From contig NZ_CM004509.1 of NCBI RefSeq assembly GCF_001693435.1, forward strand, positions 2,046,001-2,110,000: a stretch of DNA of 64,000 nucleotides, in the 5' to 3' direction. Both the position numbers and the translations under genes were made by a program. Shown here one piece after another: positions 1-64,000 of the stretch. This DNA is from Gilliamella sp. wkB7 (GTDB lineage Bacteria; Pseudomonadota; Gammaproteobacteria; Enterobacterales; Orbaceae). The notes under the pieces are model-generated. The model saw only the letters and a list, made by a program, of their open reading frames with translations, was not told the DNA's origin and made no database searches. The number at the start of each line of letters is the position of its first letter. Position 1 is the stretch's first letter.

Positions 1-53
1 TCTACCTTTGCTTACCTATAATTTATAACTATTGGGATTAGATCTGAAATTAA

Positions 54-1094
54 TTAATCTCCTAATTTAATATCGATCACTTCTATGTTTTGTTTGCCAC
101 CATAAATATCGTACCAAGGTGTCGCATACTGTTTTAAAATTTTATTGAGGTGCTCAACATTTTCACGTCCAGTTTGGTCTAACCAGCGTTTTAAGCCTTC
201 TTTACCTTCTTTTGCATACGCTGCAACACCTTCAAACCAAGTTGCACGCCCACCTAAAATACCACTGTATTTAGCGCCATTTTCACCCGCAAAAATTAAT
301 TCTTGATGGAAAGTTTTAGTCGGTACCCCAGCACTCAAATAGATAAATGGACGAGTTGCTACATCACTGGCCTGTTTAAAATAATCAGCTGCTTGTTTTT
401 GGGTGTAAACAACAACATTATTATCATTAAATCCTTCAACATTTTTGAAAAGTACTGGAACTTCAACTTTTAGTACATCAATATAATATTGATTTTTAGT
501 GAACTCTTTAATGGTGTTAATGACTTTTTGAGGCTTTATTTTGGCAAATTCAGGGCTTTTATCATCAGTTACTACATTATCATAGACAATCGGCTCAACA
601 AATAACGGGATATCTGCTGCTCTCGCTTCTGTACCGATACGTTCTAAAAATGCATGTTTTTTTTCTAGAATATCTTGAGGATCATCTGGATTATAATAAA
701 CCAAGACTTTTGCAGCATCGGTTCCTTTTTTTAATAACCGTTGTAGAGAGTCCTCTGGCAATACATCGGGTAGTCGACCTGGAGTATTGGCATCATATCC
801 TGTTTTTTCATAAGATATAATTAATCCAGCATCTTTATTTTTTTTAGTCATACCTTTAAAGCCATACTCTTCATCTAACAAGATTGCACTAACATATTTT
901 GTTAATTCTTGTGAGACAAGCTCTTTAAATTCATACACCATATCTACATGATAGCGATCTTTACCGACTGCCGACTCCATCATTTTTACCATTGAACCAC
1001 GTTGGTCAATCGCTAATGCCGCAATAACACCATCTTGGTTAGATAATTGTTGCATGCGTGTGAATTTACCTCGAGTAATACGTTTTATAGCCAT
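54..1094 (-). CDS. lacD: Tagatose-1,6-bisphosphate aldolase, LacD family (class I)
   Basis: Class I (Schiff-base) aldolase of the LacD family, about 346 residues. In known members it cleaves tagatose 1,6-bisphosphate, and often other ketohexose bisphosphates, to DHAP and glyceraldehyde 3-phosphate in the cytosol. The N-terminal AIDQRGS motif, the LLDEEYG motif and the VLKVEVP segment with its lysine are typical of the family. An in-frame ATG at 1109 overlaps the sequence GGAGAG. That sequence sits 7 bases before the ATG at 1094 and is best read as its ribosome binding site, so 1094 is chosen. The gene is divergent from an MHS transporter. No tagatose-6-phosphate kinase is in view, so the physiological substrate is uncertain. 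Confidence 0.85.
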   Translation of the reverse strand: MAIKRITRGKFTRMQQLSNQDGVIAALAIDQRGSMVKMMESAVGKDRYHVDMVYEFKELVSQELTKYVSAILLDEEYGFKGMTKKNKDAGLIISYEKTGYDANTPGRLPDVLPEDSLQRLLKKGTDAAKVLVYYNPDDPQDILEKKHAFLERIGTEARAADIPLFVEPIVYDNVVTDDKSPEFAKIKPQKVINTIKEFTKNQYYIDVLKVEVPVLFKNVEGFNDNNVVVYTQKQAADYFKQASDVATRPFIYLSAGVPTKTFHQELIFAGENGAKYSGILGGRATWFEGVAAYAKEGKEGLKRWLDQTGRENVEHLNKILKQYATPWYDIYGGKQNIEVIDIKLGD

Positions 1095-1333
1095 TTTATA
1101 ACTCTCCATTTAAAAAGATCTTTTGATTGTAGTTTTAATTTGTAAATATATATTAATCATTTAGTGCTGTTTATTTGATCAATCTACTTATATTTAAAAA
1201 AGTTTTTATTTCATGCCGATAATAAAATGTAGGTTGTCGTTTTAGTGGATATCATCTTTAAAAAAAAATGGTGTTCAGGTATATTGGTTCATCAAAATAC
1301 ACTATGTGTAAAAAATAATTTACAAGGAAGACC

Positions 1334-2653
1334 ATGTCATACACAGCACCAATTACGCAAACGCGTACTTTAAATAAACAAGACTATAAAACATTAGCAT
1401 TGTCTGCTTTAGGCGGAGCTTTAGAATTTTATGATTTTATAATATTTGTATTTTTTTCAATTACTATCAGTCATCTGTTTTTTCCAGATGATATGCCTGC
1501 ATGGTTAAGTCAGGTACAAACATTCGGTATTTTTGCAGCAGGTTATTTAATTCGTCCTTTTGGCGGAATTATTATGGCTCACTTTGGTGATCTGTTTGGT
1601 CGCAAACGAATGTTTACACTTAGCATTCTGCTTATGGCCTTACCGACGTTATTTATCGGTTGTTTACCTACTTATACCCATATTGGAATTTTTGCACCTT
1701 TATTATTATTACTTATGCGATTATGCCAGGGATTGGCAGTAGGGGGCGAAGTACCTGGTGCTTGGACGTTTGTCGCTGAGCACGTACCAAAAGATAAAAT
1801 TGGTTTAGCATGTGGAATTTTAACTAGCGGCTTAAGTTTAGGTATTTTAATCGGTTCTTTGGTTTCAACTGTTATGAATAAAAGCATTTCACCGGAACAA
1901 TTAATCGATTGGGGATGGCGTATTCCTTTTATTATTGGCGGTATTTTTGGTTTGATCGCAATGTATTTGCGCCGTTGGCTAAAAGAAACTCCAATTTTTC
2001 TTGAAATTCAGAAACGTAAACAACAAGAACTGGCTAATAAAATTCCTGTCGTTACCGTGATAACTCAATATTTACCACAGACAATATTATCTATGTTACT
2101 GACATGGGTTTTATCAGCCGGTATTATGGTCATTATGTTAATGACTCCTATTTTATTGCAAAAATCATTTGGTTATTCACCAATTGATGCTTTACAAGGC
2201 AATATATTAGCAATAATAGGTCTGATTATAAGTTGTACTTTTTATGGCATAATGATGGATAAGTGTGCGATGGGTAAGGTCATATTGATTGGTTGTATTA
2301 TTGCAGCGCTTTCTATCGCTATTTTTTATTTATCCTTAGATAATCATCAACTTTTATTTATCACTTATTCACTAGCAGGATTCTGCGTGGGTATTGTTGG
2401 GTCTTTTGCCTATTTTATGGTGAAAGTCTTTCCTACCCAAATTCGTTATAGTGGGGTGTCGTTTTCATTTAATATGGCGTATGCCATTGCAGGTGGATTA
2501 ACGCCCTTACTCATATCGTTTTTGAGTGACTTTGTGAGCAAAATGGCACCGGCTATGTATGTTGTTGGGTTATTCGCACTTGGTGCATTAATTGGACTAT
2601 TTTTATTAATAAATAATAATAGTCAAAAATACATTGCAAAAGATATTGGTTAA
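1334..2653 (+). CDS. MFS transporter, metabolite:H+ symporter (MHS) family
   Basis: Inner-membrane secondary transporter of about 12 helices and 439 residues. The opening ALGGALEFYDFIIF and the loop FGDLFGRKRMF match the MHS branch of the major facilitator superfamily (ProP, KgtP, ShiA, CitA), which brings in organic acids or osmolytes with protons. GGEVPGAWTFVAEHVP in the fourth-to-fifth helix region is the second family signature. Start ATG 1334 follows AAGGA at a good distance. It is divergent from the LacD-type aldolase with a 239-bp shared upstream region. A rho-independent hairpin follows. The substrate cannot be told from sequence. Confidence 0.85.
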   Translation: MSYTAPITQTRTLNKQDYKTLALSALGGALEFYDFIIFVFFSITISHLFFPDDMPAWLSQVQTFGIFAAGYLIRPFGGIIMAHFGDLFGRKRMFTLSILLMALPTLFIGCLPTYTHIGIFAPLLLLLMRLCQGLAVGGEVPGAWTFVAEHVPKDKIGLACGILTSGLSLGILIGSLVSTVMNKSISPEQLIDWGWRIPFIIGGIFGLIAMYLRRWLKETPIFLEIQKRKQQELANKIPVVTVITQYLPQTILSMLLTWVLSAGIMVIMLMTPILLQKSFGYSPIDALQGNILAIIGLIISCTFYGIMMDKCAMGKVILIGCIIAALSIAIFYLSLDNHQLLFITYSLAGFCVGIVGSFAYFMVKVFPTQIRYSGVSFSFNMAYAIAGGLTPLLISFLSDFVSKMAPAMYVVGLFALGALIGLFLLINNNSQKYIAKDIG

Positions 2654-2674
2654 CCATAATTTCTAATGTTAAAT

Positions 2675-2702
2675 AAGGAACGAGTATTCAGTCTCGTTCC
2701 TT
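2675..2702 (+). terminator. Rho-independent terminator of the MHS transporter gene
   Basis: A 10-bp perfect stem (AAGGAACGAG with CTCGTTCCTT) and an 8-base loop lie 21 bases past the stop codon. The stem ends in a short T-containing tract. Confidence 0.8.
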
Positions 2703-3149
2703 TAAAATATAAAAACACTTTCCTGTCCTTTATCCTCTATTTATTTCATGACTGAATTTTACAAAAAGCCTTATACTATCGTTAATTGCTCAAAAAATAT
2801 TTATAATATGAATGTAAAATGGAGTTAATTACTATCGATTATCAATCTCTAACTTACTTATAGTCAACAATTTATTTAGTCAAATCCCAATTAAGTTTAT
2901 TGATATGGTTTATTGTTAAACTGGATAAAATAAAAAGCAGAGCAAACTATCAATAAAGTTAATTAAAGACATTTTTTAGGAATTCACAATTTTTTGTCAA
3001 AAAGTTTGAGGTTATACGTACATTTCAATCGAGATTATTAAATAATCAATGTTTTTAATAATTTTGTGAAATAACTCATTTTTTTTCATAATAGTTAGGA
3101 TAAAATAAACCAAGTTATATTTTATTTTGAAATTATCTAGGAGAAAAAA
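2703..3149. other. Intergenic region upstream of adhP
   Basis: About 450 bp of very AT-rich DNA with no convincing gene on either strand. A 68-codon minus-strand frame overlaps the adhP start and has no recognisable product. The region presumably holds the adhP promoter, but I see no clear operator. Confidence 0.5.
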
Positions 3150-4184
3150 ATGAAGGCAGCAGTTGTTAGACAAGAGTGCGATGGTCAAGTTGATATTAAA
3201 GATATTCCTCTCCGTCAATTAGAAGCAGGCGAAGCTTTAGTTGAAGTTGAATATTGTGGTCTTTGTCATACAGATCTTCATGTCGCGGCGGGTGATTTTG
3301 GTAAAAAACCCGGTCGTGTTATTGGACATGAGGGAGTAGGGATCGTTACTAAAATAGCTCCAGATGTAAAAAGCTTAAAAATTGGTGATCGTGTTAGTAT
3401 TGCTTGGTTCCATGCAGGTTGTGGTTCGTGTGAGTATTGTATTTCAGGTCAGGAAACCTTTTGCCGTAATGCTTTAAATTCTGGATATAGTGTCGATGGT
3501 GGTATGGCAGAACAGTGTATTGTCAAAGCAGATTACGCTGTTAAAGTGCCAGAAGGATTAGATCCCGCTCAAGCAACCAGTGTAACTTGTGCAGGAGTAA
3601 CAACTTACAAAGGTATTAAAGTCGCAGACACAAAACCTGGACAATGGCTTGCGGTATTTGGTATTGGTGGTTTAGGCACTTTGGCTGTTGAATATGGCAA
3701 AAAAGTGTTTAACAATAAGGTCGTGGCAATTAGTAATAGCGACAGCCAATTAGAACTATGTAAAGAACTGGGTGCCGACTTGGTTGTTAATCCTAAAAAA
3801 GTGGCAGACGTAGGCGCTTATATTAAAGAACATACAGGTGGTGGTGTGCATGGTGCGGTGGTAACATCGGTAACTAAAACAGCTTTTAATCAAGCGATTG
3901 AGTCAGTTCGTCCTTTGGGTAGAGTTGTCGCTTTAGGTCTCCCTTCTGAAACGATGGATTTAAGTATTCCTAAAACAGTATTAGATGGTATTCAAGTTTT
4001 AGGTTCTTTGGTTGGTACGCGTGAAGATTTAGCTGAAGCATTCCAATTTAGTGCTGAAGGTAAAGTTGTACCAATTGTTGAAAAACGTCCATTAGAAGAT
4101 ATCAACGATATGATTAACGAAATGAGACAAGGTAAAATTCGCGGTCGTATGGTTGTTGATATGAAAATGAAAAAACAGAAATAA
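3150..4184 (+). CDS. adhP: Zinc-dependent alcohol dehydrogenase AdhP
   Basis: Medium-chain zinc alcohol dehydrogenase of 344 residues, close to E. coli AdhP (propanol-preferring, NAD-dependent). It interconverts ethanol or propanol and the aldehydes in the cytosol. Visible features are the catalytic zinc site (GLCHTDLH with Cys39, and GHEGVG with His60), the four-cysteine structural zinc loop (CGSCEYC...C, about residues 90-105) and the Rossmann motif GIGGLG near residue 170. Start ATG 3150 follows AGGAGA. It is transcribed alone and ends at a strong hairpin. With adhE further on, it points to fermentative alcohol metabolism. Confidence 0.92.
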
Positions 4185-4213
4185 TTGTTTTTCCATTTAA
4201 GTTAAAAGCAAAT

Positions 4214-4240
4214 AAAAGCTGGCTTGATGCTGGCTTTTTT
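4214..4240 (+). terminator. Rho-independent terminator of adhP
   Basis: The stem AAAAGCTGGC pairs with GCTGGCTTTT (two G-U pairs) around the loop TTGAT and continues into a T run. Confidence 0.85.
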
Positions 4241-4379
4241 CTTGATCAAATATTAATTTATCCGTTTTACTTTCGCTACATTTACTATCAATAATATTAA
4301 TCTTTCTTGTATTTTATTAATAAATCCCTATCATAAATTAATTTTACTCGCTAATTTAATACGTTTTAAGAGGACCTAT

Positions 4380-5828
4380 ATGGAAGATCACAATTTAGAA
4401 AATAATTTACGGAAAGATCTTGGTTTAGTTTCTGCATTGTCGCTGGTTGTTGGTATGGTTTTAGGGGCTGGTGCATTTATGAAACCACCTGCTGTATTAG
4501 AAGTTGCCGGTGATTATAACTATGCACTATTAGCGTGGATCATTGGTGGTATTTTTTCTATTTGTGGTGGATTAACGCTTTGTGAATTAGGTGTTATGTT
4601 TCCACGTACGGGCGGTATGTTGGTTTATCTGGAAAAAATTTACGGCTCAAAAGTTTCTCATCTTTATGGTTGGATGATTACCGTGCTTTTTGCTCCATCA
4701 TTAGTTGGAGCATTGGTAGGATATTTTAGTTCGGTATTTTGTCTGTTATTTGGTATTGATGATTCTTATAAAATGGCAGTAAGTGCTGGCGTTTTAGGAT
4801 TTATTGCTGTTATTAACGCTATTGGTGTTAAGCAAGCAGGTTATTTGCAAACCATAGCTACTGCTTGTAAGCTTATTCCTATTTTATTGTTAGCCATATT
4901 TGGACTATGGAAAGGTAATGGTCAAGTAGCATTATTTAGTGCTAGTGGTCAAGGGATTGAAACTTATGCTCCATTTGCTGTAGCTATTTTGGCTACTTTA
5001 TTTGCTTATGATGGTTGGGCTCAAGTTGCCTCTGTTGCTGGTGAAATTCATAATCCGGCAAAAGTACTACCTAAAGCAATTATTTTGGGTATCATATTTT
5101 TAGTTATTGTTTATGCCTGTATCAATATTGCATTGTTCAAAATTTTTCCTGTCCAAGAGATGGTATCACTTGGTCATGATGCTTCGGCCGTTGCCTCACA
5201 ACGTATGTTTGGCAATTTGGGTGGTAATTTAGTTGCTGTTGGCATTATGATCTCAATTTTAGGTGGGATTAATGGTTATATTATGACGTTATCTCGTACA
5301 ATTTTCAGTATGGCAGAACGAGGAACCATCATTGGAGCGCGTTATTTAAGTACAATCGATGATGATAGCCGCTCACCAGTTAATGCTATATGTGTATTAG
5401 TGATATTTTCTTTTTTATATTCAATTTTACTGGATGCTGATCGTTTATCTGAAATCTCAATGTTTTCAATTTGGGTATTTTATTTATTAACATTTATTGG
5501 GGTAATCATCGCTCGTAAAAAATATGCCGATGTCCCAAGATCTTATAAAGTTATTGGTTATCCAATCATTCCAATTATCGCAATTCTAGGGGCTATGTAT
5601 GTTATTTATGGTATGCTTGTTTATCAAACTTTTAATGGTATTGCGTCAATAATTCTAACTTTAATCGGTTTACCTTTATATTATTATTACCACAGAAAGA
5701 ATAAGAATAAAGAGCTTTCACTTGGTGAAATGAAGAAATATAAAGTGAAAATGCAATATACCATCGCAGTTTCTGCAATGATCATCGTTGCTCTGTTAGC
5801 TCTTTATGGTGGCATGGTAAGTAAATAA
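4380..5828 (+). CDS. APC-family amino-acid permease
   Basis: Inner-membrane amino acid/polyamine/organocation (APC) transporter of 482 residues and about 12 helices. The first helix carries the family signature VVGMVLGAGAFMKPP, where the unwound glycine-rich GAGAF segment binds the substrate alpha-amino and carboxyl groups. The FAYDGWAQVASVAGEI segment in helix 6 resembles the LAT/SteT branch (serine/threonine exchangers and relatives). Start ATG follows AGAGGA. It stands alone between adhP and rimL and ends at a bidirectional terminator. The substrate is not determined. Confidence 0.85.
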   Translation: MEDHNLENNLRKDLGLVSALSLVVGMVLGAGAFMKPPAVLEVAGDYNYALLAWIIGGIFSICGGLTLCELGVMFPRTGGMLVYLEKIYGSKVSHLYGWMITVLFAPSLVGALVGYFSSVFCLLFGIDDSYKMAVSAGVLGFIAVINAIGVKQAGYLQTIATACKLIPILLLAIFGLWKGNGQVALFSASGQGIETYAPFAVAILATLFAYDGWAQVASVAGEIHNPAKVLPKAIILGIIFLVIVYACINIALFKIFPVQEMVSLGHDASAVASQRMFGNLGGNLVAVGIMISILGGINGYIMTLSRTIFSMAERGTIIGARYLSTIDDDSRSPVNAICVLVIFSFLYSILLDADRLSEISMFSIWVFYLLTFIGVIIARKKYADVPRSYKVIGYPIIPIIAILGAMYVIYGMLVYQTFNGIASIILTLIGLPLYYYYHRKNKNKELSLGEMKKYKVKMQYTIAVSAMIIVALLALYGGMVSK

Positions 5829-5881
5829 TAAGTGATTAATTTAATTTATTGCAAAATGAGTCATTTAAACGTTATAAAACT

Positions 5882-5907
5882 AAAAAACCGACATTAGTCG
5901 GTTTTTT
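5882..5907. terminator. Bidirectional terminator between the APC permease and rimL
   Basis: A perfect 11-bp stem, AAAAAACCGAC with GTCGGTTTTTT, around the loop ATTA. Both strands end in a T run, so it can serve the permease (+) and rimL (-). Confidence 0.85.
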
Positions 5908-5995
5908 GTGCGTAATTTTTCTTTAAATTAATCATTAATAAAATATTTAATATAAAGTTAGTGAGTAATCATTTTGTTACAGTTTGGTGAAAATT

Positions 5996-6547
5996 TTAAA
6001 TATATGTTGAAATTAGACCATAAATATTTTGATCATGATAAATTCCATTTAAGTATTCAGCCTGTTTGAGCGTTCCTTCATAACTAAAACCGCATCGCTT
6101 AGCAACCGCATTACTTTTAGGATTATCCACTGAGCATTTAATAACAAATCGTTTAATTATTTTTTGTGATGCATAGTAATGAGTAAGTGCTTGAATTGCT
6201 TGTGTCATAATACCTTTACCTTCTGCTTGGCTATTGAGCCAATAACCAATATAGGCTGTCTTATTGTTTTTATCTATTCGATTGAAAGACAGTAAGCCGA
6301 CAGGGTTATTATTTAGTAAAATTACATAAGTTTTGGTAATATCTTTTTGATGCTCGACTGAACAATTATCTAAAAAATTTGATGTGTCTGCTTCATTATT
6401 GACAAACTTAGGCCAAGCCATAAATTGACTAAAACTATCACGATTAACATCAATAATATTGTATAACTTAGTTGAGTATTGTCGATCTGATGGCACTAAA
6501 TGAATATGTTCATTGACAAAGATACTTTGTTGATTGGTATTTGTCAT
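5996..6547 (-). CDS. rimL: Ribosomal-protein-serine N-acetyltransferase RimL (GNAT)
   Basis: GNAT acetyltransferase of 183 residues that aligns along its whole length with E. coli RimL. RimL acetylates the N-terminal serine of ribosomal protein L12 to give L7, using acetyl-CoA. Diagnostic stretches are NWP-like MAWPKFV, LLSFNRIDKNNKTAYIGYWL, the acetyl-CoA loop EGKGIMTQA and RFVIKCSVDNPKSN. Start ATG 6547 follows AAAGGAA. It is a single-gene unit. Confidence 0.9.
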   Translation of the reverse strand: MTNTNQQSIFVNEHIHLVPSDRQYSTKLYNIIDVNRDSFSQFMAWPKFVNNEADTSNFLDNCSVEHQKDITKTYVILLNNNPVGLLSFNRIDKNNKTAYIGYWLNSQAEGKGIMTQAIQALTHYYASQKIIKRFVIKCSVDNPKSNAVAKRCGFSYEGTLKQAEYLNGIYHDQNIYGLISTYI

Positions 6548-6665
6548 TAATTATTCCTTTAAGAGAGTATAACCAATTCTGTGTTAATATAAATTAAAGA
6601 ATAACATAATCTTTACTTAATTAAAGAATTATATTTTTAGTTTTATCTTTAGCATTAATTATAAA

Positions 6666-6695
6666 AAATTACCAGATCATTTGATCTGGTAATTT
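6666..6695 (-). terminator. Rho-independent terminator of the ascorbate-family PTS operon
   Basis: A 14-bp stem (AAATTACCAGATCA with its complement) around a 2-base loop. On the minus strand it runs into a T tract just past the IIC stop. Confidence 0.8.
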
Positions 6696-6730
6696 AATTG
6701 TTACCTGAAATTAATTAAAAAATTTTAAGC

Positions 6731-8092
6731 TTAATCATTTGCGGTTTTCTTATTTTTTAACATGTAGTTATGGATAACCAGAAGAGCAAAAATAGCAACA
6801 ACAATAATCATTATTATATCTTTGTTAAACCATTTAGCCATATTACCTAAAATAATACCAATACCACAGAAATCGACATCAGAGAAAGTCGTATTAGCAA
6901 AACCAAGCGAACCTAAAACAGGTAATAAAAGGACAGGTAAAAATGTGACTAATAAACCATTAGCAAATGCGCCAAGCATTGCACCTCGACGTCCGCCCAT
7001 AGCATTACCGAAAACACCAGCAGTTGCACCACAGAAGAAATGAGGAACTACGCCAGGTAGAATTAGTACAGCATTTAATTGACCTAATACAAATAGACCA
7101 ACTAATCCACCAAGGAAACTAAATAAAAAACCAATTAATACAGCGTTTGGTGCATATGGGAAAACAACTGGACAATCTAATGCTGGTTTGGCATTCGGCA
7201 CGAGTTTTTCTGAAAAACCTGTAAATGCTGGAACAATTTCAGCAAGAATTAACCGTACGCCTTGTAGAATAATAAATACCCCAGCAGCAAAGGTAATTGC
7301 TTCGATAATTGCATAAACTAGGTAATTATCACCATTACTTAACTTTGTTTGGACATAATCAGGTCCAGCAAAAACGGCAAGGATCAAATAGATAATCATC
7401 ATTGTTAATGAAATTGAAATTGAACTATCACGCAAGAAACTTAGATTTTTAGGTAAATTCATCTCTTCCGTTGAGCGAGAGTTTTTACCAGCTACTTGAC
7501 CAAGCGCTCCTGCCAATACATAACCTAAGGTACCAAAGTGACCAAATCCAACATCATTATTTCCTGTGATTTTGCGCATATATGGTTGAGCTATTGCAGG
7601 GAAAAATGCCATAATTAACCCAAGTACTAGGGCTCCAGTAAAGACTAATTGCCAACCTTCAAAACCCGCAACCGTTAGAATAATGCTGATCATACACGCC
7701 ATATAAAAGGTATGATGTCCAGTTAAAAAGATAAATTTTAAGCATGTAAAACGCGCAACCACAATATTAGCAATCATTCCAAAAGCCATAATTAATGCTG
7801 TTGCTGCACCATAATCATTTAATGCCATAGATACGATAGCTTCATTATTTGGGACAATACCTTGTAGTTTAAAAGCCTCTTCAAACATCATGCCTAATGG
7901 TGTAATCGCACTAATAAGTACAGTTGCGCCACCACCCAATACTAAAAATCCTAAAATAGTTTTAATTGTTCCTTTTACCGTATCAGCAAAGGATTTGCGT
8001 TGGGCTATTAACCCAACCATAGCAATCATACCAACTAATACGGCCGGTACTTTTAAAATATCAACGAAAAATTTAACAACTTCTTGAATCAT
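6731..8092 (-). CDS. PTS EIIC, ascorbate (SgaT/UlaA) family
   Basis: Membrane-embedded sugar channel of the L-ascorbate PTS family, 453 residues with about 11 helices. E. coli UlaA is 465 residues and similar, for example LKFIFLTGHHTFYMACM, GFGHFGTLGYVLAG and PHFFCGATAGVFGNAMGGRRGAM. It imports a sugar acid or sugar that is phosphorylated by the adjacent IIB. It is last of three co-directional genes (IIA, IIB, IIC), with gaps of 20-30 bp. No ascorbate-6-phosphate lactonase or other Ula enzyme is nearby, so ascorbate as substrate is only a family-level guess. Confidence 0.88.
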   Translation of the reverse strand: MIQEVVKFFVDILKVPAVLVGMIAMVGLIAQRKSFADTVKGTIKTILGFLVLGGGATVLISAITPLGMMFEEAFKLQGIVPNNEAIVSMALNDYGAATALIMAFGMIANIVVARFTCLKFIFLTGHHTFYMACMISIILTVAGFEGWQLVFTGALVLGLIMAFFPAIAQPYMRKITGNNDVGFGHFGTLGYVLAGALGQVAGKNSRSTEEMNLPKNLSFLRDSSISISLTMMIIYLILAVFAGPDYVQTKLSNGDNYLVYAIIEAITFAAGVFIILQGVRLILAEIVPAFTGFSEKLVPNAKPALDCPVVFPYAPNAVLIGFLFSFLGGLVGLFVLGQLNAVLILPGVVPHFFCGATAGVFGNAMGGRRGAMLGAFANGLLVTFLPVLLLPVLGSLGFANTTFSDVDFCGIGIILGNMAKWFNKDIIMIIVVAIFALLVIHNYMLKNKKTAND

Positions 8093-8112
8093 CGCAACAC
8101 CTCATTATCAGA

Positions 8113-8385
8113 CTATTGCTTATCAAAATGTTCAACGAGTTTGGACTCCAAATCATTGATATCAATTATATTATTTATAACTACCAGTTTATCGCTAGGA
8201 ATGCCAGAACTGTCTGCTAAATCTTTAGTCATAACAAATAAATCAGCTTGTTCTGGTGTTGCTGATGCAAGATCTGCATGCGTTACTTCTGCATCAATAT
8301 TTAATTTTTTTAGAACTTTTTTGATATTCATTTCAACCATAAAACTGCTACCAAGACCTGAACCACAAACTGCCATAATTTTCAT
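8113..8385 (-). CDS. PTS EIIB, lactose/cellobiose-fold, ascorbate-type
   Basis: Small cytoplasmic phosphotransfer protein of 90 residues. The phosphorylated cysteine is Cys7 in the loop AVCGSGLGSS, as in UlaB. It takes phosphate from the neighbouring IIA and passes it to the sugar held by IIC. It lies between the IIA and IIC genes in the same operon. Start ATG follows AAAGGAT. Confidence 0.88.
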   Translation of the reverse strand: MKIMAVCGSGLGSSFMVEMNIKKVLKKLNIDAEVTHADLASATPEQADLFVMTKDLADSSGIPSDKLVVINNIIDINDLESKLVEHFDKQ

Positions 8386-8415
8386 TTTATTTATCCTTTT
8401 CTAATTTTATTAAAT

Positions 8416-8859
8416 TTAATAACGATTGATCACAGCTAATATTTGATCACTATTTTGTGCCTTAAAAATTGTCTGCATATCGTTTGATTCACTAAACAGC
8501 TCAGCTAATTGAGTTAACATTTCAATATGGCTTGAACTATCACTGGCCGCTAATAAAGTAATTAAATATACGGGGTCGTTTTCTGTTGAATTAAATTTCA
8601 CGCCTTGTTTGACCAGTAACATAGATAAGCCCAGTTGATTGACACCTTGCTCTGGTCTAGCATGCGGCATAGCGATACCCGGTGCCAATACATAGTAAGG
8701 TCCAATTGATTCATGTAATTGAAAAATTGCTTGGACATAATTTGGCGAAATGGCATTATTTTCTAATAATGGTTTTGCGCAAATTTGTATCGCTTCTTTC
8801 CAATCTTCAACAGAATCAACAACATTGACTGTTTGGCTGGTTAACCATTTACCTAACAT
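8416..8859 (-). CDS. PTS EIIA, fructose/mannitol-fold, UlaC-like
   Basis: Cytoplasmic EIIA of 147 residues, first gene of the operon. The active histidine is in GIAMPHARPEQG, as in UlaC and other members of the EIIA-Ntr/fructose family. The N-terminal MLGKWLTSQTVNVV matches UlaC-type proteins. A longer frame opens at 8910, but GGAGG sits 5 bases before the ATG at 8859, which fixes the start there. The promoter region upstream is shared with the divergent LacI regulator and contains a perfect palindrome. Confidence 0.88.
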   Translation of the reverse strand: MLGKWLTSQTVNVVDSVEDWKEAIQICAKPLLENNAISPNYVQAIFQLHESIGPYYVLAPGIAMPHARPEQGVNQLGLSMLLVKQGVKFNSTENDPVYLITLLAASDSSSHIEMLTQLAELFSESNDMQTIFKAQNSDQILAVINRY

Positions 8860-8947
8860 TTTTCCTCCATTAAACCTGATATCATCAATTGTTAGTTTAA
8901 AAAATAACATACTAAATAAGAATAGAAATAAAAAAATATTAGAAGTG

Positions 8948-8961
8948 TGATAGCGCTATCA
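8948..8961. promoter_or_regulatory. Putative LacI-family operator (perfect 14-bp palindrome)
   Basis: TGATAGCGCTATCA is perfectly self-complementary with a central GCGC, the shape of a LacI/GalR-family operator. It lies 89 bp upstream of the PTS IIA start and about 230 bp upstream of the divergent regulator gene. Confidence 0.65.
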
Positions 8962-9072
8962 AACTTGATGAAAATTTTTCTCATTTTGTGATGAAAGTAA
9001 CATTTTTGATATAACGATTATAAATTAGTTATTTAGACGTAATAATATTATAGAAATGAGAGTGATTTCGAA

Positions 9073-9085
9073 GTGATTATATCAC
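9073..9085. promoter_or_regulatory. Second inverted repeat in the PTS/lacI divergent region
   Basis: GTGAT-TAT-ATCAC is a 5-bp-arm palindrome about 100 bp before the regulator start. It resembles a CRP half-site pair but has a 5-base rather than 6-base spacer, so its owner is uncertain. Confidence 0.35.
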
Positions 9086-9187
9086 ACTTTTCTATTATTG
9101 ATTGTCTATTATCGATTTTTCTGCTTTGCTACTACTAATATAAGATTTATTTGAAAAAATTTAGATTAAATTCAATCGGAATGAAAG

Positions 9188-10219
9188 ATGCAAGAAATAA
9201 AGAAGCGTAAAACTACTGGACAGATTACTTTATTCGATGTCGCTAGATATGCGGGTGTCGGAACAATGACCGTATCTAGAGCTTTACGAACTCCAGATCG
9301 AGTTTCAGATAAACTTCGTCAAAAAATTCAAATTGCTGTCGATGCTTTAGGATATAAACCCAATGTTGCTGCAAGTTTGCTAGCCTCCGCATCGGCAAAT
9401 CGAGTCATTGCAGTTATCACACCCAAAATATACGATCATTCAGCTCAACTATGGTTAAATTCGCTTCAAACACACTTAGCAAAAGAGGGGTACACAACCT
9501 TACTTATTGAATCTTATCATTATTATAATTTTGAATCACAAATGTTAGATGCTTTATATAGTCATAACCTTGAAGCAATATTACTATTTCAAGTTGAAGA
9601 TGAAAGTTTTATTAAGCAAATTTTACAAAATAAAATTGTTCCTATTTTGAATATTGGTAAAGATTATGATGGATTAACTAATATGGATGTTGGAATAGAT
9701 GATAGTTTGGCTATGTATATGCTCACTGAGCATGTCATTAAAAAAGGTTATCAACACATTGGGTTACTTTGTGCTAATCAAGAATATCAAATTTTTCAAC
9801 AGCGTCTACACGGCTGGTATAAAGCCATGTTAGCTTATCATCGCCCTACACATCGAGTTATTAATGCTGCTAAACCAGCCAATTTTAGTACTGGAAGTGA
9901 GTTATTACCCGATATGTTATTAAATTGGCCAGAACTAGACGCATTAATTTGTACAACTGATGAATTAGCTTGTGGAGTCCTATATGAATGTCAGCGTCGA
10001 CATATTCGAGTACCTTATCAATTAGCTGTAACTGGCTTTGGTGATAATGAGTTTAGCCAAGTGAGCTTTCCTGCATTAACAACGGTCGCTTTACCGTATA
10101 AAGAAATCGGTGAATATTCAGCCTCTCTGCTGTTAGATAATTTAAAGAATAAAAAAGTAACACATGAAACAGATTTATCAGCGTTAGCACCAGTCGTTCG
10201 ATTGCGAGCGAGCGTTTAA
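9188..10219 (+). CDS. LacI/GntR-type transcriptional regulator
   Basis: LacI-family repressor of 343 residues. An N-terminal helix-turn-helix (ITLFDVARYAGVGTMTVSRAL, about residues 13-33) is followed by the hinge helix region (ALGYKPNVAASLLAS), then a periplasmic-binding-protein-like effector domain ending in the family motif AVTGFGDNEFS...LTTVALP. It is closest in layout to GntR-like gluconate repressors. It is divergent from the ascorbate-family PTS operon and most likely controls it through the palindrome at 8948-8961. Start ATG follows GGAATGAAAG. Confidence 0.88.
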   Translation: MQEIKKRKTTGQITLFDVARYAGVGTMTVSRALRTPDRVSDKLRQKIQIAVDALGYKPNVAASLLASASANRVIAVITPKIYDHSAQLWLNSLQTHLAKEGYTTLLIESYHYYNFESQMLDALYSHNLEAILLFQVEDESFIKQILQNKIVPILNIGKDYDGLTNMDVGIDDSLAMYMLTEHVIKKGYQHIGLLCANQEYQIFQQRLHGWYKAMLAYHRPTHRVINAAKPANFSTGSELLPDMLLNWPELDALICTTDELACGVLYECQRRHIRVPYQLAVTGFGDNEFSQVSFPALTTVALPYKEIGEYSASLLLDNLKNKKVTHETDLSALAPVVRLRASV

Positions 10220-10254
10220 ATAGCTTAATAAGATAGGGTATTTAAATTATTACG

Positions 10255-10359
10255 TTCGACCCGTACCTACGGTCGGTTTTCATCTTCTAACATATGGATA
10301 ATAAAAAACTACTCAATGAGTAAGCTTTTTTATTTAATTTTGGTCGGCAAGAGAGGATT
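10255..10359. repeat. Left flanking direct repeat of the siderophore island
   Basis: This 105-bp stretch matches 19503-19610 at roughly 85 percent by eye. It includes a decayed copy of the tRNA-Pro terminator (AAAAAACTACTCAATGAGTA) and the last 19 bases of tRNA-Pro. The copy at the other end adjoins the intact tRNA gene, so the pair brackets about 9.25 kb of foreign-looking DNA. Confidence 0.75.
10341..10359 (-). other. tRNA-Pro 3'-end fragment (attachment-site-like)
   Basis: TGGTCGGCAAGAGAGGATT differs by one base from the 3' end (CCA and acceptor/T-arm side) of the tRNA-Pro at 19592-19668. The rest of the tRNA is absent here, as expected of an attachment-site remnant left by integration at a tRNA gene. 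Confidence 0.6.
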
Positions 10360-10371
10360 ACTCGCATTGCA

Positions 10372-10425
10372 TTAGCTATATAGCAAATAGCCTTATTATT
10401 CTAAGAATATTTGCTACATAGCTAA
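10372..10425. repeat. Long imperfect inverted repeat just inside the island
   Basis: Arms of 18 bases (TTAGCTATATAGCAAATA at 10372-10389 and its complement at 10408-10425, 17 of 18 matching) are separated by 18 bases. No gene is attached. It could be a recombination site, a transposon remnant or a structured RNA. Confidence 0.5.
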
Positions 10426-10709
10426 CGACAGATTTGCAAAGTCAGAAAACTATTAGCAAAAAATAGGCTCCTTTGTGCTTCAATGGCATATTTACGATCC
10501 AAACTCAGATAGGGATCGAGATAATAAAAGATGACAGCGAGACATTAATATTTTGGGGTTATTTATTACAATATGCAGAATAATACTGCTAAGCGCTATA
10601 TGGATGACGCTCTTTCCGATGAAATATACCTTTTATTACTTTTTATTACTTACTTTCTTTCTTATTTCAATTTCTAATAAATATAAATGAATAATCTATT
10701 GGAGGTTTG
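10426..10709. other. Non-coding interval within the left part of the island
   Basis: About 280 bp with no recognisable gene on either strand. No integrase or transposase fragment could be identified. Confidence 0.4.
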
Positions 10710-10784
10710 ATGACAAATAAAAGTGAAATAAAAAATGAAATTGTTCGAAAATATATTGCGGAGCCTGAACAATTGGAAAATTGA
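10710..10784 (+). CDS. Short ORF of 24 codons with a strong ribosome binding site
   Basis: An ideal GGAGG lies 5 bases before the ATG (10701-10712), and the reading frame stops after 24 residues (begins MTNKSEIKNEIVRKY, ends EQLEN). The product is not recognised. The strong initiation signal with such a short frame suggests the truncated start of a lost gene, or a small peptide. Confidence 0.3.
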   Translation: MTNKSEIKNEIVRKYIAEPEQLEN

Positions 10785-10860
10785 TACACACATCATAATA
10801 AAGCCTTACCATTTTAATCATAACTATTATAAAAATAACGACTAAAAATTAAGTAATACT

Positions 10861-11020
10861 TATTATAATCAAATGATAATAGTTATCATTAAACTTGATT
10901 ATGCTTTTTTTGAAGATTTTGTACACCAGCATTATCCAATATCTATTTTAGAATGGGTTTTTTGCTCCAAAAAAGTAACAGTGGATAATAATTGATGAAA
11001 AAAACTTTGTACTTTTGTGG
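10861..11020 (+). repeat. Duplicated Fur-box promoter segment, copy 1
   Basis: About 150 bp nearly identical to 13188-13345 upstream of fyuA. It includes the Fur box, the TTTTTTTGAAGATTTTGTAC stretch and GTAACAGTGGATAAT. It carries the fyuA initiation region too: ATG at 10995 opens a 13-codon frame starting MKKTLYFC that resembles the fyuA signal peptide start and then stops at 11034-11036. The fyuA control region therefore appears to have been copied in front of the MFS gene. Confidence 0.75.
10872..10890. promoter_or_regulatory. Fur box upstream of the MFS siderophore transporter
   Basis: AATGATAATAGTTATCATT has 8-bp inverted arms and matches the Fur consensus (GATAATGATAATCATTATC) closely. 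It implies iron-dependent repression of the MFS gene. Confidence 0.75.
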
Positions 11021-12237
11021 ATATTTTTATATTTAATGGTGGCGTTCTTTTGAAACTTATATTTGCAATTGGCTCATTTTATTTTGTTCAAACATTAATC
11101 GGTGGTATTGTCTTTCAAGCGATACCGGCCTGGCTACGGAGTCATAATGTGGATTTGTACACAATTGGTTTAGTGTCACTTGCTATGATTCCTTGGACAC
11201 TTCGAGTACTCTGGGCGGGTGGCGTTGAGCGTTATAGAGTCACTGCATCTGGGAAAATTCGCAGCAAACAAATTGTCATTACAGGACAAGTGGCTCTGGC
11301 GGTGATATTAATTGGCCTATCATTCATTCATGAAAATATGTTCATCACACTAATCTCACTATTAATTTTATTATCATTAGTTTGTTGCACGAGTGAGATT
11401 GCTTGTGATGCTTATATGATTGAGAATTTAAATTCAAAATCATACGGTATCGGCAATGGATTACGAATTGGATGTGGTTATTTAGGAATGGCAGTAGGCG
11501 GTGGTGGGTTAATCTATCTATGTGATAAATGGGGATGGCAATTCTCCTTACTTGTTTATAGTGGATTACTACTCTTTTTATTGCTACCTTTGTTATTAGC
11601 ACCGAGTATCAATCAGCTTCCTGTTACAGAAAAAAGCTATCAGAGACCATCTCTCATTAAAACACTAAAGCAACCAATGATGCTAAAGGCGATCGTTTTA
11701 GTCTTTTTCTTTGAGATTAGTGGTCGTTTAATTTCATCTATGCTATCTCCTTTTGCGATTGACGCCGGACTTTCTTTAGAGAATTTAGGCAAAGTAACCA
11801 GTTTTGGCGGTGCTGCTTGTGGGATGCTAGGCACTTTATCAGGTATGCTCTTTATCCGGATTATAGGCTATCGCTGGGCACTCTTATTGGCGACCTTATT
11901 TAAATGCTTGTCAATCAGTTGCTTTATCATATTAAGTCTTCAGCCTGATATAAATCCAATAGGGCTTATTGTTAGCTATCTGTTTTTTAACTATACTTTT
12001 TCCGTGGGCTTAGTTTGTCTTTACTCGTTCCTAACCACACAAGCATCGTTGAAGCAAGCTGGATTAGATTTTACATTATTTCAATGCGGAGCAGCGCTTG
12101 CTGCAGGATGTTCTGGTTATATCGGTGGTATAGTTGCTCATTATATGGGTTACGTTACACTCTTCAATCTTACTTTAGGCTGTGCTTTATTCGTACTTAT
12201 TTTTTTATATCGAAGCTCAATCTTAAAAGCAGTATAG
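11017..12237 (+). CDS. MFS transporter, RhtX/FptX/YbtX-like (siderophore-associated)
   Basis: Inner-membrane MFS protein of about 400 residues with some 12 helices. The opening FVQTLIGGIVFQAIPAWLRS and PWTLRVLWAGGVERY are in the style of the RhtX/FptX siderophore permeases and YbtX of the yersiniabactin locus. The longest frame starts with GTG at 11017, exactly where the duplicated promoter segment ends. An alternative TTG at 11050 with GGTGG 8 bases upstream is equally plausible and would start just before helix 1. It is convergent with the AraC regulator (8 bp between stops). Expression is probably set by the Fur box at 10872-10890. Confidence 0.75.
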   Translation: MDIFIFNGGVLLKLIFAIGSFYFVQTLIGGIVFQAIPAWLRSHNVDLYTIGLVSLAMIPWTLRVLWAGGVERYRVTASGKIRSKQIVITGQVALAVILIGLSFIHENMFITLISLLILLSLVCCTSEIACDAYMIENLNSKSYGIGNGLRIGCGYLGMAVGGGGLIYLCDKWGWQFSLLVYSGLLLFLLLPLLLAPSINQLPVTEKSYQRPSLIKTLKQPMMLKAIVLVFFFEISGRLISSMLSPFAIDAGLSLENLGKVTSFGGAACGMLGTLSGMLFIRIIGYRWALLLATLFKCLSISCFIILSLQPDINPIGLIVSYLFFNYTFSVGLVCLYSFLTTQASLKQAGLDFTLFQCGAALAAGCSGYIGGIVAHYMGYVTLFNLTLGCALFVLIFLYRSSILKAV

Positions 12238-12245
12238 ATTTTGTA

Positions 12246-13175
12246 TTAATTGCAACGATAAGCATGAGGTGTGACACCAAACACCTCAACAAATCGTCTG
12301 GAGAGATGACCAGCACAGGTAAAGCCACATCGAATTGCAATGTCACTGATGGTTAATGTGCTTTCATTGAGTAATTTTGTCACCTGTTGCAAGCGATAGT
12401 TGATAATATAGCGGTGTATACCAATATTGAACATCTTTTTAAAGTCTCTATTTAATTTAGACTCACTCACTCCAATAACTTTAGCAATATCTTTTATGAT
12501 TAAATGAGTTTGAAAGTGCTCGTGTATAAATAATTGTGCATTTATTACATTTTTGCGATCTCGACCAGTTAAGTTGCTCCTCATTGGTTCTCCATCTGTC
12601 GATGAGGAGTATTTTAATTGTTCTAATGTTAACCACAGCGCGTTAAGGCTTAATCTCTGTATATTGAGTAGTGATAAAGCATCAGAAGATCTTCTGGCAG
12701 CTAGCAATCGTTGTGCTATATCTTTGAGGACAGGTGTTAGTGTTAAACGCCAAATACAGAAATTAGGTGAAGAAAATTGCATATTAGCACGATAGCTATT
12801 TAGTGAGCGCTCATTGAATATCTCTAATAACTCGTCGGGACGGAATTGTAACAATATGATGTTATAACAGTAATTAGCAGGAAAAAAATCAGTGCCATAT
12901 ATGGTATCGTGTGAGTAAGAGAGATAGACTCTATTGGGTTGATAAGACACGACTGATTTAGATCCATGTATATGATGATGCACAGCCCCATTGAGCATAA
13001 ACACTAATGATAAATGCTTATCAACCTTTGTGTTATTTCGAATATCTTGTAACGGAGCCATTTCTACGAAGCCAGCATTAAGCAATCCTTGTATATTAAA
13101 CCATTCGGTGTTTTCAAAGAGTTGTTTGTCTTTTGCCAGTTTGGGAGTATTTTTACTATAGCGAATGGTTTTCAT
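12246..13175 (-). CDS. AraC-family regulator, YbtA-like
   Basis: AraC/XylS-type activator of 309 residues. The N-terminal half is a ligand-sensing domain. The C-terminal 100 residues hold two helix-turn-helix motifs (IKDIAKVIGVSESKLNRDFKKMF and ISDIAIRCGFTCAGHLSRRFVEVFG). In the yersiniabactin system the equivalent YbtA activates receptor and transporter genes when ferric siderophore is bound. Here the gene is divergent from fyuA with a 149-bp intergenic region containing a Fur box, which fits such a role. Confidence 0.82.
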   Translation of the reverse strand: MKTIRYSKNTPKLAKDKQLFENTEWFNIQGLLNAGFVEMAPLQDIRNNTKVDKHLSLVFMLNGAVHHHIHGSKSVVSYQPNRVYLSYSHDTIYGTDFFPANYCYNIILLQFRPDELLEIFNERSLNSYRANMQFSSPNFCIWRLTLTPVLKDIAQRLLAARRSSDALSLLNIQRLSLNALWLTLEQLKYSSSTDGEPMRSNLTGRDRKNVINAQLFIHEHFQTHLIIKDIAKVIGVSESKLNRDFKKMFNIGIHRYIINYRLQQVTKLLNESTLTISDIAIRCGFTCAGHLSRRFVEVFGVTPHAYRCN

Positions 13176-13187
13176 CAGTCACCTCTT

Positions 13188-13345
13188 TATTATAATCAAA
13201 TGATAATAATTATCATTATCCTTAATTATACTTTTTTTGAAGATTTTGTACACCAGCATTATCAAATTTCTATTTTACAATGAGTTTTTAGCTCAAAAAG
13301 AAAAGTAACAGTGGATAATAATCAATGAAAAAAAAACTTATATAT
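13188..13345 (+). repeat. Duplicated Fur-box promoter segment, copy 2 (fyuA promoter)
   Basis: The probable parent of the copy at 10861-11020. It spans the divergent araC/fyuA promoter region and the first codons of fyuA. The segments align with only a few indels (10861 to 13188, 10981 to 13311). Confidence 0.75.
13199..13217. promoter_or_regulatory. Fur box between the AraC regulator and fyuA
   Basis: AATGATAATAATTATCATT is a perfect 19-bp palindrome close to the Fur consensus. It lies 108 bp upstream of fyuA and 24 bp upstream of the divergent regulator start. Confidence 0.8.
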
Positions 13346-15325
13346 TTGTGCGTTTTAGGTTTGTTATATAATGAGAAATTGCTGGCAGAACAAGTATCTA
13401 AACAAAGCGACCGAGAAACTAACTTTGATACTATTATTGTAACTGCAAGTAAACAATCTAATAATGCAGCATCTTCACTGAATGTATCTTCTAATACCAT
13501 TTCTCAGGCTAAACTCGAAGCCGCGGGGGTAGATAATACTAATAAACTTTCTCGGGTATTGCCCGGCTTGAATATACAAAGCAGTGGTAATTTGCTATTC
13601 CCTGCGATATCACTAAGAGGTATCTCTTCTGCTCAGGATTTATATACACCTGCAATCACATTTTATGTTGATGGCGTACCACAATTGTCGACTAATTTAG
13701 TCCAGTCTTTGATCGACGTTGATCATGTCTCCATGATGAAAGGCCCGCAAGCCACTCTTTATGGTCGCAGTGCGCAGGGCGGTATAGTTAATATTAGTAC
13801 TGCCAAGCCTAATAACCTATTTCGCGGTTACATTGATGGTGGTGGTGCTAGCCGAAAAGGCTACCATAGCCGTTTGAATCTCAGTGGTCCTCTGGTAGAG
13901 GATGTATTCTATGGCAGCATCACATTGCTGCGTCAGAAACAACCGGGGGCATTCAATAACCCATCCACTGGTTCGCAAAGATTGGGGGGATCAGATGAAA
14001 ATACGGGTAATATTAAATTCAGGTTAGCTCCGATAGCCGCACCTTGGGAAATCAATTTTAGTGCAACAGAAGATAGAACTCATTCAACTCAGGATACATA
14101 TTTAGACTATAAAAATACACACAGCCGCAAATTATTAACGTCTGCGGGTAGTTTAGATCCGCGTATGCATCGTCGTACACATAGTCAGACTCTAAATGGA
14201 AGTTATGATTTCGGCGATTGGTTACTGACGGCTAGTAGTGCTTGGCAACAACTGAAATATGAACGTCGTTTTCCTTATGGTCCTTTCTCAGCACAATCCT
14301 CAGAGCATTGGAATCAAAATACACAGGAAATTCGCGCGGCAACACAAGGCGATGACCGCTTATGGGATGGGGTATTGGGGTTATACCGACTGGATATTGA
14401 TGAAAGTCGTAAATCCAGTTCAACAGATTCTTCAGTCTCCTCGCAATCATTAGCCATTTATATGGATGGAACTTGGCATGTTTCCCAATTTGATTTGGGA
14501 GCAGGTTTACGCGCTTCTCATGATAAAGCGAAGACGCATTATGGTAAAAATAGCAACTGGTCCGCCGGGAATAATAGTGATAATCAACTCTTAGGACAGT
14601 TTTCAGCTGGTTATCTTTTAACACCGAACTGGCGTGTCTATACGCGCGTCGCACAAGGATATAAGTCTGCTGGTTTTACTATTACACCACAAGCCGGTAC
14701 TCCTGCAAAGCCTTTTGTTGCTGAAAAATCAATTAACTATGAGATTGGTTCACGCTATGAAATGGAAGATTTTCAGCTTCAAAGTGCCCTCTACTATACC
14801 CATACTCGAAATATGCAGCTTTACTCTGGTCCGATGGGTTCTCAAACATTGAAAAATGCGGGTAGTGCAAATGCCTTTGGTATTGAAGCTGATGCAAAAT
14901 GGTTATTTACAACCGGATGGGCCGCAACACTAAATGGCAATTTAGCCCACTCTAAGTTTGCCAGTAATGTAACTGCTGATGATTATGCTAATAATCGAGT
15001 TCCTTTTATTCCTAGGTATGGCGCTGGGTTTAGTGTAGATGGCTTGGTTGCAACGTCAATAGGTGCTGTAATGCCTAGAATAGCTGTGAATGTGACTGGT
15101 CCTCTTTACTTTGATGGTAGCAATCAACTACGTCAGGGTAGTTATAGTACAACTGATATTAGTCTTGGCTGGCAAATCAATGAACGAACTACTGTGTACG
15201 GTTATATCAACAATATTTTTGATAAACGCTACCGTACATACGGTTACGCCCGAGGTAATAGAGCTTTTGCTCAATTCAACGAAGGCTTAACTGCGGGCGC
15301 TAACATAAAAATTGAGTTATTTTAA
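13325..15325 (+). CDS. fyuA: TonB-dependent outer-membrane receptor, FyuA-like (yersiniabactin/pesticin receptor)
   Basis: Outer-membrane beta-barrel receptor of 666 residues that aligns end to end with Yersinia FyuA (673). A signal peptide ends near Ala21 and a TonB box (DTIIVT) lies near residues 35-40. The plug domain includes LPGLNIQSSGN, SLRGISSAQD, YVDGVPQLSTN and KGPQATLYGRSAQGG. The barrel includes VYTRVAQGYKSAG, KPFVAEKSINYEIGSRYE and TRNMQLYSGP, and ends in Phe (KIELF). It would bind ferric yersiniabactin or a close analogue and import it with TonB energy. It is the first of a fyuA-ABC-ABC run and is under a Fur box and the divergent AraC gene. The sequence is richer in GC than genes outside the island. 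Confidence 0.92.
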   Translation: MKKKLIYLCVLGLLYNEKLLAEQVSKQSDRETNFDTIIVTASKQSNNAASSLNVSSNTISQAKLEAAGVDNTNKLSRVLPGLNIQSSGNLLFPAISLRGISSAQDLYTPAITFYVDGVPQLSTNLVQSLIDVDHVSMMKGPQATLYGRSAQGGIVNISTAKPNNLFRGYIDGGGASRKGYHSRLNLSGPLVEDVFYGSITLLRQKQPGAFNNPSTGSQRLGGSDENTGNIKFRLAPIAAPWEINFSATEDRTHSTQDTYLDYKNTHSRKLLTSAGSLDPRMHRRTHSQTLNGSYDFGDWLLTASSAWQQLKYERRFPYGPFSAQSSEHWNQNTQEIRAATQGDDRLWDGVLGLYRLDIDESRKSSSTDSSVSSQSLAIYMDGTWHVSQFDLGAGLRASHDKAKTHYGKNSNWSAGNNSDNQLLGQFSAGYLLTPNWRVYTRVAQGYKSAGFTITPQAGTPAKPFVAEKSINYEIGSRYEMEDFQLQSALYYTHTRNMQLYSGPMGSQTLKNAGSANAFGIEADAKWLFTTGWAATLNGNLAHSKFASNVTADDYANNRVPFIPRYGAGFSVDGLVATSIGAVMPRIAVNVTGPLYFDGSNQLRQGSYSTTDISLGWQINERTTVYGYINNIFDKRYRTYGYARGNRAFAQFNEGLTAGANIKIELF

Positions 15326-15327
15326 GT

Positions 15328-17109
15328 TTGGCACATATAAGTTCGGGCAAAGTCATGAATATTTCTGAACCACTCAGTTTTATCCTATTAGTAAAGTTAA
15401 TGGGTAAGGCTTTTTGGATATCAATACTGACAGCAATCATCTCAACCATTATGACGCTGGTACCCATTTGGATACTTTACCTCATGGTAGAAGAACTGAC
15501 TATTGCCACAGTGTCTCTTGAACTTATCTATTCATGTCTGGCTGTGGCATTCATTGTAATGTTGCTTCGCTGGGGATTAATTGTGATTAGCCATGTTAGT
15601 GCTCATCACGGTGCATTAAAACTAGCTTATCATTTAAAGTTACATTTAACTCACAAGCTGGGATTAGTTCCTTTATCGTTTTTCAGTACTCATACAGCAA
15701 GTGATTTACGTAAAGTAATTAACGATGATACTGCCGCATTAGAAAGTTTTCTAGCTCATTTTTTGCCTGATGTAGCTTCAGCGCTTACTGTGCCGATCGT
15801 CGGATTATCATTGTTAATTTACGTAGATGCACCGATGGCGTTTACTGCCGTCCTATTATTGCCAGTGGCGGTTTGGTGCCAGTGGTTATCTATGCGACAC
15901 AGTAATGAACAAGCGCGTCAATGGGGAGAATTACAGATCAATATAGCGCAAAAGGTGAGTGAATATATCCGTGGCATTGTAGTGATTAAAAGCTTTGGGC
16001 TGAGGGCTGATTCGTTTCGTCAACTCAGTCAGACAATTCGTGATGTCGCACCTTGGATAGAAAACTACTGTAAAAAGAATATGTTTGGTTGGAATTGTTT
16101 TAATTGTTTACTTTCAAGCAATTTAGTCTTAGTGGCTCCTATTGGAGCTTGGCGCTGTTTTCAAGGGAGTTTAACACCAGTTGATTGGTTACTGTGTTTA
16201 TTGGTCGCTCCTGTGATACTTCAGCCGTTTTCACGCCTTGTATTTGCGTTTTCGGAGCAAGCCCAGCGGCAGGGCTCTTTAGATCGTCTTAATCAGATAG
16301 TTAATGCATCACAGATGATGGTATCTCATGAGATTGATACGGCGAGTTTACCAACGGGAAACCTTGTGCTGTCGTTCTCTCTCGTTTCTTACTGTTACGA
16401 TCAGCAAAAAACAGCCCTTCAAGAAGTAACCTTTAATACGTTGCCACATGGGTTAACGGCTATTGTTGGACCCAGTGGGGCAGGGAAAACAACAATTGCA
16501 CGTTTAGCAACACGATTACTTGACTGTGATAACGGTGAAATCACTTTAGGTGGGCTCAATATCCAGCATTGGCCTGTGGAAGAGTTGTTTAAACAGATAT
16601 CAATGGTATCTCAGAATGTATATCTTTTTAATGGCACAGTTATGGAAAATTTATTACTCGGCCGACCGGATGCCAATAATGAGCAGGTAATTGCAGCAAC
16701 ACAGGCAGCCTGTGCTCATGAATTTATTCTCTCTCTACCACAAGGATATGACACCCAAATTGGTGAAAATGGCGCTCGCTTATCGGGAGGCGAACGCCAA
16801 CGCCTTTCCATTGCCAGAACATTATTAAGAGATGCTCCTCTTTTAATTTTGGATGAAGCAACTGCTTATGCAGATAGTGAGAACGAGTGGCTTATTCAAC
16901 AGGCTATCTCCAATCTTTGTAATGGGCGAAGTGTTCTAATGATTGCTCATCGCCTAAAAACGGTTATTCATGCCGATCAAATAATTGTTGTCGATCAAGG
17001 GAAATTGGTTGGTCAGGGACGCCATGACGAACTGCTTTTGAATTGTCCCTGTTATTGCCAACTCTGGCAAGATATTGAGTTGGATGGAGAGAAAATAGAT
17101 GATCATTAA
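15328..17109 (+). CDS. ABC half-transporter (TMD-NBD), YbtP-like
   Basis: Fused membrane and ATPase protein of about 590 residues: six helices in the first 320 residues, then a nucleotide-binding domain. It shows Walker A GPSGAGKTT, signature LSGGERQRLSIART, Walker B LLILDEAT and the switch histidine in IAHRLK. The D-loop reads AYAD instead of the usual SALD. YbtP and YbtQ have this exporter fold but act as importers of ferric yersiniabactin across the inner membrane. The frame opens with TTG at 15328 right after the fyuA stop. ATG at 15355 is the alternative start. It overlaps the next gene by 11 bp, [10 protein letters not shown] translational coupling. Confidence 0.82.
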   Translation: MAHISSGKVMNISEPLSFILLVKLMGKAFWISILTAIISTIMTLVPIWILYLMVEELTIATVSLELIYSCLAVAFIVMLLRWGLIVISHVSAHHGALKLAYHLKLHLTHKLGLVPLSFFSTHTASDLRKVINDDTAALESFLAHFLPDVASALTVPIVGLSLLIYVDAPMAFTAVLLLPVAVWCQWLSMRHSNEQARQWGELQINIAQKVSEYIRGIVVIKSFGLRADSFRQLSQTIRDVAPWIENYCKKNMFGWNCFNCLLSSNLVLVAPIGAWRCFQGSLTPVDWLLCLLVAPVILQPFSRLVFAFSEQAQRQGSLDRLNQIVNASQMMVSHEIDTASLPTGNLVLSFSLVSYCYDQQKTALQEVTFNTLPHGLTAIVGPSGAGKTTIARLATRLLDCDNGEITLGGLNIQHWPVEELFKQISMVSQNVYLFNGTVMENLLLGRPDANNEQVIAATQAACAHEFILSLPQGYDTQIGENGARLSGGERQRLSIARTLLRDAPLLILDEATAYADSENEWLIQQAISNLCNGRSVLMIAHRLKTVIHADQIIVVDQGKLVGQGRHDELLLNCPCYCQLWQDIELDGEKIDDH

Positions 17110-18865
17110 ATTTATTCGCGCCGGTTATCAGTTGGCTGGTTATCAAGATCGTCGGTTAACGAAAGGATTATTTCTGGCGGCACTTGATGGTTGTTTATTG
17201 ACAGTAAATTATTACATTATTGCACAACTTATCCTATCCGTTTTCAATACAACCATTTCGTTACAGATAATCCTGCTAAGCACGGTCGGTTTATTGTCCT
17301 GCCTGTTGGGGCGAATATATTTAAGTAATTTGGCATTAAGCCACGTTTTTGGTGGTACTTATGCCATGATGGCTGAAGCTAGAATTCGAATTATTAACCA
17401 TCTACACGCTTTACCACTAGGTTGGTTTTCAGCTAAACGAACAGGTGATTTAAGTGTTCGTTTAACATCCGATCTTGAGCTAATCGAATGGTTGTGGTCG
17501 CATTTTTTGGCTGTCTTTACCAGTACAATAGTCACGATGCTATTAATATTGGCACTTCTATGTTGGATTGATATCTTTTTAGCTTTGCTGGTCATTATAA
17601 CGATTCCCTTTTCCTTTTGGGTTATGACATTAACACAGCGAGTCATTAGTCGTTATGATGAAAAAATGTTGGATACTGCCAGTGATGCACAAGCAGAGTT
17701 ATATGATTATATACAGGGCATTAACGTTATTCGCTGCTTTGGTCAGTTTGGTATAGCCTGGAAGCGTCTTTCTAATGCGTTGTTTCGACAATATCAAGCG
17801 CAACTGATGTTGGAAACTAAACCCTCTGCATTAGTCGCATTGTTTGGTTTTGTCTGTGAGTCCAGTTTTCTATTATTACTCGTATCAGGTGGATATTTGT
17901 TGTTTCAGGAACATTTAGATATTCAGCACTTTATCCTGATCAATTTTTTTTCACTGATTGTCTATCGACAGTTACAAATACTTGGCGATGGATTAATAAA
18001 ACTTCGATTTAGTTCACGAGCCATGGAACGTATCAAAAAACTACTGAGTGAAACACCGGTCACCACATATAATGATGGGAATTCCTCTGTAATCCCTGAA
18101 TCCAATGAAATTACTGTGCAACAGGTCAGTTTTACCTATCCTGAGCAATCCAGTCCGACCTTACAAAATATTAACTGCCACATTCATGGTAATGGCATAA
18201 CAGCTATTGTTGGTCCAAGTGGTTCAGGGAAAAGCACTTTGTTGCAACTGATTGGTCAAATGTGGATACCAAGCTCCGGTCAGATTCTTTGGGGTGAACA
18301 TGATACTAAGATAATTTCTAGTGAGATCTTACATCGCAATATTGCCATGGTATTTCAAGATGTGGTTTTGTTTTCTGCATCAGTATTTGACAACATTTTG
18401 ATGGGTAATCAGACTGCAACAACTGAGGAAGTGATTAAGGCTGCTAAATTAGCTCAAGCGGATAAATTTATTCAGCAGTTGCCCGATGGTTATCAAACAA
18501 TTCTTGGTGATAACGGTTACTCATTATCAGGCGGAGAACGTCAACGACTTTCAATTGCTAGGGCATTATTAAAAAAAGCCCCTATCATTTTATTGGATGA
18601 AGCGACAGCCAGTATTGATGCTTCCACTGAACTGGCAATACATAGAGTATTAGAAAACTTGTCTCAGCATTGTACTGTTGTAATTATTGCTCATCGTTTA
18701 AACACAATACAAAAAGCTCAGAAAATACTTGTTATGAACGCTGGATGTTTGGTGGAACAAGGGGAGCATGAGGGCTTGCTTCGCCAAAATGGTCTTTATG
18801 CTCAATTGTGGCAGCGTCAACAGCAATCGCTTTCATGGCAGCTTACCCCATCAAACGAGGAATGA
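17099..18865 (+). CDS. ABC half-transporter (TMD-NBD), YbtQ-like
   Basis: Second fused half-transporter, 588 residues, presumed partner of the preceding one. Six helices (about residues 20-300) precede the ATPase domain with Walker A GPSGSGKST, signature LSGGERQRLSIARA, Walker B IILLDEAT, D-loop SID and IAHRL. Start ATG 17099 follows GGAGAG within the end of the upstream gene. Together the two would form a heterodimer that moves ferric siderophore from periplasm to cytosol, as YbtPQ do. An export role cannot be excluded from sequence, since the fold is that of exporters. Confidence 0.82.
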   Translation: MIIKFIRAGYQLAGYQDRRLTKGLFLAALDGCLLTVNYYIIAQLILSVFNTTISLQIILLSTVGLLSCLLGRIYLSNLALSHVFGGTYAMMAEARIRIINHLHALPLGWFSAKRTGDLSVRLTSDLELIEWLWSHFLAVFTSTIVTMLLILALLCWIDIFLALLVIITIPFSFWVMTLTQRVISRYDEKMLDTASDAQAELYDYIQGINVIRCFGQFGIAWKRLSNALFRQYQAQLMLETKPSALVALFGFVCESSFLLLLVSGGYLLFQEHLDIQHFILINFFSLIVYRQLQILGDGLIKLRFSSRAMERIKKLLSETPVTTYNDGNSSVIPESNEITVQQVSFTYPEQSSPTLQNINCHIHGNGITAIVGPSGSGKSTLLQLIGQMWIPSSGQILWGEHDTKIISSEILHRNIAMVFQDVVLFSASVFDNILMGNQTATTEEVIKAAKLAQADKFIQQLPDGYQTILGDNGYSLSGGERQRLSIARALLKKAPIILLDEATASIDASTELAIHRVLENLSQHCTVVIIAHRLNTIQKAQKILVMNAGCLVEQGEHEGLLRQNGLYAQLWQRQQQSLSWQLTPSNEE

Positions 18866-18872
18866 TAACGCG

Positions 18873-18953
18873 ATGACTACTTCAACACAGATAAAATTAA
18901 ACGATTTTACACAATGTGATGTGATATATCAGGCGGTAAAACGGGAGCGGTAA
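18873..18953 (+). CDS. Short ORF of 26 codons after the ABC pair
   Basis: ATG 18873 lies 7 bases after the ABC stop. The frame begins MTTSTQIKLNDFTQC and ends AVKRER at a TAA. AGGAA overlaps the preceding stop at a usable distance. The product is not recognised. Its position suggests the start of a further operon gene cut off when the island's right end was rearranged. Confidence 0.3.
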   Translation: MTTSTQIKLNDFTQCDVIYQAVKRER

Positions 18954-19426
18954 AATTAATTCCCCGAACACAGACTCATTATGCTTATTTTTCGGTGACC
19001 GCTACAATAGTATGCCGGTTAAATTAAAACAGTGTATATTTTGCTGTATTACCGACTTCATACAATTTTATATTAAGTTCTCTGGGTATATACGGCTGGA
19101 TAAGAGCCAAATCCTATCTGCGTTTCTTTGCTTGAAAATCGAAATCTACGATACCACGATTTTGAACTGGTAGGAGATATTAATAAATAAAGTTTTCAGC
19201 TATCAGTGAGTTTAAATGACTTTGTTTTTGACTTTACATTACGAATAAAAGTGTCTGTCAGTTTCATCGGGTCACATCTTTTTGTTAGAATAATGACTTC
19301 ATTTTGGTCATCAAATCTTCTTGGATATCAAGGGACGACATAGGACTTGCAAGAATAGTGGCGTTTTGTAACTAATTGAATAACATGTTTTATGTATTTA
19401 GTAGGGATTTATGAACACTAAAAAAG
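18954..19426. other. Non-coding right part of the island
   Basis: About 470 bp without a gene I can support. No transposase, integrase or RNA gene was recognised. It is probably decayed DNA between the truncated operon and the right-hand repeats. Confidence 0.45.
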
Positions 19427-19429
19427 GTT

Positions 19430-19453
19430 GTCGGCGGAGAGGATTACTCGCAT
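19430..19453. repeat. Inner right repeat matching the island's left boundary
   Basis: GTCGGCGGAGAGGATTACTC followed by GCATT matches 10343-10368 (GTCGGCAAGAGAGGATTACT, then CGCATT) with one substitution and a small deletion. Unlike the tRNA-Pro gene itself, both these copies continue into ACTCGCATT. They therefore look like a matched pair of island ends. Confidence 0.6.
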
Positions 19454-19473
19454 TTCATGCTCGCTCTGCGGGT

Positions 19474-19489
19474 CGTTGCTAAAGCAACG
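19474..19489. other. Hairpin in the GC-rich repeat next to tRNA-Pro
   Basis: CGTTGC-TAAA-GCAACG is a perfect 6-bp stem inside a GC-rich stretch (19441-19520) that contrasts with its surroundings. Its function is unknown. It is part of the repeat block that ends the island. Confidence 0.4.
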
Positions 19490-19502
19490 TTGTCTCGCTG
19501 CG

Positions 19503-19610
19503 CTCGACTCGAACCTCTGGTCGGTTCTCATCCTCTCAGAATGCAGATAATAAAAAAGCCTACTCAATGAGTAAGCTTTTTTATTTAAAATTGGTCGGCG
19601 AGAGAGGATT
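19503..19610. repeat. Right flanking direct repeat (contains tRNA-Pro terminator and 3' end)
   Basis: The counterpart of 10255-10359. It runs from CTCGACTCGAACC through the terminator into the 3' end of the intact tRNA-Pro. Confidence 0.75.
19552..19582 (-). terminator. Rho-independent terminator of tRNA-Pro
   Basis: A 14-base stem, AAAAAAGCCTACTC with GAGTAAGCTTTTTT (one mismatch), around AAT. It lies 9 bases past the tRNA 3' end on the minus strand. Confidence 0.8.
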
Positions 19611-19668
19611 CGAACCTCCGACCCACTGGTCCCAAACCAGTTGCGCTACCAAGCTGCGCTACTCGCCG
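19592..19668 (-). tRNA. tRNA-Pro (anticodon UGG)
   Basis: 77 bases including an encoded CCA. The 5' end reads CGGCGAGTAGCGCAGCTTGG. The anticodon loop TTTGGGA gives UGG, and the T-arm is GGTTCGAATCC. The acceptor stem CGGCGAG pairs with CTCGCCG. The 3' end is the target duplicated at the left island boundary. Confidence 0.95.
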
Positions 19669-19728
19669 TTAGGAAGCGCATAATACTGCGCTAACTAAAA
19701 AGTGTCAATACTTACCTAAAAAAATATA

Positions 19729-20877
<1,149 letters not shown>

Positions 20878-21015
20878 TTATTTATTTACCTCTTGCGACC
20901 AAATAAACAGTTTGGCGCGAATTATTGATATAATGCGTTGTGTACTATTACATTGCGGCGGATAGTTTATCGTGCTTGACTTGAATTAACAACTTTTGAA
21001 AGGATTTTAAGAATT

Positions 21016-21699
21016 GTGAACTATATTATATTGATATTTTCATTATTATTGATATTTTTGTCGACCGCATGCCAAAATCATACAAACATTCGTACAGCTG
21101 AACGAATACCGTCTGAAGCAGTAAAAATTTTATCCGAACAAGACATACTTGCTATTAGTCAGCAAGCGTGTAATGAAATGGATCATAGGGCGACAATTCC
21201 AGCCAATAATCATGCTTTAAGTAAACGCTTAAATAAAATCGCTAAAACATTACCTAACAATATTAATAATAACGAAATAAATTATAAGGTTTATTTGAAT
21301 ACGGAACCCAATGCTTGGTCAACTGCAAATGGATGTATTCGAGTGAACAGTGGATTGATTAAATTATTAACGGATAATGAATTGCAAGCCGTATTGGCGC
21401 ATGAACAAGGACATATTGCACTTAAACATACTATAAAATCATTTCGTCAGGCTCCTTATATTGAAATTACTGATAAAGCCAATGAAATTATTATCATGGT
21501 AAAACAAGAAATTGCACAACAATATGAAGTTGAGGCAGATGAATATGCTTTGAATCTTTTATTAAAAGAAAAAATTGATCCCATAGGTTTGGTAAATATG
21601 TTATCTAAAATGCCCATTCATGCATCAGAATATCCGACATCTCATCCATCAAATTTGCATCGCAAGAATAATATTTTAGATAAATTAAAGAATAAATAG
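21016..21699 (+). CDS. M48-family metallopeptidase lipoprotein (copy 1)
   Basis: Zinc metallopeptidase of 227 residues with a lipoprotein-type signal (cysteine at residue 19 in LSTAC). The zinc motif HEQGH (in LAHEQGHIALKHT) and the third-ligand segment EVEADEYAL are intact. It resembles the LoiP/YggG branch of small M48 proteases that act on envelope proteins. It starts with GTG, with AGGA somewhat far upstream. It shares order and motifs with the gene at 23019, so the two look like a duplicated pair around queA. It is transcribed opposite to both queA and tgt. Confidence 0.82.
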   Translation: MNYIILIFSLLLIFLSTACQNHTNIRTAERIPSEAVKILSEQDILAISQQACNEMDHRATIPANNHALSKRLNKIAKTLPNNINNNEINYKVYLNTEPNAWSTANGCIRVNSGLIKLLTDNELQAVLAHEQGHIALKHTIKSFRQAPYIEITDKANEIIIMVKQEIAQQYEVEADEYALNLLLKEKIDPIGLVNMLSKMPIHASEYPTSHPSNLHRKNNILDKLKNK

Positions 21700-21788
21700 G
21701 TAATAAAAATGGTTAAATGGAAAAGTTACCAACCAAATTTGCCATATCAGCTTGATTAAGCAACTTTCCATTAAATGTTGATAAAATT

Positions 21789-22832
21789 TTAGCGTGATTC
21801 ATTCGATTGTTTAGTGATAAACATTGCATCACCATAACTAAAAAATCGATATTGTTGCTTAACCGCTTCTTGATAAGCATTCATTGTATTTTCATATCCT
21901 GCAAATGCTGATACAAGCATAATTAATGTTGATTCGGGTAGATGAAAATTTGTGATTAGTGAATCAATGACATTAAAGTGGTAGCCTGGGTAAATAAATA
22001 TCTGTGTATCAGCAAAAAAAGGAGCAATTTCCCCAGTTTTTTGTGCTGCGCTTTCAAGAGCTCTAACCGAGGTAGTTCCCACAGCGATGACTTTATTACC
22101 TCTGGCTTTGCAGGCTAATACCGCTTTAACAACTTCTTCCGGAACCTCCGCATACTCTGCGTGCATAACATGCGTTTCGATATTCTCAACTCTTACCGGT
22201 TGAAATGTCCCTGCACCAACATGTAAAGTGACAAAAGCCATTTCAACGCCTTTTTGTTTCAATTTTTCTAATAAGCTTTCATCAAAATGAAGTCCAGCTG
22301 TAGGGGCTGCAACCGCTCCAGGTACTTTATTGTATACGGTTTGATAAACTTCACGATCTTGGTCATCATCAGGTCTGTCAATATAAGGTGGTAAAGGTAT
22401 ATGACCAATTTTATTTAAAATAGTAAGTACATCGTCCGGAAATTGTAATTCAAAGAGGCTATCATGACGAGCTACCATAGTTACAATAACCGATGAGTCT
22501 TCTCCTAATATTAATTCTGCTCCTTCTTTAGGCGATTTTGACGCTTTTACATGTGCAAGTGCACGATTCCCATCTAATAATCGTTCAATAAGTATTTCAA
22601 TTTTACCACCAGATGATTTTTTTCCATAAACGCGAGCAGGTATAACTCTAGTGTTATTAAAAATAAGCAAATCGCCTGGATTAATTTTGTCGACAATATC
22701 AGTAAAAAAAACATGGTTAATGTTACCTGTGTTTCCATCAAGCGATAAAAGTCGGCATGCACTTCTCGTTTTTGCTGGATATTTGGCAATGAGTTCTTTA
22801 GGAAGTGTAAAATCGAAATCAGATAATTGCAT
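21789..22832 (-). CDS. queA: S-adenosylmethionine:tRNA ribosyltransferase-isomerase
   Basis: Converts preQ1 in tRNA to epoxyqueuosine using the ribosyl part of SAM. It is 347 residues, as expected for the family. Characteristic stretches are [65 protein letters not shown] and [20 protein letters not shown]. The frame can be read from 22904, but homologous proteins begin at MQLSDFDF, and AAGG precedes the ATG at 22832. It works with tgt in queuosine formation. Confidence 0.94.
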
Positions 22833-23018
22833 AAGTTTGTACCTTAAAAAATGGGTGATTAGTCTAAATCTCATATACTGAGTAATCAAGTAATTATTTT
22901 TCAAGTGTTAAAACAAGCAATTATTTATTGATTATTATTAAAGTTAGTTTAAAATTCCTGCGTCTAACTTAACTTAGTTTAGATGGATATAAATAATTAT
23001 TTAAATAAGGAAAATATT

Positions 23019-23774
23019 ATGAAAAAACATCAAAAAACATTATTAGTTGCATTACCTTTAGTTGCAGCTATGTCTCTAACTGGTTGTAATATGAATCCAG
23101 ATGATTTAGCTAACCTAGGAATGAAAGGTCTTAAAGCTGCAGCATTAAGTGACGATGAAGTTAAACAATTAAGTAAAGATGCTTGTGCACAAATGGACGC
23201 TCAGTCAAAAGTTGCTTCTGCAAATAACGCTTATACTAAAAGATTAAAGAAAATCGTTAAAGGTTTAGGTAACAAAATTGATGGCACACCAGTTAATTAT
23301 AAAGTATATATCACTAAAGATGTTAATGCTTGGGCAATGGCGAATGGTTGTGTACGTGTCTATAGTGGTTTAATGGACTTGATGACAGATAATGAAATTC
23401 AAGGTGTTTTAGGTCATGAGTTAGGTCATGTTGCTTTAGGTCATAGTAAAAAAGCAATGCAAATTGCTTATGCAACCGAAATTGCTCAAGATGCTGCCGC
23501 TGCGTCTGGTAATGCAGCAATCGCTTCAATATCTAAATCTAAGTTAGGTGCTTTAGCATCAGCAGTTGTTAATTCTCAATTCTCACAAAAACAAGAACAA
23601 GAAGCTGATAATTATTCATTTGATTTCTTAGTTAAGAAAAAAATTAATCCAGCAGGACTTGCTACTGCATTTGATAAATTAGGTGGTGGAGATTCTTCAA
23701 TATTGAGTAGTCACCCATCTTCTAAATCACGAGCAGCAAATATCCGCAAAAAACTTGCAGAAATAAAAAAATAA
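23019..23774 (+). CDS. M48-family metallopeptidase lipoprotein (copy 2)
   Basis: Lipoprotein peptidase of 251 residues. A signal peptide with lipobox LTGC (Cys23) is followed by an M48 domain with HELGH (LGHELGHVALGHS) and the third-ligand region QEQEADNYS. It ends in SHPSSKSRAANI, as in E. coli LoiP. It probably degrades envelope proteins at the outer membrane. The in-frame ATG at 22983 lacks a ribosome site, while AAGGAAA precedes 23019. It is homologous to the gene at 21016 but has a longer segment between the zinc motifs. Confidence 0.87.
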   Translation: MKKHQKTLLVALPLVAAMSLTGCNMNPDDLANLGMKGLKAAALSDDEVKQLSKDACAQMDAQSKVASANNAYTKRLKKIVKGLGNKIDGTPVNYKVYITKDVNAWAMANGCVRVYSGLMDLMTDNEIQGVLGHELGHVALGHSKKAMQIAYATEIAQDAAAASGNAAIASISKSKLGALASAVVNSQFSQKQEQEADNYSFDFLVKKKINPAGLATAFDKLGGGDSSILSSHPSSKSRAANIRKKLAEIKK

Positions 23775-23791
23775 AAACGACCTAATATTAT

Positions 23792-23817
23792 AAAAGCGCC
23801 ATTCATGGCGTTTTTTT
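23792..23817 (+). terminator. Terminator after the second M48 gene
   Basis: A CGCCA-TTCA-TGGCG stem, extended by flanking A and T runs, sits 20 bases past the stop. Confidence 0.8.
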
Positions 23818-24110
23818 ATATAACTTTTATGCAATTACAATTCTAAATTAGTACAAAATTATTGTCAGTAAACTTATTTCTTTTCTTATACCCATTAAGT
23901 AATGTATGGTTCTTTTCGTAATTCAGTATACTCAAGATAAGTATGGCGAAAGTAATATGGTGGAAATAATTAGTCTTACTCAATGACAACAAAATAAATT
24001 TTATTTATAAAAATCTACTAACAGTATTAGGACTTAATATTGAAGAAGTGGAAAACACTTTGTAAGTTTGATGTGGTTCATAACTGAATTTAAAATATTT
24101 CTGTCATTAA
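23818..24110. other. Intergenic region with a possible decayed frame
   Basis: About 290 bp with no intact gene. A short open frame ending at 24065 (it finishes LLTVLGLNIEEVENTL) looks like the tail of a lost protein, but there is no start and nothing recognisable upstream. Confidence 0.3.
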
Positions 24111-24128
24111 CCCCAGTAAGGACTGGGG
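24111..24128 (-). terminator. Hairpin at the end of alaA
   Basis: A CCCCAGT-AAGG-ACTGGGG perfect 7-bp stem lies 12 bases past the alaA stop on the minus strand. The T tract is weak. Confidence 0.6.
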
Positions 24129-24140
24129 TTATTTTGTATT

Positions 24141-25355
24141 TTACTGTTTATAGGAAGATAGAAATTTAGCAAATCTTTCAATCGCATCTTCAAGTTCACC
24201 TGTATGAGGTAAGGCGACAATCCTAACATGATCGGGTTGATGCCAGTTAAATCCAGTTCCTTGTACCAATAATACTTTTTGTTGTAACAAAAAGTCTAAA
24301 ACTAATTTTTGGTCGTTATGAATATTAAATTTTTTCTGATCAAGTTTTGGGAATAAATATAAAGCACCTTGTGGTTTAGTGCATGATACGCCAGGAATAT
24401 CATTGAGTAATTGCCATGCCAGCATACATTGATCATAGAGTCGCCCGCCAGGTACAATAAACTCATTAATACTTTGATACCCCCCCAAAGCCGCTTGAAT
24501 GGCATGTTGCAGTGGCACATTTGCACATAAACGCATTGAAGCTAGCATGTTTAAACCTTCAACATAACCTTTTACGTGCTGTTTTGGTCCACAAAGTGCC
24601 ATCCATCCTTGTCTAAATCCTGCTGCTCGATACGTTTTTGATAAACCGCTCATGGTTATGACAAAAAGATCGGGTGCTAGAGCTGCGATTGAATGATGAA
24701 CAGCATCATCAAATAAAATTTTATCATAAATTTCATCAGCAAAAATAATCAAATTATTCTGTCGAGCAATTTCGGCAATCTCAAGTAATACCTCTTTACT
24801 GTAAACTGCACCTGTTGGATTGTTAGGATTAATAATCACAATTCCTTTTGTTTTGGAAGTGATTTTGCGCTTAATATCTTCTAAATCTGGTGACCAATCA
24901 GCCTCTTCATCACATAAATAGTGAACCGCATTACCTCCAGATAGACTAATTGCGGCTGTCCATAATGGATAATCAGGCATCGGAACCAAAACTTCATCTC
25001 CACTATTAAGTAGTGCTTGCATTGATTGAACGATTAATTCTGAAACACCATTTCCGATATAGATATCTTCCACATCTAAATTAGTAATTCCTCTGGATTG
25101 ATAATATTGCATAACCGCTTTACGGGCAGAGTAGAGACCTTTTGAATCACAATATCCTTGCGAAGTAGGTAGATTGCGAATGACATCCACTAATAATTCA
25201 TCAGGAGCAGTAAAACCAAACGGGGCGGGATTTCCAATATTGAGTTTGAGGATAGTTTGACCTTCTTCTTCAAGACGTTTTGCATGTTCAAGAATTGGTC
25301 CACGTATATCGTAACAAACATGATCCAATTTATTGGATTTTTGGAAATTTACCAT
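24141..25355 (-). CDS. alaA: Alanine aminotransferase AlaA
   Basis: PLP-dependent class I aminotransferase of 404 residues (E. coli AlaA 405). It interconverts glutamate plus pyruvate and alanine plus 2-oxoglutarate. It shows LNIGNPAPFGF, the PMPDYPLW segment, NPNNPTGAVYS, the PLP aspartate/tyrosine in FADEIYDKI, the Schiff-base lysine in SGLSKTYRAAGFRQGW, and the carboxylate arginine near VRIVALPH. Start ATG follows GGG. It is a single gene bounded by a hairpin. Confidence 0.93.
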   Translation of the reverse strand: MVNFQKSNKLDHVCYDIRGPILEHAKRLEEEGQTILKLNIGNPAPFGFTAPDELLVDVIRNLPTSQGYCDSKGLYSARKAVMQYYQSRGITNLDVEDIYIGNGVSELIVQSMQALLNSGDEVLVPMPDYPLWTAAISLSGGNAVHYLCDEEADWSPDLEDIKRKITSKTKGIVIINPNNPTGAVYSKEVLLEIAEIARQNNLIIFADEIYDKILFDDAVHHSIAALAPDLFVITMSGLSKTYRAAGFRQGWMALCGPKQHVKGYVEGLNMLASMRLCANVPLQHAIQAALGGYQSINEFIVPGGRLYDQCMLAWQLLNDIPGVSCTKPQGALYLFPKLDQKKFNIHNDQKLVLDFLLQQKVLLVQGTGFNWHQPDHVRIVALPHTGELEDAIERFAKFLSSYKQ

Positions 25356-25500
25356 GATTCTACCCTTTCTATTTATTGTGATAGTTTTTATTTTTTAATT
25401 AAAAAAACAATCTACTCCTATTTAGATAATTTTTGAAGATGTTATTATAATTAGCCTAAGAAATATCTTTTGATTGTGTGAAATTTGTGCGGAGTGTGTT

Positions 25501-25770
25501 ATGAAAACTATTTTAACGGTAATTGGAAAAGATCAAACGGGGATTATTGCAGGTATCAGTCAGAAATTATATGAGTTAAATATTAATATTTTAGATGTAA
25601 GTCAAACCATTATGGGTGAATATTTCACCATGATTATGTTATTAGATTTATCTAAAATTAATATGTCATTTGATGATGTTAAGACTGCATTGACTGAGAC
25701 TGGTGACAAACTAAAAGTAAAAGTGAATATTCAACGGGAAGAAATTTTTGATGCGATGCATCGTTTATAA
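25501..25770 (+). CDS. ACT-domain protein, UPF0237 family
   Basis: Small ACT-domain protein of 89 residues, a regulatory fold that usually binds amino acids. The N-terminus ILTVIGKDQTGIIAGISQKLYELNINILDVSQTI is the classic ACT opening. A longer frame starts at 25474, but GGAG lies 6 bases before the ATG at 25501. It is followed after 37 bp by the UPF0210 gene. This pairing recurs in other bacteria and suggests a shared, still unassigned role. Confidence 0.85.
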   Translation: MKTILTVIGKDQTGIIAGISQKLYELNINILDVSQTIMGEYFTMIMLLDLSKINMSFDDVKTALTETGDKLKVKVNIQREEIFDAMHRL

Positions 25771-25807
25771 TCTAAATTTTGTACTTTATTATTAAAGGAT
25801 AATACTT

Positions 25808-27163
25808 ATGGAAACTAAACAAATCCTCGAAACGATTAAAATGATTGAGGAAGAAAAACTTGATATCCGCACAATTACCATGGGTATTTCTCTTCTGGAT
25901 TGTATAGACAGTGATGGTGAAAAAGCTCGTCAAAAAATCTATGAAAAAATTACGCGATTAGCGAAAGATCTTGTCAAAGTTGGGAATGAGATTACCTCAG
26001 AATTTGGCATTCCAATTATTAATAAACGTATTTCAGTTACGCCTATCTCGCTGATTGCTGGTGCGAGTGACGATAAAGATTACGTTGAGTTCGCTAAAAC
26101 GCTTGATGCCGCAGCTAAAGCAGTGGGTGTTAACTTTATTGGTGGTTTTTCAGCATTAGTACAAAAAGGATGCCATAAAGGCGATGAAATTTTAATTAAA
26201 TCAATTCCTCAAGCATTAGCACAAACAGAAAGAGTCTGCTCATCGGTTAATGTTGGCTCCACGCAAACGGGCATCAACATGGATGCTGTAAAACTAATGG
26301 GGCAGATCATTAAAGAAGCCGCGGCATTAACGGCAGATAATAGCAGTATGGCATGCGCCAAATTAGTGGTGTTTGCTAATGCAGTTGAAGATAATCCTTT
26401 TATGGCTGGGGCATTTCACGGTGTCGGTGAGGCGGATTGTGTTATTAATGTGGGGGTCAGCGGTCCTGGCGTTGTAAAACGAGCGCTTGAAAAAGTGAAA
26501 GGTGAATCGTTTGATGTTGTTGCTGAAACAATCAAAAAAACCGCATTCAAAATTACTCGAATGGGGCAGCTTGTTGGTAAAGAAGCATCAGAGCGTTTAG
26601 GGGTGAAATTCGGTATTGTTGATCTATCCTTAGCACCAACTCCAGCTATTGGTGATTCTGTTGCACACATTTTAGAGGAAATGGGTTTAGAAGCCGTTGG
26701 CACTCATGGAACAACGGCAGCACTGGCAATGCTAAATGATGCCGTTAAAAAAGGCGGTGTAATGGCTTGTGGACATGTGGGCGGCTTAAGCGGTGCCTTT
26801 ATTCCTGTATCAGAAGATGCGGGGATGATTGATGCAGTAAATAATGGTGCATTAAATTTGGAAAAACTTGAAGCAATGACCTGTGTTTGCTCAGTAGGGC
26901 TTGATATGATTGCCATTCCGGGCGATACCCCAGCAGAAACTATTTCGGCAATTATTGCTGATGAAGCTGCAATTGGTGTCATTAATCACAAAACTACTGC
27001 GGTGCGAATTATTCCAGCTGTTGGTTTAAAAGTAGGGGATAATATTGAATTCGGTGGGTTACTTGGACATGCGCCAGTGATGTCAGTAAATAAATTTTCC
27101 TCTTGTGATTTTATCAATCGTGGTGGACGAATTCCGGCTCCAATTCATTCATTCAAAAACTAA
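25808..27163 (+). CDS. PFL-family protein UPF0210 (DUF711)
   Basis: Cytosolic protein of 451 residues of the UPF0210 family, related in fold to the glycyl-radical/PFL-like barrel but without known activity. Family stretches are [47 protein letters not shown] and [19 protein letters not shown]. Several cysteines are present, but no glycyl-radical motif is visible near the C terminus. It is probably co-transcribed with the ACT-domain gene before it. Codon use is a little richer in GC than in the next operon. Confidence 0.85.
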
Positions 27164-27196
27164 TCAATTAATAATAAATTGGTTATCTTCCATATT

Positions 27197-27217
27197 CCGT
27201 CTGTGGAAAGCAGACGG
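27197..27217 (+). terminator. Hairpin after the UPF0210 gene
   Basis: CCGTCTG and CAGACGG form a 7-bp stem with a 7-base loop 34 bases past the stop. The following DNA is T-rich but not a clean T run. Confidence 0.55.
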
Positions 27218-27303
27218 ATATCAATCTATTTATCTTCTATTTTTCCTCAAAAATATATTTATAAAACTCTGCTCAGTAAAATTGTGATTACTGGTGTTAT
27301 AAC

Positions 27304-27322
27304 GCTCCCTATGATGAGCAAT
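27304..27322 (+). promoter_or_regulatory. Operator shared by the PTS and dhaKL promoters (site 1)
   Basis: GCTCCCTATGATGAGCAAT occurs here, 151 bp before the PTS IIA start, and exactly again upstream of dhaK on the opposite strand. Both are in the same orientation relative to their genes. The nearby PRD-domain activator is the likely binder. Confidence 0.6.
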
Positions 27323-27473
27323 ACCATGGCGACTATTTGGTATCAAATCCATTAGTTTCTTTTATTTTTATTTCCTAAAATCAATCACATCTAAACAATG
27401 CTAATTTAATTCTAGCAGTAGCAAATGACTAATATTTTAAAAATTTGCTGATCACATAATGATGGAGGATGAA

Positions 27474-27950
27474 ATGGGGAATGAATCTAGCGAGCAAATG
27501 TTTTTTGAAGATTTAATTCTTTTAGATAAAGACTTCCAAAATACTAATCAATTTTTTGAGTTCACATTTTCTGTTTTAAGAAAGAAAGGATATGTTAATG
27601 ACTCTTTCTTAGAAGCAATTAAAAAAAGAGAATCTTCATTCCCAACCGCTTTACCTACAGAACCTTATGTAGTTGCTATGCCTCATACTGACATTGAACA
27701 TGTGATTAAACCATTTATCTTTTTTACTCGAGTTAAAGGAACCATTCCATGGTGCGAAATGGCAAATAATGACCATGTTTTAAAAGCTAATTTTGTTTTT
27801 TTACTCGGGTTTAACGAAAAAAATGGACATATTGATTTGTTGCAAAAATTAATGTCCTGCTTTGTGAATTCATGTTTTTTAGAGTCGCTTTTCCATGCAA
27901 AAAACAAACATGAAGTTTTTACACTACTCACGTCGAATATTAATTTATAA
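27474..27950 (+). CDS. PTS EIIA, galactitol-type (GatA-like)
   Basis: Cytoplasmic phosphocarrier of 158 residues in the fructose/mannitol EIIA fold. The phosphorylated histidine is in VVAMPHTDIEHV. It is first in a IIA-IIB-IIC run with short gaps. Upstream in-frame ATGs at 27459 and 27462 flank the GGAGG at 27464-27468, which is spaced correctly for the ATG at 27474. That start is therefore preferred. The promoter region holds the operator at 27304-27322. Confidence 0.85.
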   Translation: MGNESSEQMFFEDLILLDKDFQNTNQFFEFTFSVLRKKGYVNDSFLEAIKKRESSFPTALPTEPYVVAMPHTDIEHVIKPFIFFTRVKGTIPWCEMANNDHVLKANFVFLLGFNEKNGHIDLLQKLMSCFVNSCFLESLFHAKNKHEVFTLLTSNINL

Positions 27951-27959
27951 GGAGGCATT

Positions 27960-28238
27960 ATGAAAAAAGTTATTGTTGCATGTGGCAGTGGAGTTGCTAC
28001 ATCTCAAACAGTTGCAAGTAAGGTTACACGTTTATTAAAAGAACGAAATCTTGAAGACATAAAGGTCGAAGTTGTTGATCTGAAATCGGTTGATTCTCAT
28101 ATCAAAAGTAGCGCGGCATACATAGCGATAACCAAAATTGAAAAACAATACCCTATCCCAGTGATTAATGGCATTGCATTTTTAACGGGAATAAATATGG
28201 AAACTGAATTACAAAAAATTATCGATGCCTGTAAATAG
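27960..28238 (+). CDS. PTS EIIB, galactitol-type (GatB-like)
   Basis: EIIB of 92 residues with the phospho-cysteine Cys8 in VIVACGSGVATSQTV, the form seen in galactitol IIB proteins. It hands phosphate from the IIA to the incoming sugar or polyol. AAGGAGG precedes the start, 9 bp after the IIA stop. Confidence 0.88.
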   Translation: MKKVIVACGSGVATSQTVASKVTRLLKERNLEDIKVEVVDLKSVDSHIKSSAAYIAITKIEKQYPIPVINGIAFLTGINMETELQKIIDACK

Positions 28239-28247
28239 GAGTGCATT

Positions 28248-29630
28248 ATGGATTTTCTTGGAACAATTATAAATTATATTTTAAATTTAGGTGCTCCAGT
28301 TTTTGTACCTTTCATTATGCTCATTGCTGGCTTAATTGTCCGAATGAAATTTAGAGATGGTGCATCAGCCGCTATTACATTAGGTGTTGCATTTGTTGGT
28401 ATGAGTATGTTGATCGGTTTTATGGTAAGCGCTATTGGCTCAGCAGCACAAACTATGATGGAACGCACAGGCATAGAACTTAGTATTGTTGATGGCGGTT
28501 GGACAACTATGGCAAACGTATCTTGGGCTTGGCCGTATGCTTTTCTTATGTTTCCTTTACAAGTGGGCGTCAATATTTTAATGCTCGTTTTAAAAAAGAC
28601 AGATACATTTAACGCTGATTTATGGAATGTATGGGGAAAAATTTTTACAGCTTTTATTGTTGTCGCCGTTGCTACACCAATTTTAGGGGCTGTTGTGGCA
28701 TTGGTTCTTGCTTTTATTGTTGCCACATTACAAATCATATTGGAACTTAATTCTGGTGATATTAATCAACATCGTATTGAAAAATTAACCGGTATACCAG
28801 GCGTTACATGTACTCATCGAATGTTATTTTTCAGTGCAATTTATTATCCTTTTGATCTGTTACTTCGCAAAATTCCTATTTTAAATAAACCAATGGATGC
28901 AGCAACGTTACGCGCCAAAATTGGTATTTTTGCTGAAAATCATGTGATTGGTTTTTTATTGGGCGTGACCTTTGGAATTATTGCCGGTTATGATGTGGCA
29001 GCCATTTTAATGTTAGGTGTGCAAGCTGCTACCGCATTAATGTTATTTCCAATGATTTCTAAATTATTTATGCAGGCACTTTCGCCAATTTCTGAAGCAA
29101 TTAGTGATTACATGAATAAGCGTTTTGCTGGACGTAAATTGTTTGTCGGTTTGGACTGGCCATTTATGGGAGGAGCCAGTGAGATTTGGTTTACTATAAT
29201 TGTTGCTATTCCTTTTACTTTAATTTGGGCTGTTATTTTACCGGGTAATAAACTTTTACCATTTGCTGGCATTATCAACATTGCTCTTATTGTTCCTGCT
29301 TATATTTTAACTAAAGGTAATACTTTGAGAATGGTGATTTTAGCAATCATAGGTGTGCCATTTTTCTTATTTGTTGGTACCCAATTTGCGCCTATTATCA
29401 CAGATTTAGGTTTATCAACTAAAGCAATTGATATTCCAACCAATCAATTAATTTCAAATAGTTCTATTGATGCACCGGTCTTTACCTATGCGTTTTCTTT
29501 TATTTGGCAATGTTTGCAAGGTTATTTTGTACCCTTAATTTTTGCAGTCTATTGGTGTGTAGGATATTTCTTTTATGCCCGTGAACTGCGCAGGGAAACA
29601 ATACAAGATTTAGCTGAAAGTAATGGATAA
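28248..29630 (+). CDS. PTS EIIC, galactitol family (GatC-like)
   Basis: Membrane channel of 460 residues of the Gat family. The start MDFLGTIINYILNLGAPVFVPFIMLIAGLIVRMKFRDG, the stretch WAWPYAFLMFPLQVGVN and the C-terminal DAPVFTYAFSFIWQCLQGYFVPL are close to galactitol IIC proteins. The operon lacks a galactitol-1-phosphate dehydrogenase. The substrate may therefore be a ketose or other sugar rather than a polyol. Confidence 0.88.
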   Translation: MDFLGTIINYILNLGAPVFVPFIMLIAGLIVRMKFRDGASAAITLGVAFVGMSMLIGFMVSAIGSAAQTMMERTGIELSIVDGGWTTMANVSWAWPYAFLMFPLQVGVNILMLVLKKTDTFNADLWNVWGKIFTAFIVVAVATPILGAVVALVLAFIVATLQIILELNSGDINQHRIEKLTGIPGVTCTHRMLFFSAIYYPFDLLLRKIPILNKPMDAATLRAKIGIFAENHVIGFLLGVTFGIIAGYDVAAILMLGVQAATALMLFPMISKLFMQALSPISEAISDYMNKRFAGRKLFVGLDWPFMGGASEIWFTIIVAIPFTLIWAVILPGNKLLPFAGIINIALIVPAYILTKGNTLRMVILAIIGVPFFLFVGTQFAPIITDLGLSTKAIDIPTNQLISNSSIDAPVFTYAFSFIWQCLQGYFVPLIFAVYWCVGYFFYARELRRETIQDLAESNG

Positions 29631-29670
29631 ATGAGCATTTAAACATTCGTTGAAAATAGTGTTTAGTATC

Positions 29671-29698
29671 TCTGATGGTAATGATAATTACCATCAGA
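29671..29698. promoter_or_regulatory. Perfect 12-bp inverted repeat between PTS IIC and the regulator
   Basis: TCTGATGGTAAT-GATA-ATTACCATCAGA lies 40 bp after the IIC stop and 25 bp before the regulator start. No T run follows, so it may be an operator or an mRNA hairpin that sets the level of the downstream genes. Confidence 0.5.
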
Positions 29699-29723
29699 CA
29701 ACGAACAAAAAGGTAATTGTTAT

Positions 29724-31787
29724 ATGGTTGTTGATAAGAGAATTCATACTGTTCTAAATGCCTTGATTCAAAATCCCAGTGTCAGTGGCGTAGAACTTCA
29801 AGCTGAATTTGGGTTAACACGCAAACAACTTAGTTATACATTTAAGAAAATTAATGATTTCCTTGAGTCTTCTAATCTTGAATTAATTAAACGTTTTAAA
29901 ACAGGAAAATTTAGTGTACCAAAACATGTCATTGAAACATTTAGAGATGAACCTGTTTCAAAGGCTATCGGACGTTATATATATTCAGAAGATGAGCGAG
30001 TCCATTTGCTTTTGTTCTTTTTATTAACCCGAACCGAAAGATTTTCATTAATACATTTATCTTCAGCGCTGACTGTTAGCCAAAATACTGTTATTAATGA
30101 TATTAAAAAAGTACAACTCATGATAGTGCAATATCATCTACAAATAAGTTATGACCGTGAAAATGGTTACAGAATTATTGGTAACGAAATTGACAAGCGG
30201 TATTTATTGCTGAAATTGATTCGTAGAATTATCAGTATGCCAGTCGCGGATAAAATATTTAAAGAAAACGATATTATTACCCAAGGTGGATTAGAACAAG
30301 TAGGGCAAGTATTTAGTGAAATAGAGAAAAAATTAAAAATTATTTTTACCGATGAGCAGTTACAAGAACTGACTTACTTTATCTGTTTTATGTTACAGCG
30401 CATTGAAACCGATAAAAAAATTGAGCACTTACCTGAAAATTATGCTGAAGTTGCCAATAGTCGTGATTTTCAATTGATGAAAAAGTTGATTGAAAAATTT
30501 GGTATTACCGATCTTAATGAGCAAATTTTTTTAACGATTCTTGTGCAAAGTTCAAATATCCAAACTTTATCAGACAAATATTTCCATTTAGATACAGTAT
30601 TATTGGAAAGTGCGGTTGATGTTATTAATAATTTTGAGCAGATTAGTTGTATTACTTTTAAGGATAAAAGTGAACTCATTGAACGCATCTATCAACATTG
30701 GAAACCCGCCTATTATCGAATTCGTTATCATATTACCAATATTAATAGTGTCTATGACATAGTATTACAAGAGTTTGGTCATTTACATGAAATGGTACGA
30801 AAAGCCATTGCACCGTTTGAAAAAATTTTACATTGTAATATGCCTGATGAAGAAGTCGCTTTTATAACCGTTTTATTTGGCGGTTGGTTAACTCGTGAAG
30901 GTTTGATAAATCAAATCAAAACAAAAAAAATTGCGATTGTTGTCTGTGAAAATAGTGCAACTGTTTCAACTTATCTTTATTTAACTTTGCAGGTCTTACT
31001 ACCCGAATTGCATTTTTCCGATGCGATGTCTAAACGTGAGTTTGAAAAATATAATCATTATTACGATATTGTGTTTTCAACATCCTATTTATCGACGGAT
31101 AAACTTTTATTTATTGTTAATCCATCCGTTAATAATTTTCATAAAAATGCTTTTCGTAATCAGGTGATTGGCACTTTACAAGGAATTGATCCAAGCATAA
31201 TTCAAGTTGAAGAACTGATGTTAATTATTGAAAAGTTCAGTAATATAAAAGAGAGAAAAGCCTTACAAAAAAAGTTAACCGCATATCTGTATAACGATGA
31301 AGTAAATGACAACCCTTTACGTATCACTCAACAGGAAATTCCATCACTTGCCGATTTAATGCAACCAGAACATATCAATATTGCGCAATCAGCCGATATT
31401 TCATGGCAGGACGCACTTGAATTAGCTGCAAAACCACTTCTAAGTAATCAATCCATAGAGCGTTATTATCTTGAAAGAATGGTTAACAAAATTCAATTTG
31501 AACAACCTTATATTATGTTAGTTGATGGTTTAATCATTGCTCATGCTGGTATTGATGATGGTGTTAATAAAGTTGCGATGTCTTTACTTAAACTTCCTAA
31601 AAAAATTGATATTTGTGGTTACATGCATGCCGATTTAATCGTTGTTCTTGCTACCAATAATCCACAAAAACATCTTAAAGCTTTAGCTCAATTAAATGAA
31701 TTATTAGAGCTTCATGAAGGAGCTGCAAATATACGAAAAGCAAACAATAACCACGAAATTTGGAAATTGTTTGCAAACTATCAATGA
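29724..31787 (+). CDS. PRD-domain transcriptional activator with EIIB- and EIIA-like domains (MtlR/LicR type)
   Basis: Regulator of 687 residues controlled by PTS phosphorylation. There is an N-terminal helix-turn-helix (about 1-60), a second one (LTVSQNTVINDIKKVQ, about 100-120), two PRD domains (about 170-400, with conserved histidines in the HLPENY and HLHEMV regions), an EIIB-like domain (KIAIVVCENSATVS, about 405-490) and an EIIA-like domain at the C terminus (about 545-687, active-site-like IIAHAGIDDG). Such proteins bind promoter DNA and sense transport flux. It sits between the PTS and aldolase genes and likely binds the 19-bp operator found at both ends of the cluster. Confidence 0.85.
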   Translation: MVVDKRIHTVLNALIQNPSVSGVELQAEFGLTRKQLSYTFKKINDFLESSNLELIKRFKTGKFSVPKHVIETFRDEPVSKAIGRYIYSEDERVHLLLFFLLTRTERFSLIHLSSALTVSQNTVINDIKKVQLMIVQYHLQISYDRENGYRIIGNEIDKRYLLLKLIRRIISMPVADKIFKENDIITQGGLEQVGQVFSEIEKKLKIIFTDEQLQELTYFICFMLQRIETDKKIEHLPENYAEVANSRDFQLMKKLIEKFGITDLNEQIFLTILVQSSNIQTLSDKYFHLDTVLLESAVDVINNFEQISCITFKDKSELIERIYQHWKPAYYRIRYHITNINSVYDIVLQEFGHLHEMVRKAIAPFEKILHCNMPDEEVAFITVLFGGWLTREGLINQIKTKKIAIVVCENSATVSTYLYLTLQVLLPELHFSDAMSKREFEKYNHYYDIVFSTSYLSTDKLLFIVNPSVNNFHKNAFRNQVIGTLQGIDPSIIQVEELMLIIEKFSNIKERKALQKKLTAYLYNDEVNDNPLRITQQEIPSLADLMQPEHINIAQSADISWQDALELAAKPLLSNQSIERYYLERMVNKIQFEQPYIMLVDGLIIAHAGIDDGVNKVAMSLLKLPKKIDICGYMHADLIVVLATNNPQKHLKALAQLNELLELHEGAANIRKANNNHEIWKLFANYQ

Positions 31788-31815
31788 ATATTTTGCCAAA
31801 AATAGGAGTCATAAA

Positions 31816-32478
31816 ATGTTAGAGATTCAAAAGCAGTATGTTGTCGATATGGCACAAAAATCCAGCGAATGGGGATTATGTAAACATAAAGCGGGTAACT
31901 CAAGTGTTAGAGATAAACAAACGGGCTATGTGCTTGTAACACCAACTACAATTGATAAAAAATTATTAACAATTCGGGATATTGTGGTCATGGATCTTGA
32001 CGCTAATGTTATTGAAGCTGATTCAGGATTAAGACCTACCAGTGAATGTTTAATGCATCTTGAAATTTATAAGGCGCGTGAGGATGTTTTTGCTATTTCA
32101 CATACGCACTCTATTTTTGCTACTTCATTTGCCGTACTCGCAAGACCTATACCTGCCGTAGTTTATGAATGCGCCATCCTTAATTTGAAAGATGGTGTTA
32201 TTCCTGTTGCGCCTTATGGCAGACCAGGAACAACAGAACTTTCACATAGTGTTATTGAACCAATTAAGCGTGCTGATGCGATTTTAATGGAAAAACACGG
32301 CGCTATAGCTGTTGATAAAGATCCTTATGAGGCCGTATTAAAAGCAGCCTATATTGAAGAAATGGCCGAAATTTATTATCACGCATTACTTATTAATGAT
32401 GGTAAAGATCCTGGCGGTTTTCCACCCGAAGAGTTGCAAAGTTGGGCGTATCCTGCACAAATTAAATTTAAACACTAA
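31816..32478 (+). CDS. Class II aldolase, L-fuculose-phosphate aldolase-like
   Basis: Zinc-dependent aldolase/adducin-family enzyme of 220 residues. The catalytic and zinc ligands of FucA can be placed: Glu77 (RPTSECLMH), His96 and His98 (SHTHSIF) and His161 (EKHGAIA). It would split a ketose 1-phosphate into DHAP and an aldehyde. The frame extends back to 31714 inside the regulator gene, but TAGGAG before the ATG at 31816 fixes the start. It is downstream of the PTS and regulator and probably acts on the PTS product. Confidence 0.87.
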   Translation: MLEIQKQYVVDMAQKSSEWGLCKHKAGNSSVRDKQTGYVLVTPTTIDKKLLTIRDIVVMDLDANVIEADSGLRPTSECLMHLEIYKAREDVFAISHTHSIFATSFAVLARPIPAVVYECAILNLKDGVIPVAPYGRPGTTELSHSVIEPIKRADAILMEKHGAIAVDKDPYEAVLKAAYIEEMAEIYYHALLINDGKDPGGFPPEELQSWAYPAQIKFKH

Positions 32479-32495
32479 TGTTTCATGTTCTCTAA

Positions 32496-32531
32496 TTTTA
32501 TAACGTAATAACTTAACATTACGTTATAAAA
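32496..32531. terminator. Long AT-rich hairpin after the class II aldolase
   Basis: TTTTATAACGTAAT pairs perfectly with ATTACGTTATAAAA around an 8-base loop, 17 bases past the stop. It is terminator-like on both strands. Confidence 0.6.
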
Positions 32532-32634
32532 TGCAGATGTTTTAATTTATTTTGATAATATTAATTTAAGGAATTTTTTTGTGTTGTTTAATAGGGGATT
32601 TATAGATTGTTTTTGGATCTCCATACGCTTGTAG

Positions 32635-32659
32635 AAATCCGCTGATAGTCAGCGGATTT
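32635..32659. terminator. Bidirectional terminator between aldolase and dhaL
   Basis: An AAATCCGCTGA-TAG-TCAGCGGATTT stem of 11 bp with T-rich DNA beyond on the plus strand. It lies between the convergent aldolase and dhaL. Confidence 0.75.
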
Positions 32660-32681
32660 TATTCTTTATTACATTTGAATT

Positions 32682-33311
32682 TTATTGCATATGAATATAG
32701 TCATTCATGTATTTTAAAATAAATGCCATTGAAACCGCACCAGGATCCATATGTCCAATAGTCCGATCACCTAAATTTTTGGCACGCCCAAATACTGCAA
32801 CCATTTGTTTGGTTTTTTCTGCACCTTCCATCGCTGATTTAGCAATTATTGGCAATGCTTCATTGAGTGGAAGCGTGGTTAATTCATTGGCTGATTTTGT
32901 CCCGGCAGCTAATGCATCGACCATCGTTTTATCGCCGGGCTCTGCATTACCGCGTTGATATACCCCTTGCCAACCGTCATTAAGAAATTTTGCGAAGACT
33001 TCAGAATTCAATTCCATTGTGCCAGCAATACTTTTTCCGCCAGTTCTAAATAATGTTCCAAATATAGCGCCAGAAGCACCACCCATACTGGTCATTAATT
33101 TTGTGCCAATCTTAATAAAAAAATCACCTATATCAGTCGGTTGAAATTTTTCATCTTGTAGCAACTCAATAATAGATGAAAATCCTCGTTTCATCCCAAT
33201 TCCATGATCACCATCACCAACAATCTGATCTAACGCTGTTAATTCGGGTTCGCTTTCGACCATTTTTTGAGCGGTAAATAACATCATTTTACGTACTTGT
33301 AATAAATTCAT
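32682..33311 (-). CDS. dhaL: Dihydroxyacetone kinase subunit DhaL-like
   Basis: Nucleotide-binding subunit of 209 residues. The magnesium/ADP site LDQIVGDGDHGIGMKRGF (three aspartates) and the segment TSMGGASGAIFGTLFRTGG are those of DhaL. In E. coli it keeps ADP bound and is re-phosphorylated by DhaM. No DhaM is encoded in this window. The start at 33311 follows GGAG, one base after the dhaK stop. The partner and true substrate are uncertain. It could phosphorylate dihydroxyacetone, glyceraldehyde or another short keto-sugar. Confidence 0.85.
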   Translation of the reverse strand: MNLLQVRKMMLFTAQKMVESEPELTALDQIVGDGDHGIGMKRGFSSIIELLQDEKFQPTDIGDFFIKIGTKLMTSMGGASGAIFGTLFRTGGKSIAGTMELNSEVFAKFLNDGWQGVYQRGNAEPGDKTMVDALAAGTKSANELTTLPLNEALPIIAKSAMEGAEKTKQMVAVFGRAKNLGDRTIGHMDPGAVSMAFILKYMNDYIHMQ

Positions 33312-33312
33312 T

Positions 33313-34317
33313 TTATTTTCTCCATCCAAGCGTTTGACAAGGTAGATCATAAAGATGTTGCAATTCATCATCTAATTTCATTAGTGTGATTGAAAAACCT
33401 GACATTTCAAGTGATGTACAAAAATGTCCGACAGCAATATCGTGACTGACAATACCTCGATTATTAAGTTCAATGCCGACTTTGCGTGTTATCACTAGTA
33501 GTTCTGTATTACTAAGAGCGCCTAAATTGTTGATCAGTACGCACACATGGTCACCTGTTTGGAAAGGTAAATCATCACATAGGCGATCTATCATCTCTTT
33601 GACAACTTCATCACTCGATGTCATTGCTTGTCGACGTAATCCAGCCTCACCATGAATGCCTATCCCAATTTCGATCTCATTTTCCTCCAATTCAAAATTA
33701 AAATTATTTGACTGAGGTAAGGCACATCCATCAAGCGCGACACCTATAGTGCGAACGTTAGCGTTAGCTTTTGCAACAACTTGATAAAGATTTTCAAGAT
33801 TGTATTTTTCAAATTGAGAAGCTGCACCTGCAATTTTATATAAAAACATAATACCGGCTACACCACGGCGGTCGGACAGTTTGGATAAAGGGGCTGAAGC
33901 AATATCATCGGTTGCTCGAATAGTTTTAGTGACGATGTTTTCTTCCGCTAATATTTCGGCTGAAATATCAAAATTCATTCCATCACCTGAATAGTTACCA
34001 TATAAAAAAAGCACACCATTACCCTTTTCAGTCGCTTTGGTAAGTTCAATTATTTGGTCTGGTGATGGTGAAGTGAAAACTTCTCCTAACGCACAACCAT
34101 CAATGCCTCCTTCACCGATAAAACCAGCAAAAGTTGGTTCATGACCACTACCACCACCCGAAATAACTACGACTTGATCGTTTGATATATGGTTACCATA
34201 AACAGCACAATAATCAGGAATAGCTGTTAATTTACCATTATAGGCATATACCAATCCTTGCATGACTTCTTGTCTTACGTTATTTGGATCGTTAAGTAAT
34301 TTTTTGGGTTTACGCAT
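33313..34317 (-). CDS. dhaK: Dihydroxyacetone kinase subunit DhaK-like
   Basis: Substrate-binding subunit of 334 residues. The substrate histidine corresponds to His222 in GIGIHGEAG, and the second histidine is in GGGSGHEPTF (His59). In E. coli the covalent hemiaminal with the carbonyl substrate forms at the former. ATG 34317 follows AGAGG and is preferred to the ATG at 34353. It forms a two-gene operon with dhaL. The operator at 34415-34433 lies 97 bp upstream and is shared with the PTS promoter, tying this kinase to the PTS/aldolase genes. Confidence 0.87.
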   Translation of the reverse strand: MRKPKKLLNDPNNVRQEVMQGLVYAYNGKLTAIPDYCAVYGNHISNDQVVVISGGGSGHEPTFAGFIGEGGIDGCALGEVFTSPSPDQIIELTKATEKGNGVLFLYGNYSGDGMNFDISAEILAEENIVTKTIRATDDIASAPLSKLSDRRGVAGIMFLYKIAGAASQFEKYNLENLYQVVAKANANVRTIGVALDGCALPQSNNFNFELEENEIEIGIGIHGEAGLRRQAMTSSDEVVKEMIDRLCDDLPFQTGDHVCVLINNLGALSNTELLVITRKVGIELNNRGIVSHDIAVGHFCTSLEMSGFSITLMKLDDELQHLYDLPCQTLGWRK

Positions 34318-34392
34318 TGATTTTTCCTCTTTATTAATCATATTTAACGACATTTATTGTAGGTAAAACTAAAAAGCCAAACGAATACATTT

Positions 34393-34797
34393 AATGACAA
34401 ATAATATCCCTTTGATTGCTCATCATAGGGAGCAATCGCTTTCAACCACTCATTTAGCAAAATATAAATTAGCTTGTAAAAAAGTTTCAGGTTATGGGTA
34501 TGTTTCAGTAAAAATCATATTATGAATTCAATAAGATAAAGGCTATTAAAACCCTTTAGTTTGTATTAGAAAAATTTTTGTTAAAAGATTCTGATAATGA
34601 CAAAAATAATCCTTTGATCACTCATTATAGGGAGCAATCGCTTTCAACCACTTGTTTAGCAAATATAATATTAGCTTGTAAAAAAGTTTCAGGTTATGGG
34701 TATGTTTCAGTAAAAATCATATTATGAATTCAATAAGGTAAAGGCTATTAAACCCCTTTAGTTTGTATTAGAAAAATTTTTGTTAAGAGATTCTGAT
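34393..34797. repeat. Tandem duplication of about 203 bp upstream of dhaK
   Basis: 34393-34595 and 34596-34797 are nearly identical head-to-tail copies. For example, AGCTTGTAAAAAAGTTTCAG and CATATTATGAATTCAATAAG occur in both. Each carries a version of the operator. The second has a degenerate left arm (GATCACTC for GATTGCTC). No coding frame runs through it. Confidence 0.9.
34414..34437 (-). promoter_or_regulatory. Operator upstream of dhaK (site 2)
   Basis: A perfect palindrome, GATTGCTC-N8-GAGCAATC. Positions 34415-34433 are the exact reverse complement of the 19-mer at 27304-27322. A weaker copy lies at 34616-34639. Confidence 0.65.
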
Positions 34798-34875
34798 ATA
34801 AATTGCTAACTTACATAATAAGGTTATAATCGACTTTAACGCATGATGATTTAATGAATAAATAGAGTAGAGAGT

Positions 34876-35439
34876 ATGAAAAAACTTGGAGCGATCTTTA
34901 CTGCATGCATTTTAATAAACATGCCAATTAATCAAGTGTTATCTGCACCTAAAACGGATAAAATTTCAATTCAATCATCTGATGAAGCCTCGCCACAATT
35001 TCAGTTACCAGAGCAAAGTCGATTTCTTTCTGTCGATTTTAAGAAAACCGAATCGTTTACTTCTAATCATATCCAAAATTTCACTGATAATTATGTCGCA
35101 CTTTATAGTAATGACTTGAATGGCGCACGAATTTTAATTATTAATGAAGTTGTTGCCAATGAACAAGAGGCCATGCAAATATTTCTTGGGCAAGCTAAAA
35201 CACGAGGTAATCAAAAACCAGAAATCAAGCTTTATAACAATGTGAAATATATTGATGGTATTGATTCAAAATTAAACAGGCGTTATATCCTGATTCAACA
35301 ATTTGATAAGGCTAACAGTTTAGTAACAATAAAATCATTAGTTTATCTATTAAATGCTAAAAATAGTGATTTTTGTAAAATTGTAAATCTTATTGAACCA
35401 CAGCAACTGGTTGGTGAATTAATAAATTTTGCTAAATAA
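34876..35439 (+). CDS. Secreted protein of unknown function
   Basis: 187 residues beginning with a clear Sec signal peptide (hydrophobic to about Ala24, LSAP cleavage region). The mature part is probably periplasmic. It has alternating strands and helices, no cysteine pair and no motif I recognise. Start ATG follows TAGAGAG. It is alone between the duplicated dhaK upstream region and tcdA. No function is proposed. Confidence 0.75.
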   Translation: MKKLGAIFTACILINMPINQVLSAPKTDKISIQSSDEASPQFQLPEQSRFLSVDFKKTESFTSNHIQNFTDNYVALYSNDLNGARILIINEVVANEQEAMQIFLGQAKTRGNQKPEIKLYNNVKYIDGIDSKLNRRYILIQQFDKANSLVTIKSLVYLLNAKNSDFCKIVNLIEPQQLVGELINFAK

Positions 35440-35717
35440 TAATTAATGTTGGCATTAGTATTTTGACGAGAATTAACCACAATAATGGTTAATGTTCTTA
35501 TGTTTATGAATGATGTAGTTTTTCATAAAAATCATTGATAACTTTAAAATACCTTTGGTGAGTTATAACAAATACCAAAAATAGTACAAAAATTATTAGA
35601 GTTAAAAATTTATTTATGATTTTTGCTTATTTAAATAATAACCATTTATGGAGATTGGTTAATATATTGCGCTTGTATTTGTGCGCTGTTAGTATGCTGG
35701 CATAATTTGATAGATGA

Positions 35718-36530
35718 ATGGTACTTATGCAAAACACATTTTCAGATTCTTATTTTCAACGTTTTAGCGGAATTGCACGGTTATATGGTGAGTCTGCATT
35801 AACTTCTTTTTCTCAGGCACATGTTTGTGTAATTGGTATTGGCGGAGTAGGTTCTTGGGTTGCTGAATCACTCGCGCGTAGTGGTATAGGGCAAATTACC
35901 TTAATTGATATGGATGATGTATGTGTAACCAATACTAATCGTCAGATTCATGCCTTAAAATCTAATATTGGTAAACCTAAAACATCCGTCATGGCTGAAC
36001 GAATTTTGCAAATTAATCCTGAATGTATTGTCAATGAAATCGATGATTTTATTAATATTGATAATGTTAGCCAATATTTGGGAACTAAACAAAATCCTCG
36101 TTATAATTATATTGTCGATGCGATTGATAGTGTTCGTGATAAAGCGGCTGTTCTTGCTTATTGTAAGCGTCAAAAATTAAAAATTATTACAATAGGGGGA
36201 GCAGGTGGTCAAAAAGATCCTACGCAAATAAAAATTGCGGACTTAGCAAAAACCATTCAAGATCCTTTAGCTGCTAAATTACGCGAAAAGTTAAAAAATG
36301 ATTATAAGCTAAATAAAGACAGTAAAGGTAAATATTCAATTCCGTGTGTATTTTCTACTGAACAACTGACTTATCCAACCCAAAATGGTCAGATTTGTTT
36401 TGCTAAAAATCAAGCAGACAGTAATAAAAAAATGGACTGTGAATCGGGATTTGGAGCGATAACAACAGTAACCGCAACGTTTGGTTTTGTTGCTGTTAGT
36501 TATGTATTGAACAAATTGTGTAACGGATGA
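35718..36530 (+). CDS. tcdA: tRNA threonylcarbamoyladenosine dehydratase TcdA
   Basis: E1-like ATP-dependent enzyme of 270 residues (E. coli TcdA/CsdL 268). It cyclises t6A37 to ct6A in tRNA. It shows the nucleotide-binding VCVIGIGGVGSWVAESLARSG, the LIDMDDVCVTNTNRQIHAL stretch, DAIDSVRDKAAV, GGAGGQKDPTQI and a C-terminal SGFGAITTVTATFG. Start choice between ATGs at 35718 and 35727 is open because no clear ribosome site is seen. Confidence 0.94.
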   Translation: MVLMQNTFSDSYFQRFSGIARLYGESALTSFSQAHVCVIGIGGVGSWVAESLARSGIGQITLIDMDDVCVTNTNRQIHALKSNIGKPKTSVMAERILQINPECIVNEIDDFINIDNVSQYLGTKQNPRYNYIVDAIDSVRDKAAVLAYCKRQKLKIITIGGAGGQKDPTQIKIADLAKTIQDPLAAKLREKLKNDYKLNKDSKGKYSIPCVFSTEQLTYPTQNGQICFAKNQADSNKKMDCESGFGAITTVTATFGFVAVSYVLNKLCNG

Positions 36531-36581
36531 TTATCTCACTTTAAATTAAAAAAAATTTTATCTTTCTAAAATAAATACCTC

Positions 36582-36621
36582 CAAAAGACAATTAAGATTT
36601 TACTAAAGTAATTGTCTTTTG
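36582..36621 (+). terminator. Hairpin after tcdA
   Basis: CAAAAGACAATTA pairs with TAATTGTCTTTTG, a 13-bp stem with a 14-base loop, 51 bases past the stop. Confidence 0.6.
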
Positions 36622-36843
36622 AGTTCCTATTGCAAATATTCTTCTTAATTTACATTCTAAAATGCCTAAATATATCTATTGATTAAAAAAAACAATCTTT
36701 TTTTGCTCATATATTATTGTATAAAGCGCAAATCTGATTTACGATAATGCCAATTTCGTTTTGTATTATGTCTAAGCACTAAAAAGTTTCAAGGAAGAGG
36801 CCAAACGATCCTAATTTATTTTTTATATTTCAAGGAGAAATCT

Positions 36844-39540
36844 ATGGCAGTAACTAATATGAATGAGTTAAATGAGTTAATGGCTCGTGTGAAGAAAGCA
36901 CAAGAAACTTATTCAAATTATACTCAAGAGCAAGTCGACAAAATCTTCGTAGCGGCAGCGACAGCCGCAGCCGCAGCTCGAATTCCTCTCGCACAACAAG
37001 CGGTTGCAGAGTCAGGAATGGGAATTGTTGAAGATAAAGTTATAAAAAATCTTTTTGCCGCAGAGTATATCTTAAATAAATATCGTCACGACAAAACTTG
37101 TGGCGTAGTGGCTGAAAATGAACCATATGGTACAATTACTTTAGCCGAACCTTTAGGGATCATTTGTGGCATCGTACCAACCACTAACCCAACCTCTACG
37201 GCGATTTTTAAATCGTTAATTAGTTTAAAAACTCGTAATGCAATTGTCTTTTCACCTCACCCAAGAGCTAAAAAATCCACTATTGAAGCCGCTAGAATTG
37301 TATTAAATGCTGCAATTAAAGCGGGTGCACCAAAAGATATTATTGGTTGGATTGATGAGCCATCTATCGAATTATCTAATGCATTAATGCATCATGATGA
37401 TGTCGCAGCTATTTTAGCTACAGGTGGACCAGGTATGGTAAAAGCCGCATACAGTTCTGGTAAACCAGCACTAGGTGTTGGGGCAGGTAATACACCAGTA
37501 ATTATTGATGAAACTGCTGATTTAAAACGCGCAGTTGCTTCAGTACTGATGTCTAAAACTTTTGATAACGGTATGATTTGTGCATCAGAACAAGCAATCG
37601 TTGTAGTTGATTCTGTTTATGATGAAGTTCGTAGTTTATTATCTGAATATGGTGCATATGTTTTAAACGCTAAAGAAACCAAAGCGGTACAAGGCATCAT
37701 CTTAAACGATAAAGGTGCTTTAAATGCTAATATCGTTGGTCAACCAGCAGTTAAAATTGCAGAGTTAGCAGGATTTAAAGCACCAGCAGGTTCAAAAGTA
37801 CTTGTTGGTGAAGTAACTAAAGTTGATTTATCTGAACCATTTGCTCATGAAAAACTTTCTCCTACTTTAGCAATGTTTAGAGCAAAAGATTTTGCTGAAG
37901 CGGTTGAAAAAGCTGAAAAATTAGTAGAAATGGGTGGTATGGGTCATACCTCTGTACTTTATACAGATCAAGATAGCAACCGTGATCGTATTGATTATTT
38001 CGGTAGTAAAATGAAAACTTGCCGTATTTTAATCAATCAACCTGCAGCCCATGGTGGTATTGGTGATTTGTATAACTTCGATTTAGCGCCATCTTTAACA
38101 TTAGGTTGTGGTTCTTGGGGTGGAAACTCGGTATCTGAAAATGTTGGACCGAAACACTTACTAAACAAAAAAACCATCGCTAAGAGAGCAGAAAACATGT
38201 TATGGCACAAATTACCAAGTTCTATCTATTTTAAACGAGGCTCACTTCCAGTTGCTTTAAATGAAGTTGTTGAACAAGGCGCAAAACGAGTCTTTTTAGT
38301 AACTGATAAATTTTTATTTAACAATGGTTACTCAAAACAAATTACTGACCAATTAGAATCACAAGGCGTTATCTGCGAAACATTTTATGATGTTGAAGCC
38401 GATCCAACTTTAAGTGTGGTTCGAAAAGGTACTGAATCAATGACATCATTCCAACCTGATACTGTTATTGCTTTAGGTGGTGGTTCTCCAATGGATGCGG
38501 CTAAAATCATGTGGGTTCTTTATGAACACCCTGAAACAAAATTCGATGAGCTAGCATTGCGCTTTATGGATATCCGTAAACGTACCTGTCATTTCCCTAA
38601 TATGGGTAAAAAGGCGAAACTAATTTGCGTTACAACCACTTCTGGTACAGGTTCTGAAGTGACACCATTTGCTGTGGTTACTGATGATGCAACTGGTCAA
38701 AAATATCCTTTAGCTGATTATGCAATTACGCCAAACATGGCCATTGTTGATGCTAACTTAGTAATGAATATGCCAAAATCACTTTGTGCAGCCGGTGGTT
38801 ATGATGCGGTAACTCATGCTTTAGAAGCTTATGTTTCAATTATGGCAACTGAGTTTTCTGATGGACAAGCATTACAAGCGTTGAGCATGCTTAAAGCTTA
38901 TTTACCTACAAGCTATAAAGAAGGCGCTAAAAACCCACAAGCACGCGAAAAAGTGCATAGTGCTGCAACATTAGCAGGTGTCGCTTTTGCTCAAGCATTT
39001 TTAGGTGTTTGTCACTCAATGGCGCATAAAATTGGTGCTGCATTCCATATTCCTCATGGGGTGGCAAATGCAATGCTAATTAGTAATGTAGTGCGTTTTA
39101 ATGCAACCAATAAACCGACTAAACAAGGTACCTTTAGCCAATATGGTTATCCTCAAGCTGTTAGCCGTTATGCAGAGATAGCCGATCATTTAGGTTTAAC
39201 TGCTGCAGCTGACAAAGATGAGAAGAAAGTTGAGAAATTAATTGGTTGGTTAGATCAATTAAGAAAAGATCTTGATATTCCATTCTCAATTAAAGAGTTT
39301 GGTGTGGATGAAAAAGCTTTCTTGGCTCAAGTGGACCAACTTGCTGTTGATGCATTTGATGACCAATGTACTGGTGCTAACCCACGTTATCCGCTCATTG
39401 CTGAATTAAAACAAATCCTACTTGATACATACTATGGTCGTGCATATCAAGATAAAGGGGATATTAGCGAAGATGTTGCTGTACATACAGCAGCCAAAGG
39501 CGTAGCAGCTACTAAGAAAAAAGCGCCAAAAAAGAAATAA
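36844..39540 (+). CDS. adhE: Bifunctional acetaldehyde-CoA/alcohol dehydrogenase
   Basis: Fermentative enzyme of 898 residues that reduces acetyl-CoA to acetaldehyde and then ethanol, regenerating NAD. An N-terminal aldehyde dehydrogenase domain (about 1-440) has the catalytic cysteine in GMICASEQ. The C-terminal iron alcohol dehydrogenase domain (about 455-870) has NAD motif [10 protein letters not shown] and iron ligands in [10 protein letters not shown] and [10 protein letters not shown]. In E. coli it assembles into spirosomes. Start follows AAGGAG. The lysine-rich tail (KKKAPKKK) is common in the family. It has a 313-bp upstream region and a strong terminator. Confidence 0.97.
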
Positions 39541-39563
39541 TTTAATACATTATTTTTGATTCA

Positions 39564-39600
39564 AAAAAAGCCTGAAATAGCCTATATTTCAGGCTTTTTT
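39564..39600 (+). terminator. Rho-independent terminator of adhE
   Basis: A 15-bp stem (AAAAAAGCCTGAAAT and complement) with a 7-base loop ending in a T run. Confidence 0.9.
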
Positions 39601-39651
39601 GTGTTTTTTGACTTTTTTTTAAGCAAACAAAATAAAATTTGTTTTTTTTGC

Positions 39652-39680
39652 TTGCAAGGTTAAATGTTCTAGTACATAAT
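39652..39680 (+). promoter_or_regulatory. Promoter of the tRNA cluster
   Basis: -35 TTGCAA (39652-39657), 17-bp spacer, -10 CATAAT (39675-39680), then a GC-rich discriminator GCGC, as in stringently controlled stable RNA promoters. The first tRNA begins 14 bases after the -10. Confidence 0.6.
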
Positions 39681-39693
39681 GCGCAGCACTTAG

Positions 39694-39769
<76 letters not shown>

Positions 39770-39802
39770 TTTTCCTAAGTAGACAAATTAATAAAGATTC
39801 GG

Positions 39803-39887
<85 letters not shown>

Positions 39888-39943
39888 TTAATCTAATATT
39901 AGCAATAGCTAATCGAAGCATTTAGGTAGCCGAGTTTGAACAT

Positions 39944-40018
<75 letters not shown>

Positions 40019-40021
40019 ATT

Positions 40022-40097
40022 GCTGATATAGCTCAGTTGGTAGAGCGCACCCTTGGTAAGGGTGAGGTCGGCAGTTCAAATCTGCCTATCAGCACCA
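40022..40097 (+). tRNA. tRNA-Thr (anticodon GGU)
   Basis: 76 bases, only 3 bases after tRNA-Gly, acceptor GCTGATA/TATCAGC, anticodon loop TTGGTAA, encoded CCA. Confidence 0.96.
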
Positions 40098-40150
40098 TTC
40101 TTGTTATTCTCCTAAACTTCTAAAAATATCGAATTTGCCTGCTTTAAAGC

Positions 40151-40180
40151 TTGTCACTATACGGCTTTATCTGTTATTAT
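40151..40180 (+). promoter_or_regulatory. Candidate tuf promoter
   Basis: -35 TTGTCA (40151-40156), 18-bp spacer, -10 TATTAT (40175-40180), about 100 bp before tuf. Read-through from the tRNA promoter is also likely. Confidence 0.45.
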
Positions 40181-40248
40181 TCAGAGCTAATTTTAAGTTA
40201 GTATTATGTTGATAATTAAATATGATACTTGGTTAATGTGGTGAATAA

Positions 40249-41466
<1,218 letters not shown>

Positions 41467-41485
41467 TTAAATTATTAGCTACCAT

Positions 41486-41513
41486 AGAAAGGGTATCATT
41501 TGATGCCCTTTCT
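41486..41513 (+). terminator. Terminator after tuf
   Basis: AGAAAGGGTATCA pairs with TGATGCCCTTTCT (one wobble) around TT, 20 bases past the stop. It separates tuf from secE-nusG. Confidence 0.75.
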
Positions 41514-41600
41514 TATCTGGTCTGTTTAGCAAAATGTTTTTAGGAAAAGAGCATTTTGGAAAATAGATAATATTATAAATAACATAATCGTAGGTTTTAT

Positions 41601-42002
41601 ATGCTAGTAAGTAACGAGAGTCAAGATACAAATACTATTCTAGACAAATTCAAATGGGGTTTAGTTTTAGTATTGATTGCGTTTATTGTTTGGGGCAACT
41701 TTTATTTTGCTGGACCTAATGATATATATCAACCTAATACGATCGTTCGGATAATTGCCGTTGTTGTGATTTCTGCATTAACTTTATTTATTGCATTCAC
41801 AACTGTTAAAGGCAAATCCTTTATATTATTTTTAGAAGAATCAAGAAAAGAATTAAGAAAGGTTGTATGGCCATCTCGTAAAGAAACAGTACAGACAACC
41901 TTATTAGTTGCCGCCATCACAGTGGTTGTTGGTTTAGCGCTTTGGGGAATGGATTCTTTATTCCGTTCAGTAGTCTTTTATTTAACATCAATAGGACGTT
42001 AA
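41601..42002 (+). CDS. secE: Preprotein translocase subunit SecE
   Basis: Inner-membrane SecYEG subunit of 133 residues with three helices, as in E. coli (127). The conserved amphipathic region [22 protein letters not shown] precedes the last helix. One base separates its stop from the nusG start region, so the two genes are co-transcribed. Confidence 0.95.
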
Positions 42003-42003
42003 T

Positions 42004-42549
42004 ATGAGTGAAACACAACAAAAACGATGGTATGTTATTCAAGCTTATTCTGGTTACGAAGCGCGTGTTGCACAATCATTACGTGAATATATCAAATTAC
42101 ATAATATGGAAGATTCATTCGGTGAAGTACTTGTACCGACTGAAGAAGTCGTTGAGATGAAAAGTGGTCAACGTCGTAAAAGTGAACGTAAATTCTTCCC
42201 GGGTTATGTTTTAGTAGAAATGATGATGAATGATGCAACTTGGCATTTGGTTAAAAGTGTACCAAGAACTATGGGTTTCATTGGTGGTACATCCGATAGA
42301 CCAGCACCTATCAGTCAGCGCGAAGTTGATGCGATAATGAATCGTTTACAACAAGTGGGTGACAAACCTCGTCCTAAAACATTATTTGAACCAGGGGAAC
42401 TTGTTCGTGTTAATGAAGGACCATTTGCTGACTTTAATGGTGTAGTTGAAGAAGTTGATTATGAAAAAAGCCGCTTAAAAGTATCGGTTTCAATTTTTGG
42501 TCGTTCAACACCTGTTGAACTTGATTTTAGCCAAGTAGAAAAAAGCTAA
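42004..42549 (+). CDS. nusG: Transcription termination/antitermination factor NusG
   Basis: 181 residues. The NGN domain ([19 protein letters not shown]...[13 protein letters not shown]) binds RNA polymerase. The C-terminal KOW domain ([48 protein letters not shown]) contacts Rho or ribosomal protein S10. A terminator follows it directly. The usual rplK-rplA genes are not downstream. Confidence 0.97.
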
Positions 42550-42585
42550 AATTTTTATCAGAGTTTATTTATTCTTTTACAAGTT

Positions 42586-42620
42586 AAAAAAAATCACAGA
42601 ATTAATTCTGTGATTTTTTT
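42586..42620. terminator. Bidirectional terminator between nusG and yheS
   Basis: A near-perfect palindrome, AAAAAAATCACAGAA and its complement, around TTAA, with T runs on both strands. It ends nusG and can serve the convergent ABC-F gene. Confidence 0.9.
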
Positions 42621-42678
42621 ATTTATCAACCGAGCAATAATATAAGCATCATATTTTATCGTATTGACGCTTATTATC

Positions 42679-44613
42679 TTATATTTCAAACTCTTCAAGC
42701 TGCTGCTGAACATCTAGCCATCTTAATTCAGTTTCTTCTAACTCGTTTTTCAATTGACTCTGTTTAAGGAGTAACTCAGTTAGTTCTGATTTCTTATCAG
42801 CCTCATATACAATTGGATCGGCCAATTGTTGTTCAAGTGTTTGCAGTTGATTCGTTAGTCGTGCAAGAATTTGCTCTTCTTTCTCAAGCTGTTTTTTCAA
42901 TGGCTGCATTTGTGCACGTCGCTCTGCTTCTTTACGCTTTTGTTCTTTACGATCTAAAGCCGAAACATTTTGAATAACTTCTTTCTTGATAACCTCTTTT
43001 TCGATTTTGTCCTCTTGATCTATTGGTTGATTCTCTAATTTTTGTTCATTAGAAAGCCATTTTTGATAATCTTCAAGATCACCGTCAAAAGGTTCAACTT
43101 TATGATCATGCACTAAGTAGAATTCATCAGTTGTAGACCGTAATAAATGACGATCATGCGACACGACCACTAATGCTCCTTCAAATCCGATAAGTGCTTC
43201 GGTAAGTGCTTGGCGCATATCTAAATCTAAATGGTTAGTTGGTTCATCTAATAAAAGCAGATTAGGTTTTTGCCATACAATTAAGGCCAAAACAAGCCGA
43301 GCTTTTTCGCCACCTGAGAAAGTTTTTACTGGTTCTTTAACTTTATCGCCATGAAAATCAAAGCCACCTAAATAATTACGTAACAACTGTTCGGTATTTT
43401 TAGGATCAACAATCCGAGACAGATGCCACAGTGCTGATTCATCAGGGCGTAAATATTCTAATTGATGTTGAGCAAAGTAACCGAGTTGAACTCCTTGAGC
43501 AAGGTTTATATGCCCTTCTTTAGGTGCAAGCTCGCCAGCCAGTAATTTAATTAAAGTTGATTTCCCAGCACCATTACGACCTAATAGCCCTATGCGTGAA
43601 CCAGGTACTAAGTTTAGTTTAATCTGTTCCAACACAATTTTTTCGTCATAACCAGCAACAACTTTTTCCATCATTAATAGTGGACTTGGTAAAAATTCCG
43701 GTTTTTTAAAGCTAAAATGGAAAGGATTATCAACATGAGCAGGAGCAATGAGTTCCATTCTTTCTAACATTTTAATACGGCTTTGAGCTTGTTTAGCTTT
43801 GGTTGCTTTAGCTCTAAACCTATCAATGTAACTTTGTAAATGTGCAACTTTAGCTTGTTGATTTTCATAAAGTGCTTGTTGTTGTGCGAGTTTAGCTGAG
43901 CGTTGGACCTCAAACGAAGAATAATTACCGGTATATTCAAATAAACTTTGCTGTTCAATATGTATAATTTTGTTGACCAACGGATCTAAAAAGTCACGGT
44001 CATGCGAAATTAAAATTAAGGTTCCTTGATAATTGCTTAACCACTTTTCAAGCCATATTACAGCATCTAAATCAAGATGGTTGGTAGGTTCATCGAGTAA
44101 CAATAAATCAGAACGGCACATTAAGGCTTGTGCTAAGTTTAAGCGCATACGCCAACCACCAGAATAGGATTTTACTGGTAGTAATAATTGCTCATTAGAA
44201 AATCCCAAACCATGTAATAGTGTTGCAGCTCTTGGGCGAATTGTCCATGCATCAATATTGTCAAATTTTTCATGAACCAGCGCAATTTGATGACCATCAT
44301 CTTGTTGATTGGCTAGGTCTAACTGTTTTTCTAATTGGCGATATTCCCGATCACCATCAATAACATATTCAATAGCGGGTATATCCAATGCAGGGGTTTC
44401 TTGATTTACCCAAGCCAGTTGCCATTGGCTAGGAAAAGTTAATGTACCTGCATCCGCTTCGATTTCACCTTTAATAAGTGAAAATAAAGTAGATTTTCCA
44501 CTACCATTTTTTCCAACTAATCCGACCTTTTGTTTAGGGTTAATTGTGGCAGAAGCTTTATCTAAAAGTACATTAACACCGCGGCGAACTTGGATGGAAT
44601 CAAATACTATCAT
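42679..44613 (-). CDS. yheS: ABC-F ATPase YheS
   Basis: Soluble twin-ATPase of 644 residues, close to E. coli YheS (637). ABC-F proteins act on stalled ribosomes. Two nucleotide-binding domains (GKNGSGKST near 34 and GRNGAGKST near 345) have signatures YSGGWRMRLNLAQAL and FSGGEKARLVLAL and DEPTNHLDLD in each. The linker FRAKATKAKQAQSRIKMLERME between them reaches the peptidyl site. A charged coiled-coil tail follows residue 540. Start ATG follows AGGTGA. Confidence 0.95.
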   Translation of the reverse strand: MIVFDSIQVRRGVNVLLDKASATINPKQKVGLVGKNGSGKSTLFSLIKGEIEADAGTLTFPSQWQLAWVNQETPALDIPAIEYVIDGDREYRQLEKQLDLANQQDDGHQIALVHEKFDNIDAWTIRPRAATLLHGLGFSNEQLLLPVKSYSGGWRMRLNLAQALMCRSDLLLLDEPTNHLDLDAVIWLEKWLSNYQGTLILISHDRDFLDPLVNKIIHIEQQSLFEYTGNYSSFEVQRSAKLAQQQALYENQQAKVAHLQSYIDRFRAKATKAKQAQSRIKMLERMELIAPAHVDNPFHFSFKKPEFLPSPLLMMEKVVAGYDEKIVLEQIKLNLVPGSRIGLLGRNGAGKSTLIKLLAGELAPKEGHINLAQGVQLGYFAQHQLEYLRPDESALWHLSRIVDPKNTEQLLRNYLGGFDFHGDKVKEPVKTFSGGEKARLVLALIVWQKPNLLLLDEPTNHLDLDMRQALTEALIGFEGALVVVSHDRHLLRSTTDEFYLVHDHKVEPFDGDLEDYQKWLSNEQKLENQPIDQEDKIEKEVIKKEVIQNVSALDRKEQKRKEAERRAQMQPLKKQLEKEEQILARLTNQLQTLEQQLADPIVYEADKKSELTELLLKQSQLKNELEETELRWLDVQQQLEEFEI

Positions 44614-44697
44614 GACTAAGTCACCTATGATTCAATATAAAATGTGTTATGCTAACAAAAAATGATGCTTATGCAAAATTATAATAGGAAATTTAAT

Positions 44698-45864
44698 ATG
44701 GTAATGAATTCTTATTGCCTGACCCGTAAAATTGCTCAACAGATTGTCGACAGAACCATGAAAATTATTGATTGTAATATCAATGTAATGAATGCTGACG
44801 GTTGTATTATTGGCAGTGGTGATTTAGAACGTATTGGGGAATTACATGAAGGCGCAATACTCGCAATATCGCAAAAAAGAGTTGTTTCAATAGACGGCAC
44901 AATGGTTAAACGTTTGAAAGGCGTTAAACCTGGCATCAATTTACCATTAAAGCTTAATGATCGCATAGTTGGCGTTATTGGTTTAACAGGTGAGCCATCG
45001 GATATTAGACAATTTGGTGAATTGGTCTGTATGTCAGCAGAAATGATGATGGAACAAACACAATTATTACAGGAATTATCTTATGATAATCGTTTAAAAG
45101 AAGAATTAATTCTAACTCTAATTGAGAAAGAGGTTTTGCCTGAAAGTATGGTGCAATGGGTTAAGCGATTAGATATTAATTTACAGTTACCACGCGTAGT
45201 GTGCATGATTGAAATTGATAGTGGTCAATTGGGTATTGATACTGCAATGAGTGAATTACAACATCTACAAAATCAAGTACAGCATGTGAGCAAGCATAAT
45301 TTAGTTGCGATTAAATCTATTACTGAATTAGTTATTTTAATTCCTGCCTTAAATCGTTATGGTCGATGGGATCTATCGGAACATAAAAAGAAATTAGAAC
45401 AATTAGTCATCACCATAAAAGAATCTACTCACTTAGATATTCGAATTTCATTGGGTAACTATTTTGAACAGCACCCTTATCCATTAGTTAAATCTTATCA
45501 AACCGCTAAAACAACAATGTTAATTGGCAAACAAAGAATGCCGAACATACGTAATTATTATTATCAAGAACTGATTCTTCCTGTTTTATTACATGGCTTA
45601 AGTTATGATTGGCAAGCTGAAGAGTTATTATTACCTTTGAAAAAATTAAGGATGGGAGACAACAACGGAGTATTACAAAAAACATTGCAAACGTGGTTTA
45701 AAAATAATGTACAAAATGGTGATACGGCCAATGAGCTATTTATTCATCGAAATACTTTAGAATATCGATTAAATAAAATTGCTAAATTAACTAGTTTAAA
45801 TCTAGCCAAATTCGATGATCGCCTATTATTGTATATTGGTTTACAACTCAATAGAAACGAATAA
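44698..45864 (+). CDS. cdaR: Sugar diacid regulator CdaR
   Basis: Activator of glucarate/galactarate genes, 388 residues (E. coli CdaR 385). It has a sugar-diacid-binding domain (about 1-135, IIDCNINVMNADGCIIGSGDLERIGELHEGA), a central GGDEF-like domain, and a C-terminal PucR-type helix-turn-helix (LFIHRNTLEYRLNKIAKLTSLNL). The frame opens at 44662, but AGGA lies 8 bases before ATG 44698, where homologues begin. It stands immediately before the gar/gud genes it should control. Confidence 0.95.
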   Translation: MVMNSYCLTRKIAQQIVDRTMKIIDCNINVMNADGCIIGSGDLERIGELHEGAILAISQKRVVSIDGTMVKRLKGVKPGINLPLKLNDRIVGVIGLTGEPSDIRQFGELVCMSAEMMMEQTQLLQELSYDNRLKEELILTLIEKEVLPESMVQWVKRLDINLQLPRVVCMIEIDSGQLGIDTAMSELQHLQNQVQHVSKHNLVAIKSITELVILIPALNRYGRWDLSEHKKKLEQLVITIKESTHLDIRISLGNYFEQHPYPLVKSYQTAKTTMLIGKQRMPNIRNYYYQELILPVLLHGLSYDWQAEELLLPLKKLRMGDNNGVLQKTLQTWFKNNVQNGDTANELFIHRNTLEYRLNKIAKLTSLNLAKFDDRLLLYIGLQLNRNE

Positions 45865-45951
45865 ATTCTAAATACACTTCTTTATCATTTTATGATTAAT
45901 GTATATTTAGAATTATCTTAAATAATACCTTAATATGTATTTTTTGGTTTT

Positions 45952-47502
45952 TTACGTTACTGGTGCGGGATTGAAAATAGCCAGTGGATTGTATAATTTC
46001 CAATGATCTGACCATGGTTGTTTTCGACCACTTGCTACATCCAAAATTAAATGGAAAAGTCGCCAACCTATATCCTCAATGGTTGCCTTACCTAAAGCAA
46101 TATCGCCTGCGCTAATATCAATGAGATCGAACCATTGTTCTGCTACAATATTACGGCTAGACATTTTTATCACAGGTACCATTGCTAATCCATACGGGGT
46201 TCCACGGCCAGTGGTGAATACTTGTAATGTAATACCTGATGCTACCTGTTGTGCACCACACACAAAATCACTAGCAGGCGTTGCAGCAAAGATTAATCCT
46301 TTTTTGGTTGGTCTTTGACCGGGAGATAATACTTCAACAATTGGACTTGTTCCTGATTTTGCAATAGATCCCATTGCCTTTTCAACTATGTTATTTAAAC
46401 CACCTTTCTTATTTCCTGGCGTAGTGTTGGCACTACGATCAACTTTTCCGGCAGCAAGATATTCATCGTACCATTGCATTTCTCGAATTAGTGCTTTACC
46501 AACTTCTTCATCGATAGCTCTTGGCGTAAGTAAATGAATTCCATCTCGGACTTCTGTTACTTCAGAAAACATAACTGTTGCACCACATCTCACTAATAAA
46601 TCAGAAGCAAAGCCGACAGACGGATTTGACGTAACGCCTGAGAATGCATCACTACCACCACATTGCATTCCAACAATTAATTCTGATGCTGGCACCGTTT
46701 CTCGTTTACGTTGATTTAAACGTTGTAAATGCTTTTCAGCAACACGCAAAATATGATCAACCATTGCTTTAAAACCATGCTCATCTTGCAAAGTGACAAG
46801 GTCATCATTTTCTAGTTTAATCGGAATAGTATCATGTGTACCTTTAAGCAATCTTTCTGGCTGTAACTTTTCACATCCCAAACTAATAACCATAATTTCT
46901 CCGCCAAAATTAGGATTCTTAGCTAAATTATGAATAGAACGAATTGGCACAATAGCCGCCGGGGCATCAATGGCAACACCGCAACCATATAAATGGGTCA
47001 GTGGAACTACAGCATCTACATTGGGATATTTGGGTAACAAATCACGTTCAATGATTTTGGCTACATATTCAACAACTCCAGAAACACAATTAACACTCAT
47101 GGTAATACCAAGTATATTACGAGTACCGACGGAACCATCTTTATTGCGATAACCTTCAAACGTATAACCTTCTAAAGGTGGTAATGGGGTCACTTTTTTA
47201 GTTGCTATTTCTAATTCATGTAATTCAGGAGCAGTGGGCATTTGTGTCACTGCTTCATTTATCCAGCAACCTTGTTTAATATCTGTTTTGGCATAACCAA
47301 TGATTTCACCATAGCGTATTATGGTTTGACCTTGGTTTATATCATTTAATGCAACCTTATGACCTTGTGGTATATCTTCAATTAACTGTAATCCATTGTC
47401 AAAAATCGTCCCTTTAGGTAATCCATTGTTATTGACAACAATCGCAACATTATCAATTTCTTTAATTTTGATAAAGAGTGGTTTGTTAATTTGCTTCTCC
47501 AT
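45952..47502 (-). CDS. garD: Galactarate dehydratase GarD
   Basis: Converts D-galactarate to 5-keto-4-deoxy-D-glucarate. 516 residues (E. coli 523) in the UxaA family, with an N-terminal SAF-like domain (about 1-95) and the main domain starting at [15 protein letters not shown]. Conserved metal-site segments are [38 protein letters not shown] and [20 protein letters not shown]. It is divergent from gudP/garP, sharing a 440-bp control region. Confidence 0.95.
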
Positions 47503-47694
47503 TACTTAACTCCCATTATGCTAATTAATTTTTTATCAATATTTATTAACAGCAACTTAAGTTTTATAACATATTTAATAATCTATTTGTTATATCTTAA
47601 ATCCTTATAAAATAAATATCATTGTGCATATCCACAATTATTAGCATATAAATTGGCTAAATATCATAAGAATCACTATAAAAGTAGGTTTATA

Positions 47695-47729
47695 TCACAA
47701 AATTATGCCGTTTTATCAAAATTTTGTGA
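47695..47729. promoter_or_regulatory. Inverted repeat in the garD/gudP divergent promoter
   Basis: TCACAAAATT (47695-47704) and AATTTTGTGA (47720-47729) form a perfect 10-bp inverted repeat with a 15-base spacer. It is centred between the divergent genes and is a candidate CdaR site. Confidence 0.45.
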
Positions 47730-47740
47730 AGAACGTAACA
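47725..47740. promoter_or_regulatory. CRP-like site in the garD/gudP promoter region
   Basis: TGTGA-AGAACG-TAACA matches the CRP consensus TGTGA-N6-TCACA at 9 of 10 arm positions. It overlaps the inverted repeat. Catabolite control of this pathway is known in E. coli. Confidence 0.4.
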
Positions 47741-47942
47741 TTGATTTGTGTATTTGCATATTAATAAATGTAATTTTCATTAATATTTTGTAATTTTGCC
47801 CAATGAAATTTCATGATGAACCCTCCATACTTATCTACCATTAGTGGATTACTTAGAAATGTAAAAAGTCTATTTATTTTCTACTTCAGCTAAATCTTTA
47901 ATATTTAATTATTAACTGAGTGTTATCAGTTAGGAGCTAAAC

Positions 47943-49268
47943 ATGGAAATAAACAAAACCAAACAAAAAAGGACCAATGCCAGATGGATGACGGTCGTTT
48001 TTTTATTCATAGTCACAGCGATTAACTACGGAGATAGAGCAACATTAGGTATAGCTGGTAAAGCAATGTCGGGAGAATTGGGTTTTGATGCCGCTGCAAT
48101 GGGATGGGTTATGTCATCCTTTGGTATTGCATACGTAATCGGGCAATTACCTGGAGGTTGGTTATTAGATAAATTTGGCTCAAAACGGGTTTATTTCTTT
48201 AGTATTTTATTTTGGTCAATTTTTACCTTGTTACAAGGTACTGTACATTTTTTTATAGGTGCTTGGGCACTAGTTATGCTTTTTACTTTCCGATTTTTAA
48301 TGGGGCTTGCTGAAGCGCCATCATTCCCGGGCAATAGTCGTATTACTGCAGCTTGGTTTCCCGCGAAAGAAAGAGCAACAGCGGTTGCTATTTTTAACTC
48401 AGCCCAATATTTTGCAACGGTTATTTTTGCTCCAATTATGGGTTGGCTGACCCATGAATATGGTTGGCAATCAGTATTTTTCTTTATGGGTGGATTGGGT
48501 ATTTTTGTCAGTGTTGTTACTTTATTTGTTATTCGTAACCCTAAAGATCATCCTTTAGCCAATCAAGCCGAAGTTGATTATATCGTTGAAGGTGGTGCTT
48601 TAGTGGATATGGATCAGAAAAAAGAAAATGGTAAGCAAGAAGGTCCAAAATTAAGTTATTTATGGCAATTATTGACGAATAGAATGTTGCTTGGTGTTTA
48701 CTTAGGTCAATATTGTATTAACTGTTTAACATTTTTCTTTATCACTTGGTTCCCTATTTATTTGGCAACACAACGTGGAATGAATATTAAAGAAGTCGGA
48801 TTTGCTGCTGCGGTGCCTGCTATTTGTGGTTTTATTGGTGGAATTAGTGGTGGTGTTATTTCTGATTTTATTATGCGCAAAACAAACTCTTTATCAAAAG
48901 CACGTAAAACGCCGATCATTTTAGGTATGTTATTTTCAATGACAATGATCATGTGTAATTACGTTGATTCAATTGGACTCGTTATTTTATTTATGTCAAT
49001 GGCCTTTTTTGGCAAAGGTGTCGGTGCACTCGGTTGGGCTGTAATGGCTGATACTGCGCCAAAAGAAATGAGCGGTCTAGCGGGTGGGTTATTTAATATG
49101 TTTGGTAATGCATCAAGTATCATTTCTCCAATTATTATTGGTTATATTGTGGCATGGACAGGTCGCTTTGAATGGGCACTTGTTTTTGTAGCTGGTCACG
49201 CACTTGTTGCTGCTTTTAGTTATTTATTTCTTGTTGGTCCAATTAAACGAATGGAATTGAAAAAATAA
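47943..49268 (+). CDS. gudP: Glucarate/galactarate MFS transporter (GudP/GarP)
   Basis: Proton-coupled sugar-diacid importer of 441 residues and 12 helices in the anion:cation symporter family. RWMTVVFLFIVTAINYGDRATLGIAG, GQLPGGWLLDKFGSKRVY and GLAEAPSFPGNSRITAAWFP are close to E. coli GudP and GarP, which cannot be told apart here. It is the first of six co-directional genes (gudP-gudX-gudD-garL-garR-garK). Start follows TAGGAG. Confidence 0.92.
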   Translation: MEINKTKQKRTNARWMTVVFLFIVTAINYGDRATLGIAGKAMSGELGFDAAAMGWVMSSFGIAYVIGQLPGGWLLDKFGSKRVYFFSILFWSIFTLLQGTVHFFIGAWALVMLFTFRFLMGLAEAPSFPGNSRITAAWFPAKERATAVAIFNSAQYFATVIFAPIMGWLTHEYGWQSVFFFMGGLGIFVSVVTLFVIRNPKDHPLANQAEVDYIVEGGALVDMDQKKENGKQEGPKLSYLWQLLTNRMLLGVYLGQYCINCLTFFFITWFPIYLATQRGMNIKEVGFAAAVPAICGFIGGISGGVISDFIMRKTNSLSKARKTPIILGMLFSMTMIMCNYVDSIGLVILFMSMAFFGKGVGALGWAVMADTAPKEMSGLAGGLFNMFGNASSIISPIIIGYIVAWTGRFEWALVFVAGHALVAAFSYLFLVGPIKRMELKK

Positions 49269-49312
49269 GATTAAATATAACTAAATGAATTTATGAAATG
49301 GAGAATCGTAAT

Positions 49313-50650
49313 ATGAATACCCAATCCGTTCCTATTATAACCTCAATGCAAGTTATTCCTGTTGCCGGTTACGACAGTATGTTAATGAACATTGGTGGGG
49401 CACATGGTCCATACTTTACTCGCAATATTGTGATATTGACTGATAGTGCAGGACATGTTGGTGTTGGTGAAGCTCCAGGAGGTTCAACGATTGAAAATGC
49501 ATTGAAAGATGCTTGTGCTCATGTTGAGGGTAGACCTATTTCGATTCTGAATCGTATTGTAAATGATATGCATCAAGGCTACTTAGATTCTGATTATGAT
49601 ACTTTTGGTAAAGGTGCATGGACATTTGAACTACGAGTTAATGCCGTTGCGGCCTTAGAGTCTGCACTATTGGATTTAATGGGGCAATTTTTAAATGTAC
49701 CTGTGGCTGAATTACTCGGTGGTGGAAAACAGAGAGATGAAGTAACTGTTTTGGGCTATTTATTTTATATTGGCGATGATAAGAAAACTAATCTGTCTTA
49801 TGACCAGCCCATCAAAACAGGCCATGAATGGTACAACGTTCGTCGTCGTCAAGCGATGACAGTACAATCGGTATTAGAATTAGCCGAAGTTGCAAAAGAT
49901 CGTTATGGTTTTAAAGATTTCAAAATGAAAGGTGGTGTATTAGCGGGTGAAACAGAAATTGAAACTGTTATTGAACTAAAAAAACATTTTCCAGATGCAC
50001 GAATCACCATAGATCCTAATGGCGGTTGGTTATTGGAAGACGCAATACAATTATGTAAAGGACTCAACCATATATTGACTTATGCTGAAGATCCTTGTGG
50101 TGCTGAAAATGGTTATTCAGGACGAGAAGTAATGGCAGAGTTTCGTCGTGCAACAGGTCTATCAACAGCAACGAATATGGTTGCAACAAACTGGCGAGAA
50201 ATGTGTCACTCAATTATGTTACAAGCCGTTGATATACCCTTAGCTGATCCGCACTTTTGGACTTTAACAGGTGCAAGTCGTGTTGCTCAACTATGCCATG
50301 AATGGGGCTTAACTTGGGGGTGTCATTCCAATAATCATTTTGATATCTCTTTAGCGATGTTTAGTCATGTAGGTGCATCAGCCCCCGGTAATCCAACTGC
50401 ACTTGATACCCATTGGATATGGCAAGAAGGTCAGTCACGATTGACTAAAAACCCATTACAAATCACTAATGGCAAAATTAAATTGCATGATAAACCTGGA
50501 CTAGGCATTGAATTAGATATGCAACAAATCATGAAAGCCCACGAATTACATAAAAAATTAGCGAATGGTGCACGTAATGATGCTATTGCTATGCAGTATT
50601 TAATTCCTGGATGGCAGTTTGATCGCAAACGACCTTGTATGGTTCGTTAA
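49313..50650 (+). CDS. gudX: Glucarate dehydratase-related protein GudX
   Basis: Enolase-superfamily protein of 445 residues. It matches E. coli GudX rather than Gud[23 protein letters not shown] and [18 protein letters not shown]. The catalytic KMK in FKDFKMKGG, the metal ligands in [22 protein letters not shown] and the His-containing SNNHFD are kept, so some activity is possible. The ATG at 49298 overlaps the GGAGA that serves ATG 49313. In E. coli GudX is only weakly active, and the same may hold here. Confidence 0.9.
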
Positions 50651-50689
50651 CGCAGAATTAGAGAAATAAAAATTTAAGAGGTTAATTTT

Positions 50690-52024
50690 ATGAGTTTATC
50701 AACACCAATTATAACGGAAATGCATGTTTATCCTGTTGCTGGATATGACAGTATGTTACTTAATTTAAGTGGAGCTCATGCGCCGTATTTTACTCGAAAT
50801 ATCGTTATCCTAAAAGATAACTCTGGTAACATCGGTGTCGGCGAAGTTCCATGTGTAGGAACAGTTACTAAAACATTAGAAGATGCTAAATCATTAGTCG
50901 TTGGTCAATCTATTGGGCACTATAAAAATATTATGAATCGTGTGCGCTTTCAATTTGCTGATCGTGATGTTGGTGGGCGAGGCAATCAGACATTTGATCA
51001 GCGTTCAACAATTCATGTTGTTACTGCCATTGAAGCAGCAATGTTAGATTTATTAGGTAAACATTTAGGTGTCACGGTTGCATCATTACTGGGTGATGGG
51101 CAACAACGTGATGAAGTCGAAATGTTGGGATACTTATTTTATATAGGCGATCGTAAGAAGACGGATTTACCTTATCAAAGTCAAGATGATGAAAAATGTG
51201 ATTGGTATCACCTACGACATGAAGAAGCATTAACGCCTGAAAAAATTGCGCAGTTAGCTCAAGCAACCTATGAAAAATATGGTTTTCGTGATTTCAAATT
51301 GAAAGGTGGCGTTTTATCTGCAGAAGATGAAGCAGAAGCCGTAATTGCAATAAAAAAGAGATTCCCAGAAGCTCGAGTAACACTCGATCCTAATGGTGGA
51401 TGGCGATTAGATGAAGCAATTCGTATTGGTAAGTATTTAAAAGATACGTTGGCTTATGCAGAAGATCCTTGTGGTGCTGAACAAGGTTATTCAGGGCGAG
51501 AAGTCATGGCTGAATTTCGTCGTGCCACTGGTTTACCGACAGCGACTAATATGATTGCAACCGATTGGCGTCAAATGGGACACACATTATCATTACAATC
51601 CGTTGATATTCCATTAGCAGATCCTCACTTTTGGACTATGAATGGTTCTGTACGTGTTGCACAAATGTGTCATGAATTTGGTTTAACGTGGGGGTCACAC
51701 TCTAATAATCATTTTGATATCTCGTTGGCGATGTTCACACACGTTGGCGCAGCTGCACCCGGTAATCCAACAGCACTTGATACCCATTGGATTTGGCAAG
51801 AAGGTAACCAACGTTTGACTAAAGAACCATTACAAATCACTAACGGTAAAATTAAAGTTCCAGAAAAACCTGGTTTAGGAATTGAAATTGATATGGATCA
51901 GGTGATGAAAGCTCATGAGCTATTTAAAACGATGGGTCTTGGCAACCGTAATGATGCAATGGCTATGCAATATTTAATTTCAGGCTGGCAGTTTGATAAT
52001 AAAAAACCATGTTTGGTTAGATAA
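50690..52024 (+). CDS. gudD: D-glucarate dehydratase GudD
   Basis: Dehydrates D-glucarate (and L-idarate) to 5-keto-4-deoxy-D-glucarate. 444 residues and clearly the GudD orthologue ([53 protein letters not shown]). It shows the KLK general base in FRDFKLKGG, metal ligands in TLDPNGGW, the [15 protein letters not shown] stretch and the catalytic His in [15 protein letters not shown]. It lies 39 bp after gudX. Confidence 0.95.
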
Positions 52025-52071
52025 TCAAACTATTATTATCAAAAATAACGCGATAATCAAAAAGGTAAATT

Positions 52072-52842
52072 ATGAAAAAAATAACCTGCCACAATCAATT
52101 TAAACAAGATATGTTAGAACGTAAAAAACTTATTGGTTGTTGGGCTGCTTTAGGAAATCCAATTTCAACTGAAATACTTGGTTTAGCTGGTTTTGATTGG
52201 CTGTTACTCGATGGTGAACATGCCATTAATGATGTTATGACATTTGTGCCACAATTAATGGCATTAAAAGATAGTATTAGTGCACCGGTCGTTCGTCCAG
52301 CTTCGAATGATCAAGTATTAATTAAACGATTACTTGATATCGGATTTTATAACTTTTTAATTCCTTATATAGAAACGGTAGAACAAGCTAAACAAGCTGT
52401 ATCTTATACTCGTTATCCACCGGAAGGTCTAAGAGGCGTTTCAGTCGCTCACCGTAGTAATGCTTTTGGAACAATTCCAGATTATTTCACCAAAATTAAT
52501 CAAAATATTTGTGTAATGGTACAAATTGAGACTCAACAGGCAGTTGATAACGTTGAAGCAATCACTGCAGTTGAGGGTGTTGATGGTATTTTTGTTGGAC
52601 CAAGTGATTTATCTGCTTCATTAGGACATTTTGGAAATCCTAAGCATCCTGACGTGCAAGCCGCAATAAAACATGTTTTTGAGGTAGCTAAAACACAAGG
52701 TAAAGCATGTGGCATTTTAGCACCGATTGAAGCTGATGCTCATCATTATATTGCAATGGGAGCAACATTCGTAGCGGTTGGCAGTGATCTTAGTTTGTTA
52801 AGAAACTCAACTCAAACATTAGCCGATAAGTTTTTAAAGTAA
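52072..52842 (+). CDS. garL: 2-dehydro-3-deoxyglucarate aldolase GarL
   Basis: HpcH/HpaI-type class II aldolase of 256 residues. It splits 5-keto-4-deoxy-D-glucarate into pyruvate and tartronate semialdehyde. Metal and substrate residues are in [46 protein letters not shown] and [18 protein letters not shown]. It sits between the dehydratases and garR, the order the pathway needs. Confidence 0.95.
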
Positions 52843-52877
52843 CTAGTACTAGTTTAATTGTAAAAAAGGAGAGTAAA

Positions 52878-53759
52878 ATGAAAATTGGTTTTATTGGTTT
52901 AGGTATTATGGGTAAACCGATGAGCAAAAACCTGTTAAAAGCGGGTTATTCATTAGTAGTTTGTGATAAAAATCAATCATCAGTTGATGAAGTTGTTGCT
53001 GCTGGAGCACAACGTGCTGTAAATGCAAAAGAAGTTGCTCAACTCTGTGACGTTATAATTACTATGTTACCTAATTCACCACATGTAAAAGAAGTTGTTT
53101 TAGGCGAAAATGGTATAATTGATGGTGCTAAACTGGGCACTACTATCATAGATATGAGTTCAATTGCACCTTTAGCTAGTCGTGAAATTCATGATGAAGT
53201 TGTTAAAAAAGGTTTGGCAATGTTAGATGCGCCAGTTAGTGGTGGAGAACCAAAAGCAATTGATGGCACATTATCTGTTATGGTGGGGGGAGATAAAACT
53301 ATTTTTGATAAACATTATGACATAATGAAAGCTATGGCAGGTTCAGTTGTTTACACAGGTGAAATTGGTGCTGGAAATGTTACTAAATTAGCAAATCAAG
53401 TAATTGTTGCTTTGAATATTGCAGCTATGTCTGAGGCATTAGTATTAGCAACTAAAGCTGGTGTAAATCCTGAATTAGTTTATCAAGCCATTCGTGGAGG
53501 ATTAGCTGGAAGTACGGTATTAGATGCTAAAGCGCCAATGGTTTTAAATCGTAACTTTAAACCTGGTTTTAGAATTGATTTACATATTAAAGATTTACAA
53601 AATGCTTTAGATACTTCTCACGGTGTTGGTACGTCATTACCATTAACTGCAGCTGTAATGGAAATGATGCAAGCCCTTAAAACTGATGGTATGGGAGAAT
53701 GCGATCATAGTGCGTTAGCACGTTACTATGAGAGTTTAGCAAAAATAGAAATTAAATAA
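52878..53759 (+). CDS. garR: Tartronate semialdehyde reductase GarR
   Basis: Beta-hydroxyacid dehydrogenase of 293 residues that reduces tartronate semialdehyde to D-glycerate. It has the N-terminal NAD(P) motif GFIGLGIMGKPMSKNL, substrate loop DAPVSGGEPKAIDGTLSVMVGG and catalytic lysine in GAGNVTKLANQ. AAGGAGAG precedes the start. Confidence 0.95.
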   Translation: MKIGFIGLGIMGKPMSKNLLKAGYSLVVCDKNQSSVDEVVAAGAQRAVNAKEVAQLCDVIITMLPNSPHVKEVVLGENGIIDGAKLGTTIIDMSSIAPLASREIHDEVVKKGLAMLDAPVSGGEPKAIDGTLSVMVGGDKTIFDKHYDIMKAMAGSVVYTGEIGAGNVTKLANQVIVALNIAAMSEALVLATKAGVNPELVYQAIRGGLAGSTVLDAKAPMVLNRNFKPGFRIDLHIKDLQNALDTSHGVGTSLPLTAAVMEMMQALKTDGMGECDHSALARYYESLAKIEIK

Positions 53760-53821
53760 TAAGGTTAAAATTGAGTATGGAGACATACTCAATAACTTTG
53801 ACTAATTCCATAAGGATAGAT

Positions 53822-54970
53822 ATGAAAATTGTCATCGCTCCTGATTCTTTTAAAGAAAGCCTAAGTGCTATTGAAGTTGCTAATATAATTAAAAAAGGAT
53901 TTTTAAACGTTTACCCACAGGCTGAATATTTTTTAATACCAGTTGCTGATGGAGGTGAGGGGACTGTTGATGCAATGGTTGATGCATTAAATGGTAATAA
54001 AATCACAGTATCTATTACTGATCCATTAGGCGAAAAAGGTTTTGCTTTTTATGGTATTTCAGGAGATGGACAAACAGCTGTGATAGAAATGGCTTCAGCA
54101 AGTGGCCTTGAGCGTGTACCTGTGAGTAAACGAGATGCTAAAATTACTACCTCATATGGTACTGGAGAATTAATCAAAGATGCTCTTGATAAAGGTTGTA
54201 AAAAATTTATCATTGGTATAGGTGGTAGTGCAACAAATGACGGCGGTGCCGGAATGTTGCAAGCATTAGGTGTTAAACTTTTAGATAAATATGGTAACCA
54301 AATCGGTTATGGCGGTATTTCATTAAGTGAACTAGATAAAATTGACATTAGTGAAATTGATCGACGAATTAAAGATTGTGATTTTGAAGTCGCTTGTGAT
54401 GTTACTAATCCTTTAACGGGTGAAAATGGTGCTTCATTCATATTTGGACCACAAAAAGGAGCGTCACTCGCCGATGTTTATTTGCTTGATAAAAATCTTA
54501 AACATTTTGCCCAAATAATAAAAAATAGTTTTAATATTGATATTGAATCTACTCCAGGAACAGGTGCTGCTGGGGGAATGGGAGCCGCTTTATTAGCGTT
54601 TATGAATGCTAAATTAAGGCCTGGAATTGAAATTATTACTGAAACTTTAAATTTAGATACACTTATTTCAAATGCCGATTTAGTTATTACGGGTGAAGGA
54701 CGATTAGATTATCAAAGTATCAATGGTAAGGTCCCTGTAGGTGTTGCCCGTATTGCTCAAAAATATCAAAAACCAGTTATAGCAATTGTTGGGAGTTTAG
54801 GTGATAAAGCAGAAACTATTTATCCTTATGGGATTAATGCGATGTTTAGCATTTTAAGTAAAGTTGCTACCTTATCCGAGGTTCTAGAGCCTACGGCAGC
54901 AAGAGCGAATCTTTTTCAGACATCAATGAATATCGCCTTAACGCTTAAATTAGGAAATACCCTTAAATAG
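53822..54970 (+). CDS. garK: Glycerate kinase GarK
   Basis: Class I glycerate kinase of 382 residues. It phosphorylates D-glycerate to 2-phosphoglycerate in the known GarK, feeding lower glycolysis. It begins MKIVIAPDSFKESLSA and contains PVADGGEGTVDAM, GIGGSATNDGGAGMLQALG and VITGEGRLDYQS. The frame is open from 53771, but AAGGA is 6 bases before ATG 53822 and homologues begin there. It is the last gene of the glucarate operon. Confidence 0.94.
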   Translation: MKIVIAPDSFKESLSAIEVANIIKKGFLNVYPQAEYFLIPVADGGEGTVDAMVDALNGNKITVSITDPLGEKGFAFYGISGDGQTAVIEMASASGLERVPVSKRDAKITTSYGTGELIKDALDKGCKKFIIGIGGSATNDGGAGMLQALGVKLLDKYGNQIGYGGISLSELDKIDISEIDRRIKDCDFEVACDVTNPLTGENGASFIFGPQKGASLADVYLLDKNLKHFAQIIKNSFNIDIESTPGTGAAGGMGAALLAFMNAKLRPGIEIITETLNLDTLISNADLVITGEGRLDYQSINGKVPVGVARIAQKYQKPVIAIVGSLGDKAETIYPYGINAMFSILSKVATLSEVLEPTAARANLFQTSMNIALTLKLGNTLK

Positions 54971-54979
54971 TTTATTATA

Positions 54980-55004
54980 CCCTTTATCTCATTATGATAA
55001 AGGG
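54980..55004. terminator. Bidirectional terminator between garK and the OPT gene
   Basis: CCCTTTATC and GATAAAGGG form a 9-bp stem with a 7-base loop between convergent genes. Confidence 0.7.
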
Positions 55005-55017
55005 CATCATAATAGAA

Positions 55018-57021
55018 TTATCGTTTAAGCACTGATAATGCTCGGCGAATAAATAACACACAAATAGTCACGAAAACCAAAAGTCCTAGATATTGAGGTA
55101 ATACCCCTAAATCAGTTGGTATGGCAAGTGGAGCATCACTACCACCACTAGCAATGCTAATTACAATTACAACAGCTAAAATTACCCCGACTAAGCTCTC
55201 ACCAACAATCAGACCTGAAGCAATTAATGCAGCTTTTCGATCGACTTTTTTATACTCTTCTTCTGGATTCAATTTAAGCGTTCTTGCTTTTGCATAAGCA
55301 TTACGTTTTATAATCCATGATAATACTGTTCCCACGAAGATAGGCATAGTAATGCTTGGCGGTAGATAAATACCTAAACCAACTGCAAGAGCAGGCAATC
55401 GAAATTTAGAGTTATTAGCAGCTAAAACTAAGTCAATAATAATAATAACAGCACCAACTGCTAATCCTATTAAGATCATGGTCCAATCAAGATTATGTGA
55501 AAAAATACCTTTAGCAATGGTTGTCATAAGAGTTGCTTGTGGCGCTGCTAATACTTGGGATTGATCCATATCTGGACGAGGAACCGCACCAGTGAAGCCA
55601 TAAGCGTTGTATAAAATTTCTAAGATAGGGGCAATAACAATAGCGCCAACAATACAACCGATTAATAATGCGACTTGCTGTTTCCATGGTGTGGCTTGGA
55701 CTAAATAACCCGTTTTTAGATCTTGCAGGTTATCATTAGAAATACATGCCACGGCTAAAACAGCACTGGTGGTAAATAGTGCGAGGGCTGTTGCAAAATT
55801 AGTACCTTCTATAGAGTCCAACATGCCATTGATTTCGCCTAAACCAAGTAAGATAAGTGAAATAACAATAGCAGCCACAATCGCAATGCCTGAGATTGGA
55901 CTCGCGGATGATCCAACTAATCCTGCCATATAACCACAAGCAGCAGCTACTAAAAAGCCCATAATAAATGCAAATAGAACTGCACATATGACTAATGACC
56001 ATGCTACGCCTAATGATAATCCACTATCAGCAATAAACGCATAAAAGGTAATAAGTAGAATCATCAACATGCCTGCCATGATTAAGAATATCGTTTTAGG
56101 TGATAAATCTTGATCTATTGGGGCAATATCGCTCGCTGAAACATCAGAGCGCATGGTTTTGAATGAAATTTTTAATCCTTCGATTACTGGTTTGATTAAA
56201 GTAAGTAGTGTCCAAATAGCTGCGATAGCAATAGTACCAGCACCAATAAAGCGAATATCTTTAGCCCAAAATCCCATAGCAATTTGTGATAAAGGTTGAC
56301 TTGAATCATAATCACTAATTAGACTTAAAATTGGAATGCCAAATAGCCAAGCAATAATTGTTCCAATTAAAACCGCTATACCTGACATAATACCTATCAA
56401 GTAACCAGCACTCAAAAGCGCTAAAGAAAAGCCCATCGGTAGTTGAAAAATGGATTTACCAGCAGTAAACCAATAAGCGGTGCTGTCTGACAAAATTCTA
56501 AAACCATTAGTAAATAAACTCACAATGGAGGCTACCACACCACCAAATAAAATATCTTTTAGTCCATCATTAGCGTCATTTCCTTCAGTCTTTGATCCAG
56601 CTTTTAATATTTCGGCAGCAGCAACACCTTCTGGATAGGGTAAATTACTTTTGACCACCATAACGTGACGCAACGGGATTGAAAATAGTACTCCTAGCAT
56701 TCCACCTGCGGCACAAATTGCAAGTGTTAACCAAAATGGAAAACTTTGCCAATACCCAATCATTAATAAGCCAGGTAAAACAAATATAATTGAAGATAAT
56801 GTACCCGCAGCGGAAGCTTGGGTTTGCACCATATTATTTTCTAAGATTGTTGATCCTGAAAACAGCCTCAATATTGCCATTGAAATTACTGCGGCAGGTA
56901 TAGCCGATGAAAATGTTAATCCGACTTTTAAGCCAAGATAGACATTCGATGCAGTAAAAATGACAGTTATAAAAGCACCTAAAATAGTGCCTCTTAATGT
57001 AAGTTCTCGTAAATTATTCAT
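55018..57021 (-). CDS. OPT-family oligopeptide transporter
   Basis: Inner-membrane protein of 667 residues with about 15 hydrophobic segments. It belongs to the oligopeptide transporter (OPT) superfamily of proton-coupled carriers of peptides or metal chelates. The N-terminal ELTLRGTILGAFITVIFTASNVYLGLKVGLTFSSAIPAAVISM, the PYPEGVAAAEILKAG motif and DLKTGYLVQATPWKQQVALLIG are family signatures of the bacterial branch. It is a single gene, and the ribosome site before the start is weak. The substrate is unknown. Confidence 0.9.
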   Translation of the reverse strand: MNNLRELTLRGTILGAFITVIFTASNVYLGLKVGLTFSSAIPAAVISMAILRLFSGSTILENNMVQTQASAAGTLSSIIFVLPGLLMIGYWQSFPFWLTLAICAAGGMLGVLFSIPLRHVMVVKSNLPYPEGVAAAEILKAGSKTEGNDANDGLKDILFGGVVASIVSLFTNGFRILSDSTAYWFTAGKSIFQLPMGFSLALLSAGYLIGIMSGIAVLIGTIIAWLFGIPILSLISDYDSSQPLSQIAMGFWAKDIRFIGAGTIAIAAIWTLLTLIKPVIEGLKISFKTMRSDVSASDIAPIDQDLSPKTIFLIMAGMLMILLITFYAFIADSGLSLGVAWSLVICAVLFAFIMGFLVAAACGYMAGLVGSSASPISGIAIVAAIVISLILLGLGEINGMLDSIEGTNFATALALFTTSAVLAVACISNDNLQDLKTGYLVQATPWKQQVALLIGCIVGAIVIAPILEILYNAYGFTGAVPRPDMDQSQVLAAPQATLMTTIAKGIFSHNLDWTMILIGLAVGAVIIIIDLVLAANNSKFRLPALAVGLGIYLPPSITMPIFVGTVLSWIIKRNAYAKARTLKLNPEEEYKKVDRKAALIASGLIVGESLVGVILAVVIVISIASGGSDAPLAIPTDLGVLPQYLGLLVFVTICVLFIRRALSVLKR

Positions 57022-57252
57022 ATTATGTCATTAGGTTAATTTGATAAGAAGCTATTATATACTTAATTCGCTTTTATCGACTAGAAGTTCTATTAATAAC
57101 AGAATATTTATACTTTTTATTATAATTTTCGATAAAATTTTTACTCGTTATATTAAAAATTTGTGTTAATTCGAGTGTAAAATAATAACCGTTTTTAACT
57201 TAAAAGCTTTACAATATGTGATCATTGTTAAAATCCTAGAGGTGTCGGTATC

Positions 57253-58041
57253 GTGAATGGACTAAAACGCCTACAAACTATTACTAAGCAACTTCGTGAT
57301 CCTATTGATGGTTGTGAATGGGATAGAGTACAAACTTTCGCATCTTTAAAAAGTTATACTTTAGAAGAAACCTATGAAGTCTTAGATGCCATTGATCATC
57401 AAAATATGCAAGAATTAAAAAATGAATTGGGTGACTTATTATTTCAAATCATTTTTTATGCTGATTTAGCTAATGAGCAAGGGGAGTTCAATTTTGATGA
57501 TATCTGTAATGCTGTTGCCGATAAGTTAGTCAGTCGTCATCCCCATATCTTTACCGATAAAATGAAAGAAAAACCTAATTGGGAACAATTAAAACAACAA
57601 GAACGTGATAAACGAGCACAATATTCAATATTAGATGATATACCCAATTCTATCCCAGCTTTAATGAAAGCCGAAAAAATTCAAAAACGTTGTGCATCAG
57701 TTGGATTTGATTGGAATGAATTACAACCTGTATTAGATAAAGTAAAAGAAGAAATTGGAGAAGTAGAACAAGAGCTCAATCAAACTGAACGCAATCAACA
57801 AAAAATTGAAGAGGAGCTTGGTGATCTGTTTTTTGCTACTGTTAATTTAGCCAGACATTTAAAGGTAAAGTCAGAACTCTGTTTACAACAAGCTAATAAA
57901 AAATTCGAACGGCGTTTTAAGCAGGTAGAATCAATACTCAAACAAAAAGATCGTGCTTTACCTAACGCAACACTTGAAGAAATGGAAGATGCATGGCAAA
58001 GTGTTAAGCAATTAGAACAAGATAATAAACGTTTAAAGTGA
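57253..58041 (+). CDS. mazG: Nucleoside triphosphate pyrophosphohydrolase MazG
   Basis: Hydrolyses NTPs and dNTPs to monophosphates and pyrophosphate. 262 residues with two MazG domains, each with the EExxE...ExxD metal site (LEETYEVLDAI with ELGDLLFQ, and KEEIGEVEQEL with EELGDLFFATVNLARHL). It aligns with E. coli MazG from the first residues. The start is GTG at 57253, with AGAGGTG upstream. Its stop is 6 bp before the next gene. Confidence 0.94.
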   Translation: MNGLKRLQTITKQLRDPIDGCEWDRVQTFASLKSYTLEETYEVLDAIDHQNMQELKNELGDLLFQIIFYADLANEQGEFNFDDICNAVADKLVSRHPHIFTDKMKEKPNWEQLKQQERDKRAQYSILDDIPNSIPALMKAEKIQKRCASVGFDWNELQPVLDKVKEEIGEVEQELNQTERNQQKIEEELGDLFFATVNLARHLKVKSELCLQQANKKFERRFKQVESILKQKDRALPNATLEEMEDAWQSVKQLEQDNKRLK

Positions 58042-58047
58042 ATCAAA

Positions 58048-58488
58048 ATGATTAAACAAAAAAATGAATTGTATCAAGAAATCGAAGCATGGGCACAAAA
58101 TGCTATTTTACACAGTCCAACTTGGAGTATTAACCAACTCGATTACTCCGAAAAAAGCATTACCGTTGTTGAGATGATCATTGGAGAAATGGCTGATAAA
58201 AGTTTTGGTCTGCCAGAAGAACAACTGAATATGATATCGCAAGAATATGGCTGTTATCTGTTATTAACTGCGCATAAATTATATGGTGGTCAGTTCTATT
58301 GGAATGATGAACTTCAACAACCTATGTTAATTTGCTGTGAACCTGATTCAACGATAGCATTATTAACGTGGAATAAAGTTAAAGGTCGTTTATTAGGAGA
58401 TAAATCGGATCACATTGCTTATTTTCTAGATGAATTTGGAAAAGCTGTTTTCCAACCAGAAAAAGGTACCAATTTAGTTTATTTATAA
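58048..58488 (+). CDS. Unrecognised protein downstream of mazG
   Basis: 146 residues, apparently cytosolic: no signal peptide or membrane helix, acidic, with a helical first part and a strand-rich second part. I do not recognise the family. It starts 6 bp after mazG, so the two are co-transcribed. The context does not indicate a function. Confidence 0.7.
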   Translation: MIKQKNELYQEIEAWAQNAILHSPTWSINQLDYSEKSITVVEMIIGEMADKSFGLPEEQLNMISQEYGCYLLLTAHKLYGGQFYWNDELQQPMLICCEPDSTIALLTWNKVKGRLLGDKSDHIAYFLDEFGKAVFQPEKGTNLVYL

Positions 58489-58582
58489 ATAACATTTGGA
58501 TTAAATATTATTTAAAAAAGAAAAGTTGGTTAGCGAACAAGTTTTTCGATTTTAATTAATTTTGTTAAAAGGGATATTGAAT

Positions 58583-59275
58583 ATGAATTATACACTTTAT
58601 ATTGGCAATAAAAACTACTCAACATGGTCTATGCGTCCTTGGGTTGTGATGAAATATTTTGATATTCCTTTTAACGAAAAGCTTGTTAAATTTGATAGTT
58701 TTAATGATGATTCTTTGTTTAAAAGGACAATGTGCTCTGTTTCAAAATATGGCACTGTACCTATCCTAATTGATGAAGATTTAGTGATCAGTGACTCTTT
58801 AGCTATTTGTGAATATTTAGCTGAAAAGCATCACGACCTAGCTTTATGGCCAGCTGACCCCAAAAAAAGAGCAATTGCTCGAAGTTTAGTCGCTAAAATG
58901 CATTCTGGATTTCAAGCTATTCGAACTTATTTGCCGATGAATATTGAAGCTGAGTTTCCTCAAATAGGGCAAATAATATTACGAGACCATTTAGAGGTAA
59001 AAAAAGAAATCATGTTTTTAGATGATTTGCTATCCTCGTTATTAATTTCGAAAAAATCAAATTGTGACTATTTGTTTGGCGATTTTAGTATAGCCGATGG
59101 TTTTTATGCTCCTTTATGCCTAAGATTAAAAAATTATCATATAGCAACCAGCCCAATTCTTAACAACTATATTGATACTATTTGTAATACCAAAGGCATT
59201 AAAGATTGGATAAATGATGCATTACAAGAACAATCTTTTGTTGCGATGGACGAACCTTATCGTTTACATAGATAA
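58583..59275 (+). CDS. Glutathione S-transferase family protein
   Basis: 230-residue GST-fold protein. The N-terminal thioredoxin-like domain starts YTLYIGNKNYSTWSMRPWVVMKYF, where the serine in STWSMRP is the likely glutathione-activating residue. GTVPILIDEDLVISDSLAICEYLAEKH is the glutathione-binding segment. The C-terminal half is the usual helical domain with FGDFSIADGFYAPL. The frame is open from a TTG at 58562, but AAGGG precedes ATG 58583. The substrate is unknown. Confidence 0.85.
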   Translation: MNYTLYIGNKNYSTWSMRPWVVMKYFDIPFNEKLVKFDSFNDDSLFKRTMCSVSKYGTVPILIDEDLVISDSLAICEYLAEKHHDLALWPADPKKRAIARSLVAKMHSGFQAIRTYLPMNIEAEFPQIGQIILRDHLEVKKEIMFLDDLLSSLLISKKSNCDYLFGDFSIADGFYAPLCLRLKNYHIATSPILNNYIDTICNTKGIKDWINDALQEQSFVAMDEPYRLHR

Positions 59276-59296
59276 GTAACGATAAGAAGAAATAAC

Positions 59297-59826
59297 ATGA
59301 AAATACCATCCCGTTTAACACAATACGCTATAAACATTATCGAAGATGAGTTTAACGGGGTAACATCTTTTTTATCCAGTCATTCAATAAAGAACAATAG
59401 TTTGAAATTTACTATTATGGTGAATTAGAAAATGGCTATATTACTGGTGTAGAGCCAACTTTTTCCAATATTAAAATTGTGACAAAATCCATTAATAGTA
59501 AAGAAGAAATATTGCTATTTGATGAAACGGTGCATGGATATAACGCAATGTTTTGTGATAGTCACTCTAATGAAGAAAAGAACAATAGATCACTTGAAAA
59601 ACTTAATGTGCCTGCGTCAAAAATAAAATTAACATTTGGCTACAGTATTGACTATGATTCTGAGAAAGAACTTTATGACTTAGATGAAAATGGCAATGTG
59701 AACTTAATTGATGAGCGTAAAATCACGTGGCAACAGCTACTCTGCGATGGTGTTGATTGGTTATCAATTTCTTTAATTGATGAATATGGAAATGAACAAC
59801 CAATAGTAGATGCAGAATTGGCTTAA
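59297..59826 (+). pseudogene. Broken gene of unknown function (frameshift plus stop)
   Basis: A start at ATG 59297 opens MKIPSRLTQYAINIIEDEFNGV. The continuation expected of one protein then moves to another frame near 59355-59365 (NIFFIQSFNKEQ), meets TAG at 59398-59400, and goes on as FEIYYYGELENGYITGVEPT into the long frame 59479-59826, which ends QPIVDAELA. The C-terminal 115-residue frame has ATG-like codons but no good ribosome site. The family is not recognised. Its acidic small-domain look is like immunity-type proteins, but that is only an impression. Confidence 0.6.
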
Positions 59827-59884
59827 TTTTTTACATTATTCATTATTGGATAGACTATTGCTGAAATGAACTTATCTATAATTA

Positions 59885-59912
59885 AAAACCCGCTTATATT
59901 AAAGCGGGTTTT
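59885..59912. terminator. Bidirectional terminator downstream of gltD
   Basis: AAAACCCGCTT and AAGCGGGTTTT form an 11-bp stem with a 6-base loop. T runs lie on both strands, between the convergent broken gene and gltD. Confidence 0.85.
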
Positions 59913-59934
59913 ATTTTTATTAAAAAACTAGCAA

Positions 59935-61359
<1,425 letters not shown>

Positions 61360-64000
61360 TTACTGTGCCTGAACGCGTAGTTCTGCTGATGAACGACTAC
61401 GATGACCAAGTAGTGCTTTTACATCGCTGGATTTTGGTTTAACTAATACAAATTGTTTAGCAAATTCTTGCCAATTAGCTAAGATTTCTTCCGCACGAGA
61501 TGAGTTGGTCAGTTGAGCATGTTCCATGATTAAGCCACGAAGATGTTCTTCATGAATTGGGTAATCAGCAACATTTAACATTTCAACTAATTCTTTATTT
61601 ATGCGTTTATCAAAATCACCATCAATATCTAAGATATAAGCAAAGCCACCCGTCATTCCCGCACCAAAGTTAACACCGGTTTTACCTAAAACACAAACAA
61701 TACCGCCAGTCATATATTCACAACCGTTATCACCAATGCCCTCAACCACACTAATGGCACCAGAATTACGTACAGCAAAACGTTCGCCAGCACGACCTGC
61801 TGCGTATAATTTACCTCCAGTTGCACCATAGAGACAGGTATTTCCAGCGATAGTTGCTTCATGGCTTAAAAATGCAGAGCCTTGAGGTGGACGAATCACA
61901 ATGCGACCGCCTGCCATGCCTTTCCCAACATAGTCGTTGGCATCACCTGTTAGGGTTAAATCTACGCCACCAGCATTCCATACACCAAAACTTTGACCGG
62001 CTGTGCCATTGAAGTTTAATGAGATTGGTTCTGATACTAAACCTTGATCACCATATTTTTTGGCAATATAGCCCGATAGACTAGTGCCCACAGAACGGTC
62101 TGTGTTTTGAATATCAAAGTAGAAACTTTTACTTTGGCGCGCATCAACAAACTGTTGGGTTTGTGTGATGATCTCTTTATTAAGCACACCTTTATCAAAT
62201 GGTTTATTATCTTCAATGCAGTAAACCGGTTTACCTTCATGTGGTGTAGCTGTTTCGAGCAGACTTGATAAATCCAGTTTTTGTTGTTTAGCGGTAATAC
62301 CGTCCAGTTCTAAAAGAAGATCCGTCCGTCCGATTAAATCAACAATACGACTTACACCGAGCTCAGCCATAACTTCTCGGGTATTACGTGCAATAAAGCG
62401 GAAATAATTCATGGCTTTTTCCGGTAAACCATGATAATGCTCACTCCGTAATTTTTCATCTTGGGTAGCAACACCTGTTGCACAATTATTAAGATGACAA
62501 ATACGCAAGTATTTACAACCTAAGGCAACCATTGGTCCTGTACCAAAACCAAAGCTTTCTGCACCTAAAATAGCGGCTTTTACTATATCTGTACCAGTTT
62601 TTAATCCACCATCAACTTGTAAACGTATTTTGTGACGTAATCCGTTTGCAACTAAAGATTGTTGGGTTTCAACAAGTCCCAGCTCCCATGGTGAACCCGC
62701 ATATTTAACTGATGTTAATGGACTCGCTCCTGTTCCGCCGTCATAACCTGAAATAGTGATTAAATCGGCATAAGCTTTAGCCACACCAGTCGCAATGGTT
62801 CCTACGCCTGGCTCTGAAACCAATTTAACTGAAATCATTGCATTTGGGTTAATCTGTTTTAAATCGAAAATTAGCTGAGCTAAATCCTCAATAGAGTAAA
62901 TATCGTGATGAGGCGGTGGCGAAATTAGGGTTACGCCAGGGACTGAAAAACGTAATTTAGCAATATAAGGTGTGACTTTATCGCCCGGTAGTTGGCCTCC
63001 TTCACCTGGTTTAGCGCCTTGTGCCACTTTAATTTGAATGACATCTGCACTCATTAAATAACCCGGTGTTACCCCAAAACGACCTGATGCCACTTGTTTA
63101 ATACGAGAAACTTTAATGGTGTTATAGCGCGCAGGATCTTCACCTCCCTCACCAGAATTTGAATAACCCCCTAAAGTATTCATTGCTGTTGCAAGTGATT
63201 CATGCGCTTCTGGGCTAAGTGCGCCAATTGACATTGCTGCTGAGTCGAAACGTTTAAACAATGATTCTTCAGGTTCAACTTCATCAAGTGCAATAGCCCC
63301 ATTTTCAGGTGGATTAAGTTTTAATAAATCACGCAATGTAGAAACAGGTCGATTATTAACGATATCAGCATAACGTTTATAATCTTCATAGTTGCCATTA
63401 TTGACAGCCAGTTGTAATGATTGTACAACATCGGGATTATAAGCATGATATTCGCCACCATAAACAAATTTAAGTAATCCACCTTGATCTAATGGTTTAC
63501 GACGTAACCAAGCACTTTTGGATAAGTTAAATTGGTCTTGAGCAAAATCATCAAAATTAGCGCCACTGATACGACTAGTGACTCCTTGGAAGCAGAGATC
63601 AACCACATCTTTATGTAATCCGACTGCTTCAAATAGTTTTGAACATCGATAAGAGGCAACGGTTGAGATGCCCATTTTAGACATGATCTTATATAAACCT
63701 TTATTAATCCCATTACGATAATTCAAAATAGCTTCGCGGTAGGATTTATTAATAGTGCCATTATCAACCATTTTTGCTAAAGTTTCGTACGCTAAATAAG
63801 GATAAATGGCTGTAGCACCAAAACCGATGAGTACAGCAAATTGATGCGGGTCACGACAACTACCTGTTTCTACAATAATATTTGCATCACAACGTAAATT
63901 CTTTTCAACTAAGCGTTGCTGTACTGCACCTAACGCCATAGGTGCAGGAATAGGTAAGCGATCAGCTGCGATATTTTTATCTGATAGAATTAGTAATACT
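61360..64000 (-). CDS. gltB: Glutamate synthase large subunit (3' part, runs off the window)
   Basis: C-terminal 879 residues or so of GltB (full length about 1,490). The open frame continues past position 64000: upstream of the internal Met at 63939 it reads [19 protein letters not shown]. Visible parts are the end of the central domain, the FMN/synthase domain ([47 protein letters not shown]), the 3Fe-4S cysteines in [15 protein letters not shown], and the beta-helix glutamate synthase domain near the end ([20 protein letters not shown]). It is the first gene of gltBD. Confidence 0.95.

Follow-up and report, generated by a model that had tools for sequence, protein, structure and literature searches.

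The window analysed here is a stretch of 64,000 nucleotides from Gilliamella sp. wkB7 (NZ_CM004509.1, positions 2,046,001 to 2,110,000), and its positions 10255-19610 hold a 9.25 kb island that is inserted at a gene for tRNA-Pro(TGG) (19592-19668, minus strand) and carries, in this order, genes for an MFS transporter, an AraC-family regulator, a FyuA-type receptor and two ABC half-transporters. The island is bounded by a direct repeat, the att-like left copy of which (10255-10359) corresponds to tRNA-Pro downstream sequence and includes a 19 nt copy of the tRNA 3' end with one mismatch (10341-10359), while the right copy (19504-19610) enters the 3' end of the tRNA gene itself; positions 10303-10359 and 19554-19610 are 91% identical. 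In two sister genomes, G011 and G006, the site is empty and the direct repeat is present in a single copy. With the tRNA 3' end repeated on both sides and the site unoccupied in relatives, the locus has both hallmarks of a genomic island integrated at a tRNA gene. An additional att-like scar of 22 nt is located at 19437-19458 (95% identity to 10351-10372), with an 18 nt core that occurs just twice in the genome if at most one mismatch is allowed, and the left part of the island contains a short remnant at about 10710-10800. With respect to mobility, no working integrase is found within the island, but only a relic (see below).

The gene at 13325-15325 (plus strand) codes for a TonB-dependent receptor of the FyuA clade. 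In comparison with the solved FyuA structure 4EPA, residues 33-666 are matched with E = 3e-225, enterobacterial FyuA is 52.8% identical over the full length (53-55% across comparisons), and in a tree of 33 rows, comprising 23 of the 120 listed homologues, seven local or named FyuA proteins and three other receptors, the receptor falls with the FyuA proteins. Two of these three other receptors lie outside the FyuA set, and the third, from G002 (37% filled, branch length 10), is found at its edge with an unsure placement. Taken together, structure match, identity and tree bear out the assignment to FyuA made in an earlier note on this DNA.

The remaining four genes are more distant from their counterparts in the Yersinia high-pathogenicity island (HPI). 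The RhtX/FptX-like MFS transporter (11017-12237, plus strand, with an uncertain start at GTG 11017 or a later TTG) is 33% identical to YbtX, and the AraC-family regulator (12246-13175, minus strand), which is divergent from the receptor gene, is 22% identical to YbtA and 31-33% identical to the FyuA-adjacent AraC proteins of Serratia symbiotica and Pantoea sp. At-9b. The first ABC half-transporter (15328-17109, plus strand) is listed from a TTG codon, the start common to the other four carriers of the island being an ATG at 15355, and is 32% identical to YbtP; the second (17099-18865, plus strand) is 31% identical to YbtQ, and a tree of ABC proteins with 21 rows has long branches and open forks. 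Therefore, the naming of these proteins as YbtP-, YbtQ-, YbtX- and YbtA-like holds at the family level but not as a close likeness to the HPI proteins (22-33% identity), FyuA alone being close.

A promoter of 113 nt is present in duplicate on the plus strand, one copy being located upstream of the MFS gene (10860-10972) and the other, 90% identical, between araC and fyuA (13187-13299), and it also precedes both genes in N-G2 and G382. Each copy contains a putative Fur box, at 10874-10888 with one mismatch and at 13201-13215 with an exact match to TGATAATNATTATCA, which we take to be the Fur box consensus. Scanning the entire window yielded six matches with at most two mismatches, as compared to 1.36 expected and a maximum of four over 100 shuffles, and only those at 10874 and 13201 have fewer than two mismatches. 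The earlier placement of all five genes, of both Fur boxes and of tRNA-Pro was confirmed. That the receptor might have shifted to another metal complex, e.g., a zinc or copper chelate, and that the island would accordingly serve a different metal, seems improbable: YbtX bears the annotation of a zinc MFS transporter associated with yersiniabactin, and a long branch (0.77 changes per column) leads to the FyuA proteins of Gilliamella and its relatives; however, the two Fur boxes and the 53% identity across the whole receptor speak against such a change.

Downstream of the transporter genes the island contains two relics. At 18926-19096 (plus strand), 57 codons including a stop can be recognised as part of a YbtE-like salicyl-AMP ligase gene, with tblastx identities of 46% (YbtE) and 47% (salicylate ligase of the same genome) and E values of 1e-11 and 5e-13 in tblastn. 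In all five carriers this relic starts 50-60 nt 3' of the stop codon of the second ABC gene and at YbtE residue 173-176, and its later decay differs between carriers; in G382, YbtE residues 175-519 are still visible with one stop. The second relic, at 19091-19267 on the minus strand and thus on the strand of the tRNA gene, comes from the N-terminal part of a tyrosine integrase of the HPI type (47% identity over 59 codons, E = 1e-15, one stop), which is found in only two of the five carriers, i.e., in the window and in G004. On the left side (10201-11050 of the window and its counterparts) no relic of ybtE, the genome's own ligase, ybtS or the integrase was found at E values up to 1, nor was one present among the best 25 matches of a translated comparison (E up to 0.03).

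The earlier claim that the island lacks synthesis genes is correct in so far as no intact synthesis ORF of at least 100 amino acids lies within 10255-19610, but it did not take account of the ligase relic. Likewise, what had been described as a stand-alone uptake cassette at tRNA-Pro is indeed of the Ybt type and confined to uptake, but it is what remains of a locus in which a salicyl-AMP ligase gene was once present, at least in part. A clean capture of the uptake genes only is rejected by the presence of this relic, and the remains of a salicyl-AMP ligase and of an HPI-type integrase therefore argue for a decayed siderophore locus.

Among 44 genomes of the family the receptor is present in five, which represent two genera and have it at one or the other of two tRNA-Pro genes. 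Comparing the window with G042, G045 and G382, the synonymous divergence of the island (dS = 0.07-0.40) is far below that of the flanking genes (dS = 1.05-2.30, values which are near saturation), and together with the two tRNA-Pro sites and the two genera this indicates horizontal spread. Vertical inheritance from a common ancestor of the carriers is rejected by the same three comparisons and the two insertion sites. Between the window and G004, island (dS = 0.04-0.09) and flanking genes (dS = 0.06-0.22) are alike, and this pair looks to have been inherited vertically. With the ligase and integrase already in decay, the whole island might be taken for a non-functional relic heading for loss; however, in every one of the five carriers all five uptake genes retain an open reading frame, and their dN/dS ratios are 0.026-0.370 (48 of 50 pairwise values below 0.25), which makes this most improbable. 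The uptake genes are under purifying selection.

Outside the island, the genome of strain wkB7 codes for nine condensation domains, and at G000:C1:236207-261888 there is an intact cluster for a salicylate synthase/ligase and a Cys-type heterocyclising NRPS. Its salicylate synthase scores 467 bits against TIGR03494 (cut-off 325), its three A domains share 49% identity with that of HMWP2 and have nearly identical pocket letters (Cys specificity and pocket positions of HMWP2 being assumed here), and its four condensation-type domains are 30-38% identical to the Cy domains of HMWP2. Judged by these domains, the product would belong to the same chemical class as yersiniabactin. Siderophore synthetases elsewhere in the genome had been named in the earlier note as speaking against piracy, and this applies by half, as an intact salicylate/Cys NRPS is present in this genome; the cluster comes with a receptor of its own.

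It is rather unlikely, in our opinion, that the island serves here as a second import route for the cell's own siderophore. While the salicylate synthase and the Cys-type A and Cy-like domains place the cluster in the appropriate chemical class, it already carries a receptor (20% identity to FyuA), an AraC regulator and an RhtX-type MFS transporter, and the two loci do not travel together: G042 and G045 have the island without the cluster, and in G001 the salicylate fusion and the NRPS are present and the island is absent. In G042 and G045 no condensation domains were found at E = 0.001, and no IucA/IucC synthetase was found in any of the five carriers. Therefore, piracy fits best in G042 and G045, for which the use of a foreign siderophore is well supported. 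As strain wkB7 has its own salicylate/Cys NRPS, import there need not be piracy, and the use of a foreign siderophore is only likely in this genome.

Overall, the island is probably a decayed Ybt-type locus that lost synthesis but kept its import line for the uptake of a salicylate/thiazoline siderophore. Its ancestor would have been a yersiniabactin-type siderophore locus carried by a tRNA-Pro integrase, from which the synthesis genes were probably lost except for the fragment of the salicyl-AMP ligase gene, while a complete import line with putative Fur boxes (FyuA-type receptor, ABC pair, MFS transporter and AraC regulator) was kept. This line would take up a ferric salicylate/thiazoline siderophore that is not made by the island, which in synthetase-free carriers would have to come from other cells. 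The ligand class as well as transport, regulation and benefit are inferred. Given the low identity of the other four proteins to those of the HPI (22-33%), a relative of yersiniabactin may be the substrate rather than yersiniabactin itself. Public-goods theory predicts that siderophore synthesis is lost while uptake is retained, and this transition would here be visible in the DNA, in the form of a common ligase relic, open uptake genes under selection, empty sites and horizontal spread.

Less likely, and only tentatively, this can be extended to a siderophore economy of the bee gut, in which a salicyl-polythiazoline siderophore would be made by some Gilliamella, and carriers of a mobile island confined to uptake would take this same compound from co-residents. 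If so, the island would move from genus to genus within the family, between Gilliamella and one other, and the present genome would unite a producer locus with a former-producer locus. The bee gut is a tractable gnotobiotic system, and with the island the exploitation of siderophores among bee symbionts can be tested directly by gene deletion.

With the yersiniabactin locus of the Yersinia HPI (as in E. coli PAR, NZ_CP012379.1) the island shares FyuA, two ABC half-transporters, an RhtX-like MFS transporter and an AraC regulator as well as the insertion at a tRNA gene beside an integrase, and its relics match YbtE and the integrase of the HPI. However, it has no intact irp1, irp2 or ybtS/T/U/E, it resides at tRNA-Pro instead of tRNA-Asn, and it differs in gene order and in the low identity of its ABC, MFS and AraC proteins. 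Plasmid pPAT9B01 of Pantoea sp. At-9b carries a similar cassette with a FyuA (54%), a divergent AraC gene and two ABC genes, for which no synthetase is listed within 26 kb in an incomplete gene table; in contrast to the island, it is plasmid-borne, its ABC pair (34%) lies on the opposite side of the AraC gene, and no MFS gene is directly adjacent. According to PMC5812596, Vibrio harveyi and V. rotiferianus possess the piscibactin receptor FrpA without synthesis genes and are held to have gained it horizontally. There, too, a receptor for an irp-type siderophore occurs without synthesis genes, but that case concerns the receptor, whereas the island at tRNA-Pro comprises a whole uptake set and a regulator together with the relic of a synthesis gene.

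In the literature, as covered mainly by open texts, no description of the island was found, including in passages of PMC12990990, PMC11092227, PMC9598484, PMC13293248, PMC10470603, PMC5812596 and PMC8461471, and the literature search found no paper linking Gilliamella to yersiniabactin. New here are the relics, the empty sites, the horizontal spread and the open uptake genes under selection. A search with the first ABC half-transporter at E = 1e-140 retrieved one of 369 genomes of the class, namely the window's own; relatives with 45-49% identity occur in Brenneria, Pseudomonas, Achromobacter and others, and island copies close to that of the window reside in other members of the family, one of them in another genus.

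On the single 2.90 Mb contig of Gilliamella sp. wkB7 (G000:C1, with the window at 2046001-2110000), a LacI-type regulator (9188-10219) and tgt (19729-20877, a name given from its sequence) enclose the genes MFS (+), AraC (-), FyuA-type receptor (+), ABC1 (+) and ABC2 (+), in this order. The next 0.7 kb or so, 3' of ABC2, contains no intact gene and is followed by tRNA-Pro(TGG) on the minus strand; the start codon of the MFS gene is uncertain. One 113-nt promoter region is present in two copies, 90% identical, ahead of the MFS gene and ahead of fyuA, each with a predicted Fur box (one and no mismatches, respectively), and this duplication is also found in Gilliamella sp. N-G2 (G045) and in G382, a genome of the same family. 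Promoter-like and terminator-like sites in the region did not exceed those in shuffled sequence (30 vs. 32.6 and 6 vs. 6.4, respectively). Left of the MFS promoter, a short remnant (10710-10800) appears by eye to be common to N-G2 and G. apicola ESL0177 (G042); compared with four proteins, it had no match at E up to 1.

The best solved match to the receptor is FyuA (4EPA, a structure deposited under the name pesticin receptor), the alignment covering residues 33-666 at E 3e-225; the runner-up among solved receptors reaches only E 6e-10. Identity of the receptor to the FyuA proteins of Enterobacteriaceae, Pantoea sp. At-9b and Serratia symbiotica is about 53-55%. Of 7990 homologue candidates scored, 276 were found at E 1e-60; the best 120 of these 276 comprise three proteins at 88-99% identity, one metagenomic protein at 67% and a remainder at 52-55%, the named entries being mostly FyuA or TonB-dependent (siderophore) receptors. 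In a 33-row tree including just three non-FyuA receptors, one of them without a sure place, the FyuA rows include a branch with 99/100 support that unites the Gilliamella and G382 rows with the 67% protein. The other four proteins are more distant, with ABC1 32% identical to YbtP, ABC2 31% to YbtQ, MFS 33% to YbtX and AraC 22% to YbtA, the latter being 31-33% identical to the AraC proteins adjoining FyuA in S. symbiotica and Pantoea. Against the RhtX/FptX model, the MFS protein scored 127 bits, under the cut-off of 356, and E. coli YbtX 126 bits. Therefore, the yersiniabactin-type label that the earlier note had given to all five genes is appropriate for the receptor, but at 22-33% identity applies to the other four by analogy only.

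The island ends in a direct repeat (10255-10359 and 19504-19610) that takes in the 19 nt at the 3' end of the tRNA, and in two comparison genomes (G011 and G006) a single repeat copy is found at the same place, with flanks 88.6-93.5% identical to the window and without the 9.25 kb. Between ABC2 and the tRNA lie two relics. One, of 59 codons with one stop, represents the N-terminus of an integrase of the HPI type (47%) on the strand of the tRNA, as integrases are usually placed beside their tRNA; it was found in only two of the five carriers, the window and a Gilliamella MAG (G004). The other derives from a salicyl-AMP ligase and comprises 57 codons in the window, 46-50% identical to YbtE and 47% to the salicylate ligase encoded elsewhere in wkB7; in G382 it is longer (YbtE residues 175-519, one stop). 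In all five carriers the ligase match starts 50-60 nt past the ABC2 stop, at YbtE residue 173-176, and the DNA at this start can be aligned across them, which points to a single ancestral deletion followed by separate decay. The ligase relic further suggests an ancestor that produced a salicylate-capped siderophore.

Beyond its ligase fragment, the G382 island goes on with an AraC-like and a second MFS-like ORF, both recognised by eye, ahead of three tandem att-like repeats. Such copies, spaced by about 158 bp, lie beside tRNA-Pro at 27553-28153 of G382 (L059 and L060), and likewise in G048 (L056), which lacks the island; they would be scars of repeated integration at tRNA-Pro.

The receptor is present in five of 44 genomes and two of five genera of the family, in four of 35 genomes of the genus (wkB7 and, on contigs carrying the same gene, N-G2, ESL0177 and the MAG) and in four of 394 genomes of the order sample, all four from this same family; G134, the other genome of G382's genus, had no receptor match. 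While the island resides at tgt/tRNA-Pro in the window, G004 and G382, it is found at a second tRNA-Pro, adjoining tRNA-His, in G042 and G045; it is absent from this second site in wkB7 and from the tgt site in G045. The tgt site of G042 (L055:8595-11502) holds four tandem ORFs of 132-196 aa, each starting MKL[VI]KAEEIEFFYI. In comparisons of the window with G042, G045 and G382, the five island genes have dS values of 0.07-0.40, in contrast to 1.05-2.30, near saturation, for the flanking tgt, queA, LacI and EIIC genes where found (queA only in G382 and G004; LacI and EIIC absent from the G382 stretch). Even near saturation the contrast is large, and hence the island has spread by horizontal transfer, across genera too.

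Seven condensation domains in G382 have frame lengths like those of a colibactin cluster, and from these frames together with its family membership we infer that G382 is a Frischella. A colibactin cluster is reported for F. perrara in PMC8461471. Seven condensation domains with frame lengths like those of G382 also occur in a Gilliamella genome (G021:C18:123077-167105).

A search at E 0.001 revealed no condensation domains in G042 and G045; wkB7 has nine of them, in two clusters elsewhere in the genome. No IucA/IucC synthetase was found in any of the five carriers. The first cluster encodes a 4960-aa NRPS with five condensation (C1:2852490-2864786), four adenylation and four carrier domains and a thioesterase; none of the six scanned neighbours is a salicylate gene. 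The second (C1:236207-261888) encodes a salicylate synthase/aryl-AMP ligase fusion, an NRPS with a terminal reductase domain (C1:239191-248886; L039:3192 onward), a TonB receptor, an RhtX-type MFS protein and an AraC regulator. This NRPS has three A regions that are close to identical (94-100% identity across ten 50-residue windows), unlike its condensation domains, which differ from each other. The A domains are 49% identical to the Cys-specific A domain of HMWP2, and all three look Cys-specific; the four condensation-type domains align to the Cy domains of HMWP2. Together with the salicylate fusion, these domains make a salicyl-polythiazoline of the yersiniabactin class the probable product of wkB7, although the cluster proteins scanned include no polyketide synthase. 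The product is a probable uncharacterised siderophore of a bee symbiont. The cluster's own receptor is 20% identical to FyuA, its best solved match (E 6e-24 only), followed by the enantio-pyochelin receptor.

Among the 35 genus genomes, the salicylate fusion occurs in wkB7, G001 and G004, where its stops may partly be errors of an 81% complete MAG; in G014 (74% complete) the condensation domains number two, and the frame of one resembles that of the salicylate cluster. As the island is carried by wkB7, G004, G042 and G045, island and cluster do not travel together. The gene clusters that PMC9598484 catalogues for 147 Gilliamella strains include NRPS and siderophore clusters. The literature searched on Gilliamella, siderophores, fyuA and yersiniabactin yielded no description of the island.

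The predicted ligand would have to come from outside the cell in G042 and G045, while in wkB7 it may be foreign or the strain's own salicylate/Cys product, taken up by a second route. A producer would have turned user, the island having shed synthesis, retained import and moved on. Each of the five carriers has all five island genes as open reading frames, and dN/dS (Nei-Gojobori) is below 0.25 in 48 of the 50 values (five genes, ten pairs), the other two (0.37 and 0.27) both belonging to the closest pair, window and G004. A precedent is the piscibactin receptor FrpA, which two Vibrio species have in the absence of the synthesis genes (PMC5812596). In Pantoea sp. At-9b, plasmid pPAT9B01 carries genes for FyuA, AraC and a pair of ABC proteins, and the genes listed for the 12 kb on each side include no synthetase; this is possibly another uptake-only cassette of the yersiniabactin type.
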